In this document: one piece after another, positions 1 through 64,000 of the stretch
Position numbering within the stretch: position 1 is the stretch's first letter
Layout of the letters: each line of letters begins with the position of its first letter
Assembly: GCF_036880985.1 (NCBI RefSeq)
Contig: NZ_JBAJNO010000008.1
Span: 2,109,500 to 2,173,499, forward strand
Length of the DNA: 64,000 nt
Direction of reading: 5' to 3'
Source of the DNA: Limibacter armeniacum
Lineage (GTDB): Bacteria > Bacteroidota > Bacteroidia > Cytophagales > Flammeovirgaceae
Notes under the pieces: model-generated
Told to the model about the DNA's origin: nothing
Databases searched by the model: none
What the model saw: the letters and a program-made list of their open reading frames with translations, nothing else
Program-made: the position numbers and the translations under genes

Positions 1-185
1 CTCGCCTTGGCTACAATCTGTGTATGGTCTTTTTGTACCAGTTCCAGATAGACGTGACCATTCCGCTTCTGGGAAGAGGCAATTTCTGCCGTAATCCAGA
101 TACTTTTGCCAATGCCATCAATCACCTTCTGAATGCTGGTATTTAGCTGTAGTAGGGAATATGCCTTTGGACTGTTACCACTCAT
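1..185 (-). CDS. xseA: Exodeoxyribonuclease VII large subunit (5' part, cut by window edge)
   Basis: Only the first 61 or so codons are in the window. The reading frame opens at an ATG ending at 185 and reads MSGNSPKAYSLLQLNTSIQK, then a stretch with GIGKSIWITAEIASSQKRNG and HVYLELVQKD. This is the layout of the N-terminal OB-fold of XseA (Tyr-Ser-x-x-x-Leu-Asn, then a W-x-x-x-E-I-A/S strand, then a strand ending near K-D). The family forms, with XseB, a nuclease that degrades single-stranded DNA. The start overlaps the last 11 bases of the upstream TPR gene on the same strand, which suggests translational coupling. Nuclease residues lie outside the window, so activity cannot be judged. Confidence 0.82.
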   Translation of the reverse strand, partial: MSGNSPKAYSLLQLNTSIQKVIDGIGKSIWITAEIASSQKRNGHVYLELVQKDHTQIVAKA

Positions 186-507
186 CTTCGTCGTCGTATA
201 GGAAGTCGTTGTAAGCTCTTTGAAGTTCGCTCAGTGCGTGTCTGTCTTTCTCCTGCTGACAGATCAAGATACCTTTTTTGTAAATGCTTTCTGCTTTTTC
301 TCTATCACCTAGCTGTGTATACAGTGCCGCCACATGGTAGTAAGTACCCGTATAGTTTTCGTGCTCGTCAAGCAGTTGATTGTAATATTTTAAGGCAGTC
401 TCATTGTCGTGCCCATTGTATTCATTGGCAATGGCATAAATGATAAATGGATCATTCGGATCCTCTTTTTGAAACTCAAACAGCTTGTCAAGTCGTTGCT
501 GATTCAT
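175..507 (-). CDS. Small tetratricopeptide-repeat protein
   Basis: A 110-residue soluble protein if started at MNQQRLDKLFEFQ. A longer frame upstream (to 609) adds 34 residues of Cys- and Ser-rich sequence that runs back toward the lolA terminator, so I prefer the internal ATG. Residues 18-90 form two TPR-like helix pairs (PFIIYAIANEY, ALKYYNQLL, TYYHVAALYTQLGD, KAESIYKKGI). The C-terminus is very acidic (DDEDEW). There is no signal peptide or membrane segment, so it should be a cytoplasmic scaffold or adaptor of unknown partner. Its stop codon overlaps the start of xseA, so the two are probably co-translated. Confidence 0.75.
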   Translation of the reverse strand: MNQQRLDKLFEFQKEDPNDPFIIYAIANEYNGHDNETALKYYNQLLDEHENYTGTYYHVAALYTQLGDREKAESIYKKGILICQQEKDRHALSELQRAYNDFLYDDEDEW

Positions 508-615
508 TCGTTTATAAGTACGATTTGTAAAATTTGAAACAGATATTGAACAAAGATAAGAAGGAAGAAGCTGTATACAAGACGGAGTGAGGCATTCGCG
601 TGTGGACACAAAAAA

Positions 616-647
616 ACACCTCAGGGAATAAGGATTCCTTGAGGTGT
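616..647 (-). terminator. Rho-independent terminator of lolA
   Basis: A 14-bp stem (one G-U pair) with a 4-base loop lies 28 bases after the lolA stop and is followed on the minus strand by six T residues (610-615). Confidence 0.85.
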
Positions 648-675
648 CTTAATTGTATTAATTTCTGAAATGTGA

Positions 676-1335
676 CTATCTCAAATCCACTACTTCAACA
701 TCAGGGTTAGCTTTTACGCTGAATTCAAAGTCAGCATCTGTAACGCTTACATTTTGCTTGAAGTCTTTTACCGTAAACAGGTAGCGAGTTTGGTTACCTT
801 TCTCAAATACTTCCCATTTTGTCAGTGAGTTGTCTTTTGTGTCGATATACATGGTTAACTTGTAAAAGTTTGCCTTGATATCCTTGTTTGGAGACAAGTC
901 AACTACATGGTAAGTAGTGCCATCCTCTGATTTTGTGCCCATATAAAGGTATTTGAAACCATCCTTATAGATAGTGTAAATCTTCGAAGGCGCACTCAAC
1001 AGGCTTTCAGCACTGTTGTTGGCATTTGAAACGTTTACCTCCTCAATATCCTTCATATATGTCCAAACTGTTTCGGTATTGTTGTAAATGATTTGGTCAC
1101 CGATTTTCAGTCTGTATTTATCTCCTTTAACAGTTGCTTCAATTTCCATTGAACCCAATTGCTGGTTTTGAGCAACACTAAAAATCTTTTGCTCAATATC
1201 AGCTTTGAATGAATTCATCTTTTGGTATTTGGCGCTCATGGCATCCAAGATTTCTCTTGCTTTTGCATCTTGTTGAGCAAACGAAGCTTGAGCAATCGAA
1301 AAAAGTATTGTAACAAGAAGTGTTAGCTTTTTCAT
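676..1335 (-). CDS. lolA: Outer-membrane lipoprotein carrier protein LolA
   Basis: A 219-residue exported protein. I start it at MKKLTLLVTILFSIAQASFA, a clean signal peptide cleaved near AQQ; the 13 codons upstream in the same frame are not signal-like. The mature part has the LolA/LolB half-barrel pattern: ILDAMSAKYQKMNSFKADIEQ, then a strand series (KGDKYRLKIGDQIIYNNTETVWTY), and a late PNKDIKANFYKLTMYID segment. LolA ferries lipoproteins through the periplasm to the outer membrane. In most Bacteroidota it sits directly beside ftsK; here ftsK is on the same strand but 5.1 kb away, with two glycosidase genes between. A TAnnTTTG box lies about 37 bases upstream. Confidence 0.88.
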   Translation of the reverse strand: MKKLTLLVTILFSIAQASFAQQDAKAREILDAMSAKYQKMNSFKADIEQKIFSVAQNQQLGSMEIEATVKGDKYRLKIGDQIIYNNTETVWTYMKDIEEVNVSNANNSAESLLSAPSKIYTIYKDGFKYLYMGTKSEDGTTYHVVDLSPNKDIKANFYKLTMYIDTKDNSLTKWEVFEKGNQTRYLFTVKDFKQNVSVTDADFEFSVKANPDVEVVDLR

Positions 1336-1371
1336 TAGGTAAATCATTATTGGTTGTTGTATAATTTCAAG

Positions 1372-1379
1372 CAAAAATA
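1372..1379 (-). promoter_or_regulatory. Bacteroidota -7 box for lolA
   Basis: The minus strand reads TATTTTTG, matching TAnnTTTG, and would start transcription near 1365, about 30 bases before the lolA ATG. I see no TTTG at the -33 distance, so this is tentative. Confidence 0.4.
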
Positions 1380-2085
1380 TATAAAAAAAGACACATCCGA
1401 GACCTTCCTTTTCTTTTTAAGATTTTTTTGAGATCCTCCTTTTGTACTTTGGTCCGATATAGCCTTTGACAAAAACCATGACCAAAGTGACATAATTGGA
1501 ACTATTTCTTAACACAATTTATGATCAACAATATTGGGATAGTACTAATCTGACCCTGATGTGCCCCGTTTGATTGGGTGATTTAAAGCATATTGGAAGA
1601 ACAGGATTTTTGGTAGCTTTCAGTTAAAAAGTATTGATTGTACACTTTATGTTTTTAAAACGACTATAGTATTTTGCGTTTAGAGTTTAATGTATTGAAT
1701 AGTAGGTGGTAATAATGTTTTTGATAGGTAAAATAACAAGTGTTTTTTACCTCTTAAAAGACGCCTTATGTGTTGGAGATAAGCTTTTTTGCTTTGTGTT
1801 TTTTTGACAGGGAGATATGTTTGGGCTATCAATCTGTTAAAAGGATAATAAAGGGGAGTAACCATCAATTGGTTATGAAAGTACAGCATCTACATTTTTT
1901 AATAACAACAATTTTGGTCACTGGATGAAAGGGTACTCCACTTTGGGACAACTTAATAGTAACTGACGATATTCTGAAAGGCTTCAAACGCTACAATCGT
2001 GCAATTGAAATAGGTGATGTGCCTGAGGCATCAACAAAGGGATAAGAATAACTGAAACAACAGCTAAATAATAAATATTGTACTA
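1380..2085. other. Long intergenic region between lolA and the glycosidase genes
   Basis: About 700 AT-rich bases with no convincing intact gene. A 69-codon minus-strand frame at 1680-1889 has low-complexity basic sequence and no family look, so I do not call it. The last 120 bases hold a short coding-like tail, listed separately. Promoter signals for the GH144 gene must lie here, but I cannot place one with confidence. Confidence 0.5.
1930..2045 (+). pseudogene. Possible remnant of a coding sequence
   Basis: One plus frame reads, after a TGA at 1927, KGTPLWDNLIVTDD then ILKGFKRYNRAIEIGDVPEA and STKG before a TAA. It has no start codon and the frame is closed upstream, yet the amino-acid composition looks like real protein and not random AT-rich sequence. 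It lies 40 bases before the GH144 gene. I read it as the possible C-terminal tail of a lost gene upstream of the glycosidases; the family is not recognised. Confidence 0.25.
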
Positions 2086-3693
2086 ATGAAAAAACTTCTG
2101 ATCAGCTTAACTATGTCACTTTCTATCTTGACAGTGGCATTTGGACAGTCCAAACCGACCAAAGTGACGGCAGATGGATATGATAGTCATATAGAATTGA
2201 AATGGGATTCTTCTGAAAAAGAAGGAACCAAGTTTAATGTCTATGCTTCATTTGATGGTGGAAATGAGTTTGTGCATAGAGGGACAACCGATGAACATTG
2301 GTATATGGACTTTGTCAATGATCAGGGAAGAAATATTACAGTACAGTATAAGATCACGGCTGTTACGGAAAAAGGTAAGGAGTCAAAACCAACTGATATG
2401 ATCTCTGCAAGTATCCGTGACTTCTCGGATGAAGAGCTGATGGAGATGGTTCAGCAATATACGTTCCGATATTTCTGGGATTTTGCACACCCTACAACAG
2501 GGATGTCACGTGAGCGTGATGCGCATAAGCTTGGAGACAAAGTGGTAACTGTAGGTGGTTCGGGCTTTGGCGTAATGGCAATTATTGTAGGTGCTGAAAG
2601 AGGTTGGATCACTAGAGAGCAAGCAGTAGATCACTTGCTGAAAGTTACGAAGTTCTTGGAGGAGACTGATAGGTTTCATGGCATGTGGGCACACTGGTAT
2701 GACGGTGATGCAAAGAAAGTAGTGGAATTCGGTCATAAGGATAATGGTGGCGATATCGTAGAATCATCTTTTATGGCACAAGGACTGCTGACAGCAAGAC
2801 AATACTTTGATGGAAATGGAAAGAAAGAACAGCAACTTCGTGAACGCATCACCAAGTTGTGGGAAGATATGGAATGGGACTTCTATACCAATGGACAGGA
2901 GTACCTGATCTGGCACTGGTCTCCAGACCATGGATTTGAGAAAAACCACGGAATCAGGGGTTATAACGAGTGCTTTATCACCTATATTCTGGCAGGTAGT
3001 TCACCTTCTCATAGTATCCCGACAGAAGCGTACCACAAGAGCTGGGCTGGTTGGGACAATCCAAACTTCGCCAATTATGAGACATATTTTGACATGATTC
3101 TTCCATTGGGAAGCAAACGTTGGTATGGTGGGCCGCTATTCTTTGCCCACTATTCATATCTGGGTCTTGACCCAAGAGGGTTGTCAGATATGTATGCTAA
3201 TTACTGGGAACAGAACAAAGCACATACTTTGATTAACCGCCAGTATTGTATCAATAACCCATATGGGTATGAAGGCTATGGTGAGAACTTCTGGGGATTG
3301 ACAGCAGGTGATAAAGTGCCAACAGGATATAATGCGTTTTGTCCTGGTTATGTAAGAGATGGAGGAAATGTTCAGCCAACAGCTGCTTTGTCATCAATGC
3401 CATATACGCCTGAAGAGTCAATGGGCGTGCTTAAGAACTTCTATAGAAACTATGGTAGAGAGCTTTTCGGACCTATGGGCTTTTATGATGGCATCAACCT
3501 GAATGTAGAAGGACCTTTGAAAAATCAGGTGAGAAAGACCTACATCGCGATTGATCAGGGACCTATTCTAGTGATGATTGAAAATCACCGCTCAGGTTTG
3601 CTTTGGGAAAACTTTATGAAAAACACGGATGTTTTGAAAGGGTTGAAGAAGCTCAATTTCAAGATCAATAACCGTGAGATTCAGGTAAAATAA
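2086..3693 (+). CDS. GH144-type beta-1,2-glucanase (glycoamylase-like domain), exported
   Basis: A 535-residue protein with a signal peptide (MKKLLISLTMSLSILTVAFG), an N-terminal Fn3-like sandwich (about 23-110) and a large (alpha/alpha)6 domain (about 115-530). Motifs of the glycoamylase-like/GH144 family are clear: QQYTFRYFWDFAHPTTGMSR (124-141), VTVGGSGFGVMAI, GGDIVESSFMAQGLL (221-235) and LIWHWSPD with the following GYNECFITYIL. GH144 members characterised in Chitinophaga and Bacteroides are endo-beta-1,2-glucanases, acting on bacterial beta-1,2-glucans; the acidic residues around 132, 144, 223 and 226 are in the right motifs. It precedes a GH43-like gene on the same strand, 115 bases apart, so both probably act on one polysaccharide. 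The exact substrate here is inference. Confidence 0.82.
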   Translation: MKKLLISLTMSLSILTVAFGQSKPTKVTADGYDSHIELKWDSSEKEGTKFNVYASFDGGNEFVHRGTTDEHWYMDFVNDQGRNITVQYKITAVTEKGKESKPTDMISASIRDFSDEELMEMVQQYTFRYFWDFAHPTTGMSRERDAHKLGDKVVTVGGSGFGVMAIIVGAERGWITREQAVDHLLKVTKFLEETDRFHGMWAHWYDGDAKKVVEFGHKDNGGDIVESSFMAQGLLTARQYFDGNGKKEQQLRERITKLWEDMEWDFYTNGQEYLIWHWSPDHGFEKNHGIRGYNECFITYILAGSSPSHSIPTEAYHKSWAGWDNPNFANYETYFDMILPLGSKRWYGGPLFFAHYSYLGLDPRGLSDMYANYWEQNKAHTLINRQYCINNPYGYEGYGENFWGLTAGDKVPTGYNAFCPGYVRDGGNVQPTAALSSMPYTPEESMGVLKNFYRNYGRELFGPMGFYDGINLNVEGPLKNQVRKTYIAIDQGPILVMIENHRSGLLWENFMKNTDVLKGLKKLNFKINNREIQVK

Positions 3694-3702
3694 ATTAGTA
3701 AA

Positions 3703-3775
3703 AGGTCCCCGCATGTTGTGTTAAGTACAAGATTACATTTCAGGAATGTTGGATAAATAAATGTAATGGGGACCT
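3703..3775 (+). other. Structured intercistronic element between the two glycosidase genes
   Basis: A continuous 17-base 3' arm (3759-3775) pairs with two 5' segments: AGGTCCCC (3703-3710) pairs its end and ATTACATTT (3732-3740) pairs its beginning, leaving a 21-base bulge. No T-run follows, so it is not an ordinary terminator; it could protect or process the bicistronic mRNA. Confidence 0.45.
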
Positions 3776-3808
3776 GATACTTCAAATAAGGCAATTTAAT
3801 AAAAGGCT

Positions 3809-5617
3809 ATGATGCGATATTTCTACATAATGGTAGCTGTGATGGCAGTAATGCTCCCTTTTGGAGTGACTGCTCAGGAATCACTTCCAGCAACTTATTG
3901 TAATCCTGTAAATCTGGATTACACATATATGATCTATAACTCACACAAAGACATTTCATACCGTTCGGGTGCGGACCCAGCAGTAGTTGAATTTCGTGGT
4001 GAGTATTACATGTTCGTGACAAGGTCAATGGGTTACTGGCATTCAACAGATTTACAAAACTGGGATTTTATTGAGCCACAAAGATGGTATTTCCAAGGTT
4101 CTAATGCTCCGGCAGCCTTCAACTATAAAGACTCCGTATTGTATGTGGCAGGTAACCCATCAGGCTCCATGAGTATCCTGTACACTGATGATCCAAAAAA
4201 AGGGGATTGGAAAGGAGCGCCTTCCATTATCCATAATATTCAAGACCCTGCCTTGTTTATCGACGATGATGGGGAAGCATATATGTATTGGGGTTCTTCA
4301 AACAAGTTCCCAATCAGAGCCCGCAAGATGAATAAGAACAAGCGTTTTGTGGCAGAGGATAAGAAGTATGAGCTTTTTAACCTTGATGAAGCAGCGCATG
4401 GTTGGGAGAGATTTGGTGAAAACAACTTTCACCCAACTTTGAAAGAAGGTTATATAGAAGGTCCGTGGATGACAAAGCACGATGGCAAGTATTACCTTCA
4501 GTATGCAGCTCCCGGAACGCAGTTTAATGTATATGGGGATGGTGTATATATTGCCGATCATCCACTAGGACCTTATAAGTACATGCCAAACAACCCGATG
4601 TGCTTTAAGCCAGGAGGGTTTATGAATGGTGCAGGACATGGTTCGACAATGGAAGATACAAGTGGTCAGTTCTGGCACTTTGCCTCAATGGCTTTGGCTT
4701 CCAATGCACATTGGGAGAGACGTATCTGTATGTTCCCTACACATTTTGATAAGGATGGATTGATGTACAGCAATACCCATTATGGTGACTACCCTCGTTT
4801 TGCCGCTACCGAAGAGGGTAAAAAAGGCGAGCCAACTGGGTGGATGTTACTCTCATACAATAAGCCAACAACGATTTCATCTGTTTACTTGCAGGAAAGA
4901 AGAAGTACTTCTACTGATGGACATTACGATACTGAAGAAATTCCTACAGTACGCAATAAGAAAGGGGAGATTGAAACGACTGTTTTGACTGACGAGAATA
5001 CAAAGTCCTTTTGGGTAGCCGAAGCTAATGATGACAGCCAGTGGGTGAAGATTGACTTGCAGAAACCAAGCAATATTTATGCGCTTCAGGTTAATTACCA
5101 TGATCATAAGTCAGATATCTACGGTAGAAAACCCGATATGTACCACCGCTATAAAGTAGAGGTCTCAAAGGATGGCAAGAAATGGGAAACTGTAATAGAC
5201 AAGAGCAATAATGATAAGGATGTACCGAATGATTATGTTCAGCTTAAAACGCCTGTCAAGGCAAGGTATGTACGTTACAATCATATCCATGCACCTACAC
5301 CGTATTTTGCTTTGTCAGAGATCAGAATCTTTGGCTTAGGTGAAGGAGCCAAACCAAAAATGGTGAAGAACCTAAAGATTAATAGAGAAGAAGATAGGAG
5401 AGAAGCGCAGTTTAATTGGGATGCAGTAAAAGGCGCGCAAGGTTATAATATCTATTGGGGTATTGCACCTGACAAGCTTTATAACTCTTGGCTTGTTTAT
5501 GATAAGAATGAGCTGAAAATTCCTTCATTTGACCGTGATACTCCTTATTACATTTCGATTGAGGCATTTAATGAGAATGGTATCTCAGAAAGAACGGAGC
5601 CTGTATTGATGAAATAA
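3809..5617 (+). CDS. Family 43-like glycoside hydrolase with F5/8C and Fn3 modules, exported
   Basis: A 602-residue exported enzyme (signal peptide to about AQ at 23). Residues 28-370 form a five-bladed propeller of the GH43/GH62 clan with the three acidic residues in place: Asp56 (SGADPAVV, base), Asp146 (QDPALF, pKa helper) and Glu217 (YIEGPWM, acid). Residues about 385-505 look like an F5/8-type carbohydrate-binding module (KSFWVAEANDDSQWVKIDL, YVRYNHIHAP). Residues 510-602 form a C-terminal Fn3 domain. GH43 enzymes usually remove arabinose or xylose; with a GH144 partner upstream the substrate could instead be another decorated glucan. The start could be either of two adjacent ATGs (3809 or 3812). 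No SusC/SusD pair is present nearby. Confidence 0.82.
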   Translation: MMRYFYIMVAVMAVMLPFGVTAQESLPATYCNPVNLDYTYMIYNSHKDISYRSGADPAVVEFRGEYYMFVTRSMGYWHSTDLQNWDFIEPQRWYFQGSNAPAAFNYKDSVLYVAGNPSGSMSILYTDDPKKGDWKGAPSIIHNIQDPALFIDDDGEAYMYWGSSNKFPIRARKMNKNKRFVAEDKKYELFNLDEAAHGWERFGENNFHPTLKEGYIEGPWMTKHDGKYYLQYAAPGTQFNVYGDGVYIADHPLGPYKYMPNNPMCFKPGGFMNGAGHGSTMEDTSGQFWHFASMALASNAHWERRICMFPTHFDKDGLMYSNTHYGDYPRFAATEEGKKGEPTGWMLLSYNKPTTISSVYLQERRSTSTDGHYDTEEIPTVRNKKGEIETTVLTDENTKSFWVAEANDDSQWVKIDLQKPSNIYALQVNYHDHKSDIYGRKPDMYHRYKVEVSKDGKKWETVIDKSNNDKDVPNDYVQLKTPVKARYVRYNHIHAPTPYFALSEIRIFGLGEGAKPKMVKNLKINREEDRREAQFNWDAVKGAQGYNIYWGIAPDKLYNSWLVYDKNELKIPSFDRDTPYYISIEAFNENGISERTEPVLMK

Positions 5618-5693
5618 TCGCTAAGGTGAGTTATAACATATAAAACTAAATGGATTCAGTATAAGATAAAATATTGCTGATTTTCAAAAAGTT

Positions 5694-5729
5694 ACCGTAA
5701 AGTCAATTTTAGGCTTTACGGTTTTTTTA
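5694..5729 (+). terminator. Terminator of the GH144-GH43 operon
   Basis: Arms ACCGTAAAG and CTTTACGGT with an 11-base loop, followed by TTTTTTAT; 77 bases after the GH43 stop. Confidence 0.85.
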
Positions 5730-6358
5730 TTTAAAATGAATTGATAAACAGTGATTTATGTAATAGTGGTAACTAAATATTATAAATTTTAGTTAGCGCT
5801 TGTCATTCTCTCTTCTGATCAGTCAAAATGTATTTTTTAATAACTCAATTTCTTGATTTAAACCAGATTATAAGTGTCATAAAATCAATAAGTAAGCATT
5901 TTATTGAAAGAGGTTTAGGAATGCTATAATGAAGACTGAGAAAAATTATTTTAATTTTTTAAAAAAGTGAGGGGGAAAAAAGACTTCTTATCTGTTATAT
6001 ATTAAAGGAACACCCTACAATTAGTTTTGTACGGGAAAATAAACACCACTAAAGCCTGTCGATATTGGATAGGCTTTTTTTATTTCCTGTGAATTATTCT
6101 ATTTGTAATGAGGGAGTTGTATCCTGATGTGGAAAGGTGATTTATTAATTCCTTTTGATGAAACTCCTTTAATAACTTACTTAAGCCTGTTTGAGCTTGA
6201 TAGATATTTTTATGGAGTATATTATCTGAACTATTGAAGATACTGATGGAAGTGAGAAAGGGAGAATGTAAATGATAACCTATCCCATCCAATTTCAGTT
6301 TGTTTTTCTACTAATTCAATAAAAGAATATAGCTAAGCTCTAACCATCATTAAATAAG
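5730..6358. other. Gene-poor AT-rich spacer downstream of the glycosidase operon
   Basis: No convincing protein gene. It holds a small palindrome (TAACTAAA at 5770 with TTTAGTTA at 5788) and an isolated promoter-box plus terminator (6022-6082). A 70-codon minus frame at 6080-6292 crosses that terminator and has no family look, so it is left out. Confidence 0.5.
6022..6082 (+). ncRNA. Possible very short transcript: -7 box plus terminator
   Basis: TAGTTTTG at 6022-6029 fits the TAnnTTTG box. About 20 bases after it comes a hairpin (AAAGCCT at 6051, AGGCTTT at 6071) with a run of Ts. A transcript would be only about 45 bases. No -33 TTTG is visible; the hairpin alone is solid, the RNA gene is a guess. 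Confidence 0.25.
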
Positions 6359-6394
6359 AAAGCCTTCAAGCAGTATACTGTTCGAAGGCTTTTT
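6359..6394 (-). terminator. Terminator downstream of ftsK
   Basis: Imperfect stem with AAAGCCTTC and GAAGGCTTT outer arms, 43 bases past the ftsK stop, with A/T tracts on both sides so it may act on both strands. Confidence 0.75.
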
Positions 6395-6436
6395 ATATGT
6401 AATTGTATTTCAGTTTTCTTTAAGAAAAGAGCTGTT

Positions 6437-9202
6437 TTATAAGCTACTTAAGAGCATTTCAAGACTTACTTCGTCATTTACCAATACCTGTCTGGCTTTA
6501 CTACCTTCAAATGGACCAACTACACCGGCAGCTTCTAACTGGTCAATGATTCTGCCTGCACGGTTGTAACCAAGGCTTAGCTTTCTTTGTATCAGGGAAG
6601 TACTTCCTTGCTGATGTCTTACCAGCAGTCTGGCAGCTTCCTCAAACAGTTCATCCCGATCTGCAAGGTTAACACCTCCTGCACTTGATTCATTTTCACC
6701 TTCAAACTCAGGTAGCATATAAGCAGTATCATAACCTTGCTGGTTGCTGATATACTCACATAATCGTTCTACTTCTTCTGTATCAACAAAGGCACATTGG
6801 AGACGAATCATCTCATTGCCATTGGATAGTAGCATATCACCACGACCAATCAATTGCTCAGCGCCCCCTGCATCCAGAATTGTACGTGAGTCAATCTTGG
6901 ACGATACTCTAAACGAAAGACGGGCAGGGAAGTTTGCCTTGATCATACCCGTAATGACATCTACTGAAGGACGCTGTGTTGCTACTACCAAGTGAATGCC
7001 AATCGCACGGGCAAGTTGTGCCAATCGAGCTATAGGTGTTTCAATTTCTTTGCCTGCTGTCATCATCAAGTCAGCTAACTCGTCAATGACCAACACAATG
7101 TACGGCAAGAATCTATGTCCCTTGTTCGGATTAAGTTTTCTGTTTTGGAACTTCTTATTGTACTCTGCAATATTCCTTGTTCCTGCCTTTTTCAGCAGGT
7201 CATACCTTGAATCCATCTCGATACAGAGTGAGTTCAAGACATAAACCGCCTTTTTGGTATCTGTAATAATTGCTTCTTCCGCATCAGGCAAACTCGCCAG
7301 ATAATGACGCTCAATGATATTGAAAAGAGAAAGTTCAACCTTTTTAGGGTCGATCATCACAAACTTCAGTTCTGATGGGTGTTTTTTGTAAAGCAGTGAA
7401 GTCAGAATTACGTTGATACCTACTGACTTACCTTGACCTGTCGCACCTGCCATCAGCAAGTGAGGCATTTTAGCCAAATCTGCGACAAATACTTCATTCG
7501 AAATGGTTCGTCCAAAGGCAACAGGAAGTGCCTTATCTGTATTGACAAACTTTTTGGTTGCCAAAACAGAACGCATAGAAACCAGTTCGGAGTTTTCATT
7601 TGGAACTTCAATACCGATAGTTCCTTTTCCTGGAATTGGCGCAATAATACGGATACCCAATGCGGCCAGACTCAAGGCAATGTCATCTTCAAGACTTCTG
7701 ATTCTTGAAATCTTAATACCAGACTCAGGTACAATTTCATATAGTGTAACTGTAGGACCAATCGTCGCTGAAATGGATTTGATATTGATTTTAAAGTCAT
7801 TCAGCGTTTCTACAATCTTTTCCTTGTTTTTGGCAAGTTCCTCTTCAGTTACTTTGATTTTATCAGTTGGAGCTTCATTCAGCAAGTCAAGGTCAGGGTA
7901 TTGGTATCTGCCAAGGTCCAGTTTAGGATCGTAGTGGTCCATGTCCTCGATTGTCAACTGTTCGCCTACCAAGTCTTTGATGCTTTCTACATCAGCCTTG
8001 TCCACTTCAGAAGTATCAGTCACGCTAAGTGTATGTCCTTCCTCTGTGTCCTCAATTTCAAAAGTTTCTTTTTGAGGCACTGGGGCAGGTGCTGCTTTTA
8101 CAGGATACTGCTGTTTGGTCTGCTCAACCTTTGTGATTTCTTTTATTACTTGTTTTTCAGGAGCTTGATTCTCTTTGTCAGGGAAATTGACATTGATTGA
8201 AAACTCTTGCTTTTCAGGTTGTCTAACCTCCTGTTGCGCCTGCTTATCCTGTCTGATTTGTGTGCGATTCTCGTCACCGTGGACAATTACCTGTCCTGCA
8301 CTGTGAATGACAATATTGCTGCCTTGTTGAGCCGTAGCTTGTTTTTCATACTCTTTAAGCTGTTCGGCAGTGGCAGGGTAATAACGTTCTTTTGCTGCTT
8401 CAGGCTCATCTTCCTCGTCTAGGTCTGATTCGTCATCAGCTTCCTCATCAGCCTTGGACATTTCTTCATCCAAGTCTTTAGGCATTTCATGCTTATCAGC
8501 GTCAGTTGTTTCGGGTTCTTTGCCAAAGTACTTTCCGAACCATTTAACAGCCAAGCCTTCCAAGGTAGAAGTTCGGAAGTTGTAAATGATGAAAATACCC
8601 ATTGAAGCCAACAAGATCAGGATTGTTCCCCATCCTGTAAGGCTGTAAAGTCCTTCAGCTAATAAGTACCCAATAGAGCCTGAAAGAAAACCAAGCATGT
8701 TAGGGCTTTCCTTAATCACTACATAGTATCCAAAAAGAATACTGGTCCAAATCATAAGAAAGACACCCAGCCAAAGCAGTTTTTGGGTAGGGAAAATTTC
8801 ATGTTTGGTCAGTAGTTTCAACCCTCCCACAAAGAGTACAGGGATAATGGCAATAGAACCAATTCCAAATGTATGGTATACAAGGAAGTGGGCAATTGCT
8901 GCTCCGACAAGGCCAATCCAGTTTTCAACTTCAAGTCCTGATGAAAGTAAGTTTTGAAGTCCAACAGATTCGATCACACTCTGATCAGCCTTTCCTGTAA
9001 AAATAAAGGAGAGTAAAGAAAATAAGGTAATGATAGAAGAGAACACCAGCAACAAGCCGATACTCATTCTGAAGCGTTTATCGTCCAGAAAAGCCAGTGA
9101 AAACTTCGGGTTGAATTTAGGTAAGGTAAATTTCTTCTCCGGGGTTTCTTCCGTAGGTCTTTTATATGTATTCTTTCTGACGTTTTTGTTTGTCGTTGCC
9201 AT
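6437..9202 (-). CDS. ftsK: DNA translocase FtsK/SpoIIIE
   Basis: A 921-residue protein, started at MATTNKNVRKNTYKR; 14 more codons exist upstream in frame but look non-coding. The N-terminal 230 residues hold four to five membrane helices. A long acidic, Gln-rich linker follows (about 240-460). The motor domain has Walker A AGATGQGKSVG (near 585), a Walker B region IVLVIDELADLMM (near 700), and VVATQRPSVDVITG. The last 65 residues form the gamma winged helix (RHQQGSTSLIQRKLSLGYNR) that reads polar KOPS-like sites. FtsK pumps chromosome ends through the septum and activates XerCD at dif. Length is typical for the phylum. It lies alone between pncB and the glycosidase block. Confidence 0.95.
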   Translation of the reverse strand: MATTNKNVRKNTYKRPTEETPEKKFTLPKFNPKFSLAFLDDKRFRMSIGLLLVFSSIITLFSLLSFIFTGKADQSVIESVGLQNLLSSGLEVENWIGLVGAAIAHFLVYHTFGIGSIAIIPVLFVGGLKLLTKHEIFPTQKLLWLGVFLMIWTSILFGYYVVIKESPNMLGFLSGSIGYLLAEGLYSLTGWGTILILLASMGIFIIYNFRTSTLEGLAVKWFGKYFGKEPETTDADKHEMPKDLDEEMSKADEEADDESDLDEEDEPEAAKERYYPATAEQLKEYEKQATAQQGSNIVIHSAGQVIVHGDENRTQIRQDKQAQQEVRQPEKQEFSINVNFPDKENQAPEKQVIKEITKVEQTKQQYPVKAAPAPVPQKETFEIEDTEEGHTLSVTDTSEVDKADVESIKDLVGEQLTIEDMDHYDPKLDLGRYQYPDLDLLNEAPTDKIKVTEEELAKNKEKIVETLNDFKINIKSISATIGPTVTLYEIVPESGIKISRIRSLEDDIALSLAALGIRIIAPIPGKGTIGIEVPNENSELVSMRSVLATKKFVNTDKALPVAFGRTISNEVFVADLAKMPHLLMAGATGQGKSVGINVILTSLLYKKHPSELKFVMIDPKKVELSLFNIIERHYLASLPDAEEAIITDTKKAVYVLNSLCIEMDSRYDLLKKAGTRNIAEYNKKFQNRKLNPNKGHRFLPYIVLVIDELADLMMTAGKEIETPIARLAQLARAIGIHLVVATQRPSVDVITGMIKANFPARLSFRVSSKIDSRTILDAGGAEQLIGRGDMLLSNGNEMIRLQCAFVDTEEVERLCEYISNQQGYDTAYMLPEFEGENESSAGGVNLADRDELFEEAARLLVRHQQGSTSLIQRKLSLGYNRAGRIIDQLEAAGVVGPFEGSKARQVLVNDEVSLEMLLSSL

Positions 9203-9348
9203 AAAAATCTTGTTAGTAGTCAGGTAGTTTTTGGTCAGATACATTGACCATTGGCTATCAAGTATTTACTTAATTGGTTTGTAAAAGTTGATGTTTCAAT
9301 TCGAAAAATAGAAAACATGTAGAAAAAAATGAACTTTTCATGGATAAA

Positions 9349-9405
9349 GATAAATACGGATGACTGTGTGTTAGGAAGGGGATAAACCAGTCACCCGTAT
9401 TTATC
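9349..9405 (-). terminator. Large hairpin between pncB and ftsK
   Basis: Two 18-base arms (9349-9366 and 9388-9405) pair with a single G-U mismatch around a 21-base loop, nine bases after the pncB stop. There is no direct T-run, so it may end pncB transcription poorly or stabilise its 3' end. Confidence 0.6.
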
Positions 9406-9413
9406 AGGGGAGT

Positions 9414-10892
9414 TTATTCTTCATTTTTGTGCATCAGGATCAATGCAGATTTTTTATCGTATAAGCTTTCTTCCAATCCTACAGGGTAAATATGCGGATT
9501 GCTGAAACGCTTAATACCACTGTGGAATAGACTCATTTGCTGCGCCACTCTTTCCTTTATTTCCTTGATTTCAGGTCTTTTATATACCAGGTCTCCCTTT
9601 TTGAAGATAGGTTGTAACAGGTCTTCATATTCAGTATAATCAGGAATTCGTTTGTTTCGGAAACTATCAGATGGGTCAATGACCTTTATTTTTGTTGGTA
9701 GTTCTTCTATCTCATCAAATATCATATCAGCCATACATTGTCCGTCAGGATAATAATATCTGCGAACCTGCTGTATGCCAGGGTTAGAAACCTTGATCAG
9801 TTGTTCTGACAGCTTGATCTTGTATTTCCAGTGTGAATCTTTATTTTCCTTCACTGCGCCAATCTTGTACACCCCACCTAAGGCAGGTTGGTCAAATGAA
9901 GCGGCCAGTTTGGTTCCAACTCCCCAAATATTGATCTGAGCATTCTGTTCATTCTTAAGGTTGGCAATCAGGTATTCATCCAAATCATTGGAAGCAACAA
10001 TTGCAGTACTTTCAAACCCTGCATGATCCAGCATTTCTCTTGCTTGGATACTCAGGTAAGCAAGGTCACCAGAGTCAAGACGGATACCATTTAATTCGTG
10101 ACCTTGGGCTTTTAGTTTTTTTCCAACCTCAATGGCATGGGCTACTCCTTGAATCGTGTCATACGTATCTACCAAGAAAACACAGTTATTCGGCATGGCT
10201 TCTGCATAGGTTTCAAAAGCTGAAAGCTCAGAATCAAAAGACATGACCCAACTGTGAGCATGAGTACCTTTTACAGGGATTCCGAACAGCTTTCCTGCCA
10301 ATACATTGGAGGTAGCATCACAACCACCAATATAGGATGCTCTACTTGCTGCTAACGAACCGTCTATCCCTTGTGCTCTTCTTAATCCAAACTCAAGTAA
10401 CTGATCGTCCTTAGCAGAGAGTCTCAGTCTTGCTGCTTTTGTTGCAATAAGGCTTTGGAAGTTGATGATATTCAAAATGGGCGTTTCAATAAGCATACAT
10501 TCCAAAATCGGACCTTTCACCCTTACAAGAGGCTCGTTGGGGAATACAACAGTGCCTTCCGCAACAGCTTCAATGTCACAACTGAATTTAAAGTCTCTGA
10601 GGTAATCGATAAACCCTTCTTCAAACAGAGGTTTTCCGTCACTGCCGTTCAGGGATGCAAGGTAAGCGACTTCATCAGCAGAGAATTTTAAATTTTGAAG
10701 AAAATCAATCAGGTAATCAAGGCCACAAGCTACCGTAAAACCACCTTTAAATGGGTGCTTTCTAAAGTAAGCATGAAATACGCCTTCCTTATTCAGATGT
10801 CCTGTTTTCCAATAACCATATGCCATTGTGAATTGGTACAAGTCTGTTAGCAGGGAAAGGGATGTACCGTAAAGGTCTTTTGTAATATTCAT
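9414..10892 (-). CDS. pncB: Nicotinate phosphoribosyltransferase
   Basis: A 492-residue cytoplasmic enzyme that joins nicotinate to PRPP (with ATP) to give nicotinate mononucleotide, the entry step of the NAD salvage (Preiss-Handler) pathway. Family signs: SLLTDLYQFTMAYGYW at the N-terminus, FKGGFTVACGLDYLIDFL, DGSLAASRASYIGG, the conserved KGTHAHSWVMSF around the active-site His, and IRLDSGDLAYLS in the phosphate-binding part. Full length for the class found in Bacteroidota. It starts at MNITKDLYGTSLSLL, the first ATG of the frame, and faces away from the OmpA gene, sharing a 188-base promoter region. Confidence 0.93.
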   Translation of the reverse strand: MNITKDLYGTSLSLLTDLYQFTMAYGYWKTGHLNKEGVFHAYFRKHPFKGGFTVACGLDYLIDFLQNLKFSADEVAYLASLNGSDGKPLFEEGFIDYLRDFKFSCDIEAVAEGTVVFPNEPLVRVKGPILECMLIETPILNIINFQSLIATKAARLRLSAKDDQLLEFGLRRAQGIDGSLAASRASYIGGCDATSNVLAGKLFGIPVKGTHAHSWVMSFDSELSAFETYAEAMPNNCVFLVDTYDTIQGVAHAIEVGKKLKAQGHELNGIRLDSGDLAYLSIQAREMLDHAGFESTAIVASNDLDEYLIANLKNEQNAQINIWGVGTKLAASFDQPALGGVYKIGAVKENKDSHWKYKIKLSEQLIKVSNPGIQQVRRYYYPDGQCMADMIFDEIEELPTKIKVIDPSDSFRNKRIPDYTEYEDLLQPIFKKGDLVYKRPEIKEIKERVAQQMSLFHSGIKRFSNPHIYPVGLEESLYDKKSALILMHKNEE

Positions 10893-11080
10893 AGTTTTTT
10901 AGGGGTTGATCAAAGAATGTTCAAAAGGCAATAGTCAATTGCTGCGTGAATTTATCAACTTTCTGTTAATTGAGTATACCTAACGTTAACCGCAACCAGT
11001 AAAATTTACGGGCAGGCAATTGGAAAACCCATGTCTTACAGAATTGACCTGCTATTATCATGTGCTAAAACAATCACAAA

Positions 11081-13129
11081 ATGAGAAAAATACCTTTCAT
11101 TCTCATCTTATTGATGCTTATTCTTACTTCTGCTGTTCAGGCACAATACCCGTCAACTGTGCAATGGGCAGATACGGTATTAGGTGTTTCATCAGAATAT
11201 ATTGTTGCAGAGAATTCGCAGCAGTACCGTGCCGTACAGGTCTTAGGAAAACCCAACAAATTGCCTGATCCTGGAGCTTCTTTTACCGCTTGGTCTCCTG
11301 CCGAAAAAAGTAATAAGGAAGGAGAGTGGATTAAAGTAGGATTCAGGCACCCTGTTGCTATTCAGCAAATAGCAATTGCGGAAAACTATAATCCAGGAGC
11401 AGTTCAGAGAATTTATCTTTATGATATGAATGGTGGTGAACATCTGGAGTACGAGAAAAAGAACCTGAAAAGCATTACCATGGAAGGCAGAATGTTCAGA
11501 ATCTTATTGAGAAGACCTACAAACTATAGGGTTCAGGGGTTGAAACTGGTATTGAACACTGAAGCAGTACCTGGTTTTAATCATATAGATGCCATTGGTA
11601 TTTCAGAAGATAGGGATGTGATAGAACCTAAGATAAATATTCAGGAAGGGTTATATGAAGACGAAGATAAGGTAGTGGTAGAGAGGTTAGGTGGTGGAAT
11701 CAATACCAAGTATGATGAGGCCTTGCCTGTGATCTCACCAGATGGAAAAGAGTTGTACTTCACAAGAAAAGACCATCCAATAAACTTTGGGGATAAAAAA
11801 ATGGATGATATCTGGTTTGCTGAACTAGATCAGTCCGGTAAAAAAGAACCATATCGATTGCCTGCACCACTCAACGATAAGAACCATAACTTCGTTTGTT
11901 CTGTCTCGGCAGACGGTAAAGCACTCCTTTTAGGTAACGTGTACAATAAGGGTGGGGAAGCGACAGGAGGTGTTTCGATCTCTTACAGAAAACAGGATGG
12001 CAGTTGGACTTTTCCTGAGAAACAATTGATAAAAGACTATTATAATAACAGTAAGTATAGTGAGTTCAACTTGTCCAGTGATCAGAAGATCATGCTTCTG
12101 GCGATCGAAAGAGATGATTCTTTTGGAGACCGTGATATCTATGTATGTTTTCGTCAACCAAATGGTTTGTGGACTTCTCCAAAAAATTTAGGAAAAGGAA
12201 TCAATACAGCCAGTACAGAGTTGACCCCATTTTTAGCAGCAGATGGTAAGACGTTATATTTCTCTTCAATGGGATATAGTGGCTTTGGCATGACAGATAT
12301 GTATGTGGCAAGGCGTCTTGATGATAGTTGGACCAGATGGACTGAACCAGTAAATCTGGGTCCTGAATTTAATTCTCCTAATTGGGATGCTGGCTATACT
12401 GTAGAAGCATCAGGCAAGTATGCTTATTATGTATCATACAGAAACTCCAAAAGCAGTGGCGCAGATATTTATCGTGCAACCTTGCCAAAAGGAAAGCAGC
12501 CACAGCCAGTAGTAATTCTAGAGGGTAGGGTGATAGATGGTGATACAGGCAGCCCAGTCGAAGCAGAAGTTTTCTATGAAAAGTTGGGAGAAGAGAAATC
12601 CAAAGGAATAGGGCGGTCAAGTGCATCAGATGGAACATATAAGATTATTTTACCGATAGGTGAAAAGTATGCGATTTGGGCAAATTCAAAAGGATATATT
12701 TCTCAGAATGAAATGTTCGATTTGACGGATGTGACCAACTATAAGGAAGTAGAAAAAGACTTAAGGTTGACCTTACTGGATGCAGGTAGAAAACTCACCC
12801 TAAAAAATGTATTCTTCGGGCAGAGTGAACATAATCTACTCAGTGAGTCATTTCCAGAACTGAATAGGCTAGTGAAGTTATTTGAGGAATATCCAACCGT
12901 AGAAGTCGTACTGGAAGGACACACAGATCTGGAAGGTAATCCATTCCTGAATATGGAATTGTCGGAAAAACGGGTTCAGGAAGTTAAAAAATACCTGATT
13001 GAACATGGGGTAGATACCGGTAGAATTTCAACAAAGGCTTTTGGTAGCACACAACCTCTTTCGAGGGAAAGAACCGAAGAAGCAAAACAAAATAACAGAA
13101 GGGTAGAAGTACGAATAAAAAATATATAA
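11081..13129 (+). CDS. OmpA-family protein with PD40 propeller and CRD domain (PorE-like)
   Basis: A 682-residue exported protein with a signal peptide (to about QAQ, 22). Domain order: a jelly-roll or discoidin-like module (about 30-165, with GEWIKVGFRHPVAIQQIAIA), a PD40/WD40-like propeller (about 210-470; repeats such as PVISPDGKELYFTRKD and TPFLAADGKTLYFSSMG), a transthyretin-like CRD (about 480-560, LEGRVIDGDTGSPVEAEVFY) and an OmpA C-terminal peptidoglycan-binding domain (575-682, VVLEGHTDLEGNPFLNMELS and NNRRVEVRI). PorE of the type IX secretion system has propeller-CRD-OmpA after a TPR region; here the TPR region is replaced by the N-terminal sandwich. It may anchor a T9SS or gliding part to peptidoglycan, but that is inference. 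Confidence 0.8.
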   Translation: MRKIPFILILLMLILTSAVQAQYPSTVQWADTVLGVSSEYIVAENSQQYRAVQVLGKPNKLPDPGASFTAWSPAEKSNKEGEWIKVGFRHPVAIQQIAIAENYNPGAVQRIYLYDMNGGEHLEYEKKNLKSITMEGRMFRILLRRPTNYRVQGLKLVLNTEAVPGFNHIDAIGISEDRDVIEPKINIQEGLYEDEDKVVVERLGGGINTKYDEALPVISPDGKELYFTRKDHPINFGDKKMDDIWFAELDQSGKKEPYRLPAPLNDKNHNFVCSVSADGKALLLGNVYNKGGEATGGVSISYRKQDGSWTFPEKQLIKDYYNNSKYSEFNLSSDQKIMLLAIERDDSFGDRDIYVCFRQPNGLWTSPKNLGKGINTASTELTPFLAADGKTLYFSSMGYSGFGMTDMYVARRLDDSWTRWTEPVNLGPEFNSPNWDAGYTVEASGKYAYYVSYRNSKSSGADIYRATLPKGKQPQPVVILEGRVIDGDTGSPVEAEVFYEKLGEEKSKGIGRSSASDGTYKIILPIGEKYAIWANSKGYISQNEMFDLTDVTNYKEVEKDLRLTLLDAGRKLTLKNVFFGQSEHNLLSESFPELNRLVKLFEEYPTVEVVLEGHTDLEGNPFLNMELSEKRVQEVKKYLIEHGVDTGRISTKAFGSTQPLSRERTEEAKQNNRRVEVRIKNI

Positions 13130-13145
13130 TCGTCTTCTTTTGTTA

Positions 13146-13186
13146 ATAGCATAACAGGCATAAATTATCTGTTATGCTATCTCTTT
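13146..13186 (+). terminator. Terminator of the OmpA/PD40 gene
   Basis: Twelve-base perfect arms ATAGCATAACAG and CTGTTATGCTAT with an 11-base loop, then CTCTTTT; 16 bases after the stop. Confidence 0.8.
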
Positions 13187-13255
13187 TATAAATAAACAAA
13201 CCTCTTTACTGCCAATGAAAATACAACATTGGTAGACAAATTAACCCAATAATCT

Positions 13256-14614
13256 ATGCTACATTCTATTCTCACCTTAGGGACCAATGAGGAAGCCTTT
13301 AGGTTGGATAATAAGTATATCCGTAGGACAAACTTGATAACAGTTGGTGCTATTAGTTTTCTCCTGATTTTTACCATAGTTGCTATCGCTATTTTCCCCT
13401 TTTTGGCTCTTGTTCCCATTGTAGTCTTGTTGACACAATTATTGGTGTTAGCACTAATGGCCGCGAAAATGACGGGGTTTGCCAAAATGTTGCTCAGTGT
13501 CAGTTGTCTTTTGGCAGTACATTATCTTAATGCATTCTTGGTTACTAGACCAAAAGATTTACAGGCAGGGATGTATATGTTGGAAGTGGTGATGTTGGTA
13601 TTGCCTTTTTCGCTATATCATAGAAGGGATTTGATACAGTTATTGGGAGTGTTGGTCATTAACCTGATTATTTTCAGTTCAATGGATGATGCTGTGCATT
13701 GGTTGAATATGTTTATGGTTGAGCGACCAATAGACTTGTTTGGAATTTCTATTATTGAAGGCTTAGTAGCTGTCGCAATACTGTTTACCATGTTCTTTGT
13801 CATGCTGGATGATTATGGAAAAAGTAACCAGAAGATTTCTAAATTGGAAGCAGAAATTGAAGAGTTGAACAACTCATTGTCAAAGGCACAGGAAGATATT
13901 CTGAAGCTAATTAGAAGCGAAGAAGAAAAGGAGCAACTGAAGAGGAAAGAAACTTGGAAGATAGCGCAATTGACATCTTTTACTGAGGTTATACGTTCGG
14001 TGAAAGACCTACAGAAGTTGTATGATGAGATAGTAAGCAAAGTTGTACAGACACTATCTGTCAATCAGGTAGCATTATACCTGATGCTCAGTGAAGATAA
14101 TCCTGTTTTGCAAAGGGTTTCTTGTTTTGCCTTTGACAGAAAGAAGTTTTTAGGCAATCAACTTGTTCATCCGAATGAAGGACTTGTAGGGCAGTGTTTT
14201 GTAGAAGAAAAAGCTATTCGTTTAGATAAAGTGCCGCAAGGGTATTATGTCATTACCTCTGGCCTTGGAGAAGCGTCAGCTGAGTATTTGGTACTTATCC
14301 CATTGAAAGTTGATGATAAAGTGATAGGCGTTATGGAATTGGCTTCTTTCAGAAGTATTGAAGACCATGAAATTGACTTTCTGGAGCATATGGGAGAGTC
14401 CTTGTCTTTTGCAATTGCCAGCAGGTTAGCGACAGAATCTACCAAGGAGTTGCTTAACAAGACGAAGGCTCAAGCTGAAATATTGATGAAGCAGGAAAGT
14501 CAGACAAATGAAAAGATTCAGCAACTTGAACAAAGGGAAAGGGAATTAATTAGGGAACTGAATGAGTATAAGGTGATGGTCAATGGATTGGAAGAACAGG
14601 AAAACAAAGATTAG
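13256..14614 (+). CDS. Membrane protein with C-terminal GAF domain
   Basis: A 452-residue protein. The first 185 residues hold about six membrane helices in a compact bundle. A coiled coil follows (about 187-235, KISKLEAEIEELNNSLSKAQ), then a GAF domain (about 245-400; VNQVALYLMLSEDN, HPNEGLVGQCFVEEKAIRLD, LVLIPLKVDDKVIGVMELAS), and a second coiled coil to the end. No histidine kinase, GGDEF, phosphatase or HTH output is present. Similar coil-GAF-coil proteins are common in Cytophagales and may signal through partners by coiled-coil contact. The ligand is unknown. It stands as a single gene between two terminators. Confidence 0.75.
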   Translation: MLHSILTLGTNEEAFRLDNKYIRRTNLITVGAISFLLIFTIVAIAIFPFLALVPIVVLLTQLLVLALMAAKMTGFAKMLLSVSCLLAVHYLNAFLVTRPKDLQAGMYMLEVVMLVLPFSLYHRRDLIQLLGVLVINLIIFSSMDDAVHWLNMFMVERPIDLFGISIIEGLVAVAILFTMFFVMLDDYGKSNQKISKLEAEIEELNNSLSKAQEDILKLIRSEEEKEQLKRKETWKIAQLTSFTEVIRSVKDLQKLYDEIVSKVVQTLSVNQVALYLMLSEDNPVLQRVSCFAFDRKKFLGNQLVHPNEGLVGQCFVEEKAIRLDKVPQGYYVITSGLGEASAEYLVLIPLKVDDKVIGVMELASFRSIEDHEIDFLEHMGESLSFAIASRLATESTKELLNKTKAQAEILMKQESQTNEKIQQLEQRERELIRELNEYKVMVNGLEEQENKD

Positions 14615-14643
14615 AGACTGAACGTCTATTTCTTAAAAATAAG

Positions 14644-14677
14644 AAATGCCTAAGCAATATATCGCTTAGGCATTTTT
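14644..14677. terminator. Bidirectional terminator between GAF gene and arginine decarboxylase
   Basis: Arms AAATGCCTAAGC and GCTTAGGCATTT form a 12-bp perfect stem with T/A tracts on both sides, placed between convergent genes. Confidence 0.85.
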
Positions 14678-14693
14678 ATTGATCAGTTGAGAG

Positions 14694-16088
14694 TCAGTAA
14701 CCTAGAATCTCAAGCATTTGTTCAGGTTTTTGCTGTTCCCTATAGACTTTGTATGTGAAACCACCCATGCCGTCATGATCAACGATGACATGTTTAGGAT
14801 CAGGGATAAGGCAGTGTGAAGTACCTCCATATCCAGCCAAAGCCTCTTGGTATGCTCCTGTATGGAAGAAACCAATATATTGTTTTTCCTCCTTCATCTT
14901 ATCGAAGTCAGGCAGGTAAATATTGGCACTGTGTGTTTCTGAGTTGTAATAGTCATCAGAGTCACATGTGATACCACCGATATGAACCTGTGTGTAGTCA
15001 TTGTCCCAGTTATTGACTGCAAGCATCACAAATTTGTGGTTTTTACCCCAAGTGTCAGGGATATGCGTTATCAATGAGCCGTCAATGATGTACCAAAGCT
15101 CCTTGTCGTTTTGTTGCTTCTTTTCCAGAATGGAATAGATCGTAGCACCGCTCTCGCCTACAGTGTAACTTCCAAACTCTGAAACGATATGAGGACAAGA
15201 TACACCAGCCTGCTTACAGATACTTTGAATAATTTCCACAATTGCCTCAGCCATATAGGCATGGTCATACTCATAAGTAAGGGAGTACTTGATTGGGAAA
15301 CCACCACCAATATCTACAGAGTCAATAGTATCGCAAATCGAACGAAGCTCAGTGTATTTGGTGATAAACTTATTCAATTCGTTCCAGTAGTACTGAGTGT
15401 CTTTGATGCCTGAGTTGATGAAATAGTGAATCAATTTCAGGTCAACCTTATCACTATTCTTAATTTTTTCTTCATAAAGCTTAAGAACACGGCTATAACG
15501 GATTCCAAGTCTTGAAGTATAAACTTCAAAGTCAGGTTCCTCGTCAGCAGCTACTCTGATTCCGACATTAATTTTTTGTTCTGCATTTTCAAGGTAATAG
15601 TCGATTTCTTCGATATTATCTAGAACAGGGATACAGTTATGAAATCCGTCATTGATTAAATCAACAATGGCTTTCTTGTAGTTATCTGGCTTAAAACCAT
15701 TACATACAATCAGAATATCTTTTGAAATTAACCCTGACTCATACAGCCTTCTAATGATATTAATATCGTATGCGGATGAGGTTTCAAGCTTACAACCTTC
15801 ACCAAGTACCGTTTCCATAACGAACTTGAAGTGGTTGGACTTGGTACAATAAGCATAGATGTATTTACCCTCGTAATCTAGTTTTTCAATTGCTTGGTTA
15901 AAAACAGAATATGCTTTTTGAATCTGTTGCCTAATCTTTGGCAGATAAGAAATTTTAAGTGGAGTACCGTACTTTTCGATAAGCTCCATCAATGGTACTT
16001 CATTGAAAGAAAGTTGACCGTTTTCGACCTTGAACTCTTTTGTAGGGAAGTCAAAAGTCTGTGTAATCAGATCAGAGTATTTTTTCAT
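14694..16088 (-). CDS. speA: Arginine decarboxylase (short fold-III PLP type)
   Basis: A 464-residue cytoplasmic enzyme started at MKKYSDLITQTFDFP (eight more codons exist upstream). It is an alanine-racemase-fold decarboxylase: Lys83 in AYCTKSNHFK binds PLP, the Gly loop is GGGFP (261-265), His221 is in LIHYFINSG, Cys375 is in GGITCDSDDYY, and the C-terminal HTGAYQEALAGYGG closes the partner active site. The sequence is the compact form annotated as biosynthetic arginine decarboxylase in Bacteroidota, giving agmatine for polyamines. Diaminopimelate or carboxynorspermidine decarboxylase are the alternatives; the length and C-terminal VYREQQKPEQMLEILGY argue for arginine. Confidence 0.82.
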   Translation of the reverse strand: MKKYSDLITQTFDFPTKEFKVENGQLSFNEVPLMELIEKYGTPLKISYLPKIRQQIQKAYSVFNQAIEKLDYEGKYIYAYCTKSNHFKFVMETVLGEGCKLETSSAYDINIIRRLYESGLISKDILIVCNGFKPDNYKKAIVDLINDGFHNCIPVLDNIEEIDYYLENAEQKINVGIRVAADEEPDFEVYTSRLGIRYSRVLKLYEEKIKNSDKVDLKLIHYFINSGIKDTQYYWNELNKFITKYTELRSICDTIDSVDIGGGFPIKYSLTYEYDHAYMAEAIVEIIQSICKQAGVSCPHIVSEFGSYTVGESGATIYSILEKKQQNDKELWYIIDGSLITHIPDTWGKNHKFVMLAVNNWDNDYTQVHIGGITCDSDDYYNSETHSANIYLPDFDKMKEEKQYIGFFHTGAYQEALAGYGGTSHCLIPDPKHVIVDHDGMGGFTYKVYREQQKPEQMLEILGY

Positions 16089-16448
16089 TTCACAGATTAG
16101 GAATAACTCCAATAAATTAAAACAAAAACCCTTAATCCATTATCCATAAATAGCCTTTATGAATAGTGGTGAAGGGGTACCTACCTCGTTTTCCCAACAC
16201 TAAGCATTAATAATCAATCCTCAACACGCTAAGTTATGAATATGCCGCTTAGTCACGATTAGATACAAGCCGCAATTATAGATATAAATCAGTTAGTTTG
16301 AAGATTTTTTGGAACAAATATTATGTTAATTATTGGAAATAATATTCAAGAGGTTTTTCACAGTTATAAACTAAGAGGCATTTGTTAAAATATCAACTGC
16401 TTTCAGTATTTGTTTCTGTATTTAAAAGTCAAATGGGTTAAAAGGTGG
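16089..16448. other. Spacer between flippase and arginine decarboxylase
   Basis: About 360 AT-rich bases upstream of the decarboxylase. I see no gene, clear promoter box, terminator or repeat in it. No terminator is evident for the flippase-side end either. Confidence 0.5.
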
Positions 16449-17765
16449 TTATAGTTGTTTTCTCACCTTCTTTGCGAGGGCTTTTGCTTTTATTAAAAAG
16501 GCTAAATAATGGGTTGGGATAAGGTAAAAACATTGCTTCAGACTTATATCTATTTCTTTTTTCAATATCAAAATGAGTACAGTAAATCCTGCTGTTTCTG
16601 AAATAGTTGTGCCTATCACAGCACCCCAGAGTCCCCATTCCTTCATGGCAAAGAAGGAGATACTAATGTTAAGAGAACTTGTCATTAGGAGAAGGTAAGT
16701 ATTGACCTGTGGTTTTTCCAAAGCATTGATAACACTGCCAAATGCATTGCCAAATGGCATAAACAAGGCAGTCAAAAGCATGATGATTAGAATTATAGGA
16801 ACGCCTGATCCATATTCTTCCCCATGAATTAGAGGAATAAGCCAGTGGGCAGTAAGAGAGGCGATAACCATCAGCAGTAAAAATAGGCTAAGAAGCAGGG
16901 AGACACTTTCCTCAAATAAGGTCTTTACAGTCTGCTTGTCATTCATATTGGCGGCTTCACAAAACTTGGGCAGTACCAATGATTGAATTGCCCCATTGGG
17001 TAACAGGATAAGCTGCGAGTACCTGTATGCCAAACCAATCATAGCAGTATCAACAAAAGTCAATAGGGATGCAGTAAAAAAGATGTTGATCCGGTTGGAA
17101 ATGGTATTGATGCTACCTCTCATCATACCGTGTGAGCCATAATAGACAATCCCCTTAAATACTTCTCTACTCATTTGTGCATAAAACAAAGACTTGAAAC
17201 CAATAAGTCTGATGCCGTTAATTGCGCCAATCGTTCCTGCGATGCCCATTACAATCAAAATATTTTCTACAGGTAAAGTATAATAGGCGATATAACTGAG
17301 TCCCAGTATAAGAATGATCATTACGCCAATATTAGACTTAAAAATGTTCTCAACCTGATGACTCATTAAATGTGCAAAAATTTGCCACCTATAAACTGCC
17401 CAAATGACAGCACAAATAGGGTAGTAGAGAAAAAACTCGGTGAGGGAAGGAAAGGTATTTAGTATTCCCAATACAAACAGGATAATGGATGCAAGTGCCT
17501 CAAATAGAACGGTAAATAGAAGTGTGGCTTTGAGTACAGCCATCTGTTGCGTGATGGTACGGCCCGCTGCAAGTTTGTTCATTGCAGTTTGCATCATGGT
17601 TTCCCTGATCTTGGTGATCATATAAAAAATGGTGATAAACAGAATCCATTTTCCGGCAATCTCTGGGTTGTAATATCTTGTAACTACAACCAGAATCCCC
17701 ATACCAATAAGAATGTCAACGATATTGTTGACAATACTCCAGATAATTTTTTTGAAAGTAGGCAT
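16449..17765 (-). CDS. Polysaccharide/oligosaccharide flippase (Wzx/MATE-like)
   Basis: A 438-residue integral membrane protein begun at MPTFKKIIWSIVNNIVD; ten upstream codons are ignored because the typical family start (a Lys-rich stretch followed by helix 1) fits here. It has about 12 hydrophobic helices spread evenly along the length, with the pattern of the MOP exporter superfamily: helix 1 with NNIVDILIGMGILVVVTRYY, and middle segment RGSINTISNRINIFFTASLL. Such proteins move lipid-linked sugars or antibiotics across the inner membrane. It is not beside glycosyltransferase genes here, so its cargo is unknown. The C-terminus is basic (LAKKVRKQL). Confidence 0.78.
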   Translation of the reverse strand: MPTFKKIIWSIVNNIVDILIGMGILVVVTRYYNPEIAGKWILFITIFYMITKIRETMMQTAMNKLAAGRTITQQMAVLKATLLFTVLFEALASIILFVLGILNTFPSLTEFFLYYPICAVIWAVYRWQIFAHLMSHQVENIFKSNIGVMIILILGLSYIAYYTLPVENILIVMGIAGTIGAINGIRLIGFKSLFYAQMSREVFKGIVYYGSHGMMRGSINTISNRINIFFTASLLTFVDTAMIGLAYRYSQLILLPNGAIQSLVLPKFCEAANMNDKQTVKTLFEESVSLLLSLFLLLMVIASLTAHWLIPLIHGEEYGSGVPIILIIMLLTALFMPFGNAFGSVINALEKPQVNTYLLLMTSSLNISISFFAMKEWGLWGAVIGTTISETAGFTVLILILKKEIDISLKQCFYLIPTHYLAFLIKAKALAKKVRKQL

Positions 17766-17924
17766 CAATGTAAAATTGACAGAGTGAAAAGTCAAAAAGG
17801 ACAGTTGTTGAAAGAAAGTTGAAAAGACATTGTGAGCTAATTTGTCTTTTGTTTGAAAGGGATTTTAGCTAAGCAGACATAATTGGGTTAATAGTAATGA
17901 GTTGCTTTTATTCATCGGATAGCG

Positions 17925-19322
17925 TTAACTATTTGTATTAGTGTTTTTTTGGGAAACGTGTTTTTTGATCATAGCGTGAAGGTCTTCTGGTATAAATGGT
18001 TTTGAGATAAAGTCAGTTAGTTTAAAGGTGTGGAGTTCATTCTCAGAAGATGGAGAGGCTGAAATGGCAATAATCGGGAGAGAGGCATACTTTTCCTCAC
18101 CCAAGACCCTGATCTTTAAGGAAGCTTCTCTACCATCCATTACAGGCATAGCCAAGTCCATTAAAATAATGTCATATTCTTTTTCTGAAACCATCTTGAT
18201 ACTTTCTGCACCATTTTTTGCAAAATCAGTCTCACAGTTCCAGTTATTCAGGAATTCCTTCATTACTCGCTGATTCATCGCATTGTCTTCAACTACCAAA
18301 ACTTTAACACCATCCAAGTTTTCAAGTTCCTTACCGGGAGGTAAAATATCAGTTTTGTAGACAGGGCTTTCAACTTTATTGAAGGTAATGTTAAAGTAAA
18401 AAGTTGAACCTTTGTGCTGATTGCTGATGACATATATTTTGGAATTGAAAAGGTGTAACAGTTTCTGACAAATTGCTAATCCTAGGCCTGAACCACCATA
18501 CTTGCGGGTAGTGCTTGAGTCAGCTTGTGTGAAATGTTCAAAAATATTGATTTGCTGAGCTACGGGTATTCCTATGCCTGTGTCTTCTATTTCAAAATGA
18601 AATTCTTGCTTTTTATCAGACTCATCAATGTTAGAGATATTGACAGTTACTGAGCCTTTGTCCGTAAACTTAATAGCATTGTTAATCAGGTTATTCAATA
18701 TTTGGGATAGCCTGGTAGGGTCTCCCATAAAAAGGGTATCAGCATTTCTAGTGACGTTGAACTTGAGGGTAATTTCTTTTTCTTCTGCTTCTGATTGCCA
18801 AGTTTGTCGCAAAGTATATGCGAGTTTCATCAAATTGAATGGCACTTCTTCCAGTTCAAGCTTTCCTGCGTCAATCTTGTTATAGTCTAAAATATCATTG
18901 ATTAAAGAAAGTAGGTTTTGTGAAGCAAAATTGAGTAGGTTTAGCTTCTCAATTTGGTCAGATCTTGGGTCCTGTTTGAGTAGCCAATAGATCATGCCTG
19001 TAACAGCATTCATCGGGGTTCTGATTTCATGGGACATGGTGGAGAGAAACCTTGTCCTAGAAAGCATGGCCATTTCAGATTTATATCTTGCTTCCTCCAA
19101 ATCAGCATTGAGTTGTTGCATTTTGCGGTAGGCTTTCTCAAGAACAGCAGTCCTTTTTTTGATTTGGTCTTCCATGGTACTGCTCATGGAACTGATTTCT
19201 TCTTGTAAACGCTGTATCTGTAGTTCTTGAGTTTGAATAATTTTTTTGGCCTCCGATAATGTCATTTTCCCTTGCTCTATTGAGGTTACAGTTTCTTTTG
19301 CATTTTTCATACTGTAAGACAT
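17925..19322 (-). CDS. Soluble hybrid sensor histidine kinase
   Basis: A 465-residue protein with no membrane segment. Order: a coiled coil (about 18-90), HisKA with the H-box FLSTMSHEIRTPMNAV (phospho-acceptor His98), an HATPase domain with N-box LNNLINNAIKF, G1 EIEDTGIGIP and G2 YGGSGLGLAIC, then a receiver domain (about 337-455) with acidic pocket VVEDN, phospho-acceptor Asp388 in ILMDLAMPVMDG, and Lys440 in FISKPF. It has no PAS or other input domain, so the coiled coil may take the signal from a membrane partner, perhaps the coil-GAF protein upstream, which is inference. No dedicated output regulator lies beside it. The start could also be Met5. Confidence 0.88.
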   Translation of the reverse strand: MSYSMKNAKETVTSIEQGKMTLSEAKKIIQTQELQIQRLQEEISSMSSTMEDQIKKRTAVLEKAYRKMQQLNADLEEARYKSEMAMLSRTRFLSTMSHEIRTPMNAVTGMIYWLLKQDPRSDQIEKLNLLNFASQNLLSLINDILDYNKIDAGKLELEEVPFNLMKLAYTLRQTWQSEAEEKEITLKFNVTRNADTLFMGDPTRLSQILNNLINNAIKFTDKGSVTVNISNIDESDKKQEFHFEIEDTGIGIPVAQQINIFEHFTQADSSTTRKYGGSGLGLAICQKLLHLFNSKIYVISNQHKGSTFYFNITFNKVESPVYKTDILPPGKELENLDGVKVLVVEDNAMNQRVMKEFLNNWNCETDFAKNGAESIKMVSEKEYDIILMDLAMPVMDGREASLKIRVLGEEKYASLPIIAISASPSSENELHTFKLTDFISKPFIPEDLHAMIKKHVSQKNTNTNS

Positions 19323-19499
19323 TGTAGATTATAGTAGTGAAGCAAGTTTGGGTTATTCTATCTTGAAGTTAACTAAGAAATGTGCTAAAGCCTAGCACTA
19401 ATATCTTTATTATAAAGATGAAAGATATTAATTCTAGGCCAAATAAATGGATGTATAAAGAGGGGTGAGTTACCTGTTTCGGAAGTAAGAAAACGCCAA

Positions 19500-21119
19500 T
19501 TATTGAAAACTATTGATAATTAAACCTGAAAAAAACTGGATGGTTTCCTTCTTAAAAGGTAACAAATTGGTGTAGATACTTTTCTTGGGAGCCTCCTTCG
19601 GTTGAATGGCGTTGCTCTCGTTATGAAACTTGTCAATGCTAGTCACCAAGTATTTAAAACTATGAATGTCTTTGGCTTCCTTGTCTACAAATGTAGTTTG
19701 GTCAGCAGATAAAATAGCTATGATATCAGCTGGGTTATTGATGTCAGGGTTTTTACTATTCGTGGTGCTATAAATAATATATTGATTGGGTGAATCGCCA
19801 TCTTGTGCCTTATCCGGTTTTTCCCAACTTAACAATACACCTTCAGATTTCTTCTCCACCTTCACTTTGGCAGGAGCGTTTGGTGGTACATTATCAATCC
19901 AAGGCATAGTAGGCAGCAAGGCAGGGTGAAAGTACAGATTGTTTCTCAGTGAGTCCGTTAAATGTTCCTTGTTATATTTCAATGCTTTTGAACTATACAT
20001 AACACTTCCATTGGTGCTTACAGCCCTGTTATGTCTTACCTGTTTGGGTAGTTCTTCCTTGTTTCTCCAACCGTTTTCAAGACTCTCACCAACCCTGTAT
20101 GCGGCGTGTCCTATATAAAGGTGTTTTCCGAATGTATTATGGCTCCACCAGTCCACCAGTTTTTCATAAGGAATATTTTTGTGCTCAGTGCTTTGGTAAA
20201 CTTGAGGAGCTACATAATCTATCCAACCTTGCTGCAGCCAAAACCTTACATCAGCATACAAATGGTCATAACAAGTATAGCCAGAACGTGTTGGAGATCC
20301 GTAGACACTTTCTCTTTCATTGCGCCAAACACCAAATGGACTGACACCAAACTTGATCATAGGCTTTTCGTTGATGATCAACTTGTGAATGCCTTCAATA
20401 AACTGATTGATATTTTCTCTGCGCCAGTCATGTATATTGGCTGCGTCATTTCGGTATCTGTAATAAGTGTTTTTATCTTTTAGCGTAGCACCAAAGTCAG
20501 GGTATGGATAAAAGTAATCATCAAAGTGGATAGCATCGACTTTATAATTTTGAATGATTTCTCTAATAACCTCTGTCAAATGTTCCCTGACTTCAGGTAT
20601 GCCTGGGTTGAGGATTTTCATATGCCCATAAGTAAGCACCCATTCAGGATGAAGTTTACTGATATGGTTGGCAGATAAGTCAGCCCTCTGAATGTTGGAT
20701 ACTACTCTGAAGGGGTTTAGCCATGCATGGAACTCCATGCCTCTTTTATGAGCCTCATCAATCATAAACTTTAAGGGGTCATAAAATGGCTCAGGAGCAT
20801 CTCCTTGCTTGCCTGAAAGTGAAGCAGACCAAGGTGCTATATTGCTTGGGTATAGGGCATCGCCAGCAGCTCTAACCTGAACGATAATAGCGTTAATCCC
20901 ATTGCTTTTATGAAAATCTATAAGATCAACCAGTTCTTCCTTTTGCTCATCCGAAGTAAGACCTTGCTTTGATGGCCAGTCAATATTGTTGACAGTAGCA
21001 ATCCAGACACCACGAAATTCTCTTTTGGGAGACATTGGTTTATTTTGTGAGAATGCCCCAAAAGCCCCAATAAAGATTATGGCTATACAAAAAGCTGAGC
21101 TGATGATAGAAAGACGCAT
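19500..21119 (-). CDS. GH10-like (PF02638-type) exported glycosidase with C-terminal Fn3
   Basis: A 539-residue protein with a signal peptide (to about FSQ, 25). The main domain (30-370) is a TIM barrel of the GHL10/YngK family: REFRGVWIATVNNIDWPSKQ, GINAIIVQVRAAGDALYPS, KRGMEFHAWLNPFRV, YKVDAIHFDDYFYPYPDFG (with acidic residues at strand end), and QQGWIDYVAPQVYQS. The C-terminal part (about 425-510) is an Fn3-like sandwich. Members are thought to act on cell-wall or surface sugars, but the exact substrate is not established to my knowledge. It lacks a lipobox, so it is likely periplasmic or secreted. Confidence 0.83.
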   Translation of the reverse strand: MRLSIISSAFCIAIIFIGAFGAFSQNKPMSPKREFRGVWIATVNNIDWPSKQGLTSDEQKEELVDLIDFHKSNGINAIIVQVRAAGDALYPSNIAPWSASLSGKQGDAPEPFYDPLKFMIDEAHKRGMEFHAWLNPFRVVSNIQRADLSANHISKLHPEWVLTYGHMKILNPGIPEVREHLTEVIREIIQNYKVDAIHFDDYFYPYPDFGATLKDKNTYYRYRNDAANIHDWRRENINQFIEGIHKLIINEKPMIKFGVSPFGVWRNERESVYGSPTRSGYTCYDHLYADVRFWLQQGWIDYVAPQVYQSTEHKNIPYEKLVDWWSHNTFGKHLYIGHAAYRVGESLENGWRNKEELPKQVRHNRAVSTNGSVMYSSKALKYNKEHLTDSLRNNLYFHPALLPTMPWIDNVPPNAPAKVKVEKKSEGVLLSWEKPDKAQDGDSPNQYIIYSTTNSKNPDINNPADIIAILSADQTTFVDKEAKDIHSFKYLVTSIDKFHNESNAIQPKEAPKKSIYTNLLPFKKETIQFFSGLIINSFQ

Positions 21120-21368
21120 TTCGTTGAAAAAAATGTTGGCGATAGTTTTAAATAATTTGGTTTTAGTACCTTTGCAAGGGCGACAAATATTGGCTAAATA
21201 AGCCTTAATTGCAATGCCTGAGAAAGATTAATGTAGTTTTTATAGTCAGAAAATAGGAGATTTCAGTTTCAAATTATTTCACCATATTTATGTGAGTCTT
21301 AAAAGGCTTCACCTGACATAAATGCACAATGTGAACCGAAAAAAACTATTGTCAATAAATCACTCTTT

Positions 21369-21923
21369 ATGAACCTTTTGAAAAAGGAATTTTTTCTGAA
21401 ATTCATTGTTGGTGTTTCAATTCTTTACCTAAGTATCCTGTCCAGTTGTTTAAGCCCATATTTGGATGAGCTGAAAATCAGGGAAGGTGAGTTGATAGGC
21501 AGGGTAGTTATCCCGAATACGATCAATGTAAAAGTCAAGACAGAAGTCGATGGGGATTCAGTAACACTTGATAGAGATTCTTTATTGGCAATCAATTACG
21601 TCGATTCCAATAGAATAAATCAAGTGAATATAAATACGCTAACCATGACGATGCTCACTCCATCTGATTGTACTTTTTTCGCAATTGACTCAATGGATGT
21701 ATATATCAGTAATGGAGAGCGGGATGTACTAGTAGGTCATCTGGACTCGCTTCCTGTTCCAATCAGCCGTACACTTGAGTTTAATACACGAAATAATGGC
21801 GATGTAAGGAGTGTGTTTTTCAGTGATACAGTCTTTTATAAAGTATCTGTGATTACGAGGGATACATTATTTAATCCCTACTTTACAGAAGTCGAAGCGG
21901 AATATATAATGATTGGAGATTAA
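21369..21923 (+). CDS. Hypothetical lipoprotein, beta-rich
   Basis: A 184-residue protein that starts with a long hydrophobic signal ending in the lipobox ILSSC (Cys27). The mature part is rich in Val, Thr and Asp with alternating strands (GRVVIPNTINVKVKTEVDG, FFSDTVFYKVSVITRDTLF), which suggests a beta sandwich. I do not recognise a family. No acidic stretch follows the Cys, so it probably stays on the periplasmic side of the outer membrane. It is a single gene with its own terminator. Confidence 0.65.
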   Translation: MNLLKKEFFLKFIVGVSILYLSILSSCLSPYLDELKIREGELIGRVVIPNTINVKVKTEVDGDSVTLDRDSLLAINYVDSNRINQVNINTLTMTMLTPSDCTFFAIDSMDVYISNGERDVLVGHLDSLPVPISRTLEFNTRNNGDVRSVFFSDTVFYKVSVITRDTLFNPYFTEVEAEYIMIGD

Positions 21924-21927
21924 GTGA

Positions 21928-21968
21928 AAAAAGCGTCAGTGAAAATAATTTGCTGACGCTTTTTGTTT
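21928..21968 (+). terminator. Terminator of the hypothetical lipoprotein gene
   Basis: Arms AAAGCGTCAG and CTGACGCTTT with a 13-base loop, followed by TTTGTTTTTT. Confidence 0.85.
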
Positions 21969-22047
21969 TTTAATACAAGTTCATTTTTTAACTATATTAG
22001 TGCCCTTTTTGAAACATCTACACTTGTGAAGTAATTAATTTTTTAAA

Positions 22048-24207
22048 ATGAAAAGCACATTATTTTTCACCTTATTTCTTTTAAGTTATTCATTGTTTGC
22101 CCAAAAAGCTTATAAATATCCTATAGCAGCAAAAGATTCAGTTACAGATGAGTACCATGGTGTGCTAGTTAGGGACCCTTATCAATGGATGGAAAACTCT
22201 AATGACCCAAGGCTGACTGAATGGGTTGAAAATCAAAAGCAAATAACGAAAAGAGAGGTAAATAGACAGACGCATGTTTGGGACTTAAGAGCACAGTTAG
22301 CTTCTATGTATTTTGATACTAGAAGAACTGAAACTGATGAATATGCTGAGCAAAACTATAAGCTAAAGAGTAAATATTATTTTAAAGATAAGTTTACATC
22401 AACTGAAAAGACACCTGACCTACTTTATAGAAGAGAAGGAGAATCTAATTATCAATACTTAGTACGCATCAAGGATTTTAGGCAAAGTAAACATGATAAT
22501 TTATTCATCAAATCAAGCATTGTAAATGAGGAAGAAGACCTTGCTCTCATTACAATTTCTAGAAATGGAAGTGATTGGGTTACAGGATATTTTTTTGATT
22601 TAAGAACTGGACAACAGTTACCTGATACTCTTAAGAATATAAGGGGAAGTAGTGGGTTGGAGTGGAATAAGAGAGGGTTGTTCTATGATAGTTATGATAA
22701 TTCTGAAGAAGAAAAGAATGCTTTAAAGAAAGCCAGAGGACAGAAGTTGTGTTACCATTCGCTAGGTCAGCCACAAAGCGAAGACAAGGTTTTGTTCCGT
22801 AATCCAGATAGGTCAGGGACTAATCCATTCTATTTTTCAATACATGAAGATAAGTTAATTCTACATCATTTTCTGAAAGTAAAGGGTACTATATACAATG
22901 CTCTTTCTGTCGCCAATACAGACCCTGAGGCATTCTTACTGAATAATTTTTTAGTATACCCGAATGGGGATAATATTCAGATGAATATTGAGCTAATTCA
23001 AGGTGATTCGGTTTATATAAGGTCAAATTGGAGTGCTCCAAATGAAAGAGTTTTGTTAGCTAACTTTAATCTACCCAACCAAATTTCTGAAATTGTTCCA
23101 GAGTATGATGTTAACCTGTTTGAGGTAAATAAATTGGGTAAAGGCAAATTTGCCTGCCTGTATAAAAAAGAAGGAAGTTATTTTACTTTAATTTTTAGCA
23201 CTAAAGGAGAGTTACTGAAAAAGATTGATTTTCCTAAAGGGAAAAAGTTAGAGTATTTTTATGAATACGAAGATGATGTGGAGGTGACAAATTTCTGTCT
23301 GGAATCTTTTTATCATCCACCATTATGGTATCAGATTTCATTAGATGATCTAAATTTCAAACCTATTGAGTCTGTTTCTGTACCATACGATCCAAATTCT
23401 TTAGAAACTAGATATGTGAAGTATAAATCAAAAGATGGTATAGAAGTGCCGATGTATATCACTTCACGAAAAGATATTAAGCTTAATAGTAAGAATCCTG
23501 TCTTGATGTATGGTTATGGAGGGTATGGAATTACTGTTGAACCATTTTTTGAAGAGTCAATCGGTTTATGGCTATTACATGGAGGTGTTTTAGCAGTTCC
23601 AAATATTAGAGGAGGAGGTGCAAATGGAAGTGATTGGGCACTTGAAGGTCGAGGAATCAAAAAGCAGAATGCAATTGACGATTTTATTGAAGCGGCTGAA
23701 TTCTTGATTCAAGAGAAATATACATCTCCTCAAAAGTTAGCTATAAATGGGGAGTCTCATGGTGGTATGTTGGTAGGGGCTGCTATTACTCAAAGACCAG
23801 AGTTGTTTAAAGCAGCAATTGCTGAAGCCGGTTTGTATGATATGCTAAGGAAAGAAAGGTTTACAGTTTTATCTGTAAATACTAATCTCAATGAGTTTGG
23901 ACAAGTTTCTAATTATGATGATTTCATAAACTTAAAATCCTATTCTCCTTTGCACAATCTAAAACCAGGAGTGACTTACCCGAACCTGCTTTTAATTACT
24001 GGGGATTCAGATGATAGGGTGCCTCCATTACACTCCTTTAAATTCTTAGCAACTATGCAAGAAAAAGGAAGCCCTGAAGCTTTATATCATATCTATATAA
24101 CTCCTGGCTCTGGACATGGAGGAGCATTAACCACTGAAGATTGGGTAAATTATACTTTATATAAATACAGCTTCTTGTTTGATCAGTTATCTATTGATTT
24201 TTATTAG
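22048..24207 (+). CDS. Prolyl oligopeptidase family serine peptidase (S9A), exported
   Basis: A 719-residue enzyme with a signal peptide (to about FAQ, 19). It has the N-terminal helices of the family (DPYQWMENSNDPRLTEWVEN), a seven-bladed propeller (about 75-420) and an alpha/beta hydrolase domain. The triad is visible: Ser570 in NGESHGGMLVG, Asp655/656 in GDSDDRVPPLHS, and His690 in GSGHGGAL; the oxyanion segment GYGGYG is at about 492. It should cut short proline-containing peptides in the periplasm. The usual family nucleophile motif is GGSNGG; the ESHGG form here is a variant. Codon choice is more AT-rich than in the neighbours (many TTA, AGA and AAT codons). Confidence 0.9.
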   Translation: MKSTLFFTLFLLSYSLFAQKAYKYPIAAKDSVTDEYHGVLVRDPYQWMENSNDPRLTEWVENQKQITKREVNRQTHVWDLRAQLASMYFDTRRTETDEYAEQNYKLKSKYYFKDKFTSTEKTPDLLYRREGESNYQYLVRIKDFRQSKHDNLFIKSSIVNEEEDLALITISRNGSDWVTGYFFDLRTGQQLPDTLKNIRGSSGLEWNKRGLFYDSYDNSEEEKNALKKARGQKLCYHSLGQPQSEDKVLFRNPDRSGTNPFYFSIHEDKLILHHFLKVKGTIYNALSVANTDPEAFLLNNFLVYPNGDNIQMNIELIQGDSVYIRSNWSAPNERVLLANFNLPNQISEIVPEYDVNLFEVNKLGKGKFACLYKKEGSYFTLIFSTKGELLKKIDFPKGKKLEYFYEYEDDVEVTNFCLESFYHPPLWYQISLDDLNFKPIESVSVPYDPNSLETRYVKYKSKDGIEVPMYITSRKDIKLNSKNPVLMYGYGGYGITVEPFFEESIGLWLLHGGVLAVPNIRGGGANGSDWALEGRGIKKQNAIDDFIEAAEFLIQEKYTSPQKLAINGESHGGMLVGAAITQRPELFKAAIAEAGLYDMLRKERFTVLSVNTNLNEFGQVSNYDDFINLKSYSPLHNLKPGVTYPNLLLITGDSDDRVPPLHSFKFLATMQEKGSPEALYHIYITPGSGHGGALTTEDWVNYTLYKYSFLFDQLSIDFY

Positions 24208-24233
24208 ATGTTAGATAAAGAACAAGTATTTAA

Positions 24234-24274
24234 AAAAGTAGCTAATCTTTTACACTTAAAGGTTAGCTACTTTT
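24234..24274. terminator. Bidirectional terminator between the S9 peptidase gene and pgeF
   Basis: Seventeen-base arms with one mismatch (AAAAGTAGCTAA / TTAGCTACTTTT cores) and a 7-base loop between convergent genes. Confidence 0.85.
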
Positions 24275-24282
24275 GTATAATG

Positions 24283-25071
24283 TCAGATTAATAAAATGCC
24301 AGCACCAAAACGACCTGTTTTTCCTCTTCTGGCAGAGAAAAATTCATCATGTTTTGTATAGCTGCAAATTCCAGAAACCTCAATATTTTTAGGCTTTATT
24401 CCGACATTGATAAGCATTTGTCTGTTTGCTTCCCATAAGTCCAAATGTGCTTTCCCTCCGTCCTTTCTGTTAGCGATAAGGCTTTGAAACTCTCCAAGTT
24501 TTTGCTCTACTTCTTCGACAACTTCAGGTCCAACCTCATAGATTTCTTGACAAATAGAAGGCCCTATGCCTGCGATTAAATCTTCTGGTCTTGTTCCAAA
24601 TTCCATAGACATCTTTTGGACAGTTTTCTCAGCAATTCTTTGGACAGTTCCCCTCCAGCCTGAGTGAATGGCTGCTGCCGCCTTTTTGATGGGGTCATAA
24701 AGTAGGATAGGGACACAGTCAGCTGATTGGACTGCGATGCAAATACCTTTTTTGTTGGTGATTAGTGCATCTGTATCGTCAATGGGTGTATCAGTTGCTT
24801 CTACCACTTTTATGTGGTCACTGTGTGTTTGTGCAGGGAAGAGGAGAGATGTTGGCGCAATATTTATAGCATCTGCTATTCTTCGCCTGTTTTCCATGAC
24901 ATAATCCAGGTTATCATTGACCATTTTACTGGTGCCCAGGTTTAGGCTGTCCAAATGCTCTTTACTTACTCCTCCTTTACGTGAAGAAACAAAGTGCTGT
25001 ATTCCTTCAATAGCGGAAAGGTTGTCAAATTGGTATAGGGGCAATTCGTTATGAAAAGTCTTGATATGCAT
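24283..25071 (-). CDS. pgeF: Purine nucleoside phosphorylase / peptidoglycan editing factor (YfiH, multicopper-polyphenol-oxidase-like)
   Basis: A 262-residue cytoplasmic protein of the DUF152/YfiH family. The metal site is intact: His83 in PAQTHSDHI, Cys119 in QSADCVPILLYD and His136 in AIHSGWRGT; also IGPSICQEIYEVG and the C-terminal CSYTKHDEFFSARR. Members have been shown to act on purine nucleosides (phosphorolysis, adenosine deamination) and, in E. coli, to remove mis-incorporated residues from peptidoglycan precursors. The start is the only reasonable ATG. It is downstream of typA on the same strand but behind a strong terminator, so probably separately transcribed. Confidence 0.87.
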   Translation of the reverse strand: MHIKTFHNELPLYQFDNLSAIEGIQHFVSSRKGGVSKEHLDSLNLGTSKMVNDNLDYVMENRRRIADAINIAPTSLLFPAQTHSDHIKVVEATDTPIDDTDALITNKKGICIAVQSADCVPILLYDPIKKAAAAIHSGWRGTVQRIAEKTVQKMSMEFGTRPEDLIAGIGPSICQEIYEVGPEVVEEVEQKLGEFQSLIANRKDGGKAHLDLWEANRQMLINVGIKPKNIEVSGICSYTKHDEFFSARRGKTGRFGAGILLI

Positions 25072-25108
25072 AATTGTCGGGCTTGTTTGTTTGGGTAAAA
25101 ATAAAAAA

Positions 25109-25143
25109 GGTCAAGAGAAAAGCGAATCACTTGTCTCTTGACC
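25109..25143 (-). terminator. Terminator of typA
   Basis: Ten-base perfect arms (GGTCAAGAGA / TCTCTTGACC) with a 15-base loop; on the minus strand it is followed by a T-rich run (TTTTTTATTTTT). Confidence 0.88.
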
Positions 25144-25170
25144 AATTTTAATATAGCATTAACCTGTTGG

Positions 25171-26973
25171 TTAGTCTTTTTTCTCCATGCGCTTACGCTC
25201 GTTTTCGTCGAGGTAAATCTTACGCATACGGATAGACTCAGGTGTTACTTCAACGTACTCATCTTTCTGGATGTATTCCATACACTCTTCAAGAGAGAAT
25301 CTGCGAGGAGGTGCAAGTTTTGCACTGTCATCAGCACCAGCTGAACGCATGTTGGTCAGTTTTTTACCTTTCTGAACGTTTACAGTCAGGTCATTCGGAC
25401 GAGAGTGCTCTCCGATTACCATACCACCATACAGGTCATCACCTGGCTCAACAAAGAATGTACCTCTGTCTTGCAGTTTGTCAAGAGCATATGCTGTACA
25501 AGGTCCGTTCTCTACAGAGATGATAGAACCATTGATACGGCCTGAGATAGGACCTCTGAATGGCGCATACTCCTTGAAACGGTGCGTCATGATTGCTTCA
25601 CCTTGTGTCGCAGTCAAAACGTTGTTTCTTAGTCCGATCAGACCTCTTGAAGGAATCTCAAACTCAAGGTGCTGCATGTCGCCTTTAGGCTCCATGATCA
25701 GAAGTTCACCTTTACGCTGAGTTGCCAATTCGATTGCTTTACCTGAAAGATTTTCAGGAACATCGATTACCAATGTCTCAATAGGCTCACATTTCACACC
25801 ATCAATTTCCTTGAAGATAACTTGTGGCTGACCTACTTGCAGTTCGTAACCTTCACGACGCATTGTTTCAATCAATACAGCCAAGTGAAGAATACCACGA
25901 CCGTACACTAGGAATTTGTCTTCAGTGTCACCAGTCTCTACTTTCAGTGCAAGGTTTTTCTCAGTCTCTTTGAAAAGACGGTCTCTCAGGTGACGAGAAG
26001 TAACGAATTTACCTTCTTTACCGAAGAATGGAGAGTTGTTGATCGTGAAGAGCATGTTCATAGTAGGCTCATCGATCGCAATACGAGGAAGTGGATCAGG
26101 ATTTTCGAAGTCAGTGATTGTGTCACCAATCTCGAAGTCTTCAATACCTGTAATAGCACAGATATCACCTGCTACAACTTCTTCTACTCTTCTTTTGCCA
26201 AGACCTTCAAATACATGAAGTTCTTTGATCTTAACACGTTTGATGCTGCCATCTCTCTTGGCAATACCCAAAGGCATGTTTTCAGTCAGTTTACCTCTTA
26301 CCAGTCTACCAATGGCGATACGACCAACATAGTTAGAAAAGTCAAGAGATGTGATCTGAAGCTGAGGAGTTCCTTCTGGAGCTGGCGCTTCAGGAACCTC
26401 GTCAACCATGACATCCAATAGGTGCTGAATATTGTCAGTTGGGTTCTCCCACTCAGGACCCATCCAGCCTTGCTTAGATGAACCGTAAACTGTAGTGAAC
26501 TCCAATTGCTCTTCAGTAGCGTCAAGGTTGAACATCAAGTCAAATACTGCATCATGAGTTTCATCAGGACGACAGTTTGGCTTATCAACCTTGTTGATTA
26601 CTACGATAGGCTTAAGACCTAGCTGAAGGGCTTTGCTAAGTACGAAACGTGTTTGAGGCATAGGGCCTTCAAATGCGTCTACCAGCAAGATTACCCCGTC
26701 TGCCATCTTCAACACTCGTTCCACTTCACCACCGAAGTCGGCGTGACCAGGGGTATCGATAATGTTGATTTTGACATCCTTGTATGTAACGGAAACGTTT
26801 TTTGACAGGATAGTAATGCCTCTTTCTCTTTCTAGGTCATTATTATCCAGTATCAGTTCGCCTGTTTCCTGATTGTCTCGGAACAGTTTTGCTTCATGCA
26901 AGATTTTGTCAACCAATGTAGTCTTACCGTGGTCAACGTGCGCAATAATTGCGACATTACGAATACTAGTCAT
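25171..26973 (-). CDS. typA: Ribosome-associated translational GTPase TypA/BipA
   Basis: A 600-residue translational GTPase. G1 is AHVDHGKTTL (11-20), the switch region ERERGITILSKN, G3 DTPGHADFGGEV, G4 NKVDKPNCRP. The C-terminal half carries the BipA-specific domain (YGRGILHLAVLIETMRREGY, GRINGSIISVENGPCTAYAL). BipA binds the ribosome A site and assists large-subunit assembly and stress adaptation. Length is normal. The gene is single; a TACCTTTG box (27043-27050, minus) lies about 70 bases upstream and its leader contains a 7-bp GC-rich hairpin. Confidence 0.95.
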   Translation of the reverse strand: MTSIRNVAIIAHVDHGKTTLVDKILHEAKLFRDNQETGELILDNNDLERERGITILSKNVSVTYKDVKINIIDTPGHADFGGEVERVLKMADGVILLVDAFEGPMPQTRFVLSKALQLGLKPIVVINKVDKPNCRPDETHDAVFDLMFNLDATEEQLEFTTVYGSSKQGWMGPEWENPTDNIQHLLDVMVDEVPEAPAPEGTPQLQITSLDFSNYVGRIAIGRLVRGKLTENMPLGIAKRDGSIKRVKIKELHVFEGLGKRRVEEVVAGDICAITGIEDFEIGDTITDFENPDPLPRIAIDEPTMNMLFTINNSPFFGKEGKFVTSRHLRDRLFKETEKNLALKVETGDTEDKFLVYGRGILHLAVLIETMRREGYELQVGQPQVIFKEIDGVKCEPIETLVIDVPENLSGKAIELATQRKGELLIMEPKGDMQHLEFEIPSRGLIGLRNNVLTATQGEAIMTHRFKEYAPFRGPISGRINGSIISVENGPCTAYALDKLQDRGTFFVEPGDDLYGGMVIGEHSRPNDLTVNVQKGKKLTNMRSAGADDSAKLAPPRRFSLEECMEYIQKDEYVEVTPESIRMRKIYLDENERKRMEKKD

Positions 26974-26995
26974 GCGATGTTTTATTTAAAAATAT

Positions 26996-27018
26996 GCAGG
27001 CAGGATAAACTTGCCTGC
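26996..27018 (-). promoter_or_regulatory. Hairpin in the typA leader
   Basis: GCAGGCA and TGCCTGC arms with a 9-base loop, 22 bases before the typA start and after its likely transcription start. It could affect translation or message stability; no known riboswitch class is recognised. Confidence 0.4.
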
Positions 27019-27042
27019 CTTCTCATTTCCCATGAGTTGGCG

Positions 27043-27050
27043 CAAAGGTA
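27043..27050 (-). promoter_or_regulatory. Bacteroidota -7 box for typA
   Basis: The minus strand reads TACCTTTG, a full TAnnTTTG match, placed to give a leader of about 60 bases. A TTTG at -33 is not clear. Confidence 0.5.
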
Positions 27051-27150
27051 ATATTTTCTTTTTTGAGGGAGTGCAATTCGGGCAATAATATTCTATGAAT
27101 TAAAGAAGGTTTTAAACTCCGTTAAGAAATACTAAAACTCTTGACGATGA

Positions 27151-27180
27151 TTTGTAAAGCAGTCTGCTTTGTTACTTTTG
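27151..27180 (+). promoter_or_regulatory. Bacteroidota promoter for the first LptF/LptG gene
   Basis: TTTG at 27151-27154 and TACTTTTG at 27173-27180 with an 18-base spacer match the phylum's -33/-7 consensus. The leader would be about 95 bases. Confidence 0.6.
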
Positions 27181-27281
27181 TAACTATATAGCTGTCTGAA
27201 ATTTCATATTTCAGCCTTTTTTTGGGGAGTTCTTTCATGTTTTTTGGGGAACTACTGTGTGGATAAATATTTCATTATCAT

Positions 27282-28700
27282 ATGATTAAGAAGCTGGATA
27301 AACTTCTGCTGAAGGCTTTTGCAGGGCCATTTCTGCTCACATTCTTTATAGTGCTTTTCATATTCCAATCTCAGTTTATGATCAGCAAACTCAAGTATTT
27401 GGTAGGTAAAGGACTAGGACTTGAGGTGTATGGTGAGCTGTTTTTTTATTTTGCACTTTCTTTAGTGCCTGTATCCTTGCCTTTGGCAGTGTTGCTTGCT
27501 TCATTGATGACCTTCGGTAATCTTGGGCAGCATTCGGAACTTTCTGCCATCAAAGCTTCAGGTATCAATATGTTACGCGTTTTGAGACCTGTGACATTGG
27601 TGGCTGTATTGGTTATGCTTTGTGCACTTGTCTATAATGATACCGTAGTGCCTTGGTCCAACCTGAAAGGATATAGTATTCTCTTTGAGGCAAAACAGAA
27701 GTCTCCTGCAATGGAATTGACAGAAGGAGCCTTTTATGACGGCTTAAAAGGATATAGTATAAAAGTTGAGAAAAAGTTGGAGGATGGTATGTCTTTGGAA
27801 GATGTAATCATCTACAAGCACAATGAGGAAGACGGCAATAAGGAGGTTATTTTGGCGAAATCGGGTACGATGGAGTCCGTGATGAACGATAACTTTTTGC
27901 TAATGCGTCTTTTTGATGGGCATGCTTACAGTGAACAGAATGATGAAAGCAAGGAGTCTGACATTCAGTTTGTAACCAATAAATTTGATACAGCACAGTT
28001 CTTCTTTGACTTGGCGGCATATGGCATGGGCAACTCTAAAGATGAAAATTTTAGCAAAAGCAATGCGATGAAAACCCGTGAGGAGCTGCTAGTCGATAAG
28101 GATTCTCTAATTGAGTTGGTTGGCGCAAGTGAAAGCAAGATTTTGTCAGGCTTTGAATCTCATTTTACTTATCAGGATGAGATAAGTAAACAAAAGAATA
28201 AAAATGGAGCTGCTGTTGGACTAGAAAATTTAAATCAAGGTACAACAGAAGAGGAAAAGATATTGATTGCTTCGACAGCCTATGATGCTGCCTCTAATTA
28301 TGCCAAAACCCTAGACAATCAATTGAAAGGGTTGAACTGGAGAAGAAAGCAGTTGGCAAGACTGGATGTCGACATGAATAAAAAAGTCACCTCTGCTGTA
28401 GCAATCTTGGTGATGTTCCTGATTGGTGCACCGCTGGGAGCTATTATTAAGAAAGGTGGCTTAGGGGTACCCGTTATTATATCTGTGGTATTCTTTATCA
28501 TTTACTACATCGCAACTATTTCAGGTGAAAAAATGGCGAAAGAGTTGGTGCTCTCTCCTGATATAGGTTCCTGGATATCAAATGTGGTCTTGTTCTTAAT
28601 AGGTTTGATACTACTCGTACAAGCTAAAAATGATGTCAGACTTTTAGATGGTGATGTATACGCAGTCTATTTTAAGCGTTTATTCAGTAAGAAGAACTGA
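27282..28700 (+). CDS. LptF/LptG-family LPS export permease, copy 1
   Basis: A 472-residue membrane protein of the YjgP/YjgQ family. Three helices at the N-terminus (LLTFFIVLFIFQSQFMIS, GELFFYFALSLVPVSLPLAVLL, LRPVTLVAVLVMLCALVYND) and three at the C-terminus (VTSAVAILVMFLIGAPLGAI, GVPVIISVVFFIIYYIATIS, SWISNVVLFLIGLILLVQA) enclose a large periplasmic beta-jellyroll (about 125-370). LptF and LptG with LptB extract LPS from the inner membrane. The next gene encodes a close paralogue; the ends of the two proteins are nearly identical while residues about 255-350 differ. LptB and LptC are not in the window. Confidence 0.88.
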   Translation: MIKKLDKLLLKAFAGPFLLTFFIVLFIFQSQFMISKLKYLVGKGLGLEVYGELFFYFALSLVPVSLPLAVLLASLMTFGNLGQHSELSAIKASGINMLRVLRPVTLVAVLVMLCALVYNDTVVPWSNLKGYSILFEAKQKSPAMELTEGAFYDGLKGYSIKVEKKLEDGMSLEDVIIYKHNEEDGNKEVILAKSGTMESVMNDNFLLMRLFDGHAYSEQNDESKESDIQFVTNKFDTAQFFFDLAAYGMGNSKDENFSKSNAMKTREELLVDKDSLIELVGASESKILSGFESHFTYQDEISKQKNKNGAAVGLENLNQGTTEEEKILIASTAYDAASNYAKTLDNQLKGLNWRRKQLARLDVDMNKKVTSAVAILVMFLIGAPLGAIIKKGGLGVPVIISVVFFIIYYIATISGEKMAKELVLSPDIGSWISNVVLFLIGLILLVQAKNDVRLLDGDVYAVYFKRLFSKKN

Positions 28701-28999
28701 AAATAATAATATTGAAAATCATGATACAGCCCCTAAACCTAGGGGCGTATCTGTATATAGCCCAAAAATGATTGTTTAACTTAGTATGGCATTAGGTGGT
28801 TGAAATACTCAAAAACTGTTTAATAACCTGAAACAGACCTAAAAGTCAAAAATACATGTCACTCTACCTCAGACTATAGTAAAATGAGGGGTGTGATAAG
28901 GCATGAAATTATGATGAGAATTTGTAAATTACGCCGCAGTTTCATGTTGTAATTTGAGACGAACAAAACCGAAGCCATAGAAATAAGAATATAAAACCA
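28701..28999. other. Spacer between the two LptF/LptG genes, with a hairpin
   Basis: About 300 bases. GATAC-AGCCCCTA and TAGGGGC-GTATC (28723-28751) pair in a compact hairpin 23 bases after the first gene; no T-run follows, so termination is doubtful. I see no duplicated promoter or other gene. Confidence 0.5.
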
Positions 29000-30439
29000 A
29001 TGTTCAAGAAGCTAGACAAACTTTTACTGAAGGCTTTTTCAGGGCCTTTTATCCTGACATTTTTTATAGTGCTTTTCATTTTCCATTCACAGTTCATGAT
29101 CAGCAAGTTCAAATACTTGGTGGGAAAAGGATTGGGACTGGATGTATATGGTGAATTGTTTTTCTATTTCGCATTGTCACTGGTGCCGGTTTCGTTGCCA
29201 TTGGCAGTCTTGCTGGCTTCACTGATGACTTTCGGTAATCTGGGGCAGCATTCAGAAATCACAGCCATCAAGGCATCAGGTATCAATATGTTGCGTGTGT
29301 TGAGACCTGTAGCGATTGTGACAGTATTTGTGATGCTTGCAGCTTTGGTCTACAATGATACAGTAGTTCCTTGGTCCAACCTGAAAGGTTACAGTCTTCT
29401 GTATGATGCCAAACAGAAAAAGCCAACTTTGGAACTAACCGAAGGAGCGTTCTATAATGGTCTGGATGGTTACAGTATCAAGGTTGACAAGAAACTGGAA
29501 GATGGTAAATCCATTGAAGGGGTAATCATCTATAAGCATAATAATGTCCGTGGTAACAAGGAAGTGATTTTGGCTAAATCAGGTACCATGGAGACTGTGA
29601 TGGATGAGACATACCTACTGATGAGACTTTTCGAAGGTCGTGCTTACAGTGAGCAGGAGGATAAGAAAAAGCAGTCAGACATACAGTATGTTACCAATAT
29701 GTTTGATACGGCGCAGTTCTTCTTCAGCATGGAGTCATATGGGTTGGGAGAAACCAAGGAAGACCTTTTCAAAGGACATAACTTGATGAAAACCCGCACT
29801 CAAATGCTTACAGAAAAAGACTCTGTAACAAAAGCATTTGGCAATTATAATGAGATGCTGGTGAAAAACTTTGAATCTCAGTTCTATTATCAGAATAGCC
29901 TAAGAACAGGTAATTATGATGAGCAGAAAAAAGATTCAGCTGATGTGGAATTGGTAGGTGGCAGGTTCAATCCCGAAAAGCCAACAACCAATATGCGTAT
30001 AGTGTCAAGCGCTTATAATAGCGCTGTGAGTTTCTCAAATGTCATTAATTCAAATGTAACCCGTATGATGAACCAGCAACGTCAGCTGGCTAAATATGAG
30101 GTAGATATCAATAAGAAAGTCACCTCTGCAGTGGCAATTTTGGTCATGTTCTTGATTGGAGCTCCATTAGGTGCTATTATCAAGAAAGGTGGCTTGGGTG
30201 TTCCTGTAATTATATCGGTTATATTCTTTGTGGTTTATTACATTACAACCATTACAGGTGAAAAAATGGCTAAAGAATTGGTGCTGACTCCAGTTGTAGG
30301 CTCTTGGATTTCAAATCTGTTGCTCTTTGTAATAGGGGTGTTATTCCTGATCCAAGCCAAGAACGATGTTAGGTTGTTTGATGCTGACTATTATGCAGTA
30401 TTCTTCAAAAAACTCTTCAAGAAGAGTGATGAAAACTAG
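29000..30439 (+). CDS. LptF/LptG-family LPS export permease, copy 2
   Basis: A 479-residue paralogue of the preceding gene with the same topology: three N-terminal helices, a periplasmic domain and three C-terminal helices. The first 250 residues differ only by scattered, mostly conservative changes (for example LVGKGLGL-D/E-VYGELFFYF), and the last 110 (VTSAVAILVMFLIGAPLGAI, ISNLLLFVIGVLFLIQAKND) are nearly the same; the segment about 255-360 is diverged with insertions. This is a tandem duplication followed by divergence of one periplasmic stretch. The two may form a heterodimer in place of LptF plus LptG, or one copy may serve another lipid; both are inference. Confidence 0.88.
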   Translation: MFKKLDKLLLKAFSGPFILTFFIVLFIFHSQFMISKFKYLVGKGLGLDVYGELFFYFALSLVPVSLPLAVLLASLMTFGNLGQHSEITAIKASGINMLRVLRPVAIVTVFVMLAALVYNDTVVPWSNLKGYSLLYDAKQKKPTLELTEGAFYNGLDGYSIKVDKKLEDGKSIEGVIIYKHNNVRGNKEVILAKSGTMETVMDETYLLMRLFEGRAYSEQEDKKKQSDIQYVTNMFDTAQFFFSMESYGLGETKEDLFKGHNLMKTRTQMLTEKDSVTKAFGNYNEMLVKNFESQFYYQNSLRTGNYDEQKKDSADVELVGGRFNPEKPTTNMRIVSSAYNSAVSFSNVINSNVTRMMNQQRQLAKYEVDINKKVTSAVAILVMFLIGAPLGAIIKKGGLGVPVIISVIFFVVYYITTITGEKMAKELVLTPVVGSWISNLLLFVIGVLFLIQAKNDVRLFDADYYAVFFKKLFKKSDEN

Positions 30440-30464
30440 ATCAACTGCATTATTATTATAAATA

Positions 30465-30507
30465 GAAGGGTGTCTCTTTTTACAAGGAGATACCCTTATT
30501 TTTTTAT
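30465..30507 (+). terminator. Terminator of the LptF/LptG pair
   Basis: AAGGGTGTCTC and GAGATACCCTT arms (one G-U) with a 10-base loop, followed by ATTTTTTTATT. Confidence 0.85.
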
Positions 30508-30675
30508 TAGAAATAACAAAAAAATGCAAATTTGAGTAAATGAGCTAAGCCGTGTGCAAATACAGCCTGAACACTTTCGTTGTATGGTTGTTTATTTGCG
30601 GGTGATACATTATTATCCTAAGAAAAATTATCATACATTTTACCACATACCCAAAAGACTATATAATCTTTAACA

Positions 30676-31119
30676 ATGGAAAAGCTAAATACTAAAAGCC
30701 TTTATGAACTGTATATCCAAGAGAGCGGTAGCAATCTGGACGAGCAGTATTTTGAATCCCTTCTTCTTTATTTTCCTTGTCTGGTAGTAGCTTCATGTGA
30801 TGGAATCATAGATGATGAGGAGTGGGTGTATGTGCGGTACCTTGCAAAATTTATGGCTGAGCGCCACAAGGATGCCAAGAAACCGAAGGAACTAGAGTTT
30901 TTGAAGAATACATATTTTAGGGAATTGCAGTTTTTGGCCATGTCCATCAATGACTGGAAAGACCATTTCATTCAGGTTTTGAGAGATTACTTGGACGAAC
31001 ATGATTGGCTCAAGGATGATATTGAGGATATTCTGGAAGCATTTGCAGATGCATCTGATGGAATATCGCCAGAAGAGGAGGAAGCTTTGAACTATCTGAG
31101 AGAAGAGCTTCAGATTTGA
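30676..31119 (+). CDS. TerB-like helical protein
   Basis: A 147-residue soluble protein. Residues 30-70 (LLLYFPCLVVASCDGIIDDE, then EWVYVRYLAKFMAE) match the TerB/DjlA-like pattern, in which a DG-x-I-x-x-x-E loop sits between helices and may bind a metal. The rest is helical and acidic (DDIEDILEAFADASDGISPE repeats a similar DG-I-S-P-E-E loop), so the protein may contain two such loops. Such proteins occur beside stress and membrane genes, but no function is established for this small version. It lies 83 bases before thiL on the same strand and may be co-transcribed with it. Confidence 0.6.
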   Translation: MEKLNTKSLYELYIQESGSNLDEQYFESLLLYFPCLVVASCDGIIDDEEWVYVRYLAKFMAERHKDAKKPKELEFLKNTYFRELQFLAMSINDWKDHFIQVLRDYLDEHDWLKDDIEDILEAFADASDGISPEEEEALNYLREELQI

Positions 31120-31201
31120 GACTCGTGTTGGTGAATATTTTTTGTAAATTGCATCCCAATTTCAACATTTCATGTTTTGTTGAAGACGAAAAATAAAATT
31201 G

Positions 31202-32239
31202 ATGGCAGAGAATAGACAGAATAGAACAGAGCTGAAAGATCTTGGGGAATTTGGGTTGATCAACCACCTGAAACAACAAGTGACATTATATAATCCTTCT
31301 ACTCGTTATGGGATTGGGGATGATGCAGCAGTGCTTTCAGAGTCAGAAGAAGAAACGGTCGTTTCAACAGACTTGCTTCTTGAAGGCGTGCATTTTGACT
31401 TGACCTATACTCCGTTGAAGCATTTGGGATTCAAGGCCGTTGCAGTTAACGTATCTGATGTGGCAGCAATGAATGCGATCCCTCAGCAGATTACGGTAAG
31501 CATCGGGTTGAGCAACCGTTTCTCAAAAGAGGCTATCGATGAGCTTTATGCAGGAATATATGCCGCTTGTGAAGCTTACAAAGTGGATTTGGTAGGCGGA
31601 GATACGACAAGTTCTAGAGCTGGTTTGGTGATTTCCGTTACTGCAATCGGAAGAGCCAAGAAAGAAGATGTAGTTTACCGCAATGGCGCACAGCCGGGTG
31701 ACTTGCTTTGTGTAACGGGTGACTTGGGTGGTGCCTATATGGGACTTCAGCTATTGGAGCGTGAAAAGCAGGTTTTCCTTTCCAACCCTGAAGCGCAACC
31801 TGAATTAACTGGCTTTGATTATGTAATCGGTAGACAACTAAAACCGGAAGCTCGTACTGACATGGTTCATGAGTTTAAGGAGTCTGGGGTTAGACCAACA
31901 TCCATGATTGATATTTCAGATGGATTGGCTTCTGAGATTATGCACCTTTGTACCAACTCCGAAGTAGGAGCGGTGGTTTACGAAGAAAAGCTTCCAATTG
32001 ATGAGGAGACTTTGAAAGCAGCCTCGGACTTTAAGATTCCTTCAGCAACGATCATGATGAATGGAGGGGAAGACTATGAGTTGCTTTTCACAATCAAGCA
32101 AGATGATTTCGAAAAGTTGAAAAATAACCCGAACGTTTCATTTATCGGTTACATTGCTGATAAGGAAAGCGGAGCCAAGATGGTATCCAAAGGCGGACAG
32201 GTTATTGCAATTGAAGCACAAGGATGGGTACACTTCTAG
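31202..32239 (+). CDS. thiL: Thiamine-monophosphate kinase
   Basis: A 345-residue enzyme that phosphorylates thiamine monophosphate to thiamine diphosphate with ATP, the last step of cofactor synthesis. Motifs of the AIR synthase/ThiL fold are complete: GIGDDAAVL, STDLLLEGVHFDLTYT, VGGDTTSSRAG, DISDGLASEIMHL and MNGGEDYELLFTI. I start it at the ATG at 31202, one codon inside a TTG-started frame. No thiamine biosynthesis genes or TPP riboswitch lie nearby. It ends 31 bases before a terminator shared with the converging gene. Confidence 0.93.
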   Translation: MAENRQNRTELKDLGEFGLINHLKQQVTLYNPSTRYGIGDDAAVLSESEEETVVSTDLLLEGVHFDLTYTPLKHLGFKAVAVNVSDVAAMNAIPQQITVSIGLSNRFSKEAIDELYAGIYAACEAYKVDLVGGDTTSSRAGLVISVTAIGRAKKEDVVYRNGAQPGDLLCVTGDLGGAYMGLQLLEREKQVFLSNPEAQPELTGFDYVIGRQLKPEARTDMVHEFKESGVRPTSMIDISDGLASEIMHLCTNSEVGAVVYEEKLPIDEETLKAASDFKIPSATIMMNGGEDYELLFTIKQDDFEKLKNNPNVSFIGYIADKESGAKMVSKGGQVIAIEAQGWVHF

Positions 32240-32270
32240 TCTGAAGTTTGTACATCATAAGATAAAAAAG

Positions 32271-32296
32271 AAAAGCCTCCCAATATTGGGAGGTTT
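32271..32296. terminator. Bidirectional terminator after thiL
   Basis: AAAAGCCTCCC and GGGAGGTTTT form a 10-11 bp stem with a 6-base loop between convergent genes. Confidence 0.85.
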
Positions 32297-32337
32297 TCTG
32301 GTTTTATACACACTGAGAACCATAAGACCGTAAAGTC

Positions 32338-32958
32338 TTACAGCGAAATTGTTTCTGTAATATCAGTATTCTGACCTGTGATATGTAAGTAATAGATGCC
32401 TTTTTTAAGGTTGCTTAAGTCAAATCTCTTGATAGGTTTAAATCCTTGAACAAACTTACTTTGATACATCGTTCTACCAAACTCGTCTTTGATCAGAATA
32501 TTCAGGACTTTTTCTGCGGACTTATTGAAAAAGATATCAAGCTCCTGATCTGAGTACTTGAAATGGAAAGGCATGTCCTTACTTGTCATTCGGTAATCCA
32601 TTACAACCAACGTTCCGTTTGGTGTAATTTCTAAGGCTCTTTCTACTCGGTTGTCTTCAAACTGTAATACCATCAGGTATTGACCAGCTGCCAAAGTTGA
32701 GAAGTCAAGTTTTGAAGAAGTCTCTAAAACACCTTCGAACTTTCTGAACATCACCACTTCGTCATTCTTGTTCAACAACATAAAGTCGGCAGATTCGCCT
32801 TTCATATCTTTTAGGATCAACTTTGCTTCTTTGCTGTCTGAGGTAACGGTGAAACTATATACGATTCCTCCCAAAGGTCTGAATTCAGCAGCATTTGCTG
32901 AAAGCATTGCCGATACTGCCAGTATCAGCATAGCCATGGTTTTAATCATTCTGTTCAT
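32338..32958 (-). CDS. Exported protein of two sorting-domain-like beta units
   Basis: A 206-residue exported protein started at MNRMIKTMAMLILAVSAMLS (cleavage near ANA-AE); twenty codons further upstream are not signal-like. The C-terminal 75 residues (ILIKDEFGRTMYQSKF, RFDLSNLKKGIYYLHITGQN) have the form of a type A T9SS sorting domain: a G-R strand turn, then D-L-S-x-L-x-x-G-I-Y. The first half shows the same form (KLDFSTLAAGQYLMVLQFED), so the mature protein is nearly two such units and no separate cargo domain. It could be a small secreted protein or a periplasmic beta sandwich that resembles the sorting fold. Confidence 0.65.
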   Translation of the reverse strand: MNRMIKTMAMLILAVSAMLSANAAEFRPLGGIVYSFTVTSDSKEAKLILKDMKGESADFMLLNKNDEVVMFRKFEGVLETSSKLDFSTLAAGQYLMVLQFEDNRVERALEITPNGTLVVMDYRMTSKDMPFHFKYSDQELDIFFNKSAEKVLNILIKDEFGRTMYQSKFVQGFKPIKRFDLSNLKKGIYYLHITGQNTDITETISL

Positions 32959-33420
32959 AGCACAATAGTTTAAGGTTTTGAATGGTGAGCCGGTAAAACA
33001 CACACTTGGTACACACATTAAAAAGCCGGCTCCGGTTCTCTAGAATAATTGATTGAGTAAAATGAAATATCAATTTCTTGGTTTGATGTTGATACAAATC
33101 AAAAGAGTAATTTTATTCTGTGCAAATATTTCAATATTGCTTTTATGTTGTGTAAAAATTAAAAACACAGAATAAAATTATGTGTACTAATTTCACTTAA
33201 GAAATTTAATTTTGCGATAGGTGACACTTGTAAACAATTCTTTTCCATAGGACTTACTACTTGATAGAAGGTTTGTATAGTGTGTTATGGACGCTATTAA
33301 TATTGACCTGAAAATATATTTTTCCTTTTTAACATATGTTAAAGACCCTTGAGGAGTATTTGGTGAGAAATCAATTGAAAATGACTTGAAGTAGGAGGAT
33401 TGTCATTGATTATAAATGAC
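32959..33420. other. Spacer upstream of the exported two-domain protein
   Basis: About 460 AT-rich bases between divergently placed minus-strand genes. I see no gene, repeat, terminator or clear promoter box. Confidence 0.5.
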
Positions 33421-33855
33421 TTATATCTTTAGTTTTTTCCAGACTATTGTAGCAAGGAGCAAAAGTTTAAATGACCATAAAGCAGTTCTCCACCAGTTTA
33501 TCCGAACTAGTTGTGTGATTAGTGCTTTGTCATATCCAACAGAAAGACGGCTATGAGCAGGAATAAATCAGCAAGCAGTGAGTACCCATATTATGCAGAC
33601 CAATGAAAAAGCCAACCATTTGAGGCTTGTGGGGAAGCTTTCATCCTTATAGAAGAGCATGACAAAACTGATGACCAATTCTATAAGCATTGGAAGTGCC
33701 ACTACTTTTCTAGTTGAAGAGGTATGGAAATGGTGGTAAGTAGTAAAGTTTTCTGTCACATTTTCAAAGCCTGGATAGTGACTGATTTGAACATACCAGA
33801 TCAAACCAGTTAAAAAAGCTGTGACAATCAGGTTGGAGAGGAGTAAAGCATTCAT
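33421..33855 (-). pseudogene. Small membrane protein gene broken by one in-frame TGA
   Basis: The frame begins at MNALLLSNLIVTAFLTGLIW, continues with four likely membrane helices and meets a TGA (33568-33570) after residue 95, just after IIWVLTAC. In the same frame, with no shift, it goes on as FIPAHSRLSVGYDKALITQL and VRINWWRTALWSFK, then ends at TAA 33421. The downstream part carries a typical second half (P-x-H-x-R-L, then N-W-x-R-T-x-x-W) seen in roughly 150-residue membrane proteins of this kind, and 144 codons is the full expected length. So a single nonsense codon or sequencing error is the only defect. It follows cobU by 66 bases and may be part of that unit. Confidence 0.7.
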
Positions 33856-33857
33856 GT

Positions 33858-33894
33858 CAGGTGTTTTTGTGGTTATCTAAGTCAAAAACACCTG
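33858..33894 (-). promoter_or_regulatory. Hairpin directly before the small membrane protein start
   Basis: Twelve-base perfect arms (CAGGTGTTTTTG / CAAAAACACCTG) end two bases before the ATG, with no T-run after. It would cover the ribosome site of the small gene, or serve as a weak 3' end for cobU. Confidence 0.5.
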
Positions 33895-33921
33895 TGAATA
33901 CTTCTTGTTTTAAGGTTTTTG

Positions 33922-34431
33922 TTACTTCAGTTTCATAGGTAAGCCAGAAACCATCAGAAATGCCTCATCTGATTTCTTCCCAATATATTGGTTCATCCAG
34001 CCTTGTAGGTCGGTGAATTTCATTTGTGTAGGGTGAGTTGGGTGTCCTCCCATACCAATTTCATTGGAAATAATAATCAGGGTGCAGTCTTGTTTTGATA
34101 CTTTCTCAAGTTCACTTTTAGCGGCTGTCAATACTTTTTCAATATCCTGTTCCAAGTCAAAAAAGAAATTCGTCAGCCAAAGTGTTACACAATCCATGAC
34201 CACAACTTTTCCGCTTAGATCATGATTGGAAATGAATTTCTCTTCTTCAATATTAGTCCATTCTGGACCACGGTCATCTTGATGCCTTTTGATTCTTTCA
34301 GAATAGTTATCATCCCAATGTCGGGAAGTGGCAAGGTATACTGGGTTTTCAGAAAGTGAAAGTGCCAGCTGTTGTGCATAGCTGCTTTTTCCCGAACGTT
34401 GCCCTCCTGTGATGTATATAATTTTAGCCAT
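33922..34431 (-). CDS. cobU: Adenosylcobinamide kinase / adenosylcobinamide-phosphate guanylyltransferase
   Basis: A 169-residue cytoplasmic enzyme that phosphorylates adenosylcobinamide and then activates it with GTP for lower-ligand attachment in cobalamin salvage. The P-loop GGQRSGKS is at 9-16, the guanylylated His is His50 in RIKRHQDDRG, then VVVMDCVTLWLTNFF and ISNEIGMGGHPTHP. Length is normal. It is downstream of the riboswitch-led uptake genes on the same strand but behind a strong terminator (34456-34483), so it may need its own promoter. CobS, CobT and CobC are not in the window. Confidence 0.93.
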   Translation of the reverse strand: MAKIIYITGGQRSGKSSYAQQLALSLSENPVYLATSRHWDDNYSERIKRHQDDRGPEWTNIEEEKFISNHDLSGKVVVMDCVTLWLTNFFFDLEQDIEKVLTAAKSELEKVSKQDCTLIIISNEIGMGGHPTHPTQMKFTDLQGWMNQYIGKKSDEAFLMVSGLPMKLK

Positions 34432-34455
34432 AATTGTATGTGTTGAATAAAAAAA

Positions 34456-34483
34456 GGACTGACCTCAAATATAAGGTCAGTCC
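34456..34483 (-). terminator. Terminator between btuG-like gene and cobU
   Basis: Perfect 10-bp stem GGACTGACCT / AGGTCAGTCC with an 8-base loop, followed on the minus strand by seven Ts. It sits 26 bases after the propeller gene and 24 before cobU. Confidence 0.88.
34466..34473 (-). promoter_or_regulatory. Possible -7 box of cobU inside the terminator loop
   Basis: The loop of the terminator reads TATATTTG on the minus strand, a full TAnnTTTG match. It would start cobU transcripts near 34459 with a 28-base leader that contains only half of the hairpin. A -33 TTTG is not seen. Confidence 0.35.
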
Positions 34484-34509
34484 ATTGGGTTTTGCTAGTT
34501 AATTTCCAT

Positions 34510-35616
34510 CTAAAAAACGAACTGGTATGGTCCGATACCAGCAGTAGCTTCATCTACCAATTGACCCTGCTCATCGTAAATCAATATTGATCCGTTTGAT
34601 GCATAGCTTGGTGCTTTAGCTACATATATATTACCAGTAGAAGGGTTACATCCAATACCTGAAAAGCTTACACCAGATATGACTGGACTGCTATCGAATG
34701 ATTCGGTGTCAGTATCCAGTATCCACACTTCAGAAGCCAAGTTTTCCCCATTGTTTTCTTCAGTATATGGCTCTACAGCTAGTACCAATACTTCGTCTTT
34801 GCTGCTGTTAAGTGCTATTTTTCCATAGCTGTCAATTCCTTCCAGTGTTACTTTTGTCTCTACTTCTAATGTCTGTGGGTTGATTTTAGCGACACCATTT
34901 GCTGAAGCAGGGAATCCATTGGTAAGTGATACCCAAATTTGGTTGTTCTTATCCAATACAAGTCTTTGAGGAGAGGCATCAAATGAAAGGGTTTTTACCA
35001 GTTCATCATTTGAGATATCATATACCTCAACAGTTGCAGGATATGCATATGGGTTGGCAACGAAGATTTTACCATCATGAATAAGGATGCCCTCAGCACC
35101 ATCACCAACCGGAATCTCTTTTACAACCTCATGAGTTGATAGGTCAATCTTAGCGATATAAGAGTCTGGAAGGTCCCAGTTTTCACCCCAAGCTCCCCAG
35201 CAAGTTACATACAGGAAGTTGCCATTACCTGCAGCATATCTTGGTACAACTACACTTTCAATAGGTGCAACTAAGCTAGTCAATGTTGAAGGGTCAAAAA
35301 ACTCTACCTTATCAGCAGTATTACACATGATAACCCCTTGACCATTATAGATAAGGATTGACTCAATTGTAGCAGCCAACTCTCTGCTGTTTGCTTTAGC
35401 AAAAGCTTTATTCTGGATAGTTTGAGTTTCTTCATCATAGATATCGATGCTACCATCACCGTTACCAAATCCACCAGCATTTATAACAAGCGCTCCTTGA
35501 AGGGTAGGTGTTTCATTTGAATCATCATCACATGAAGTGAATACAACAGTCAGTGCCAAAAGGTATGGCAGGAAAGCACGGAAGTTAAGTTTGTGGAATG
35601 TAGTTTTTAAGTCCAT
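34510..35616 (-). CDS. BtuG-like surface beta-propeller lipoprotein
   Basis: A 368-residue lipoprotein: lipobox VFTSC with Cys29, followed at once by DDDSNE, an acidic stretch like the export signal that sends Bacteroidota lipoproteins to the cell surface. The mature protein is a YncE-like seven-bladed propeller with repeating blades (GSIDIYDEETQTIQNKAF, YIAKIDLSTHEVVKEIPVGD, GVAKINPQTLEVETKVTLEG, NIYVAKAPSY). In Bacteroides, BtuG is such a propeller; it sits on the BtuB receptor and binds cobalamin very tightly. The position here, next to a TonB receptor in a cobalamin-riboswitch operon, supports the same role. Confidence 0.75.
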   Translation of the reverse strand: MDLKTTFHKLNFRAFLPYLLALTVVFTSCDDDSNETPTLQGALVINAGGFGNGDGSIDIYDEETQTIQNKAFAKANSRELAATIESILIYNGQGVIMCNTADKVEFFDPSTLTSLVAPIESVVVPRYAAGNGNFLYVTCWGAWGENWDLPDSYIAKIDLSTHEVVKEIPVGDGAEGILIHDGKIFVANPYAYPATVEVYDISNDELVKTLSFDASPQRLVLDKNNQIWVSLTNGFPASANGVAKINPQTLEVETKVTLEGIDSYGKIALNSSKDEVLVLAVEPYTEENNGENLASEVWILDTDTESFDSSPVISGVSFSGIGCNPSTGNIYVAKAPSYASNGSILIYDEQGQLVDEATAGIGPYQFVF

Positions 35617-35662
35617 TTTTTTTGTGATTTGAATATATAAAGTAAAAGTACAGTGTCTGTTC

Positions 35663-37558
35663 CTAAAGGATATTCCAAAGGATGGAAAGCATATAGTTTC
35701 TGCCCGGCATAGCCCTGAATTTCATATTCTGGTAAGTAGTGTTGAACAGGTTATTCACCTTACCAGTTACGGATAGCTTTTTACCGTTGAGCTGAGTGTT
35801 CCAATTGGCAGACAAATCAGATATAAAGTACTTATCCAAAATGTCATTGATATCGTAGCCATTGCGTTGCCCTACAAAATAATTGTTGAGGTTAATGCCA
35901 ATGCTCTTATATCGATAAGAAGCATAAACATTGAACCTGTGTTTAGGCTGGTAAGCCAGTTGTCTGCCAACTGTTTGCTGTTCTGAGGCAGAAGCTTTGG
36001 TTACTTCTGCAAGCGTGAATGCGTAATTTCCTCCTAATGAAATTGTAGCATTGCCTGTTTGGTAATCAATGTTTGAAGAGAATTCAACTCCTTTGTTGGC
36101 TACTTCGCTGACATTTTTAGGCGTCCAGATATTGCCTACAGGAATCCATTGAATCAGGTCTGTGACTTTTCCTTGATACGCTGTCAGAGATGAGCTGAAT
36201 ACTGTATTAGAGGTATTGAATATATAGTCAATTCCTACTTCAGTACTTAACCCACTTTCAGGTTGGATAGCTGGATTGCCCCAGTCTTCCCAGTAGCGGT
36301 CATTGAGGGTTGGAATCCTGTAATTTTTAGAGAAGGAACCTCTCAACTTTAATTCATGCTGTCCTTTGTCTACCAACAGGAATTGCGTTCCAATAGAAGG
36401 AGAGAAAGGTGCCTCAAACCCTGTCACAAACCCTTGTCTGGCATTAAGGCTAATTTCCCAGAATGAAAATGGTGTAAACTTGAAGGAGGCGTAGACATCA
36501 GTTCTGTTTTCATTGCCAACCGAATCAGGATAGGAGTCCACAGACGGTTGAATATGCATAAATGTACCGCCAGTTTTTACTGAGAAATAGTTATTGAAGG
36601 TCTTGTCAACTTGAGCTGTAAATACCCCTCTATTGGTTTCTATTATGTCACTTTCATATAACTGATGATCCTGTACAAAAGCAGCTGATGCAGAATAGTG
36701 TGCCCAACCCTGATGGTCAACTTTGGCAACAATCCTTAGCCATTTATTCATAAGGTCGTCTGCTTCGCTATTCCCATTGGCAGACATGACAGGTTGTATC
36801 TCCCGATCGTTTTTCTGATACCACCCTGACAGGCTGACAAAGGTATTGGGTGCAGCCTGGTAGCCAAACTGTTGTAGCAAGCCAAAGTTTTGGAATGAAG
36901 CATTTTCCTGCTTTTCCTCTGGTTTGCCAAATTTGGCTGTATTCTCAAAAGGGAAATCGTTTTTGTTGTATCGGTAAAAAAGCTTAGTTTGACTAGTCCA
37001 TTTGCCTTGTCTTGCAGCAAACTGTACCCCTGTCATGCTGTGCGTAAAACTGCCGTAGTCTTGTCTAAGCTTTAAGTGTATACTCTCATCTTTTGGTTGA
37101 CTGTTGGACAATACAATAGAGCCTCCCATTGCATCACTTCCAAAGAGGGCACTTCCACCGCCCATATGAACCTGCAAGTCGTCAAAAAAGAATAAGGGAT
37201 AATCGTTGAAATCCGAGTGTCCCAAAGTCAGGGAGTTAAGGTTAAGTCCCATCCACATGACACTGGTATGGTTAGGCGTAGTACCTCTTACCGAAATGGT
37301 TGAAAGCATTCCATTACCTTGCTCTTTAAGGTAGATAGGAGTGTATTGGGTAAGGTAATCAGATACAGAACCATAGCCGATACGGGCAAGTGCCCCACTG
37401 TCAGCCTTTATGATAGCGCTACCTGTGGCGTATTTTGTATAGTTTGTCCCAATGATGGTAACTTCTTCCAGTTCAATGGTTGTAGTATCCTTTTCCGATT
37501 GTGCATATGTCCATACTGCATGCGCCATCAGGAATACTGACAGTAAAAGATATCTCAT
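35663..37558 (-). CDS. btuB: BtuB-like TonB-dependent outer-membrane receptor
   Basis: A 631-residue receptor with a signal peptide (to about YAQ, 20), a TonB-box-like segment (IELEEVTIIGTN), a plug domain (about 30-150; STISVRGTTPNHTSVMWMGL, MGGGSALFGSDAMGGSIVLS) and a 22-strand barrel ending in YMLSILWNIL. There is no N-terminal CarboxypepD-like extension, so it is not a SusC type; length fits BtuB. Its place after the cobalamin riboswitch and between a binding lipoprotein and a propeller gene makes corrinoid uptake the likely role. Siderophore uptake is the alternative but does not fit the riboswitch. Confidence 0.82.
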   Translation of the reverse strand: MRYLLLSVFLMAHAVWTYAQSEKDTTTIELEEVTIIGTNYTKYATGSAIIKADSGALARIGYGSVSDYLTQYTPIYLKEQGNGMLSTISVRGTTPNHTSVMWMGLNLNSLTLGHSDFNDYPLFFFDDLQVHMGGGSALFGSDAMGGSIVLSNSQPKDESIHLKLRQDYGSFTHSMTGVQFAARQGKWTSQTKLFYRYNKNDFPFENTAKFGKPEEKQENASFQNFGLLQQFGYQAAPNTFVSLSGWYQKNDREIQPVMSANGNSEADDLMNKWLRIVAKVDHQGWAHYSASAAFVQDHQLYESDIIETNRGVFTAQVDKTFNNYFSVKTGGTFMHIQPSVDSYPDSVGNENRTDVYASFKFTPFSFWEISLNARQGFVTGFEAPFSPSIGTQFLLVDKGQHELKLRGSFSKNYRIPTLNDRYWEDWGNPAIQPESGLSTEVGIDYIFNTSNTVFSSSLTAYQGKVTDLIQWIPVGNIWTPKNVSEVANKGVEFSSNIDYQTGNATISLGGNYAFTLAEVTKASASEQQTVGRQLAYQPKHRFNVYASYRYKSIGINLNNYFVGQRNGYDINDILDKYFISDLSANWNTQLNGKKLSVTGKVNNLFNTTYQNMKFRAMPGRNYMLSILWNIL

Positions 37559-37649
37559 GTCTAGATGCTAGATGTAGCGAAACCTGATTTGAGGTTTCTA
37601 TTTAGACCAATGTGTAACAAGCGTACTTTGACAGAAGTAACTATTTGGG

Positions 37650-38846
37650 TTACTTAAGCTTTTTGTAATACACAAACTCATGGTCTTTCATCAATTCAGG
37701 ATGAAAGATCTTGATCAGGTCAGCAAGTATCAGGTGTGGATTAACGATGCCTGTTTCCCAGTAAGCGTTGGAGCCATTTGAGGCAATGTTTCTGTTATTG
37801 TTGAAAAGCAAGCCTTTATTGACTGCTTTAAAGTCAGCAAACCGACTGTCAAAACCTACCAATTCCTCCTTGGAATTGGCTGTTCCTGTATTGATCCAAT
37901 AGTCGGCTTCCAGTGCCACTGGGTAGACGTATTCAAGGTTGAGATGGAGACTTCCGGTACTGGTGTCTTCGTCCCAATAGTAGTTGGTATTTGCAGCCCT
38001 TAACAGTTCTGCCATAAAGCTCTGCCCGCCCGGAATAAACCAAGCGTCTTTGTAAGGGACTTCTGCAATTAAGGTAGGTGAGGTGGTGGCTTCAGCGGCA
38101 AGGACTTTCAGTCTGTCCCATTCCGCTTCAATCTTTGCCATTTCCTTGTTGGCTATCTCTTCTTTATTCAGAAATGCAGCCATAAACTTACACCACTCGG
38201 CTCTTCCAAGTGGAGATGTTTCTTTCCAGTCAGCAATGGCCAATGTTTGAATGCCCGCTTTTTCAAAAACAGGGTAGCGGTTGTAGCTATCGCTGTTCAT
38301 TCCGATGGTTAATACTAGGTCTGCACCGCTAGCGATGACTAGTTCCTTATTGATACTGCCGTCATAACCAGCTTCAATGACACTGCCATTCTGGGCTCTG
38401 CTCAACAGCTTTTCATTACAGACATAGGCTTTGTTTGAAATGCCTACAACCTGTTCAGTAGCATCCAAGAGGTCAAGCATTCCAAGGTGTGTTCCTGAAA
38501 GTGCTACAATTTTCTTTACAGGAATTTCAATGGATGGTAAAGCTTTTACCGACTCAGGCAATTCGATTCCTTTAGCATGTAGTACATACTTGAGTGTATC
38601 GGCCTTAGTATTAAAAGGATTGTAAAGTTCTAGGACTTTGTAGCCATCATAGTACTTAAGGTTAAAACCCTTCGCATATTTGACTTGTTTAGGGGTGAAT
38701 TCAGTGATGCCTGCAGAAGCAGCATGCTGAACTGTTTGGGACTTATCTGATGGCTGTTGGCAAGCATTTGTCAGAAAAGCCAAACATATAGCCAATCCAA
38801 CAAAAGGGCGGAATGCCTTTTTGCTACGTGTCTTGATATATTTCAT
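37650..38846 (-). CDS. btuF: BtuF-like ABC transporter substrate-binding lipoprotein
   Basis: A 398-residue protein with lipobox FLTNAC (Cys29). The mature part is a class III periplasmic binding protein: KKIVALSGTHLGMLDLLDAT, VIEAGYDGSINKELVIASGA, DLVLTIGMNSDSYN, then a long helix and a C-terminal lobe (DAWFIPGGQSFMAELLRAAN, DYWINTGTANSKEELVGFD). No acidic stretch follows the Cys, so it should face the periplasm. It is the first gene after the cobalamin riboswitch (about 55 bases), so cobalamin or cobinamide is the expected ligand. The permease and ATPase (BtuCD) are not in the window. The gene name is given by context. Confidence 0.75.
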   Translation of the reverse strand: MKYIKTRSKKAFRPFVGLAICLAFLTNACQQPSDKSQTVQHAASAGITEFTPKQVKYAKGFNLKYYDGYKVLELYNPFNTKADTLKYVLHAKGIELPESVKALPSIEIPVKKIVALSGTHLGMLDLLDATEQVVGISNKAYVCNEKLLSRAQNGSVIEAGYDGSINKELVIASGADLVLTIGMNSDSYNRYPVFEKAGIQTLAIADWKETSPLGRAEWCKFMAAFLNKEEIANKEMAKIEAEWDRLKVLAAEATTSPTLIAEVPYKDAWFIPGGQSFMAELLRAANTNYYWDEDTSTGSLHLNLEYVYPVALEADYWINTGTANSKEELVGFDSRFADFKAVNKGLLFNNNRNIASNGSNAYWETGIVNPHLILADLIKIFHPELMKDHEFVYYKKLK

Positions 38847-38866
38847 TGAATGTTACTTTTCACCCG

Positions 38867-38885
38867 AAAGTTGATCTGCAACTTT
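38867..38885 (-). promoter_or_regulatory. Possible expression-platform hairpin of the cobalamin riboswitch
   Basis: AAAGTTG and CAACTTT with a 5-base loop lie between the aptamer and the btuF-like start. No T-run follows, so control is more likely at translation than at termination. Confidence 0.45.
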
Positions 38886-38899
38886 GCGTTTTTCTTTGA

Positions 38900-39051
38900 T
38901 CGTGTATCCACAAGGCAGGTATTCTGACTTTCCATTTATGTCAAACCTTCCCATCCAAAATAAGACAGTGGTTTTGCATGACACCTTATTCAAGGTTGGA
39001 TTACAGCAGCGGGGACTGTTCCGGATTTACACCGGATTCCCTTTCCTTATG
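38900..39051 (-). promoter_or_regulatory. Cobalamin riboswitch
   Basis: On the minus strand the sequence shows the conserved core in order: AAGGGAATCCGGTGTAAATC, GGAACAGTCCCCGCTGCTG, the ACCACTG box, TGGGAAGGTTTGAC, and the B12 box GTCAGAATACCTGCC near 38930. Spacing and order fit the Bacteroidota form of the aptamer. It ends about 55 bases before the btuF-like start and should lower expression of the uptake genes when adenosylcobalamin is plentiful. Confidence 0.93.
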
Positions 39052-39057
39052 CGAAGG

Positions 39058-39087
39058 CAAATTTGGATAAAAAATAGATAAAACAAA
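39058..39087 (-). promoter_or_regulatory. Promoter of the cobalamin uptake operon
   Basis: TTTG at 39084-39087 and CAAATTTG at 39058-39065 (minus strand), 18 bases apart, match the -33/-7 consensus at all but one position. Transcription would start near 39051, right at the riboswitch. Confidence 0.6.
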
Positions 39088-39248
39088 ATTGGGATTTATA
39101 AATGTTAATGCTACTGCTTCACTTTGAGAGATATAGGCTTTTTGACCTTCAGAGGATATTTTGATTTTTAGGGAAATTTGTAAAGAATAAAGTCGAACGA
39201 TGGGAAATTATTAATTGTTTTTTCTGATAAAGAAAACACTTGATACCC

Positions 39249-41192
39249 ATGCATACCCGTCAGTGCCACACATTAGCTCCGTATTTTTTAGGCTTGTTCC
39301 TGCTTTTCACTTTTCATTTTGGTTTTACTCAGGAAAAAAGTGATGAATTTTCTACTGAGACTCCTTACAAGACAGTAAAGACACATATTTCAGCATTCAA
39401 GAATAAGAAGATAAGACCAGATTTGGCTGCCAAGACAATGGGAGGAAACCTACCTGAGAGTCAGAAAGCTGTACTGGCAGAAAAGCTGTATGAGATATAT
39501 GAAAAGTTAGGAGGAGTTGATATGTCGGCAATTCCAGATAACAAAAACTTTGAAAATGCCGATAAGGAAAAAAAATATGTCATTAGAACTGAGTTTCCAG
39601 AGATCTACCTGATCAGAGATAGGAAACAATGGCTTTATGCCCCTTCATCTGTAAAGCAGATTTCTTTGCTTTACCAGCGGTATGTAGTCAATGCCCGAAA
39701 AAAGAAAAGTAAGGACCGGCCGGTAGCTGTTGATACAGTTGTCTACAATCTATCATCCCCTTATCATACAGTTTCTACATTTAGGTATTATATCCATGAT
39801 AAGCACTATGATGAAGAAAGGTTGGCTTCCCTTTTTATAGCACCTGATCTTACTGTTAAGGAAAAGGCTAAGGTAGGGGAGAAACTAAAGGAAATATATT
39901 ATGGCTTGGGTATCGTGATAGACTTTAGTGAAGTACCTAAAAACCCGAACTATCAGGACTCTACCACCAAGGAAAACCGGTATGTGCCTTACTCTAAGGC
40001 TCCCGGTATCAACCTGATCAAGCAGAATGATAAGTGGTATTTTTCACGGACTACAGTAGCGGCGGTCAATGACCTTTACAGTAGAACATTTCTATTAGGG
40101 ACAGACAAGCTTGATAAGATAGCTGAGAAAGCGAATAAAGGATTAGGCAGTAAACTGATTGACAAGATCGGCTACCGCAACTTTCAGTTGTTGCTTATAG
40201 CTTTGGGGGTGTTGGTGTTTGTATTGACATTTTGGATAGTGCATAAGGTTTTGAAGTCGCTTCTGATATGGAAATTTACAGACCATTATATCCTTAATGT
40301 AGCAAATGATGTCGTAATGCCATTCCTACTATATCTAAGTTCATCTTTGCTAATTCTGATATTACCATCCTTGTTGGATTCGTCGGACTTTTTGAGACGA
40401 CTCATCATGATTACCCGCATTGTCAAGGACCTGTTGCTGATATATTTCCTGATTAAGGCGGTCACATTTACGGTTGAGTATCTGAGGGCAAAACCACTGG
40501 TGAAAGACCATCCCGAAAGAAAAGGTTTGTTGCCGTTTCTGGGGATGCTTTTCAAGATTATCCTTGTGTTGTTGGGTATTTTACTGGTTGCCTATGACTT
40601 GAATGTAGACATGACTGTATTGCTTGCCAGTTTGTCCATTGGTGGTGTGGCAGTAGCGCTGGCAGCTCAAGATTCTATCAAGAACTTTATAGGGTCTCTG
40701 ACCATCTTTCTGGATAGGCCTTTTAAGGTTGGGGACTGGATTATGACAGAAAAGATTTCAGGAAATGTTGAGGCAATTGGTTTGCGCTCAACCAGAGTCA
40801 GGACATTCTATGACTCATTGATTACAATTCCCAATGGGCAGCTTTATAATTTGATGCTTGACAATATGGGGCTTCGCTTCTTCCGCAGGTATAAGACGAC
40901 CGTCAGGATAAAATACTCTTCAACAAATGAAGAGCTGGAGCAATTTGTGGCACAGCTGACCGAAAGAATCAATGAACACCCCAAAGTAGCTAGTCACAAA
41001 ACTCAGATTTACCTAAATGATTTGGGGACTTACTCGGTGAATATCCTCTTCTATATTTTTTTTATTGCGGATGACTGGACAGAAGAACTGAAATACAGAC
41101 ACGAGTGTATCAAGATTATCTTGCAGACAGCGAGGGAAGTAGGGGTAGAGATTGCATCGCCACCGATTTCCGTTGGTATTACGGAGGAATAA
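39249..41192 (+). CDS. MscS-family mechanosensitive channel with duplicated periplasmic domain
   Basis: A 647-residue protein started at the ATG at 39249 (MHTRQCHTLAPYFLGLFLLF), three codons inside a TTG-led frame. After the signal or first helix come two similar units of about 110 residues: the first has LAEKLYEIYEKLGGVDMSAI and PDNKNFEN, the second VGEKLKEIYYGLGIVIDFSE and PKNPNYQD, each closing with a YLIRDRKQWLYAP / NLIKQNDKWYFSR strand. Five helices follow (about 310-470), then the MscS pore helix (LLASLSIGGVAVALAAQDSI) and beta/cytoplasmic domain (FKVGDWIMTEKISGNVEAIG). It should open on membrane tension during osmotic downshock. Confidence 0.85.
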   Translation: MHTRQCHTLAPYFLGLFLLFTFHFGFTQEKSDEFSTETPYKTVKTHISAFKNKKIRPDLAAKTMGGNLPESQKAVLAEKLYEIYEKLGGVDMSAIPDNKNFENADKEKKYVIRTEFPEIYLIRDRKQWLYAPSSVKQISLLYQRYVVNARKKKSKDRPVAVDTVVYNLSSPYHTVSTFRYYIHDKHYDEERLASLFIAPDLTVKEKAKVGEKLKEIYYGLGIVIDFSEVPKNPNYQDSTTKENRYVPYSKAPGINLIKQNDKWYFSRTTVAAVNDLYSRTFLLGTDKLDKIAEKANKGLGSKLIDKIGYRNFQLLLIALGVLVFVLTFWIVHKVLKSLLIWKFTDHYILNVANDVVMPFLLYLSSSLLILILPSLLDSSDFLRRLIMITRIVKDLLLIYFLIKAVTFTVEYLRAKPLVKDHPERKGLLPFLGMLFKIILVLLGILLVAYDLNVDMTVLLASLSIGGVAVALAAQDSIKNFIGSLTIFLDRPFKVGDWIMTEKISGNVEAIGLRSTRVRTFYDSLITIPNGQLYNLMLDNMGLRFFRRYKTTVRIKYSSTNEELEQFVAQLTERINEHPKVASHKTQIYLNDLGTYSVNILFYIFFIADDWTEELKYRHECIKIILQTAREVGVEIASPPISVGITEE

Positions 41193-41317
41193 ATTTATTG
41201 TTGAGGCAATCTTTTTTGATCGAAATATTCAGGTGTGTATGTATATTTATCACCGCAAACAGCTATGAATTAAAACACCTTTCAGAGTCTGAATGCAAAG
41301 GCTAAATTCCAAGAACT

Positions 41318-41779
41318 ATGAAGATAACAATCGCTTTGAAGCAGGCCATACATGGGAAATGTGAAGGCTATGTAAATGAAAGGATTCAGACCGCTAAATC
41401 TGCTATGGAGGAAGCACAGCTGGCTGCAAATGAGGAAGTGAAAAGCAGTGCAGGTGACAAGTATGAGACAGGCAGGGCTATGCTCCAGATAGAACGGGAT
41501 AAACACGCCGTACAGTTGTCAGAAGCCTTAAAGCTGAAAGCTGTTTTGGACCATATTGATGCATCAAAAGAAGAGGAGGTTGTAAAACTAGGAACACTCG
41601 TGTCCACTTCAATGGGGACGTTTTATATCTCAATCAGTGCGGGCAAACTTGAGGTGGACAAGCAGATGGTTTTTGCCATTTCAATGTCTTCTCCAATTGG
41701 GGCTAAGCTGAACGGAATGAAAAAAGGAGAGGAAACGCTATTCAATGAGAAAAAAATCAAGGTGTTTGAACTGGTCTGA
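41318..41779 (+). CDS. GreA/GreB-like transcription factor (Bacteroidota short type)
   Basis: A 153-residue cytoplasmic protein. The N-terminal half is a long helical hairpin (KGKCEGYVNERIQTAKSAME-like region to EALKLKAVLD), with SSAGDKYETGRAMLQIERDK at the hairpin tip, where GreA carries its acidic catalytic loop. The C-terminal half is an FKBP-like domain (GTLVSTSMGTFYISISAGKL, SPIGAKLNGMKKGEETLFNE). Such proteins are often mis-named 3-oxoacyl-ACP synthase in databases. They may bind RNA polymerase through the secondary channel, but no activity is proven for this subtype. It follows the MscS gene by 125 bases. Confidence 0.75.
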   Translation: MKITIALKQAIHGKCEGYVNERIQTAKSAMEEAQLAANEEVKSSAGDKYETGRAMLQIERDKHAVQLSEALKLKAVLDHIDASKEEEVVKLGTLVSTSMGTFYISISAGKLEVDKQMVFAISMSSPIGAKLNGMKKGEETLFNEKKIKVFELV

Positions 41780-41966
41780 GACGCTTAGGGAAAGCGATTT
41801 TCCTAACATCTCTTAATCAAAAAATAATCATTGTTCCTCAATTCTATTAACATATCAAGCGATTAGGTGCTTATGTATGGCAAAATATCATCATTTGATA
41901 GTATAAAATCTCATTTCTATATATAAGGTGTTTGCTGAAAAGTTATGAGCGGATGCTAAAAGTCCT

Positions 41967-41974
41967 TACCTTTG
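41967..41974 (+). promoter_or_regulatory. Bacteroidota -7 box for the ABC-F gene
   Basis: TACCTTTG matches TAnnTTTG fully and would give a leader of about 64 bases. No TTTG at -33. Confidence 0.45.
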
Positions 41975-42002
41975 TGCCCTTCTAACAAGAACTATGTAGT
42001 AA

Positions 42003-43664
<1,662 letters not shown>

Positions 43665-44091
43665 AATATATTTCTTGACCATTGGAAAAAAACGAATGGT
43701 TCAAGTGAAGTAAAAGCACTTTACTAAGGAGTACAATCCTTGGTGAAGTGCTTTTTCTTTTTTAAAGAAGTTATACAGAGAGACAATTTGTAGGTGTTTT
43801 GAGTAAAAACATACCGCAGAATTTGGGCTAGTATCTAGGAAGCCTCTATGTACTCAATTATAATCATATAGGCTCATAATAGATGAAAGCTTATTTCACT
43901 TTCTATTTCAATCCAAATGATTGAACATAAGGAAATAACTCAGATTATTCCATAGATGATGGAAGTCGATACCCTAGCATTTAGGGTCTAAATTGCTAGA
44001 GTAGGGTAATAAGATTGAAAAAATATAAATTTTTAAAGGATAATAGCCTCGACCATAAACCTTATCTGGATAAAGGATTCTCCAAACTTTT
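43665..44091. other. Spacer between the ABC-F gene and a minus-strand membrane gene
   Basis: About 430 bases between convergent genes. Besides the ABC-F terminator there is an imperfect hairpin at 43970-44007 (TACCCTAGCA with TGCTAGAGTAGGGTA, two extra bases bulged). No gene seen. Confidence 0.5.
43712..43760 (+). terminator. Terminator of the ABC-F gene
   Basis: Nineteen-base arms with two G-U pairs (AAAAGCACTT...AAGGA / TCCTT...AAGTGCTTTT) and a 6-base loop, then TTTTTCTTTTTT. Confidence 0.88.
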
Positions 44092-44811
44092 TTAGGGTTT
44101 GTTTCTTAAAAAATAAGTGAGCGTCAGGCATACTATACCAATCAAAAATAAGAATAGAATTACTGTCAGTTTTTCATATTTGATATAGTCAAATGCTAAT
44201 AAAACCTCTCCATTGGCTGCTATCTGGTATACTTTTGGGCTAACCTGCTCAAGGTCTGATTTTTTTACCCAAACAGTAACTGAACTGGAATTTTTAAGTG
44301 AGCGTGAAATCTGATAGTAGAGAGGGTAACTATAATCACCTCCAATATTTTTTGATAAAATAAATAGTTTTGGATACTCATTCAAACTAAATGATAAAGT
44401 AGCCTTATGGCTTCTAGCTTCATGCCCAAGTGTTCCTTTACTAGTAACCAACTCAGCATCAACCTCAGTGTTTCTTATAGTGCCTGAAATACTGGTCAAT
44501 GAATTATTTGTTGTAAACAATATATCAAACCCCAAAAAGAGTGCTATTCCAATATTGATCAAGCCAATAATCAATATTTTCTGTTGCCCTGTTCTTTTTT
44601 GTTTTGGAGATAAATGTTTTCCGAAGGTCATCACCTCACTTTTTTTTATCTTCTTTTTAGGGGCCTTATAGTTTACAGATTCTCCTCTCTCATTCAGAAT
44701 CCATTTAGCAGCAAGTTTAGCGTCATCAGTGTAATCTGCACTTTCAATAATAACTTTGAGTTCCTGATCGGATTTAGTCGAATACTGTTCTGTTAAAAAA
44801 TTTCGCTTCAC
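44092..44811 (-). CDS. Hypothetical two-helix membrane protein
   Basis: A 239-residue protein. Residues 1-45 form a short helical motif (YSTKSDQELKVIIESADYTD, AAKWILNERGE) that is found at the N-terminus of many unrelated Bacteroidota membrane proteins. A basic linker leads to helix 1 (ILIIGLINIGIALFLGFDIL), then an extracytoplasmic beta domain of about 110 residues, then helix 2 (LTVILFLFLIGIVCLTLTYF) and a short basic tail. The function is unknown. The gene is alone and convergent with the ABC-F gene. Confidence 0.65.
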   Translation of the reverse strand: MKRNFLTEQYSTKSDQELKVIIESADYTDDAKLAAKWILNERGESVNYKAPKKKIKKSEVMTFGKHLSPKQKRTGQQKILIIGLINIGIALFLGFDILFTTNNSLTSISGTIRNTEVDAELVTSKGTLGHEARSHKATLSFSLNEYPKLFILSKNIGGDYSYPLYYQISRSLKNSSSVTVWVKKSDLEQVSPKVYQIAANGEVLLAFDYIKYEKLTVILFLFLIGIVCLTLTYFLRNKP

Positions 44812-45079
44812 AACAAATATTGGGTTAATACAAAAAAATTATGACAAGCTAGTAGAACTTATGTCAATTATCAATTGTGTCATCAATAAAATAACATGAG
44901 CTTTGGATGGGCATTACCGTTATTTTGTTCCTTTGGATCTTATATATTTAGGATGATAATCCATAACTCACGTTACTTTTTCAAAACAAATTCGAATTAT
45001 TTTCCTTCCAGTATAAAACTACATATAAAGTCTGAACAGGCGGGGAATCCGAGCGTAAACTGCTCGACTTAAAAAGAAG

Positions 45080-45658
45080 ATGATGAAAGCAAAACTGGAA
45101 GAAACTTTAAGATCACTCAATATTTTGACAGCAGAGGAAATATCCGAAGGATTGAAAAATTTTGACTTGGTAACAGTCAAAAGAAATGAAATACTAATGG
45201 AAGCAGGGAAGACCTGTGACTGGATAGCCTTTGTGAATTCTGGCATTCTGAGGAACTATTATATTTCAAGTAAGGGTGAGGAAGTTACTTATTGCCTTAC
45301 CTTTCCCAAAAAATTGATTACAGCGTGTTCTTCATTTATCACACAGGAAAAAACCTTTGAAAATATTCATGCAATAACGGATGCAGAATTGTTGGTAATC
45401 AGGAAAAATCAGTTTTCAGCGCTAATTGAGTCAAGCAATAATTGGCTCCGGTTTTCAAATTATTTCTATGAACAGTCTTACATCCTGATGGAAAACCGTC
45501 TGCTTGCCCTGCAAATGGAATCGGCAGAGAAACGTTACGAGGATTTGATAAATAACCATCCAAACTATTTACAGGAAGTTCCCCTCAAATATATCGCTTC
45601 TTATCTTGGAATCACACAAAGGCACTTAAGCCGACTGCGTAAGAACATTTCTTTTTAG
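45080..45658 (+). CDS. Crp/Fnr-family transcriptional regulator
   Basis: A 192-residue protein: cyclic-nucleotide-binding-like barrel (about 20-115; FDLVTVKRNEILMEAGKTCD, YYISSKGEEVTYCLTFPK), a dimer helix (about 120-145) and a C-terminal winged HTH (VPLKYIASYLGITQRHLSRL). No Cys cluster for an Fe-S centre is present and the canonical cAMP residues are not obvious, so the ligand is unknown. It is 78 bases upstream of an NAD(P)H oxidoreductase on the same strand; Bacteroidota often pair this regulator type with one redox enzyme that it controls. Two adjacent ATGs are possible starts. Confidence 0.83.
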   Translation: MMKAKLEETLRSLNILTAEEISEGLKNFDLVTVKRNEILMEAGKTCDWIAFVNSGILRNYYISSKGEEVTYCLTFPKKLITACSSFITQEKTFENIHAITDAELLVIRKNQFSALIESSNNWLRFSNYFYEQSYILMENRLLALQMESAEKRYEDLINNHPNYLQEVPLKYIASYLGITQRHLSRLRKNISF

Positions 45659-45735
45659 ACATTTGTCCTTTCTGAAGGAATTGGATGCCAATACTTTTGT
45701 GTCATAAAAAATGTAAGAACAAAAAATTACAGAAA

Positions 45736-46311
45736 ATGAAAACAACAATTGTATTGGCGCACCCTTGGCATGGCAGTTTTAATAAATCAATATTCGATAC
45801 AATCACTCAAAAACTACAAGCAAAGTCTAAAGATTTTCAAGTGATTGACCTAAACAAAGATAACTTTGATCCAGTACTTCGTGAGGAGGATCTTGCTTTG
45901 TACTCAAAAGGAAAAACAACAGATAAGCAGGTGCTACAATATCAGGAAATGCTGAAAAACACAGATGAACTGGTGTTTATTTTTCCGATTTGGTGGTACG
46001 ATGTGCCAGCCATTCTGAAGGGGTTCATTGATAAGGTAATGCTCAAAGATTTCTCATATGTTGAGACCAGTACAGGACTGAAGGGGTTGTTGACGCATAT
46101 TAGAAAGACAAAGGTAATTACGACTTCTGAATACCCGACTTGGTACCTCAAGCTGTTGCTGGGAAATCCTATCCAGCGGATTTTTATTAATAAAACACTA
46201 AAGGGGATAGGGCTAAAAAAAGTGATGTGGTTAAATAATGACTATACAACAACTGGTAAAAGAGAACTGAAAACCAAATTTCTGAATAAGGTAGCGACAC
46301 ATTTTCAGTAG
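45736..46311 (+). CDS. NAD(P)H-dependent flavodoxin-fold oxidoreductase (quinone reductase type)
   Basis: A 191-residue cytoplasmic protein started at MKTTIVLAHPWHGSFNKSIF; the 17 codons upstream are Lys-rich and not part of the fold. The FMN or FAD phosphate loop is AHPWHGSFNKS; FIFPIWWYDVPAILKGFIDK is the flavin-side motif of the NQO/MdaB/KefF family, and a GLKGLL segment follows. It probably reduces quinones by two electrons with NAD(P)H, helping resist quinone or oxidative stress. It is likely co-transcribed with the Crp/Fnr gene. Confidence 0.83.
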   Translation: MKTTIVLAHPWHGSFNKSIFDTITQKLQAKSKDFQVIDLNKDNFDPVLREEDLALYSKGKTTDKQVLQYQEMLKNTDELVFIFPIWWYDVPAILKGFIDKVMLKDFSYVETSTGLKGLLTHIRKTKVITTSEYPTWYLKLLLGNPIQRIFINKTLKGIGLKKVMWLNNDYTTTGKRELKTKFLNKVATHFQ

Positions 46312-46321
46312 TGATTGCTAT

Positions 46322-46462
46322 ATAATGTGAACTATGGGTTATAACGCTCTTTCAGGGATGAAAATATTATTTACATGCCGGTGGATTCAAGTCCATTGCT
46401 GATGTATTGTTTGCCCTGAAAGGGCGAATTAAGCCATGAAACTAATCCATAGTTCACATTAT
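46322..46462. repeat. 141-bp element with 16-bp perfect terminal inverted repeats
   Basis: ATAATGTGAACTATGG (46322-46337) and its exact complement (46447-46462) bound a 141-bp unit. Inside is a second inverted pair, CGCTCTTTCAGGG (46345-46357) and CCCTGAAAGGGCG (about 46416-46428), with one mismatch, and a short GGATTCAAGTCC palindrome. The right end touches the stop codon of the phosphatase gene. It looks like a non-autonomous mobile or dispersed palindromic element. Confidence 0.7.
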
Positions 46463-47856
46463 CAATAAAGATCTGCCCTAAATCCAACAATCAATACATC
46501 ATCCACCTGTTCATTAGAACCTTTCCAAGTGATAAACTCTCTTTTGATCAGGGATTCTTGCCCATTCATTGGTTCACATACGATTTTGTTCAAAAAAGCG
46601 CGAAGGTTTTTAGAAAGGTATTTTTTGTCATATGGTCCACCAAACTGATCTTGAAAGCCGTCGGAATAGAGGTAGCATATGGTTGACTTGTTCAAGGGAA
46701 TAGTGTGGGTAGTAAATTGGATATTATTCCTGTTTTCGTCACCAATGCTTCTTCTGTCACCCTTGATAATGATGGGCTCTCCATCTTGGATATAATACAA
46801 AGGGATTTTTGCACCTGCATAGTATAACGTTGCCGTATTGGTGTCGACCACACATATGGCGATATCCATTCCATCCCGATTTTTAATAATCATATTTTCC
46901 TTTTTCAGACTGGTGATTACTTGTTGGTCAAGCTCAGTTAGAATCTGGGCAGGGTCTGTGATGTTTTTTAGATAAATGGTTTGGTTAATCAATACAAACC
47001 CTAGGACAGACATGATAGCACCGGGCACACCATGTCCTGTACAGTCAGCAGCTATTACAATCTTATATTGATTGATCTGTCTGGAAAAACAGAAATCACC
47101 ACTTACTACATCCTTAGGGCTGAAGAATACAAAGCTTTTAGGAAACATATCTAACACCTTTTCCTCCAGTGGTAGTATTGTATTCTGAAGCCGTTTGGCA
47201 TACTGAATACTCTCCTTGATGGAAGCAAAGGAAGTGTTGATGTTTTTCTTTTGGGCTTCCAGCAGTCGTTGTTTCCTTTCCAGCTCTTTTCTTTTGGAAA
47301 GTGACACCAAATACACTTGCTGATAATTCTGTCTTAAGATGGAAACGACAATTGTGACCGCTAACATGGAAAGCATAAAAATAATAAGGGTCCAGCTCTG
47401 GAAAGTGTCTGAAGCAGCCGAATATTCTATGTATCCAATATTCTGATGCGAATAGCTAATCAGGTTGAGTGTAAGTGTTAGGATAAAGAAGAATGAAAGC
47501 CATGGAATTAACCTTTTCCAACTGACTAATGCTGCGATAAGAGGGGCCGCCATCATCTGCACAAATGGCATTACCCCATTGTGACCTCTTCTGGAAAATA
47601 AAAAGTGTATGGAAATGGAAATAACAAGATAGAAAACAAAGAATAGATCAAGTCGCTTATAGGAAGTCCTTCGGTTAGCTAAAAAGAACAGCGTACCAAA
47701 GATGATGATGTCAATGATAGAGAAGTAGTAAAACAGGCTGTGTGTATATTCCTTATAAAATAGAAAGGTAATGACACACCTTAGAATATCAATACAGCAG
47801 CATACCAGACACGAAAACTTAAATATCCTATTTTCAAAATTTATAAATGCCTCCAT
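46462..47856 (-). CDS. Membrane protein with SpoIIE-type PP2C phosphatase domain
   Basis: A 464-residue protein. Residues 1-185 hold about six membrane helices. A coiled coil (about 190-225) leads to a SpoIIE/RsbU-like phosphatase domain (about 235-464) with its metal-site motifs: SPKDVVSGDFCFS, AADCTGHGVPGAIMSVLG, LYSDGFQDQFGGPYDKKYLS and NEQVDDVLIVGF. Such enzymes dephosphorylate anti-anti-sigma (STAS) proteins or related targets. Many Cytophagales carry 6TM-coil-PP2C proteins of this form, with unknown partners; none is adjacent here. The stop codon borders a 141-bp inverted-repeat element. Confidence 0.85.
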   Translation of the reverse strand: MEAFINFENRIFKFSCLVCCCIDILRCVITFLFYKEYTHSLFYYFSIIDIIIFGTLFFLANRRTSYKRLDLFFVFYLVISISIHFLFSRRGHNGVMPFVQMMAAPLIAALVSWKRLIPWLSFFFILTLTLNLISYSHQNIGYIEYSAASDTFQSWTLIIFMLSMLAVTIVVSILRQNYQQVYLVSLSKRKELERKQRLLEAQKKNINTSFASIKESIQYAKRLQNTILPLEEKVLDMFPKSFVFFSPKDVVSGDFCFSRQINQYKIVIAADCTGHGVPGAIMSVLGFVLINQTIYLKNITDPAQILTELDQQVITSLKKENMIIKNRDGMDIAICVVDTNTATLYYAGAKIPLYYIQDGEPIIIKGDRRSIGDENRNNIQFTTHTIPLNKSTICYLYSDGFQDQFGGPYDKKYLSKNLRAFLNKIVCEPMNGQESLIKREFITWKGSNEQVDDVLIVGFRADLY

Positions 47857-48014
47857 TGCTTATGAAAGATGTATGTAGACTCAGCCTTTTATATAACACC
47901 AATACGGTGATTGATGACTCCATTTGCACTGATATAAGGGGATAACCTTTTATATTAGTTGGCTGTTATAGACAACGCCTTATTTTCAAAAACCAAAACT
48001 CAAATACTATATCC

Positions 48015-49166
48015 ATGCTTGAAAACTTGGAATCAATCAATTGGGAAGATACTATCAGCTGTTCCATTTCTGAGAGAATGCCTGATTTGATCAAAGAGCT
48101 GACCAGTAAAGACCGTATGGTACGTCAGGATGCTATGTGGGATTTGTATGACAGTATAATTGATCAGGATGAAACAAGGTTGGAGTTGGCAACTTATGTA
48201 GCGCCATTCTTATTTGAACTAATCTTATCTGATAATATAAAAGATAGACAGGAGCTTATCAAGTTACTGGTATGTCTGGCGATACCTAATGATTATATCA
48301 AGGAATTTCTCGGGGTGGGGTTTACAATCGATAAATTTAAATCGGTGTTGCAGGATGCCGAAAACAAGATGTCGGATGATAAACGGAAGCTTTATAAGCA
48401 ACGAGGAGGAGGATTGAAAACAAGTTTAGCTTGTTATGGAATGATTGCAAAAGAGGCGGGGAAGTTTTTACAGTTAACAGAAGACAAAGACAAACTAACA
48501 AGAAGAGCGGCTATTTATGCATTGGCTTGGTTCCCTGATCTTGCGGATAAGTCTGCTCCAATGGTCAACGCTCTCTTGCCATCACTAAAAAGTGAATATA
48601 ATATAGCCAATGCACTCTTGGCAGTTGGTATGCTAAGTAAAGAAGCAAGCGAGGACACAGAACTAGGCGTAATGGATCATTATTTAGGACATAGTTCAGA
48701 TTTGGTAAGGCTGTCTGCGGCAACAGTCCTATTTCAGCACCAATACAGTGAACGTACCTTAAAAATTCTGATTGAAGGCCTGAAGGGAGGTTCGTTCTTA
48801 TTGGAACCTGATTTCTTTTATTACGATGGAGACTTTACAGATTACATTATACAGGTACTGTCTTCCAATAGCAGGTATGAAGTGAAAATTATGATGGCAT
48901 TATGTGAAGCTTTACTAGAAACACCCAAGGACGACATACTTGGTATAATCAGGGCAATTATTGCAATTCTGAAAAAAATAAGGACTACGCCAATCACAGA
49001 AACCAGTCGGGAAGACCTTACTTCAGTTGAAGTTTGGGCATTGGAAAATATACTGGACCTGCTACGCAAAGACGAAGAGGAAGTGTATTACTCATATCAT
49101 AGAAAGCTTTCGGAGGCAGGGATTTACAGTACTGAAGCTGAATTGAAAAGTTATCTTGGTCGGTAA
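48015..49166 (+). CDS. HEAT-repeat-like protein, function unknown
   Basis: A 383-residue soluble, acidic, all-helical protein. Repeating helical pairs such as LIKELTSKDRMVRQDAMWDL, RRAAIYALAWFPDLADKSAP, and DLVRLSAATVLFQHQYSERT suggest an alpha-solenoid of HEAT/PBS type. No catalytic motif or signal peptide. Proteins of this form occur as scaffold or as immunity-like proteins in variable regions; the genes further on (51-53 kb) also look like that, but nothing ties this one to a toxin. Divergent from the phosphatase gene. Confidence 0.6.
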   Translation: MLENLESINWEDTISCSISERMPDLIKELTSKDRMVRQDAMWDLYDSIIDQDETRLELATYVAPFLFELILSDNIKDRQELIKLLVCLAIPNDYIKEFLGVGFTIDKFKSVLQDAENKMSDDKRKLYKQRGGGLKTSLACYGMIAKEAGKFLQLTEDKDKLTRRAAIYALAWFPDLADKSAPMVNALLPSLKSEYNIANALLAVGMLSKEASEDTELGVMDHYLGHSSDLVRLSAATVLFQHQYSERTLKILIEGLKGGSFLLEPDFFYYDGDFTDYIIQVLSSNSRYEVKIMMALCEALLETPKDDILGIIRAIIAILKKIRTTPITETSREDLTSVEVWALENILDLLRKDEEEVYYSYHRKLSEAGIYSTEAELKSYLGR

Positions 49167-49215
49167 TAATCACTTGAACTAGGAGGAAAGATGCATTTCA
49201 AAGGAATTGTGAGAT

Positions 49216-49275
49216 AATGGACTGAAATCCATCGCAACGGCCATTAATTCTTACTTCCTTGACAGAAGAGCGAAT
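49216..49275 (-). repeat. Degenerate relative of the 141-bp element
   Basis: AATGGACTGAAATCCATCG, an AT-rich stretch, then CCTTGACAGAAGAGCG parallel, in order, the minus strand of the 46.3-kb element (AATGGACTTGAATCCACCG, then CCCTGAAAGAGCG). Terminal arms are not recognisable. It lies 69 bases before the HTH gene. Confidence 0.4.
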
Positions 49276-49343
49276 TTGTCATTCGGTAAGCTGTAGGTTA
49301 TTTTTTACAAACAGCTCCATTACCGTATTAATATTTTCAGAAA

Positions 49344-50054
49344 ATGGCTCACCTGAATTATACCCAACGCCAAGAAATTCAAGCACTTCTTGAAACTGGT
49401 ATTTCCAAGTCGGAAATCGCCAGGCGTCTGGGTGTGCATCGGGCTACAGTAAGCAGGGAGATATTACGGAATAGATCCACCGATGGCAAGTATATAGCGT
49501 CACAAGCAGAACAGAAAAAGGAAGTTAGGAGATATGTAGCAAACAAAGCACAGAAAGGTATTTGTAAAGGTATTCATCTTTCACACAAGTATCCCAAGCT
49601 TCTGCGTCAGAAGAATAAAAGGTTTTACCAAAGTCCGATGCTGTCATTTTTTGAGACGCTTCCAAATGCTCAGCATAATGTTCCTGTAATAAGATACCGA
49701 GTGGAGTTAAGAGCAATTAGGTGGGACAGCAGAGGCTATCGCTCACTGAAAAGCAGTACCAGAAGGTTTATTCCATTTACAATCCATAGCCGTATGGCAA
49801 CCAACAAAATTTCGGTAATCAAGCGTAGTTACCGAAAGTGGGACACACATCCATTTGCAGGGCGTAGGCACCAAGTATATTGGCTAGACTACCGACATGA
49901 GTTAATGGCATTTCAATACTACGGAATGAAATTAAAAAGAAGAACAGCCGTAACTCTTCCTAAATTCTTACATCAGCAATTATGGATAAGCAAGCCCGAG
50001 ATTTCCATCAGCGATGCTTGTGAAACGGTATCTAGTCACAAGAAAATTGCCTAG
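49344..50054 (+). CDS. IS30-type helix-turn-helix protein without recognisable transposase catalytic domain
   Basis: A 236-residue basic protein. Residues 1-65 are an IS30-family N-terminal HTH (LNYTQRQEIQALLETGISKS, EIARRLGVHRATVSREILRN, KYIASQAEQKK). IS30 transposases continue with a second HTH and a DDE domain; here, from about residue 75, the sequence (NKRFYQSPMLSFFETLPN, SRRFIPFTIHSRMATNK-like, VYWLDYRHELMAFQYYGMKL) shows none of the usual W-S-P-E-x-I or DDE motifs. The frame is open throughout, so it is not simply frameshifted. It may be a domesticated DNA-binding protein or a chimera. It stands next to a relic of a dispersed repeat. Confidence 0.6.
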   Translation: MAHLNYTQRQEIQALLETGISKSEIARRLGVHRATVSREILRNRSTDGKYIASQAEQKKEVRRYVANKAQKGICKGIHLSHKYPKLLRQKNKRFYQSPMLSFFETLPNAQHNVPVIRYRVELRAIRWDSRGYRSLKSSTRRFIPFTIHSRMATNKISVIKRSYRKWDTHPFAGRRHQVYWLDYRHELMAFQYYGMKLKRRTAVTLPKFLHQQLWISKPEISISDACETVSSHKKIA

Positions 50055-50441
50055 TACAATTCGGTATGCCAAATACTAATAGCAAAAATAAAATGGAGAA
50101 GACCCAGTCGGGTCTTTTTTTATGTCCAATCAAAATAGAAGTGACATACTTAAATTTTGAGTTGAGACCAATCCAAAATCAAGTGTTGCGATTTGGAATT
50201 GGGAGGTGGTAATACACGGAAGAATTACTAAAAATTTAAGTGAAGCAGAAGTTGTAAACGATTAACCCCAAGCCTGTGTTGTAGGGTTAAATAGCCTGAA
50301 ACAGGTTTTGTTCAAAAAGAAAAGCAGTAAAGCATCAGAGAATATTTTCGCTTGTGAGCTGTAGGACAAACAGCGTAGTTGGATTGGTAAATAGGACAGC
50401 ATTTTTAATGCTAACAGATTGACAATTTAAACTTTGAAACT
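50055..50441. other. Spacer after the HTH gene with terminator and weak palindromes
   Basis: After the terminator at 50099-50121 there is an 11-base inverted pair (ACTTAAATTTT at 50148, AAAATTTAAGT at 50231) enclosing an imperfect hairpin (CCAATCCAAAATC / GATTTGGAATTGG). This could be a small MITE relic or chance in AT-rich sequence. No gene seen. Confidence 0.35.
50099..50121 (+). terminator. Terminator after the HTH gene
   Basis: AGACCC / GGGTCT with a 4-base loop and a following run of seven Ts. Confidence 0.8.
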
Positions 50442-50861
50442 ATGGATGCCTTTGAAAACGCAAAAACATTTTTTCACAACTGTGAATCTGCAAAAGGATG
50501 GGAAGCTTGTCAGGAATATGTGTCAGAAAACGCTGAATTTCATGCCCAAAGTGAGCCACTAGCAGAAATGACAAAGGTACAGGAATATGTCAATTGGGTG
50601 GAAGGGTTAAGCAATGTTACCATGCCTGGCTGTTCTTATAAATTGCATGCAGCAGCTTATGACAAAGAAAACAACACCGCAATATTTTATTCCACTTTTA
50701 CAGGTACGCATAAAGGAGAGGGAGGACCAACTCCACCTACCGGTAAGACAACCAATACACATTATGTTTATGCCTTAAAGATGAATGATGAAGGCAAAGT
50801 GGAGAGCATGACTAAAATTTGGAATTCCACTTGGGCAATGCGTGAGCTGGGTTGGATATAG
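50442..50861 (+). CDS. SnoaL-like / NTF2-fold protein
   Basis: A 139-residue cytoplasmic protein of the NTF2-like superfamily. Helix 1-2 FENAKTFFHNCESAKGWEAC, then EYVSENAEFHAQSEPLAEMT, and late strands NTAIFYSTFTGTHKGEGGPT and THYVYALKMNDEGKVESMTK give the cone-shaped pocket order; the C-terminal KIWNSTWAMRELGW fits the SnoaL-like group. Members include cyclases, isomerases and many proteins with no known substrate. It is a single gene with its own terminator. Confidence 0.72.
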   Translation: MDAFENAKTFFHNCESAKGWEACQEYVSENAEFHAQSEPLAEMTKVQEYVNWVEGLSNVTMPGCSYKLHAAAYDKENNTAIFYSTFTGTHKGEGGPTPPTGKTTNTHYVYALKMNDEGKVESMTKIWNSTWAMRELGWI

Positions 50862-50900
50862 CTAACTGCAAACGTAGCATTTTACTTTTCTGAAAATTAT

Positions 50901-50928
50901 AAAAAGACCCCAACAGGTCTTTTTTTTT
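50901..50928 (+). terminator. Terminator of the SnoaL-like gene
   Basis: AAAGACC / GGTCTTT with a 6-base loop, then a run of eight or more Ts. Confidence 0.85.
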
Positions 50929-51047
50929 ATGGTAATGGCTGTAAGTTGGAAGTAATAAGATGGAGAGAGGAACAAAAACTTATTTTTTGATAGGGGAAAT
51001 AAAATGTATTATTCGGAGTAAATAAAACATTTTTTGATTGAATAGAG

Positions 51048-51743
51048 ATGGGAACAATTAAAAAGCATAGTTTTTTAGACTTGAAGATTGGTGCTGTAGG
51101 GGAATATGCAATGGTTATCGATCTAACTGAGTTAGACAAATGGAGAGGATTGGGTTGGCTGACTTATCAGGAGGTTAATTTGCCTGATGGAGATGAGGAG
51201 GCATTTTTAGTATATGGTGATCTGGATAAAGAATTACAGACATTGGTATTTAATAGCCCTCCCTTACTGAAAGATATCTCCCAAAATGAAATTATTGGAA
51301 AGAAAGTCTTGGATATTACAACTCACTTAGGAACTTATGGAATGGGAGGTGCTGGATTTTTTGGGATGCTCTTGGATAATTTTGAATACTTGACATATGC
51401 AGTTTGGGGAGCTGGTGATTATGTGATTATTAATGATAGAATAGTTGAATGCAACCCTGAATACTATCATAAAAGTAGACCTTGGATATCAGACTATGGT
51501 GATAATCTTTCATGGGATGAACTTACAGAATATATCAAGGGAGGAATTATCAAATCGTATTTAATAAAGGATGATACCTGTGAAATAGTAGTCGAAAAAA
51601 GTACTGAAGAGATTAAGGTTGAGTTTGTTAGAAATGATAAAAGGTTACCAAGGAGTAGAGGTAGAAAGCGAAATGCATATAAAAAGGGTCAAATAGCTGA
51701 TTATATATTATTTCAACATGAAGATGCAGTATTAGTTGTTTGA
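51048..51743 (+). CDS. Hypothetical protein of a small-orphan-gene block
   Basis: A 231-residue soluble protein, not recognised. It starts MGTIKKHSFLDLKIGAVGEY and has Gly-rich central segments (GTYGMGGAGFFGMLLDNFEY, AVWGAGDYVIINDRIVECNP) and a basic stretch (RLPRSRGRKRNAYKKGQ) near the C-terminus. No signal peptide, helix or known catalytic motif. It is the first of three same-strand genes (51.0-52.9 kb) of similar kind and AT-rich composition. Such runs of unrelated small soluble proteins often are immunity or orphan-immunity genes of contact-dependent toxins, but no toxin is in the window. Confidence 0.55.
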   Translation: MGTIKKHSFLDLKIGAVGEYAMVIDLTELDKWRGLGWLTYQEVNLPDGDEEAFLVYGDLDKELQTLVFNSPPLLKDISQNEIIGKKVLDITTHLGTYGMGGAGFFGMLLDNFEYLTYAVWGAGDYVIINDRIVECNPEYYHKSRPWISDYGDNLSWDELTEYIKGGIIKSYLIKDDTCEIVVEKSTEEIKVEFVRNDKRLPRSRGRKRNAYKKGQIADYILFQHEDAVLVV

Positions 51744-51772
51744 TATGGTTAAGCATACTTCAGAAGCCCCAC

Positions 51773-51806
51773 TAGTCGTAGGTTTATCGAAGCGATCCTA
51801 CGACTA
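51773..51806 (+). terminator. Hairpin between the first two orphan genes
   Basis: Perfect 10-bp stem TAGTCGTAGG / CCTACGACTA with a 14-base loop containing TTATCGAAGCGA; no strong T-run, so termination is weak. It resembles the hairpin at 52976 in loop and layout. Confidence 0.5.
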
Positions 51807-51829
51807 ATATTGTATCTAGTACTAAAATA

Positions 51830-52165
51830 ATGAGTGAAATGACTGAAGATAATTTTAAAAAAATAGTGATTGGAATAAGTGCTTCGGATACTTTTGAAAA
51901 TACAGAAAATTGGTTGGCTCGTGGATTAAATCCTTCTGACCAAACTGTGATTGCAATTCTAAGAAACTCTACAAATGACTTTCTTGAAAAGCTTGAAAAG
52001 ATATATTACACCAGTGAGTCTTCTGAAACAAAGCTAAAACAAGTTTCAGACATTGTTGATGAGCTGTCGTGGGAGGAGCTTGATACAGAAGAAAAAGAGT
52101 TTATGGCAGAAACGCTGGCTCCTGCAATTGAAGCAGCAGGATTTGATCCTTGGGCTATATTTTAA
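51830..52165 (+). CDS. Small acidic hypothetical protein
   Basis: A 111-residue acidic protein, all-helical by composition: GISASDTFENTENWLARGLN, FLEKLEKIYYTSESSETKLK, then EELDTEEKEFMAETLAPAIE and a short DPWAIF end. Low pI, small size and gene context fit an immunity-type protein or antitoxin, but the family is not recognised. Its start follows the stop of the previous gene by 86 bases, with a hairpin in between. Confidence 0.55.
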   Translation: MSEMTEDNFKKIVIGISASDTFENTENWLARGLNPSDQTVIAILRNSTNDFLEKLEKIYYTSESSETKLKQVSDIVDELSWEELDTEEKEFMAETLAPAIEAAGFDPWAIF

Positions 52166-52244
52166 CTTTAGACTATGAAGACAAGAGAAATAGTGAGAAT
52201 TTACCCAATTGAGAGGGGGGGACTGTTGAGCTAACAATGAAAAA

Positions 52245-52928
52245 ATGCGTAATAATAATAAAGTTAGAATATATCCTGTGATTGAAATGAGTCCTTGGCA
52301 AATAGATGGAGGGGAAGATATTGAAATTAGAGAAGGACAAGACTTTTCCGAGTTTGCAATAGAGATATTTAAAAAGAATGGGATTGAGAATATTGAACAG
52401 CTAGATCCATATGGTTATTGTTCCATTAAGGTTTCAGACATTAGTGATAATGATTTGAAAATTTTTATTGATAAGGAAGTTAGTGATGCAGAAATTCCCG
52501 AGAATGGAATTGAAGCCGTTGGTCCATTCAGTGGAGGTTTAGTAATTGTAGTAAATGACCAAGTAGTACATCATCAATGTTGTGGAGATATCTCGGATTA
52601 TAAAAATTGGAAGACATTTCTTGAGGAATCACCTGAAGATTGGAGTCAGATTTGGATAGGGCATCCATGGTTGTATGGTAGGGTTCGAAAAAATAATGTT
52701 GAATTGTCTGATTATATTGAACACACAGGGCGTCTAGAGAAAGATTTGCCTGTCCATCTACACGTTGATAAAGCAGAATTTGAATTACAGTTCAATTTAG
52801 CAATAGAGGAATTGTTAGCATTCAAAAAACGAATATATATGGTTTTAAAATCAGAAATGAAGGGAGTTGCAAAAGAAGTTTCAGAATTATTAATAGAAGG
52901 TGATGGTGACCCTAACAACCCTGTATGA
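52245..52928 (+). CDS. Hypothetical immunity-like protein
   Basis: A 227-residue soluble protein with a recognisable shape: an N-terminal strand region (RIYPVIEMSPWQIDGGEDIE), a GGLVIVVNDQVVHHQCCGDI segment with a Cys-Cys pair, then SDYKNWKTFLEESPEDWSQI and WIGHPWLYGRV, and a helical C-terminus. Similar proteins with a CCGD-x-x-x-x-x-W stretch occur in bacterial toxin-immunity neighbourhoods; I cannot name the family. It is the last of the three-gene run and is followed by a terminator. Confidence 0.58.
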   Translation: MRNNNKVRIYPVIEMSPWQIDGGEDIEIREGQDFSEFAIEIFKKNGIENIEQLDPYGYCSIKVSDISDNDLKIFIDKEVSDAEIPENGIEAVGPFSGGLVIVVNDQVVHHQCCGDISDYKNWKTFLEESPEDWSQIWIGHPWLYGRVRKNNVELSDYIEHTGRLEKDLPVHLHVDKAEFELQFNLAIEELLAFKKRIYMVLKSEMKGVAKEVSELLIEGDGDPNNPV

Positions 52929-53372
52929 GGTAAGTTAAAATGTGTATTTTATAAATATTTGTAATGGGGTATGCTAGTTCAAGAATTAGCGAAGCGGTTC
53001 TTGGACTTTTTTTGTATAAAGCAAATAGCTTTAACTATAAACTTATGAAGATCACCCTAAACTAGATGTACTGAAAGTATCGCTTCAATAGAGCTGCATT
53101 CTGCATTGCTTTGTAGGAGCTGTATCTTTTTTTTTACCAAAAAAATTACAAGCCTAAAAATAATAAGACCTTGTCATTGTATCTCTTGTACGATGTTGTG
53201 GTGTTTATTTTTCTAATTACAGATCATTATTTTTTTACTTTTCTTATCTAGAATTACATCAGATATACTGTTTGTGAATGGTTTTTTGAATCTATATTTA
53301 TGGGTGTTGCGTTAAGTGAATCACATACCTTTTATGAAAAATGATTAATCACTTAAAGCAAACTAAAAGTAT
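52929..53372. other. Spacer after the orphan-gene run
   Basis: About 440 AT-rich bases. Besides the hairpin at 52976 I see no gene or clear promoter box. Confidence 0.5.
52976..53014 (+). terminator. Terminator of the orphan-gene run
   Basis: AGTTCAAGAA / TTCTTGGACT stem (one G-U) with a 12-base loop TTAGCGAAGCGG-like and a run of seven Ts after it. Confidence 0.82.
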
Positions 53373-53858
53373 ATGAAAAAGTATACTGATTATCTGAACC
53401 CAGCAGAACAACTATCTAATTTTTCAAGTTTATCAGCTTTTCTGGCAGTAGTACAGGAAAGAGATTTGAAAAGACAGGAGATTGAAAATGATTTAGCCAA
53501 CCTAAACTTTGAAGACAATAAGGACAGGGATGTGGAAAGGAAATCACAAAGAGCGATTGATGATCTTTCCCGTCAGATTACATCTATTGACGCAGCGCTT
53601 GCCACTGAAACGGATGATGAAGAAATCAGGGCGCTGAATATCAAGAAGCGTGTACTGGAAGGTACATATGAGAAGAAACAATACGATTTGGAGGTAAGGC
53701 GTAGAAAAGAATTCAAGGAAGAGCAAGTAAAGCTTGACCTTGAAAATAAATTGGAAAACCTAAATGAGCTGATGGTAGCAATGTGTACAGAGTTTTCTAA
53801 TGGAACAATAGGAACTGGAACTGTTACCTATAATGGAGTAGATTATACTGCTTCATAA
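53373..53858 (+). CDS. Coiled-coil hypothetical protein
   Basis: A 161-residue, highly charged soluble protein. Residues about 25-130 are a long coiled coil (ERDLKRQEIENDLANLNFED, RRRKEFKEEQVKLDLENKLE). The C-terminal tail changes character to small residues (NGTIGTGTVTYNGVDYTAS). Nothing marks a known family. It has its own terminator and a long upstream spacer, so it is probably a single transcription unit. Confidence 0.6.
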   Translation: MKKYTDYLNPAEQLSNFSSLSAFLAVVQERDLKRQEIENDLANLNFEDNKDRDVERKSQRAIDDLSRQITSIDAALATETDDEEIRALNIKKRVLEGTYEKKQYDLEVRRRKEFKEEQVKLDLENKLENLNELMVAMCTEFSNGTIGTGTVTYNGVDYTAS

Positions 53859-53882
53859 TTTTTGACCTAAAGGTATGTACTG

Positions 53883-53915
53883 AAAAGGGAACGATTTTGA
53901 TTGTTCCCTTTTTTA
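53883..53915 (+). terminator. Terminator of the coiled-coil gene
   Basis: AAAAGGGAAC / GTTCCCTTTT with a 10-base loop, then more Ts. Confidence 0.85.
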
Positions 53916-54040
53916 TTTTCGATTATTGATATGATTATATATACGATTTTTGTTGTCTATAATTATTTATTAAAAGAATATGATGCGTTAAATAAATAAA
54001 GTTCAGTTCAGTATATTGAGATGTTTTTAACTTAAAATAA

Positions 54041-54664
54041 ATGCATATGTGGAAGACATTGTTTGGTAAAAAGAAAACTGACAAGGAAATAGAGAAAATG
54101 AAGGAACAGTCAGAGAGTGGTGATTATAAATTCTATCCCATTCTGAAGCCAGGTGACTGGGTAGGTATTCAGGCAGGAGCATTAAAGCAGACCCTGATCG
54201 GAACACAGGAAGAACCTCAGGTTGTAGTTGGGTTCGGATATGACACGCCTGAAAACTTTATTTTCTTAACGCATCAGGATCTGGAGAAAATGGATGGTAA
54301 CCAGATTTTAAACGATGCCTATCAGAATTTGGAAGATTTTAAAACCGAATTTGAGCCAGTGGGTTCATTGGATAATAAGGTTTTAACCTCAAGTGGTTTG
54401 GATTTTTCAAGTGAAAGAATTCTTTCAAAGAACCATATGCTTGAGGCACATAAAATGTTGGATGCAGAGGAATTACTGGTATCTATTGCTAGAAGAAGGT
54501 GTATGATGGTGACTTCAAGAGCTGCTGACGATGAGCTGTTGAATACGTTTATTATGCTACATAATGAAACATGGAATGATGATAGCTATGGCAATGCACC
54601 AATTGCTAATATGTTGTTTGTGGTAAAAGAAGGAGATATTGTTGGCTCTATTCCATTGCAGTAA
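54041..54664 (+). CDS. Hypothetical soluble protein
   Basis: A 207-residue cytoplasmic protein starting MHMWKTLFGKKKTDKEIEKM (or at the ATG two codons on). A basic N-terminal helix precedes an alpha/beta body (KPGDWVGIQAGALKQTLIGT, VVVGFGYDTPENFIFLTHQD, AEELLVSIARRRCMMVTSRA). I do not recognise the family. The next gene begins 36 bases later on the same strand, so the two are likely co-transcribed. Confidence 0.55.
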   Translation: MHMWKTLFGKKKTDKEIEKMKEQSESGDYKFYPILKPGDWVGIQAGALKQTLIGTQEEPQVVVGFGYDTPENFIFLTHQDLEKMDGNQILNDAYQNLEDFKTEFEPVGSLDNKVLTSSGLDFSSERILSKNHMLEAHKMLDAEELLVSIARRRCMMVTSRAADDELLNTFIMLHNETWNDDSYGNAPIANMLFVVKEGDIVGSIPLQ

Positions 54665-54700
54665 TTAGTGCTTGCGTTTAGATTAAAATTTTTTTACACA

Positions 54701-55372
54701 ATGAAAAGGATTTCAATTTTTTGTGCCATTCTATTTTTTATGGTTGGCTGTAATACACAGAAAGATAAACAATCAAACAATGATGATCATATCCCTGATA
54801 GCTTGGTTGAAGTACAGGCTTTATTGGATAGTGTCCATGCCGAAGATCATAAATATCGAAATGGTCTGGGAAGTTTGATTGAAGAACACGGATGGAATTC
54901 TGAGGAAGTGCAATCACAGTTTAAGAAAATGAGTGAAACGGATTCCAGTAACCTTATTCTGGTTGAGGGAATTTTAGCGAAACATGGTTGGTTAGGAGGT
55001 TCATCAAGTTCTACTTTATTTCTTGTAATTCAGCATGCTGATCAGGCTACTCAGGAGAAATACCTTCCTGTAATGAGACAGGCTGTTAATGAGGGAAAAG
55101 CAAAGGCGCAAAGTTTAGCGCTTTTGGAAGATAGAATTCTATTGGGAAGAGGAGAGATGCAGATTTATGGCAGCCAAATCTTGACGGATTCTTCAGGTAA
55201 TAGTTATGTTCGTCCATTGATTGAGCCTGAAAAAGTGAATGAAAGAAGGGCCGAAGTTGGTCTGTTGCCAATTGAAGAATATGTGTCACAGTGGGGGATT
55301 GAATGGGATGTAGAAGCATATAAAAAGCAATTGCCCAAGAGACTTGAAGAATTGAAAGCGCAAATTAAGTAA
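54701..55372 (+). CDS. DUF6624-like lipoprotein
   Basis: A 223-residue lipoprotein begun at MKRISIFCAILFFMVGC (Cys17); eleven codons upstream in a GTG-led frame are ignored. After a Ser/Asn-rich linker the mature part has the DUF6624 order: NLILVEGILAKHGWLGGSSS, STLFLVIQHADQATQEKYLP, ALLEDRILLGRGEMQIYGSQ, and a C-terminal VNERRAEVGLLPIEEYVSQW. The family has no known activity. It occurs often in variable or immunity-like regions of Bacteroidota. Confidence 0.7.
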   Translation: MKRISIFCAILFFMVGCNTQKDKQSNNDDHIPDSLVEVQALLDSVHAEDHKYRNGLGSLIEEHGWNSEEVQSQFKKMSETDSSNLILVEGILAKHGWLGGSSSSTLFLVIQHADQATQEKYLPVMRQAVNEGKAKAQSLALLEDRILLGRGEMQIYGSQILTDSSGNSYVRPLIEPEKVNERRAEVGLLPIEEYVSQWGIEWDVEAYKKQLPKRLEELKAQIK

Positions 55373-55382
55373 GGCAACTATG

Positions 55383-55409
55383 GGAGTAACATTTGTTACT
55401 CCTTTTTTT
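55383..55409 (+). terminator. Terminator of the DUF6624 lipoprotein gene
   Basis: GGAGTAAC / GTTACTCC with a 4-base loop and a run of seven Ts. Confidence 0.87.
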
Positions 55410-55616
55410 ATTTCTTCTGACAGGTAATCAATCTCTGTAAGAAGAATTTTTATTAAAGCTCTACACAGTTTATTTATTCTAATCACCACTCTCTTATTGT
55501 CTGTATTATTTTATGGTGTTGTGGCTATACTTTTTTATATTTTCTTATTGAAAAGCATCTTTTCATAATTAGACTCCTTTTTGAAACCCAAATTCCCACT
55601 CACCTACAGGCTTTCT

Positions 55617-57350
55617 ATGAAAAAACTCACCCAATCAATCCTTATACTTGTTTTGCTTTTAGCTTCATGTGGAAAAGAAGATAAATCAAGTACAGAACAG
55701 CATACTGCTTCACCCTCCACAGTTTATTTTAATGGTGATATTATCACGATGCAGGGAGAACAACCCGAATATGCTGAAGCAATTGCCGTCAGGGATGGTA
55801 AAATCATTTTTGTTGGAGAAAAGGAACAGGCATTGAAGCAAGCAAATGAAAATCCTGTAGAAGTTGATCTGAAAGGGAAAACGTTGTTACCGGGATTTAT
55901 TGATGGACATGGACACGCTTGGAATGCAGGGTTTCAGGCGGTGTCTGCTAACCTATTGCCCGCACCCGACGGTACAGGAAACAGTATCGCAACCATCATT
56001 GATTTGCTTAAAGATTGGAAAGATAAAAATCCAAAAGCAATTGAAAAGTACCGCGCCATTATAGGGTTTGGTTATGATGATGCACAGCTGAAAGAAAAGC
56101 GTCATCCGACAGCGGCTGACCTTGACAAAGTTTCTGATACTATTCCGGTGCTGATTATTCACCAGTCAGGCCATTTGGGTTCGATGAACCATAAGGCTTT
56201 GGAGATTGCCGGATACAAAGCGGGAGTGAAAGATCCTCCCGGCGGAGTAATCAGAAGAGAGAAAGGATCGGACAAACCCAATGGTGTACTGGAAGAAATG
56301 GCCTTGTTTATTCCATTGATCAAGTTTATGTCTACCCTAAATCCAGAAGCCAATGAAATCATTGCCAAGGCTGGGGTGAATGCCTATATCAAATTCGGGT
56401 ATACCACTTTGCAGGAAGGAAGGGCAACAAAAGATGCTTGTGAGACTTGGAAAAAGTTGGCTGAGCGAAATGAATTACCTGTAGATTTGGCTGCCTATCC
56501 TGATATTCAGGCAGAGATGGCTTATATGAAAGCAAATGGTGTACAAAAAGATTACAACAATCATTATCGTATTGCTGGTGTCAAGCTTTCGTTGGATGGC
56601 TCGCCTCAAGGAAAAACGGCTTGGCTGACAAAACCCTATGTTGTGCCGCCTCCGGGAAAACCAAAAACCTATGAAGGTTATCCTGCCATTAAGGAAGACG
56701 AAAAGGTGATGGCTTTTTTTGATTCGGCTTTCAATAATGACTGGCAGATTTTGGTGCATTGCAATGGCGATGCGGCAAGTGATCAGTTTATCAGGGCTGC
56801 ATCTCAGGCTACGAAAAAATATGGGAAAAAGGATAGAAGACCCGTTATGGTTCACTCGCAGACGGTAAGGTTTGACCAACTGGACTCCATGAAAGCGCTT
56901 GGGGTAATGCCCTCCTTCTTTTCAATGCATACCTATTATTGGGGAGATTGGCATCGGGATGAGACGTTGGGAAAAGAGAGAGCTTACAAGATTTCGCCGA
57001 CCAATACGGCGATGAAAAAAGGGATGATTTTTACGGAACATCACGATGCTCCGGTGGCACTTCCAAGCAGTATCATGATTTTGCATACAACCGTAAACCG
57101 AACCAGCAGAAGTGGGGATGTTATTGGGCCAGATGAACGAGTGAGTCCATATGTCGCTTTGGAGAGTATCACCAAGTGGGCAGCTTATCAGTATTTTGAA
57201 GAAGATAAAAAGGGGATGCTGAAAGAAGGAATGTTGGCAGACTTAGTGATTTTGGATAAGAATCCGTTGAAAGTAGCGCCAGAAAATATCAAGGATATTC
57301 AGGTGTTGGAAACCATTAAAGAAGGTAATACAGTGTTTAAGAAGGAATGA
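55617..57350 (+). CDS. YtcJ-like amidohydrolase lipoprotein
   Basis: A 577-residue lipoprotein started at MKKLTQSILILVLLLASC (Cys18), followed by GKEDKSS. The body is an amidohydrolase-3 barrel: VYFNGDIITMQGEQPEYAEA, LPGFIDGHGHAWNAGF (metal His pair), a late HCNGDAASDQFIRA and VMVHSQTVRFDQL for metal and catalytic residues, and FTEHHDAPVALPSSI near the fourth metal Asp position. The C-terminal strands (GMLADLVILDKNPLKVAPEN) close the small beta domain. YtcJ-type enzymes hydrolyse amide or formyl groups; the substrate is unknown. Periplasmic or surface location follows from the lipobox. Confidence 0.85.
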   Translation: MKKLTQSILILVLLLASCGKEDKSSTEQHTASPSTVYFNGDIITMQGEQPEYAEAIAVRDGKIIFVGEKEQALKQANENPVEVDLKGKTLLPGFIDGHGHAWNAGFQAVSANLLPAPDGTGNSIATIIDLLKDWKDKNPKAIEKYRAIIGFGYDDAQLKEKRHPTAADLDKVSDTIPVLIIHQSGHLGSMNHKALEIAGYKAGVKDPPGGVIRREKGSDKPNGVLEEMALFIPLIKFMSTLNPEANEIIAKAGVNAYIKFGYTTLQEGRATKDACETWKKLAERNELPVDLAAYPDIQAEMAYMKANGVQKDYNNHYRIAGVKLSLDGSPQGKTAWLTKPYVVPPPGKPKTYEGYPAIKEDEKVMAFFDSAFNNDWQILVHCNGDAASDQFIRAASQATKKYGKKDRRPVMVHSQTVRFDQLDSMKALGVMPSFFSMHTYYWGDWHRDETLGKERAYKISPTNTAMKKGMIFTEHHDAPVALPSSIMILHTTVNRTSRSGDVIGPDERVSPYVALESITKWAAYQYFEEDKKGMLKEGMLADLVILDKNPLKVAPENIKDIQVLETIKEGNTVFKKE

Positions 57351-57513
57351 TTAAAATAGCTTTCATTTCCTTGTCAAGTTCAATTTTACTTATCTCCCTT
57401 TTTAAGGAATTATTCGATAGCAAATTACCTTAATAGTGTACTGTGTATAACACAGCTTAACCTGTCAGAAATCATTAAACCTCTTTTCAGTTGTTCAATT
57501 TAAAACAATAGGT

Positions 57514-58191
57514 ATGAAAGTATTATTTGTGCTTACATCACACGAAAAGTTAGGTAACACGGGGGAAAAGACAGGGTTTTGGGTAGAAGAATTTGCTGCT
57601 CCTTATTATGTACTGACTGATGCAGGAGTGGATGTTACGTTAGCTTCTCCAAAAGGAGGACAGCCACCCATTGACCCAAAATCTGAGACAGAAGATTTTA
57701 GTACCCCTGCTACAAAACGTTTTGATTCAGATAAGGAGACAAAGGAAAAACTGGCGCATACATTTAAGCTGAGGGATGTAAAAGAGAGTAATTATGATGC
57801 AATCTTTTATCCCGGAGGTCATGGTCCTTTGTGGGATTTGCATAGTGATCAGGATTCTATAAACTTGATTGAGGACTTCTATTCAAATGGGAAACCAGTG
57901 GCAGCCGTTTGTCATGCGCCAACAGTTTTACTGAATGTGGATATTGATGGAAAACCCTTGGTCAATGGGAAAAATGTGACTGGATTTGCAAATACAGAGG
58001 AGGAAGCCGTCCAGCTGATAAATGTTGTCCCACATCTGGTAGAAGACCAGCTGAAAGAGAAAGGAGGTCATTACTCAAAGGGTGATGATTGGGGTGTCCA
58101 TGTGGTGGTGGATGGGCTGCTGATTACAGGACAAAATCCTGCATCCTCTGAAGAAGCTGCCAAAAAACTGCTGGAGTTACTGAAGAAGTAA
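57514..58191 (+). CDS. DJ-1/PfpI superfamily protein, Hsp31/glyoxalase III-like
   Basis: A 225-residue cytoplasmic protein. The catalytic set of the Hsp31-like class is present: Glu25/26 in GFWVEEFAAPYY, nucleophile Cys133 with His134 in VAAVCHAPTVLL, and the YPGGHGPLWDL loop (100-110). The mid-length and the GFWVEE motif fit class I glutamine-amidotransferase-like proteins that convert methylglyoxal to lactate without glutathione. Stand-alone gene with its own terminator. Confidence 0.87.
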   Translation: MKVLFVLTSHEKLGNTGEKTGFWVEEFAAPYYVLTDAGVDVTLASPKGGQPPIDPKSETEDFSTPATKRFDSDKETKEKLAHTFKLRDVKESNYDAIFYPGGHGPLWDLHSDQDSINLIEDFYSNGKPVAAVCHAPTVLLNVDIDGKPLVNGKNVTGFANTEEEAVQLINVVPHLVEDQLKEKGGHYSKGDDWGVHVVVDGLLITGQNPASSEEAAKKLLELLKK

Positions 58192-58535
58192 AGCTTTGTA
58201 GATAAAGAGAAAGACCTATTCACCTCGAATAGGTCTTTTTTTGTCTTGGCTGCTTATTTAAGCAAGAATTGAAATAGAGATTTTCTACTCTAATCTTTTC
58301 CCATATTATGAGGTATTAAATAATGATGATATTATAAGAAAGTACCCATCAAAAAAATCATCGAGAGAATAAGTCTGGAGGTGTTCATAGATGACATCCT
58401 TTAATGTGTTACATATCTATGAAGTTAAACCAATTCAACTATGAAAAGAATGACCTCGGTTTTATTGGGAAGGCCTTCCAATCGTACCTTCAGTAGTGGA
58501 AAGCCTTTTAAGAAATGATATAGCAAGCAAGCATC
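58192..58535. other. Spacer after the DJ-1-like gene
   Basis: About 340 bases. A terminator lies at 58210-58242. A 25-codon frame at 58441-58518 (MKRMTSVLLGRPSNRTFSSG, KPFKK) is open and basic, but nothing else supports it as a gene. Confidence 0.4.
58210..58242 (+). terminator. Terminator of the DJ-1-like gene
   Basis: AAGACCTATTC / GAATAGGTCTT with a 5-base loop and a run of Ts. Confidence 0.88.
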
Positions 58536-58883
58536 TCAAATAACAGTTTCCAAGTCTGGTTTGAAATCAATTGCTACATAATTGGAAAAGCCATACTCGA
58601 TTTTTGCCCAAACTTCTCTTTCTTGCCCACTTGCAGAAAGCACTATTAATTTTCGGTACATGATTGGTTTTGAGTAATTGGATTTAATGAATAGTGATAT
58701 TTCAACAGTAGGGAATGGGCCTGTGCTTAAATATTCTGGGGATTCGGAAGAAACCAAGGTTAACCCATGCTTTTCAAGTTGTGGAATAATAAGGTGGTTC
58801 AGGTCTTTTTTCTTATACTTTTTAAGCCTGTATATCGTGTAGATAATTGCGAATACTGCGAATAGAATATATTGTAAACCCAT
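58536..58883 (-). CDS. Small membrane-anchored hypothetical protein
   Basis: A 115-residue protein started at MGLQYILFAVFAIIYTIYRL. A longer frame (to 58985) would run through the terminator of the gene upstream, so I reject it. One N-terminal helix, a KKYKKKDLNH basic turn and a cytoplasmic or periplasmic alpha/beta part (LIIPQLEKHGLTLVSSESPE, EREVWAKIEYGFSNYVAIDF). The family is not recognised. Single gene after the terminator at 58908. Confidence 0.55.
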   Translation of the reverse strand: MGLQYILFAVFAIIYTIYRLKKYKKKDLNHLIIPQLEKHGLTLVSSESPEYLSTGPFPTVEISLFIKSNYSKPIMYRKLIVLSASGQEREVWAKIEYGFSNYVAIDFKPDLETVI

Positions 58884-58907
58884 ATGTATGAAATTAGACA
58901 AGTGAAA

Positions 58908-58938
58908 AAACATCCCACTCTCATCAAGTGGGATGTTT
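58908..58938 (-). terminator. Terminator of the beta-barrel protein gene
   Basis: AAACATCCCAC / GTGGGATGTTT with a 9-base loop; on the minus strand it is followed by TTTTTTCAC. Confidence 0.85.
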
Positions 58939-58991
58939 ATATGTTTGACAAAAGTATGAATCATTCTGCTTGGTAGAAATACCATCTAAGA

Positions 58992-59861
58992 CTAGTTCTT
59001 TTTATGATGCCTAGGTTCATAAATTAACCTGACAAAAGAGCTGAGTCTCTCATTTTCTCTGTTTATTGGGATTCCCCCAACAATACCAATCATTAGGTTG
59101 TCTGTAATCCCAACCCTCATCTGGGGTCTTATAGTGGTCTCAAGGACACCTGTATCAACCGTTTGATTGAATTCAACACCAATAAAGTTTCTTGTGCCGG
59201 GTATCATATAATGAAAACTCGTATTGATATCATAGGTAGAATGGTATTCCTTAGACTCAAAATCCTGCTCAATTACAGGCCCTGTATAGATCAGTGAATG
59301 GAAATTGTTTCCCCACCTTTTAGCGACGATCAGAAAGGGGTTGTAAACGTTTCCTGTTAAGACGGGACTGCCAAACTGCTTGAAATCTGAGAGAACAAAT
59401 TCATTAATATAACCAATTGCCATTGAGGTAGCCATTCTTTCATTCACAAAGAATGTCCATTGGGTAGCTATCTTCAAACTTTCAATCTTATTGGCAAGGA
59501 TAGTATCTTCACTAGCATTACCTATAGGTGAATGAAAGGTAAAAGGTAGTTCCACTTCCAGTCCCAATCGGTCAATGGGAGCAAACTCATATTCGATCAG
59601 TGCTTCATAACTGTCGTGTGAAAGCTTGTCAGTCATGCCAATTCCAACATTCCATTCTTTCTCACCTTTTCTGGCCCCTAAGTCACGGATCAGGTCAATG
59701 TAAAGCGGTTCTGCATGCAATACCTTGATAGGTTGTTTGTCACTTTCAACTTCCTGAATATATAGGCTGTCTTTTAAGGAATTCTCTGTTTCCGTTTGGG
59801 CAAATGTATGGCTATACAGTGCCAATGACATGATTAGCACCAACATGTTTATGAATTTCAT
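58992..59861 (-). CDS. Exported beta-barrel protein of a conserved Bacteroidota pair
   Basis: A 289-residue protein with a signal peptide (to about FAQ, 22) and a mature part rich in amphipathic strands (WNVGIGMTDKLSHDSYEALI, RLGLEVELPFTFHSPIG, NPFLIVAKRWGNNFHSLIY), ending in an aromatic/basic tail. The segment HAEPLYIDLIRDLGARKGEK is highly characteristic of an outer-membrane family found widely in Bacteroidota and often annotated only as transporter or hypothetical protein. It is likely a small outer-membrane barrel; cargo unknown. The gene 85 bases upstream on the same strand is its usual small partner. Confidence 0.72.
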   Translation of the reverse strand: MKFINMLVLIMSLALYSHTFAQTETENSLKDSLYIQEVESDKQPIKVLHAEPLYIDLIRDLGARKGEKEWNVGIGMTDKLSHDSYEALIEYEFAPIDRLGLEVELPFTFHSPIGNASEDTILANKIESLKIATQWTFFVNERMATSMAIGYINEFVLSDFKQFGSPVLTGNVYNPFLIVAKRWGNNFHSLIYTGPVIEQDFESKEYHSTYDINTSFHYMIPGTRNFIGVEFNQTVDTGVLETTIRPQMRVGITDNLMIGIVGGIPINRENERLSSFVRLIYEPRHHKKN

Positions 59862-59945
59862 TCTGATTTGATTTTTGACAATAAAATGACTGGCTGATAA
59901 TCCATGCTTAGGATTTCAGCTTCAATAATTTATCACGAAATCAAA

Positions 59946-60332
59946 TCAGACTTTGGGAGGGGGAGAATCTATTTGACTGAAGCCCAACGCCAAGGTAGCG
60001 TCATATTCATAAAACCTAGGCTTTTTTTCCTGTTGGAGATAAGTGGGATAAACTATTGAACGCTCAGCCATAAAAGCGAGGTCCAGTTTAACTTTAACAG
60101 GACTGATATTTTCCTCAGAATCAGGATCATCATATTCAGCAATAGCATTTTCAAAACCCAGTATCTTTTCAACGACAATTTCTATAATACTTTCTTGATC
60201 ATTGATACTAAGGTCTTCTGGGAGAAAGCTTGGCGTAGCATCAGGTGCATCCACACAGATATTTAGCATATACAAAGCTATAAATCTGAAGAGGATTGGC
60301 AGTAGTTTGCTATGTCGAAGTTTTCTTACCAC
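59946..60332 (-). CDS. Small protein, partner of the beta-barrel gene
   Basis: A 128-residue protein with one N-terminal hydrophobic segment (LLPILFRFIALYMLNICVD) that may be a signal or anchor, then an acidic region with SFLPEDLSINDQESIIEIVV and GFENAIAEYDDPDSEENIS. The text D-A-P-D-x-x-P-S-F-L-P-E-D-L-S-x-N-D-Q-E-S is the mark of a small family that I recall beside the HAEPLYIDLIRDLGARKGEK barrel protein in many Bacteroidota. The function is unknown. It is first in this two-gene unit. Confidence 0.65.
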   Translation of the reverse strand: MVRKLRHSKLLPILFRFIALYMLNICVDAPDATPSFLPEDLSINDQESIIEIVVEKILGFENAIAEYDDPDSEENISPVKVKLDLAFMAERSIVYPTYLQQEKKPRFYEYDATLALGFSQIDSPPPKV

Positions 60333-60600
60333 TAAACTTGAATTGCTGTGCGTTGAGTCAAAAATACATTTAGGAACAAAAATAAGTATTGTTCCTAATG
60401 TGCTACAAGGATATAAATTTCAGTAGAAATAATTGGTATGTTGGTTTTGAAGATTTGTCAATAAAGCTAAATGGTTTAGGGTAATATTGTTTTTGAGAAT
60501 ACACTCTGTTGTAATTGAATCATTCTATTTTGAAATCCAAAAGAAAATATGTAATTCCGACTCCCAATTTATTAGAATATCAAAGAAGCGAAGTATAAGA

Positions 60601-61101
60601 ATGGAGATAGTAGTAAGACCTGCTGAGTTAAAAGATGTTAGTTGTATTCTGGAAATTATTAATTATGAAATCCTAAATACAACTGTCGTATATGATTATC
60701 AGACCAGAACCTATGAACAGCAATTGAATTGGTTTAGGCAAAAGCAAAGAGATAATCAACCCATTATTGTAGCAGAAATGAATGGTGATGTGATAGGCTT
60801 TGGTACTTATGGAAGCTTTAGACCAAGAGAAGCTTATAAATTTAGTATTGAACATTCTATCTATATCAATGCAAAATATAGAGGGACAGGAGTTGGTAAA
60901 ATTCTAATGAGAAAACTAATTGGTTTAGCAAAACAGCAAGGGTATCATACAATGATAGCGGGGGTTGATGGCTCAAATAAAGGAAGTGTCGAGTTTCATA
61001 AAAAGTTTGGCTTTACAGAGGTTGGACACATAAAAGAAGTAGGGTATAAGTTTGATAAATGGCTTGACTTAGTGTTTTTACAGTTAATTTTGACTGAGTA
61101 G
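60601..61101 (+). CDS. GNAT N-acetyltransferase (phosphinothricin acetyltransferase-like)
   Basis: A 166-residue cytoplasmic enzyme started at MEIVVRPAELKDVSCILEII; 38 codons upstream are ignored as non-homologous. GNAT motifs: QPIIVAEMNGDVIGFGTYGS, HSIYINAKYRGTGVGKILMR (acetyl-CoA loop RGTGVGK) and AGVDGSNKGSVEFHKKFGFT (typical of Pat/MnaT with N-x-x-S near the cofactor thiol), then VGHIKEVGYKFDKWLDLVFL. Members acetylate small amines such as phosphinothricin or methionine sulfoximine; the natural substrate here is unknown. Confidence 0.85.
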   Translation: MEIVVRPAELKDVSCILEIINYEILNTTVVYDYQTRTYEQQLNWFRQKQRDNQPIIVAEMNGDVIGFGTYGSFRPREAYKFSIEHSIYINAKYRGTGVGKILMRKLIGLAKQQGYHTMIAGVDGSNKGSVEFHKKFGFTEVGHIKEVGYKFDKWLDLVFLQLILTE

Positions 61102-61120
61102 AGCAAAGGGAAGTTTGTTT

Positions 61121-61795
61121 TTATAAGTTGCTGTCTGTCGTTAATCTGATATTTAGTGGGTATTTTTCTTTTGCCTGCTCGATTGTTGTTTTTTCTATAT
61201 CGGCTCTTTCAAATAGAAACTCCTCATATGCTTGAACCAACTGGTAGATTAGCATATTTGCATTGTTCAGTGGTTGATTTGGAGTGAAAACAAGGCTAAA
61301 TACAGCGTCATGTGGAGATTCCGACAACCTTGGATCCTTTCCATAGTTGAGGATGTTTTTTCTTACCCAATCATTTAGCTTCTCTTTACTGAGAAGCTCT
61401 CCTTTAATTTTATATTCCTGCAAATCACCTACCTCAATAACGACATCTGCCCTGCAACCTTTGTTATTAAAACCTGCATCAAATAATACTGGAATTCCTT
61501 TATTGCTGTCTTGGATTGAGCTGATTTTCTTTTGCTCGAAGTCATAAGGTATAATTATCCTAAGACTCGTTGAATCATGATTAATCTTGAAAAGAGACGC
61601 TTGGATTTCCACTAGATTATCAGACTGTTCAATGTCAAAATAGCTGATGTAGATATTTTCTGATGCTATATTCCCTACCTGTTGAGTTATATCAATTTTG
61701 TAATTGCATGCCACTAGGGTTACTGATATTGATATGTATAAGAGCGTAATAGTTAAATAGACCTGAGGTATTAAGGTTTTCATAAGAAGGCGCAT
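61121..61795 (-). CDS. Hypothetical lipoprotein
   Basis: A 224-residue lipoprotein (lipobox TLVAC, Cys30) started at MRLLMKTLIPQVYLTITLLY; Met5 is the other choice. The mature part is of mixed alpha/beta character (ISYFDIEQSDNLVEIQASLF, GCRADVVIEVGDLQEYKIKG, MLIYQLVQAYEEFLFERADI). The family is not recognised. It converges with the GNAT gene with 19 bases between stops. Confidence 0.6.
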   Translation of the reverse strand: MRLLMKTLIPQVYLTITLLYISISVTLVACNYKIDITQQVGNIASENIYISYFDIEQSDNLVEIQASLFKINHDSTSLRIIIPYDFEQKKISSIQDSNKGIPVLFDAGFNNKGCRADVVIEVGDLQEYKIKGELLSKEKLNDWVRKNILNYGKDPRLSESPHDAVFSLVFTPNQPLNNANMLIYQLVQAYEEFLFERADIEKTTIEQAKEKYPLNIRLTTDSNL

Positions 61796-62441
61796 TTCAA
61801 TAAGTAGGTAGTGTATTGTTTTTATTGATAATAATTTACTAATCTAAAGTTACATTCATACAGTGATTTTTTTAGAATTCGTATTGTATTCATTGTAAAC
61901 CCCTTAAAAGTCTAATATTTGAGGGGTTTATTGTTTTTTATAATAAGGGTGATATGGGGTTATAATACTGATCTTACTTGCGATTTTATTTATTTATGAA
62001 ATTATTAAATGAATATGTAATTTTTAATACTTATTACGTTTGAGTTGTATTGATGCTCAATTGTTAGAAGATGAGAAGTGAGTGTTTATGATTAATATTA
62101 AGTATGTGATTGGTATTCTATACTCAATAGAATATATGAATAGTTTGTGTGTTGATATTTGATTGGTTTTGATGTAGTTGTAAGTAATAAGGGTTCGTTT
62201 TAAATAAATTTTTATTATCATTTTTAAGTTACTGTTGTAAATTATTTCAACCATTTATCGAGTTTTTAGTGCTTAATCAGTATCAATAGTACACATGTGT
62301 AATGTTTTACTGTAGTGGATTTTTTGTTATTGGATTTTACTTGCTTAGTTTTTCTGTTTTAGAATGGCCGAAATAACTAAAGGTTAGTGATACTTTTAAT
62401 GGAAGATGAAGCACTGAAATTCTCAACCAGAATTAATACTT
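61796..62441. other. Long AT-rich spacer before the metzincin lipoprotein
   Basis: About 645 bases with strongly AT-rich sequence. It holds a terminator-like hairpin at 61897-61937. A 65-codon frame on the minus strand at 62057-62254 (Ile/Tyr/Asn-rich) looks like chance in AT-rich DNA and is left out. Confidence 0.5.
61897..61937 (+). terminator. Isolated terminator-like hairpin
   Basis: AAACCCCT / AGGGGTTT with a 17-base loop, then ATTGTTTTTTA. It does not follow any called gene on the plus strand, so it may end a small RNA or act as a guard before the downstream operon. Confidence 0.6.
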
Positions 62442-63668
62442 ATGGAAAAAAACAAACTTTTTTATGTTGTGCTTACCATATTGGTACTGATAACTTTTGG
62501 GTGTAGTGATCAGGATGATTCAGGAGGAGTTTACCAGCCTAATTACCTTCCAAGTTTAGACGCAGCAACATTACCGGCTAGTAATAGAGCTATGATTATG
62601 TTTGAGGATGATGAGAGTCCATCTAAGATGTATGATAAAAATGATCGTTGGTTTAGGGTAAATCAACCATTACAAGTCGTTCAAAATGGTAAAGATTCAG
62701 TGCAGATTTCATTGTATTCGCCTGTTGGCTTATCTGATGTTAAAATCTATGCAAAACTGCCAAATTATGACAAGCGATTCGTGATTTTCAATTTTTCTCA
62801 TATACCAGCTTTTCACCGTTCATTTCATAAAATACCATTGACAGAGGGAGATTTTGATTATGAATTGGAAACGGGTAATGCTGTTACAATCGATAAGATA
62901 GAAGGGTTTTCTTCAGGAGCTATAGAGTTTTCAGTTGAATCAGAGGATCCTCTTTTTCTTAAATTCCAAAAAATTAAATCAACTCACTTAGTTCAATTTC
63001 ATGATGCCTATCATATTAATGAATATGGTAAATTTCTACCTATGAACCCTGTACTAGCAAAAGAAGCAATTACTATGATTATTAATTATTCATATGCTTT
63101 AAGTCATCCAATCTATTATGATACCTTTACCAATTTTGATGCTTACAAAAAAGATCAAGCTGAGCTTGCGGGTACTTCTATAAATGGCGCAACAGACTGG
63201 CATGGCAATGCCGCAGATTCAGTTGGTTACTATGATTATTTTACAAAAGATGAAATTGAAAACATATATGGGTATTATCTTGATGATCGAACTCTATATA
63301 TGGCAATGGTAGGTGGAAGTGCAGCATGGGGAGGTGGACCACTAGCTTCACAATGGGAATCTAGCTACATAAGAGGGCACTGGTTGGGTGATATGTCTAT
63401 ATGGTCGCATGAATATTCTCATCATATTGGATATAGTCACAGTAGCAATTTGGCTAATAGTGGTGAAGGAGGAGGGCAGCAAGAAATGCTGACTCAGTTT
63501 TATAAGTATTTGATTTACTTAGAAGATCTTCCATTTACAGACCCTGAAATTTTAAAAGGATGGACAAAAACGGAATACTTGAGTGGTACATACCAAAAGC
63601 CAGTTTTTGAGATCAATGACAACAATCCGTTTTTGTTAAAATATAAAGGAGAAGGCAAATGGAATTAA
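62442..63668 (+). CDS. Metzincin-motif zinc metallopeptidase lipoprotein
   Basis: A 408-residue lipoprotein (lipobox ITFGC, Cys21, then SDQDD, an acidic stretch that fits surface export). An N-terminal beta region (about 40-180) precedes a peptidase domain. WSHEYSHHIGYSHSSN carries the full metzincin zinc site HExxHxxGxxH (His323, Glu324, His327, His333); Met349 in GGQQEMLTQFYKYL may be the Met-turn. The family is not recognised beyond the motif. The next gene overlaps or closely follows and encodes another lipoprotein, so the two form an operon. Substrate and host role are unknown. Confidence 0.72.
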   Translation: MEKNKLFYVVLTILVLITFGCSDQDDSGGVYQPNYLPSLDAATLPASNRAMIMFEDDESPSKMYDKNDRWFRVNQPLQVVQNGKDSVQISLYSPVGLSDVKIYAKLPNYDKRFVIFNFSHIPAFHRSFHKIPLTEGDFDYELETGNAVTIDKIEGFSSGAIEFSVESEDPLFLKFQKIKSTHLVQFHDAYHINEYGKFLPMNPVLAKEAITMIINYSYALSHPIYYDTFTNFDAYKKDQAELAGTSINGATDWHGNAADSVGYYDYFTKDEIENIYGYYLDDRTLYMAMVGGSAAWGGGPLASQWESSYIRGHWLGDMSIWSHEYSHHIGYSHSSNLANSGEGGGQQEMLTQFYKYLIYLEDLPFTDPEILKGWTKTEYLSGTYQKPVFEINDNNPFLLKYKGEGKWN

Positions 63669-63682
63669 TAAATACAATCAGC

Positions 63683-64000
63683 ATGAACAGGGTACTTATA
63701 TTAGTTTTATCTCTTTGCCTATTTTCTAATTGTAGTAAAGAAGATAACATTGAACCTACCAATTATATATACTATTATCCTACAGATACAGATGAAATTA
63801 CAGCTGCATCAATTGGGGACGGAACAGGAACATTTGATCCGAAAGGAATCGCAATTTCTAATGATACATTATATGTATGTAATGGAAATGTCTTAGAAAT
63901 ATTTGATGCTATTACGCTTGATCACATTAAGACTATTACACATTATAAAAAAGGTGATATTTCTATCCAATTATCCTATTTATCTTCTATTAGTATTGAT
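63683..64000 (+). CDS. Beta-propeller-like lipoprotein (3' end outside window)
   Basis: The frame from ATG 63683 reads MNRVLILVLSLCLFSNC (Cys17) then SKEDNIEP, a lipobox with acidic residues after it. An in-frame ATG at 63659 overlaps the end of the previous gene and would add eight codons. The visible mature part (GTGTFDPKGIAISNDTLYVC, NGNVLEIFDAITLDHIKTIT) looks like NHL/YncE propeller blades. Only 106 codons are in the window, so domain count and length are unknown. Co-transcribed with the metzincin gene. Confidence 0.7.
   Translation, partial: MNRVLILVLSLCLFSNCSKEDNIEPTNYIYYYPTDTDEITAASIGDGTGTFDPKGIAISNDTLYVCNGNVLEIFDAITLDHIKTITHYKKGDISIQLSYLSSISID

Follow-up and report, generated by a model that had tools for sequence, protein, structure and literature searches.

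The gene at 49344-50054 in the 64-kb window (the whole stretch of Limibacter armeniacum DNA that was analyzed) is best explained, tentatively, as a copy of a two-gene module that multiplies in L. armeniacum and its relative Flammeovirga, with a REPtron-like layout and no RAYT. We observed a family of proteins with an IS30-type helix-turn-helix (HTH) head, purifying selection on those of their bodies that could be measured, near-identical copies of such genes elsewhere, the closeness of these genes to a dispersed repeat (R1) and a neighboring partner gene. How dispersed hairpin repeats spread when they have no known cognate transposase is an open question. A large, lineage-specific family that lies beside repeats, with a constant head and a changing body, offers a direct experimental handle on the spread or control of such repeats. 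The features of the window are listed in Table 1.

Table 1. Coordinates of features in the 64-kb window.
Feature	Position	Strand	Evidence or remarks
Cobalamin riboswitch	38897-39078	-	78.9 bits
Degraded second R1 copy, intact right arm at 44957-44975	44859-44975	+	30.7 bits, E 3e-4 in the window; exact arm match
Full R1 repeat, 139 bp, terminal inverted repeats TAATGTGAACTATGGRTTA	46323-46461	+	118.3 bits; arm pair; DNA fold z -5.9
Relic hairpin module of the repeat	49213-49235	+	20/23 bases to consensus; 0/100 shuffles
HTH_38 protein gene	49344-50054	+	236 aa; body type A
IS30-like DNA-binding head, residues 1-70	49344-49553	+	HTH_38 at residues 3-43; AlphaFold; hhalign
Basic body without recognized family, residues 71-236	49554-50051	+	Alignment with L002 and L003; net charge
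Terminator-like hairpin and T run, 3' of the HTH_38 gene	50099-50122	+	Sequence; also in repeat listing
Partner-family protein, 161 aa, acidic, coiled-coil-like	53373-53858	+	C-terminus GTVTYNGVDYTAS; net charge -9

The window gene encodes a real open reading frame of 236 amino acids with an IS30-transposase-like HTH_38 head and a basic body. This bears out the sequence-only reading, which had described an IS30-like head on an unrelated basic body. Residues 3-43 match Pfam HTH_38 with an E-value of 5e-11, and hhalign aligned the full protein with IS30-type proteins over residues 3-102. The PHROG transposase match is limited to residues 2-75. Structure prediction served the head and not the body: AlphaFold gave pLDDT values of 78-95 (in blocks of ten residues) over residues 1-70, whereas the values fall below 50 from residue 74 on and provide no confident model of the body. 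The structure models of HTH proteins likewise contained modeled heads and no modeled bodies. From residue 67 on the window protein has a net charge of +26. None of the 25 of 32 Pfam matches listed (E up to 1) names a family for the body, and neither do the 16 NCBIfam matches shown; both sets are centered on the head. A sequence search of the PDB gave helix-turn-helix matches or matches at chance level.

That the body might be a truncated IS30 catalytic domain would have spoken against the earlier reading. In hhalign body A reached a probability of 0.15% against nine IS30-type proteins, with no alignment to the catalytic domain, and the best probability among the 12 of 19 body groups tested against IS30 catalytic domains was 0.34%. 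A truncated IS30 was rejected because the tested bodies gave no such alignment. A frameshifted IS30 domain was also rejected, since the two other forward frames of the window gene are full of stops.

Body A is common to two further genes that we found (L002 and L003), both from the same genome and with identities of 58 and 54%; these are the homologues with the same body for which the sequence-only reading had suggested a search. The alignment of the three sequences has conserved stretches at IHL-HKYPKL, RVELR--R---RGYR and NKISVIKR-YRK---HPF-GR-H---W-DYR---AFQYYG. Between the window gene and L002 the differences in the body favor third codon positions (NG86 w 0.15). In a set of 58 genomes that contained its own, matches outside its own genome end by query residue 127, and the one reaching that far is 26% identical. 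In 395 genomes drawn from the class (own included) seven had a match, and the other six cover residues 1-68 only. The same body was absent from viral contigs.

The window gene lies amid small genes without a known family (51048, 51830, 52245 and 54041, in the part of the window from 48015 to 55372). Its neighbors also include genes for a HEAT-repeat protein (48015), a SnoaL-like protein (50442) and a DUF6624 protein (54668). This run of genes at 48015-55372 may be similar to the immunity-gene arrays of polymorphic toxins.

The window protein matches 31 places in its own genome, and these are the same 31 that pass the HTH_38 cut-off. We compared the bodies of 29 of these genes, leaving out L082 and L084, which are short or broken; from other genomes we left out L058, L060 and L071 (short or truncated frames) and L073, which is full-length and IS30-like. 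The 29 bodies and those from Flammeovirga form about eight types, with no link above 80% probability in the profile comparison: A; B; C with C2-C4; D; E; F with F2; G with the Flammeovirga bodies; and H. The recognition helix, GVHRSTVSRE and close variants, is nearly constant in the 29 proteins, whatever the body. Differences within a type are mostly at third codon positions. Purifying selection is evident from the NG86 values for the bodies, which were 0.15-0.42. Such values were obtained for 8 of 19 pairs, three of the eight coming from the near-identical trio L005-L007; the other 11 pairs were saturated. The seven bodies for which charge was computed are net basic, from +14 to +26. In 15 proteins of the Flammeovirga/G type only L85, R89, W94 and D97 are invariant outside the head.

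Three members, L005, L006 and L007, are near-identical copies that lie at different sites, with gene and repeat included. The sequence-only reading had suggested a domesticated factor. This is at odds with the 31 diverging copies, some of them near-identical at different sites, which have the look of a multiplying module. A search for a common operator upstream of the HTH genes brought out only pieces of R1 and A/T-rich words. Among the top-ranked papers listed, in a library with few subscription journals, we found nothing in print on the HTH family. Twenty of the 29 proteins end in alanine, often as IA, AA or VA, despite their differing bodies, and many Flammeovirga members likewise end in KVA or RRA. 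This alanine C-terminus could be a degradation tag or a docking end.

The repeat at 46.3 kb noted in the sequence-only reading is real; it scores 118 bits with a model of R1 that was built from 14 copies of this genome, this copy included, and it folds as a long hairpin (z -5.9). The same reading had placed a degenerate copy of the inner part of this repeat before the window gene, which was correct as to the kind of feature and claimed too much of its length. When up to 3 mismatches are allowed, the consensus hairpin module GACAATGGACTAAAGTCCATCGC, derived from other repeat copies, matches the 64-kb window at one place, 49213-49235 (+), and none of 100 shuffled windows had a match. This 23-bp module ends 109 bases before the ATG of the window gene. 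The remaining extent of the relic is weak: the whole-repeat covariance model gave only 12.4 bits over 49170-49305 (E 0.052 in 1.4 kb), Rfam gave no convincing match at the relic stretch before the gene, and its folding was not unusual (z -1.0 and -0.2).

The search of the genome with the R1 model listed 108 matches with an E-value of 1 or less. Merging those of 1e-3 or less leaves at least 55 sites, a lower bound because 150 of 3135 candidates were scored. The 19-bp arms of R1 (TAAYRTGARYTATGGATTA, up to 2 mismatches) occur at 86 sites, compared with 3 for the reversed pattern, and form 19 inverted pairs spaced 123-230 bp apart. A flank string of at least 6 bp is shared in 11 of 20 R1 elements vs 5.6% of mismatched pairs, in a comparison that let offsets vary within 3 bp and so leaves the exact length of the target duplication unfixed. 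The R1 copy in the window is outside these 11; it shares only 4 bp, inside its arms. In their arms and target duplications the R1 elements resemble miniature transposons of the DDE type, whose movement would depend on a transposase.

No parent element whose R1 arms flank its own transposase turned up in a search up to 5 kb that allowed 2 mismatches (pairs 454, 1214, 1448, 1478, 3171 and 5008 bp apart were inspected). The pairs 454, 1214 and 1448 bp apart take in a partner gene together with several R1 elements from a single cluster, and the pairs 3171 and 5008 bp apart enclose ordinary genes, with no transposase seen. One further pair is 525 bp apart. The pair 1478 bp apart encloses a DDE transposase gene (C8:2215764-2217241 in the window's genome), which we read as an insertion sequence inserted into an R1 element; other copies of its group lie away from arms.

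Some R1 cores match the orphan RNA motif Acido-Lenti-1 (Rfam RF01687), which was reportedly described in a 2010 survey of structured RNAs. Of five R1-bearing loci given, two have a core above the gathering score of 37 bits (44.9 in L039 and 37.7 in L026), and Rfam did not recognize the R1 copy in the window as RF01687. The window's genome has 40 Acido-Lenti-1 matches with E-values of 0.01 or less; among 58 genomes, only this one and one other have a match over the cut-off. The exact core of the repeat was not found in viral contigs. The motif is a table entry in PMC2864571, and in the portion of PMC13298647 that deals with it, its function is described as little known. At L266 (C8:1280000-1291000) three Acido-Lenti-1 matches are spaced by about 1.6 kb within a group of related genes; two of these are 97% identical, and a close relative of the 234-aa protein of this region adjoins a broken HTH gene on C4.

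The HTH genes lie close to R1. A site is present within 1 kb of 16 of the 31 genes, while random placement on the same contigs gave 0.55 (maximum 5 in 2000 trials); within 500 bp the count is 12 of 31, against 0.36 (maximum 4, again 2000 trials). Homologues of the window gene do occur near the repeat; their never doing so would have spoken against the sequence-only reading. L005-L007 are recent copies of one gene, and collapsing them leaves 14 of 29 genes near a repeat. Arm sites alone lie within 1 kb of 12 of 31 HTH genes vs 2 of 31 DDE_Tnp_1 transposases of the same genome, and one of these two transposases sits between two inverted arms. Rfam sites gave the same direction (9 of 31 vs 1 of 31) in a comparison that used 37 of the 40 sites of this genome. 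In all these proximity counts the gene ends and site lists were manual entries, with a few of the gene ends approximate. The nearest R1 lies 35-258 bp upstream in seven genes and 24-887 bp downstream in nine; eight of the spacings are 24-258 bp. In L005-L007 the repeat 385 bp downstream was copied along with the gene.

With the threshold at E 1e-3, none of the 31 genes is flanked by R1 on both sides within 1 kb and one is within 2 kb, and 15 of the 31 have no R1 within 1 kb. A search of these 15 at full sensitivity added weak upstream matches at two loci, of 37 bits at about 0.7 kb in L078 and of 26.7 bits at about 0.2 kb in L015. At the other loci, that of the window gene included, nothing appeared below E 0.1. 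The three genes with body A differ in this respect: one is preceded at about 190 bp by an intact repeat, the window gene by the 23-bp relic, and for the third no repeat was found.

Next to this stands the situation in other genomes. The HTH genes studied in one Flammeovirga genome (G002) end in a different repeat of about 230-275 bp. Three of its units (L164, L165 and L168) have about 1.45 kb in common, at 90 and 74% identity, consisting of a shortened partner gene, the HTH gene and the repeat; L059 and L066 share 912 bp from the ATG on. L166 begins inside the HTH gene, and L167 consists of nothing but the 3' repeat. L162-L167 all have the right end TATATTGTT, of which L168 has a variant, and copies in G010 end elsewhere than the units of G002. 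A common 3' end combined with differing 5' ends is reminiscent of one-ended or RNA-copied elements and may be a lead in that direction; deletions could give the same picture. In the Flammeovirga genomes the module is present and Acido-Lenti-1 has no match over the cut-off under strict filters. Another genome of the same order (G033) has 75 Acido-Lenti-1 matches and no match to the window protein, which shows that the core can be common where the protein is absent. The ten stretches that we inspected around these cores contain ordinary genes and no recurring partner protein, and in the 15 places shown the cores are mostly inverted pairs that lack TAACGTG arms. At L256-L265 such cores often form inverted pairs with short spacing between ordinary genes, in a REP/BIME-like layout. 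Gene presence and repeat abundance go together in the window's genome, whereas G033 has abundant cores and no gene, its elements being armless in the places shown. The Flammeovirga module with another repeat and the G033 cores without the protein mean that the pairing of gene and repeat is not fixed. The association may concern only the armed version of the repeat, or landing sites.

These data bear on the main rival, that HTH modules and R1 are separate mobile elements which share the same tolerant intergenic places, with R1 and its relics marking safe landing sites. We consider it doubtful. It would account for the G033 cores between ordinary genes, for the arms and target duplications that R1 has of its own, and for the roughly half of the HTH genes with no repeat in range and none with repeats on both sides within 1 kb. 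It fits poorly with the DDE transposases of the same genome, which are rarely near arms (2 of 31), with the eight spacings of 24-258 bp and with the three near-identical copies that carry gene and repeat together.

The sequence-only reading had also suggested that the protein might move such repeats. This is unproven: no catalytic site can be named, the body has no confident AlphaFold model and the 75 cores in G033 occur without the protein. The explicit form of this idea, in which the HTH protein is a new recombinase whose catalytic body moves the repeats and its own gene, is unlikely. The position of the HTH genes beside repeats, the common 3' and varying 5' ends of the G002 units and the strong conservation of body A motifs (HPF-GR-H---W-DYR in three sequences) are in line with it. 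It would have to accommodate about eight body types that cannot be aligned with each other, only four invariant residues outside the head in the 15 proteins of the Flammeovirga/G type, the lack of a modeled body fold and the cores of G033. Quite unlikely in our estimate is a new mobile element without a known recombinase, in which the IS30-type head, exchangeable bodies and acidic partner would spread their own unit, with a fixed 3' end and a variable 5' end in Flammeovirga, and adjacent repeats including Acido-Lenti-1. If true, it would give this orphan RNA motif a protein partner.

A host-side regulator, that is an IS30-type head recruited as a repressor or nucleoid protein with upstream R1 copies as its operators or promoters, is improbable. 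R1 does lie 35-258 bp upstream of seven genes, the recognition helix is constant and the Pfam and NCBIfam matches shown include no catalytic domain. However, 31 copies with fast-changing bodies and near-identical duplicates are atypical of a regulator, and of the 16 genes with a repeat in range 9 have the closest one downstream.

An acidic partner of about 160-165 aa accompanies many HTH genes in the window's genome, in Flammeovirga and in one further genus. Its gene lies upstream of the HTH gene in 11 of 18 loci examined from Flammeovirga and the further genus and is absent in 5; in the other 2 (L064 and L072) the HTH protein itself has a coiled-coil-like N-terminus. The set includes L061 from the other genus and omits L055, which has 97% DNA identity to L051. 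The extension in L064 and L072 (1216-2046 in gene orientation) is about 96 residues long and is possibly a fusion with the partner gene. In L066 the partner gene is split by an IS200-like gene. All 12 partner proteins computed have a net charge of -7 to -15, and by eye the partner sequence is coiled-coil-like.

In the window's genome the partner profile gave 7 strong hits (9 at E up to 1). Six of the 7 are within 1.6 kb of an HTH gene, a figure to be read with the fact that 5 of the 7 were in the query, being near HTH genes; the two independent hits are 1.6 kb and about 12.7 kb away. An iterated search of HTH-gene neighborhoods and the window gave 10 hits, 9 of them within 3.4 kb, in a set that was chosen for nearness. 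The gene at 53373-53858, about 3.3 kb downstream of the window HTH gene, had a profile E-value of 0.15 in the whole genome, 9.1e-6 when first taken in and 4.8e-43 after iteration. The C-terminus GTVTYNGVDYTAS of its product matches GTVTFDGVDYTAS in the product of C9:1413905-1414408, a partner gene which lies between two R1 elements. The cluster around that gene (L132, C9:1413719-1416432) has the order R1, partner gene, R1, R1, HTH gene. As candidates for a phage or defence family the HTH protein and the partner were both rejected: the PHROGs and PADLOC hits shown for the former start in the HTH part, with a few weak ones extending beyond, and Pfam, PHROGs and PADLOC gave only weak matches for the latter.

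A pairing of every basic body with an acidic partner of its own, after the manner of a toxin-antitoxin or incompatibility system, would suit the charges, the diversification of the partner in many paralogues and the N-termini of L064 and L072, but it is highly improbable, given that Pfam and PADLOC found no toxin domain in the proteins scanned, that the partner is absent at 5 of the 18 loci and that partner and HTH gene are often apart or in opposite directions in the window's genome.

For the two-gene module we propose the following scheme. The first gene would encode a DNA-binding protein, the IS30-type helix-turn-helix head on a rapidly changing basic body, and the second the acidic partner, a putative coiled coil. 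The head may bind a shared site in or beside the repeat, either its arms or its hairpins, and each body may dock its own partner. Head, body and partner together could then aid the spread of module and repeat, or hold both in check. The window copy would be one that adjoins a decayed repeat and has its partner-type gene some 3.3 kb downstream. We favor the module because the 31 HTH_38 matches are the 31 hits of the window protein and the bodies of the measurable pairs are under purifying selection; because repeats lie near 16 of 31 genes compared with 0.55 expected and arm sites near 12 of 31 compared with 2 of 31 transposases; because the recognition helix is nearly constant and partner genes lie beside HTH genes; because the partners are acidic and the bodies basic; and because near-identical units occur at different sites (L005-L007 in the window's genome; L164, L165 and L168 together with L059 and L066 in G002). 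Against the module stand the 15 of 31 genes without R1 within 1 kb, the absence of genes with R1 on both sides within 1 kb (0 of 31), the 5 of 7 strong partner hits that came from the query, the variable pairing of gene and repeat in Flammeovirga and G033, and the likeness of R1 to DDE-type miniature transposons, which would call for a transposase.

Several known systems resemble parts of this picture. R1 is similar to a MITE in its terminal inverted repeats, its 19 arm pairs 123-230 bp apart, its target duplications and its dozens of copies; it differs in that the search up to 5 kb, with 2 mismatches allowed, gave no transposase-bearing parent with such arms. With Acido-Lenti-1 it shares the core of those members that pass the gathering score in two of the five loci, but here the core is wrapped between 19-bp arms and the window copy is not recognized by Rfam. 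The window protein resembles IS30 family transposases in its N-terminal helix-turn-helix head and in the profile alignment over residues 3-102, whereas the HTH proteins here have no recognized DDE catalytic domain.

Y1 transposases as the mover of the repeat were considered and set aside, since a genome-wide search for Y1_Tnp matched two places, neither an HTH gene, which are too few to judge. At L158 (C9:1829402-1831964) a RAYT-like Y1 gene has a cut-off partner gene on one side and an HTH gene on the other, and an arm-like relic is close by. According to the parts of PMC2817692 and PMC3733652 that concern them, a REPtron consists of a Y1 (HUH) transposase gene with two flanking inverted repeats, gene presence goes with repeat abundance, and RAYTs are fast-evolving, multi-copy and located beside dispersed palindromic repeats. 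The window protein is not a RAYT because it has no Y1 domain (Y1_Tnp is absent among the 25 of 32 Pfam matches listed at E up to 1, and no HUH domain is present) and because repeats do not lie on both sides of the genes (0 of 31 within 1 kb, the repeat being on one side only). R1 differs further in its terminal arms and target duplications. The likeness to the REPtron is that of a gene beside a dispersed palindromic repeat which encodes a fast-evolving protein and is present in several copies per genome.
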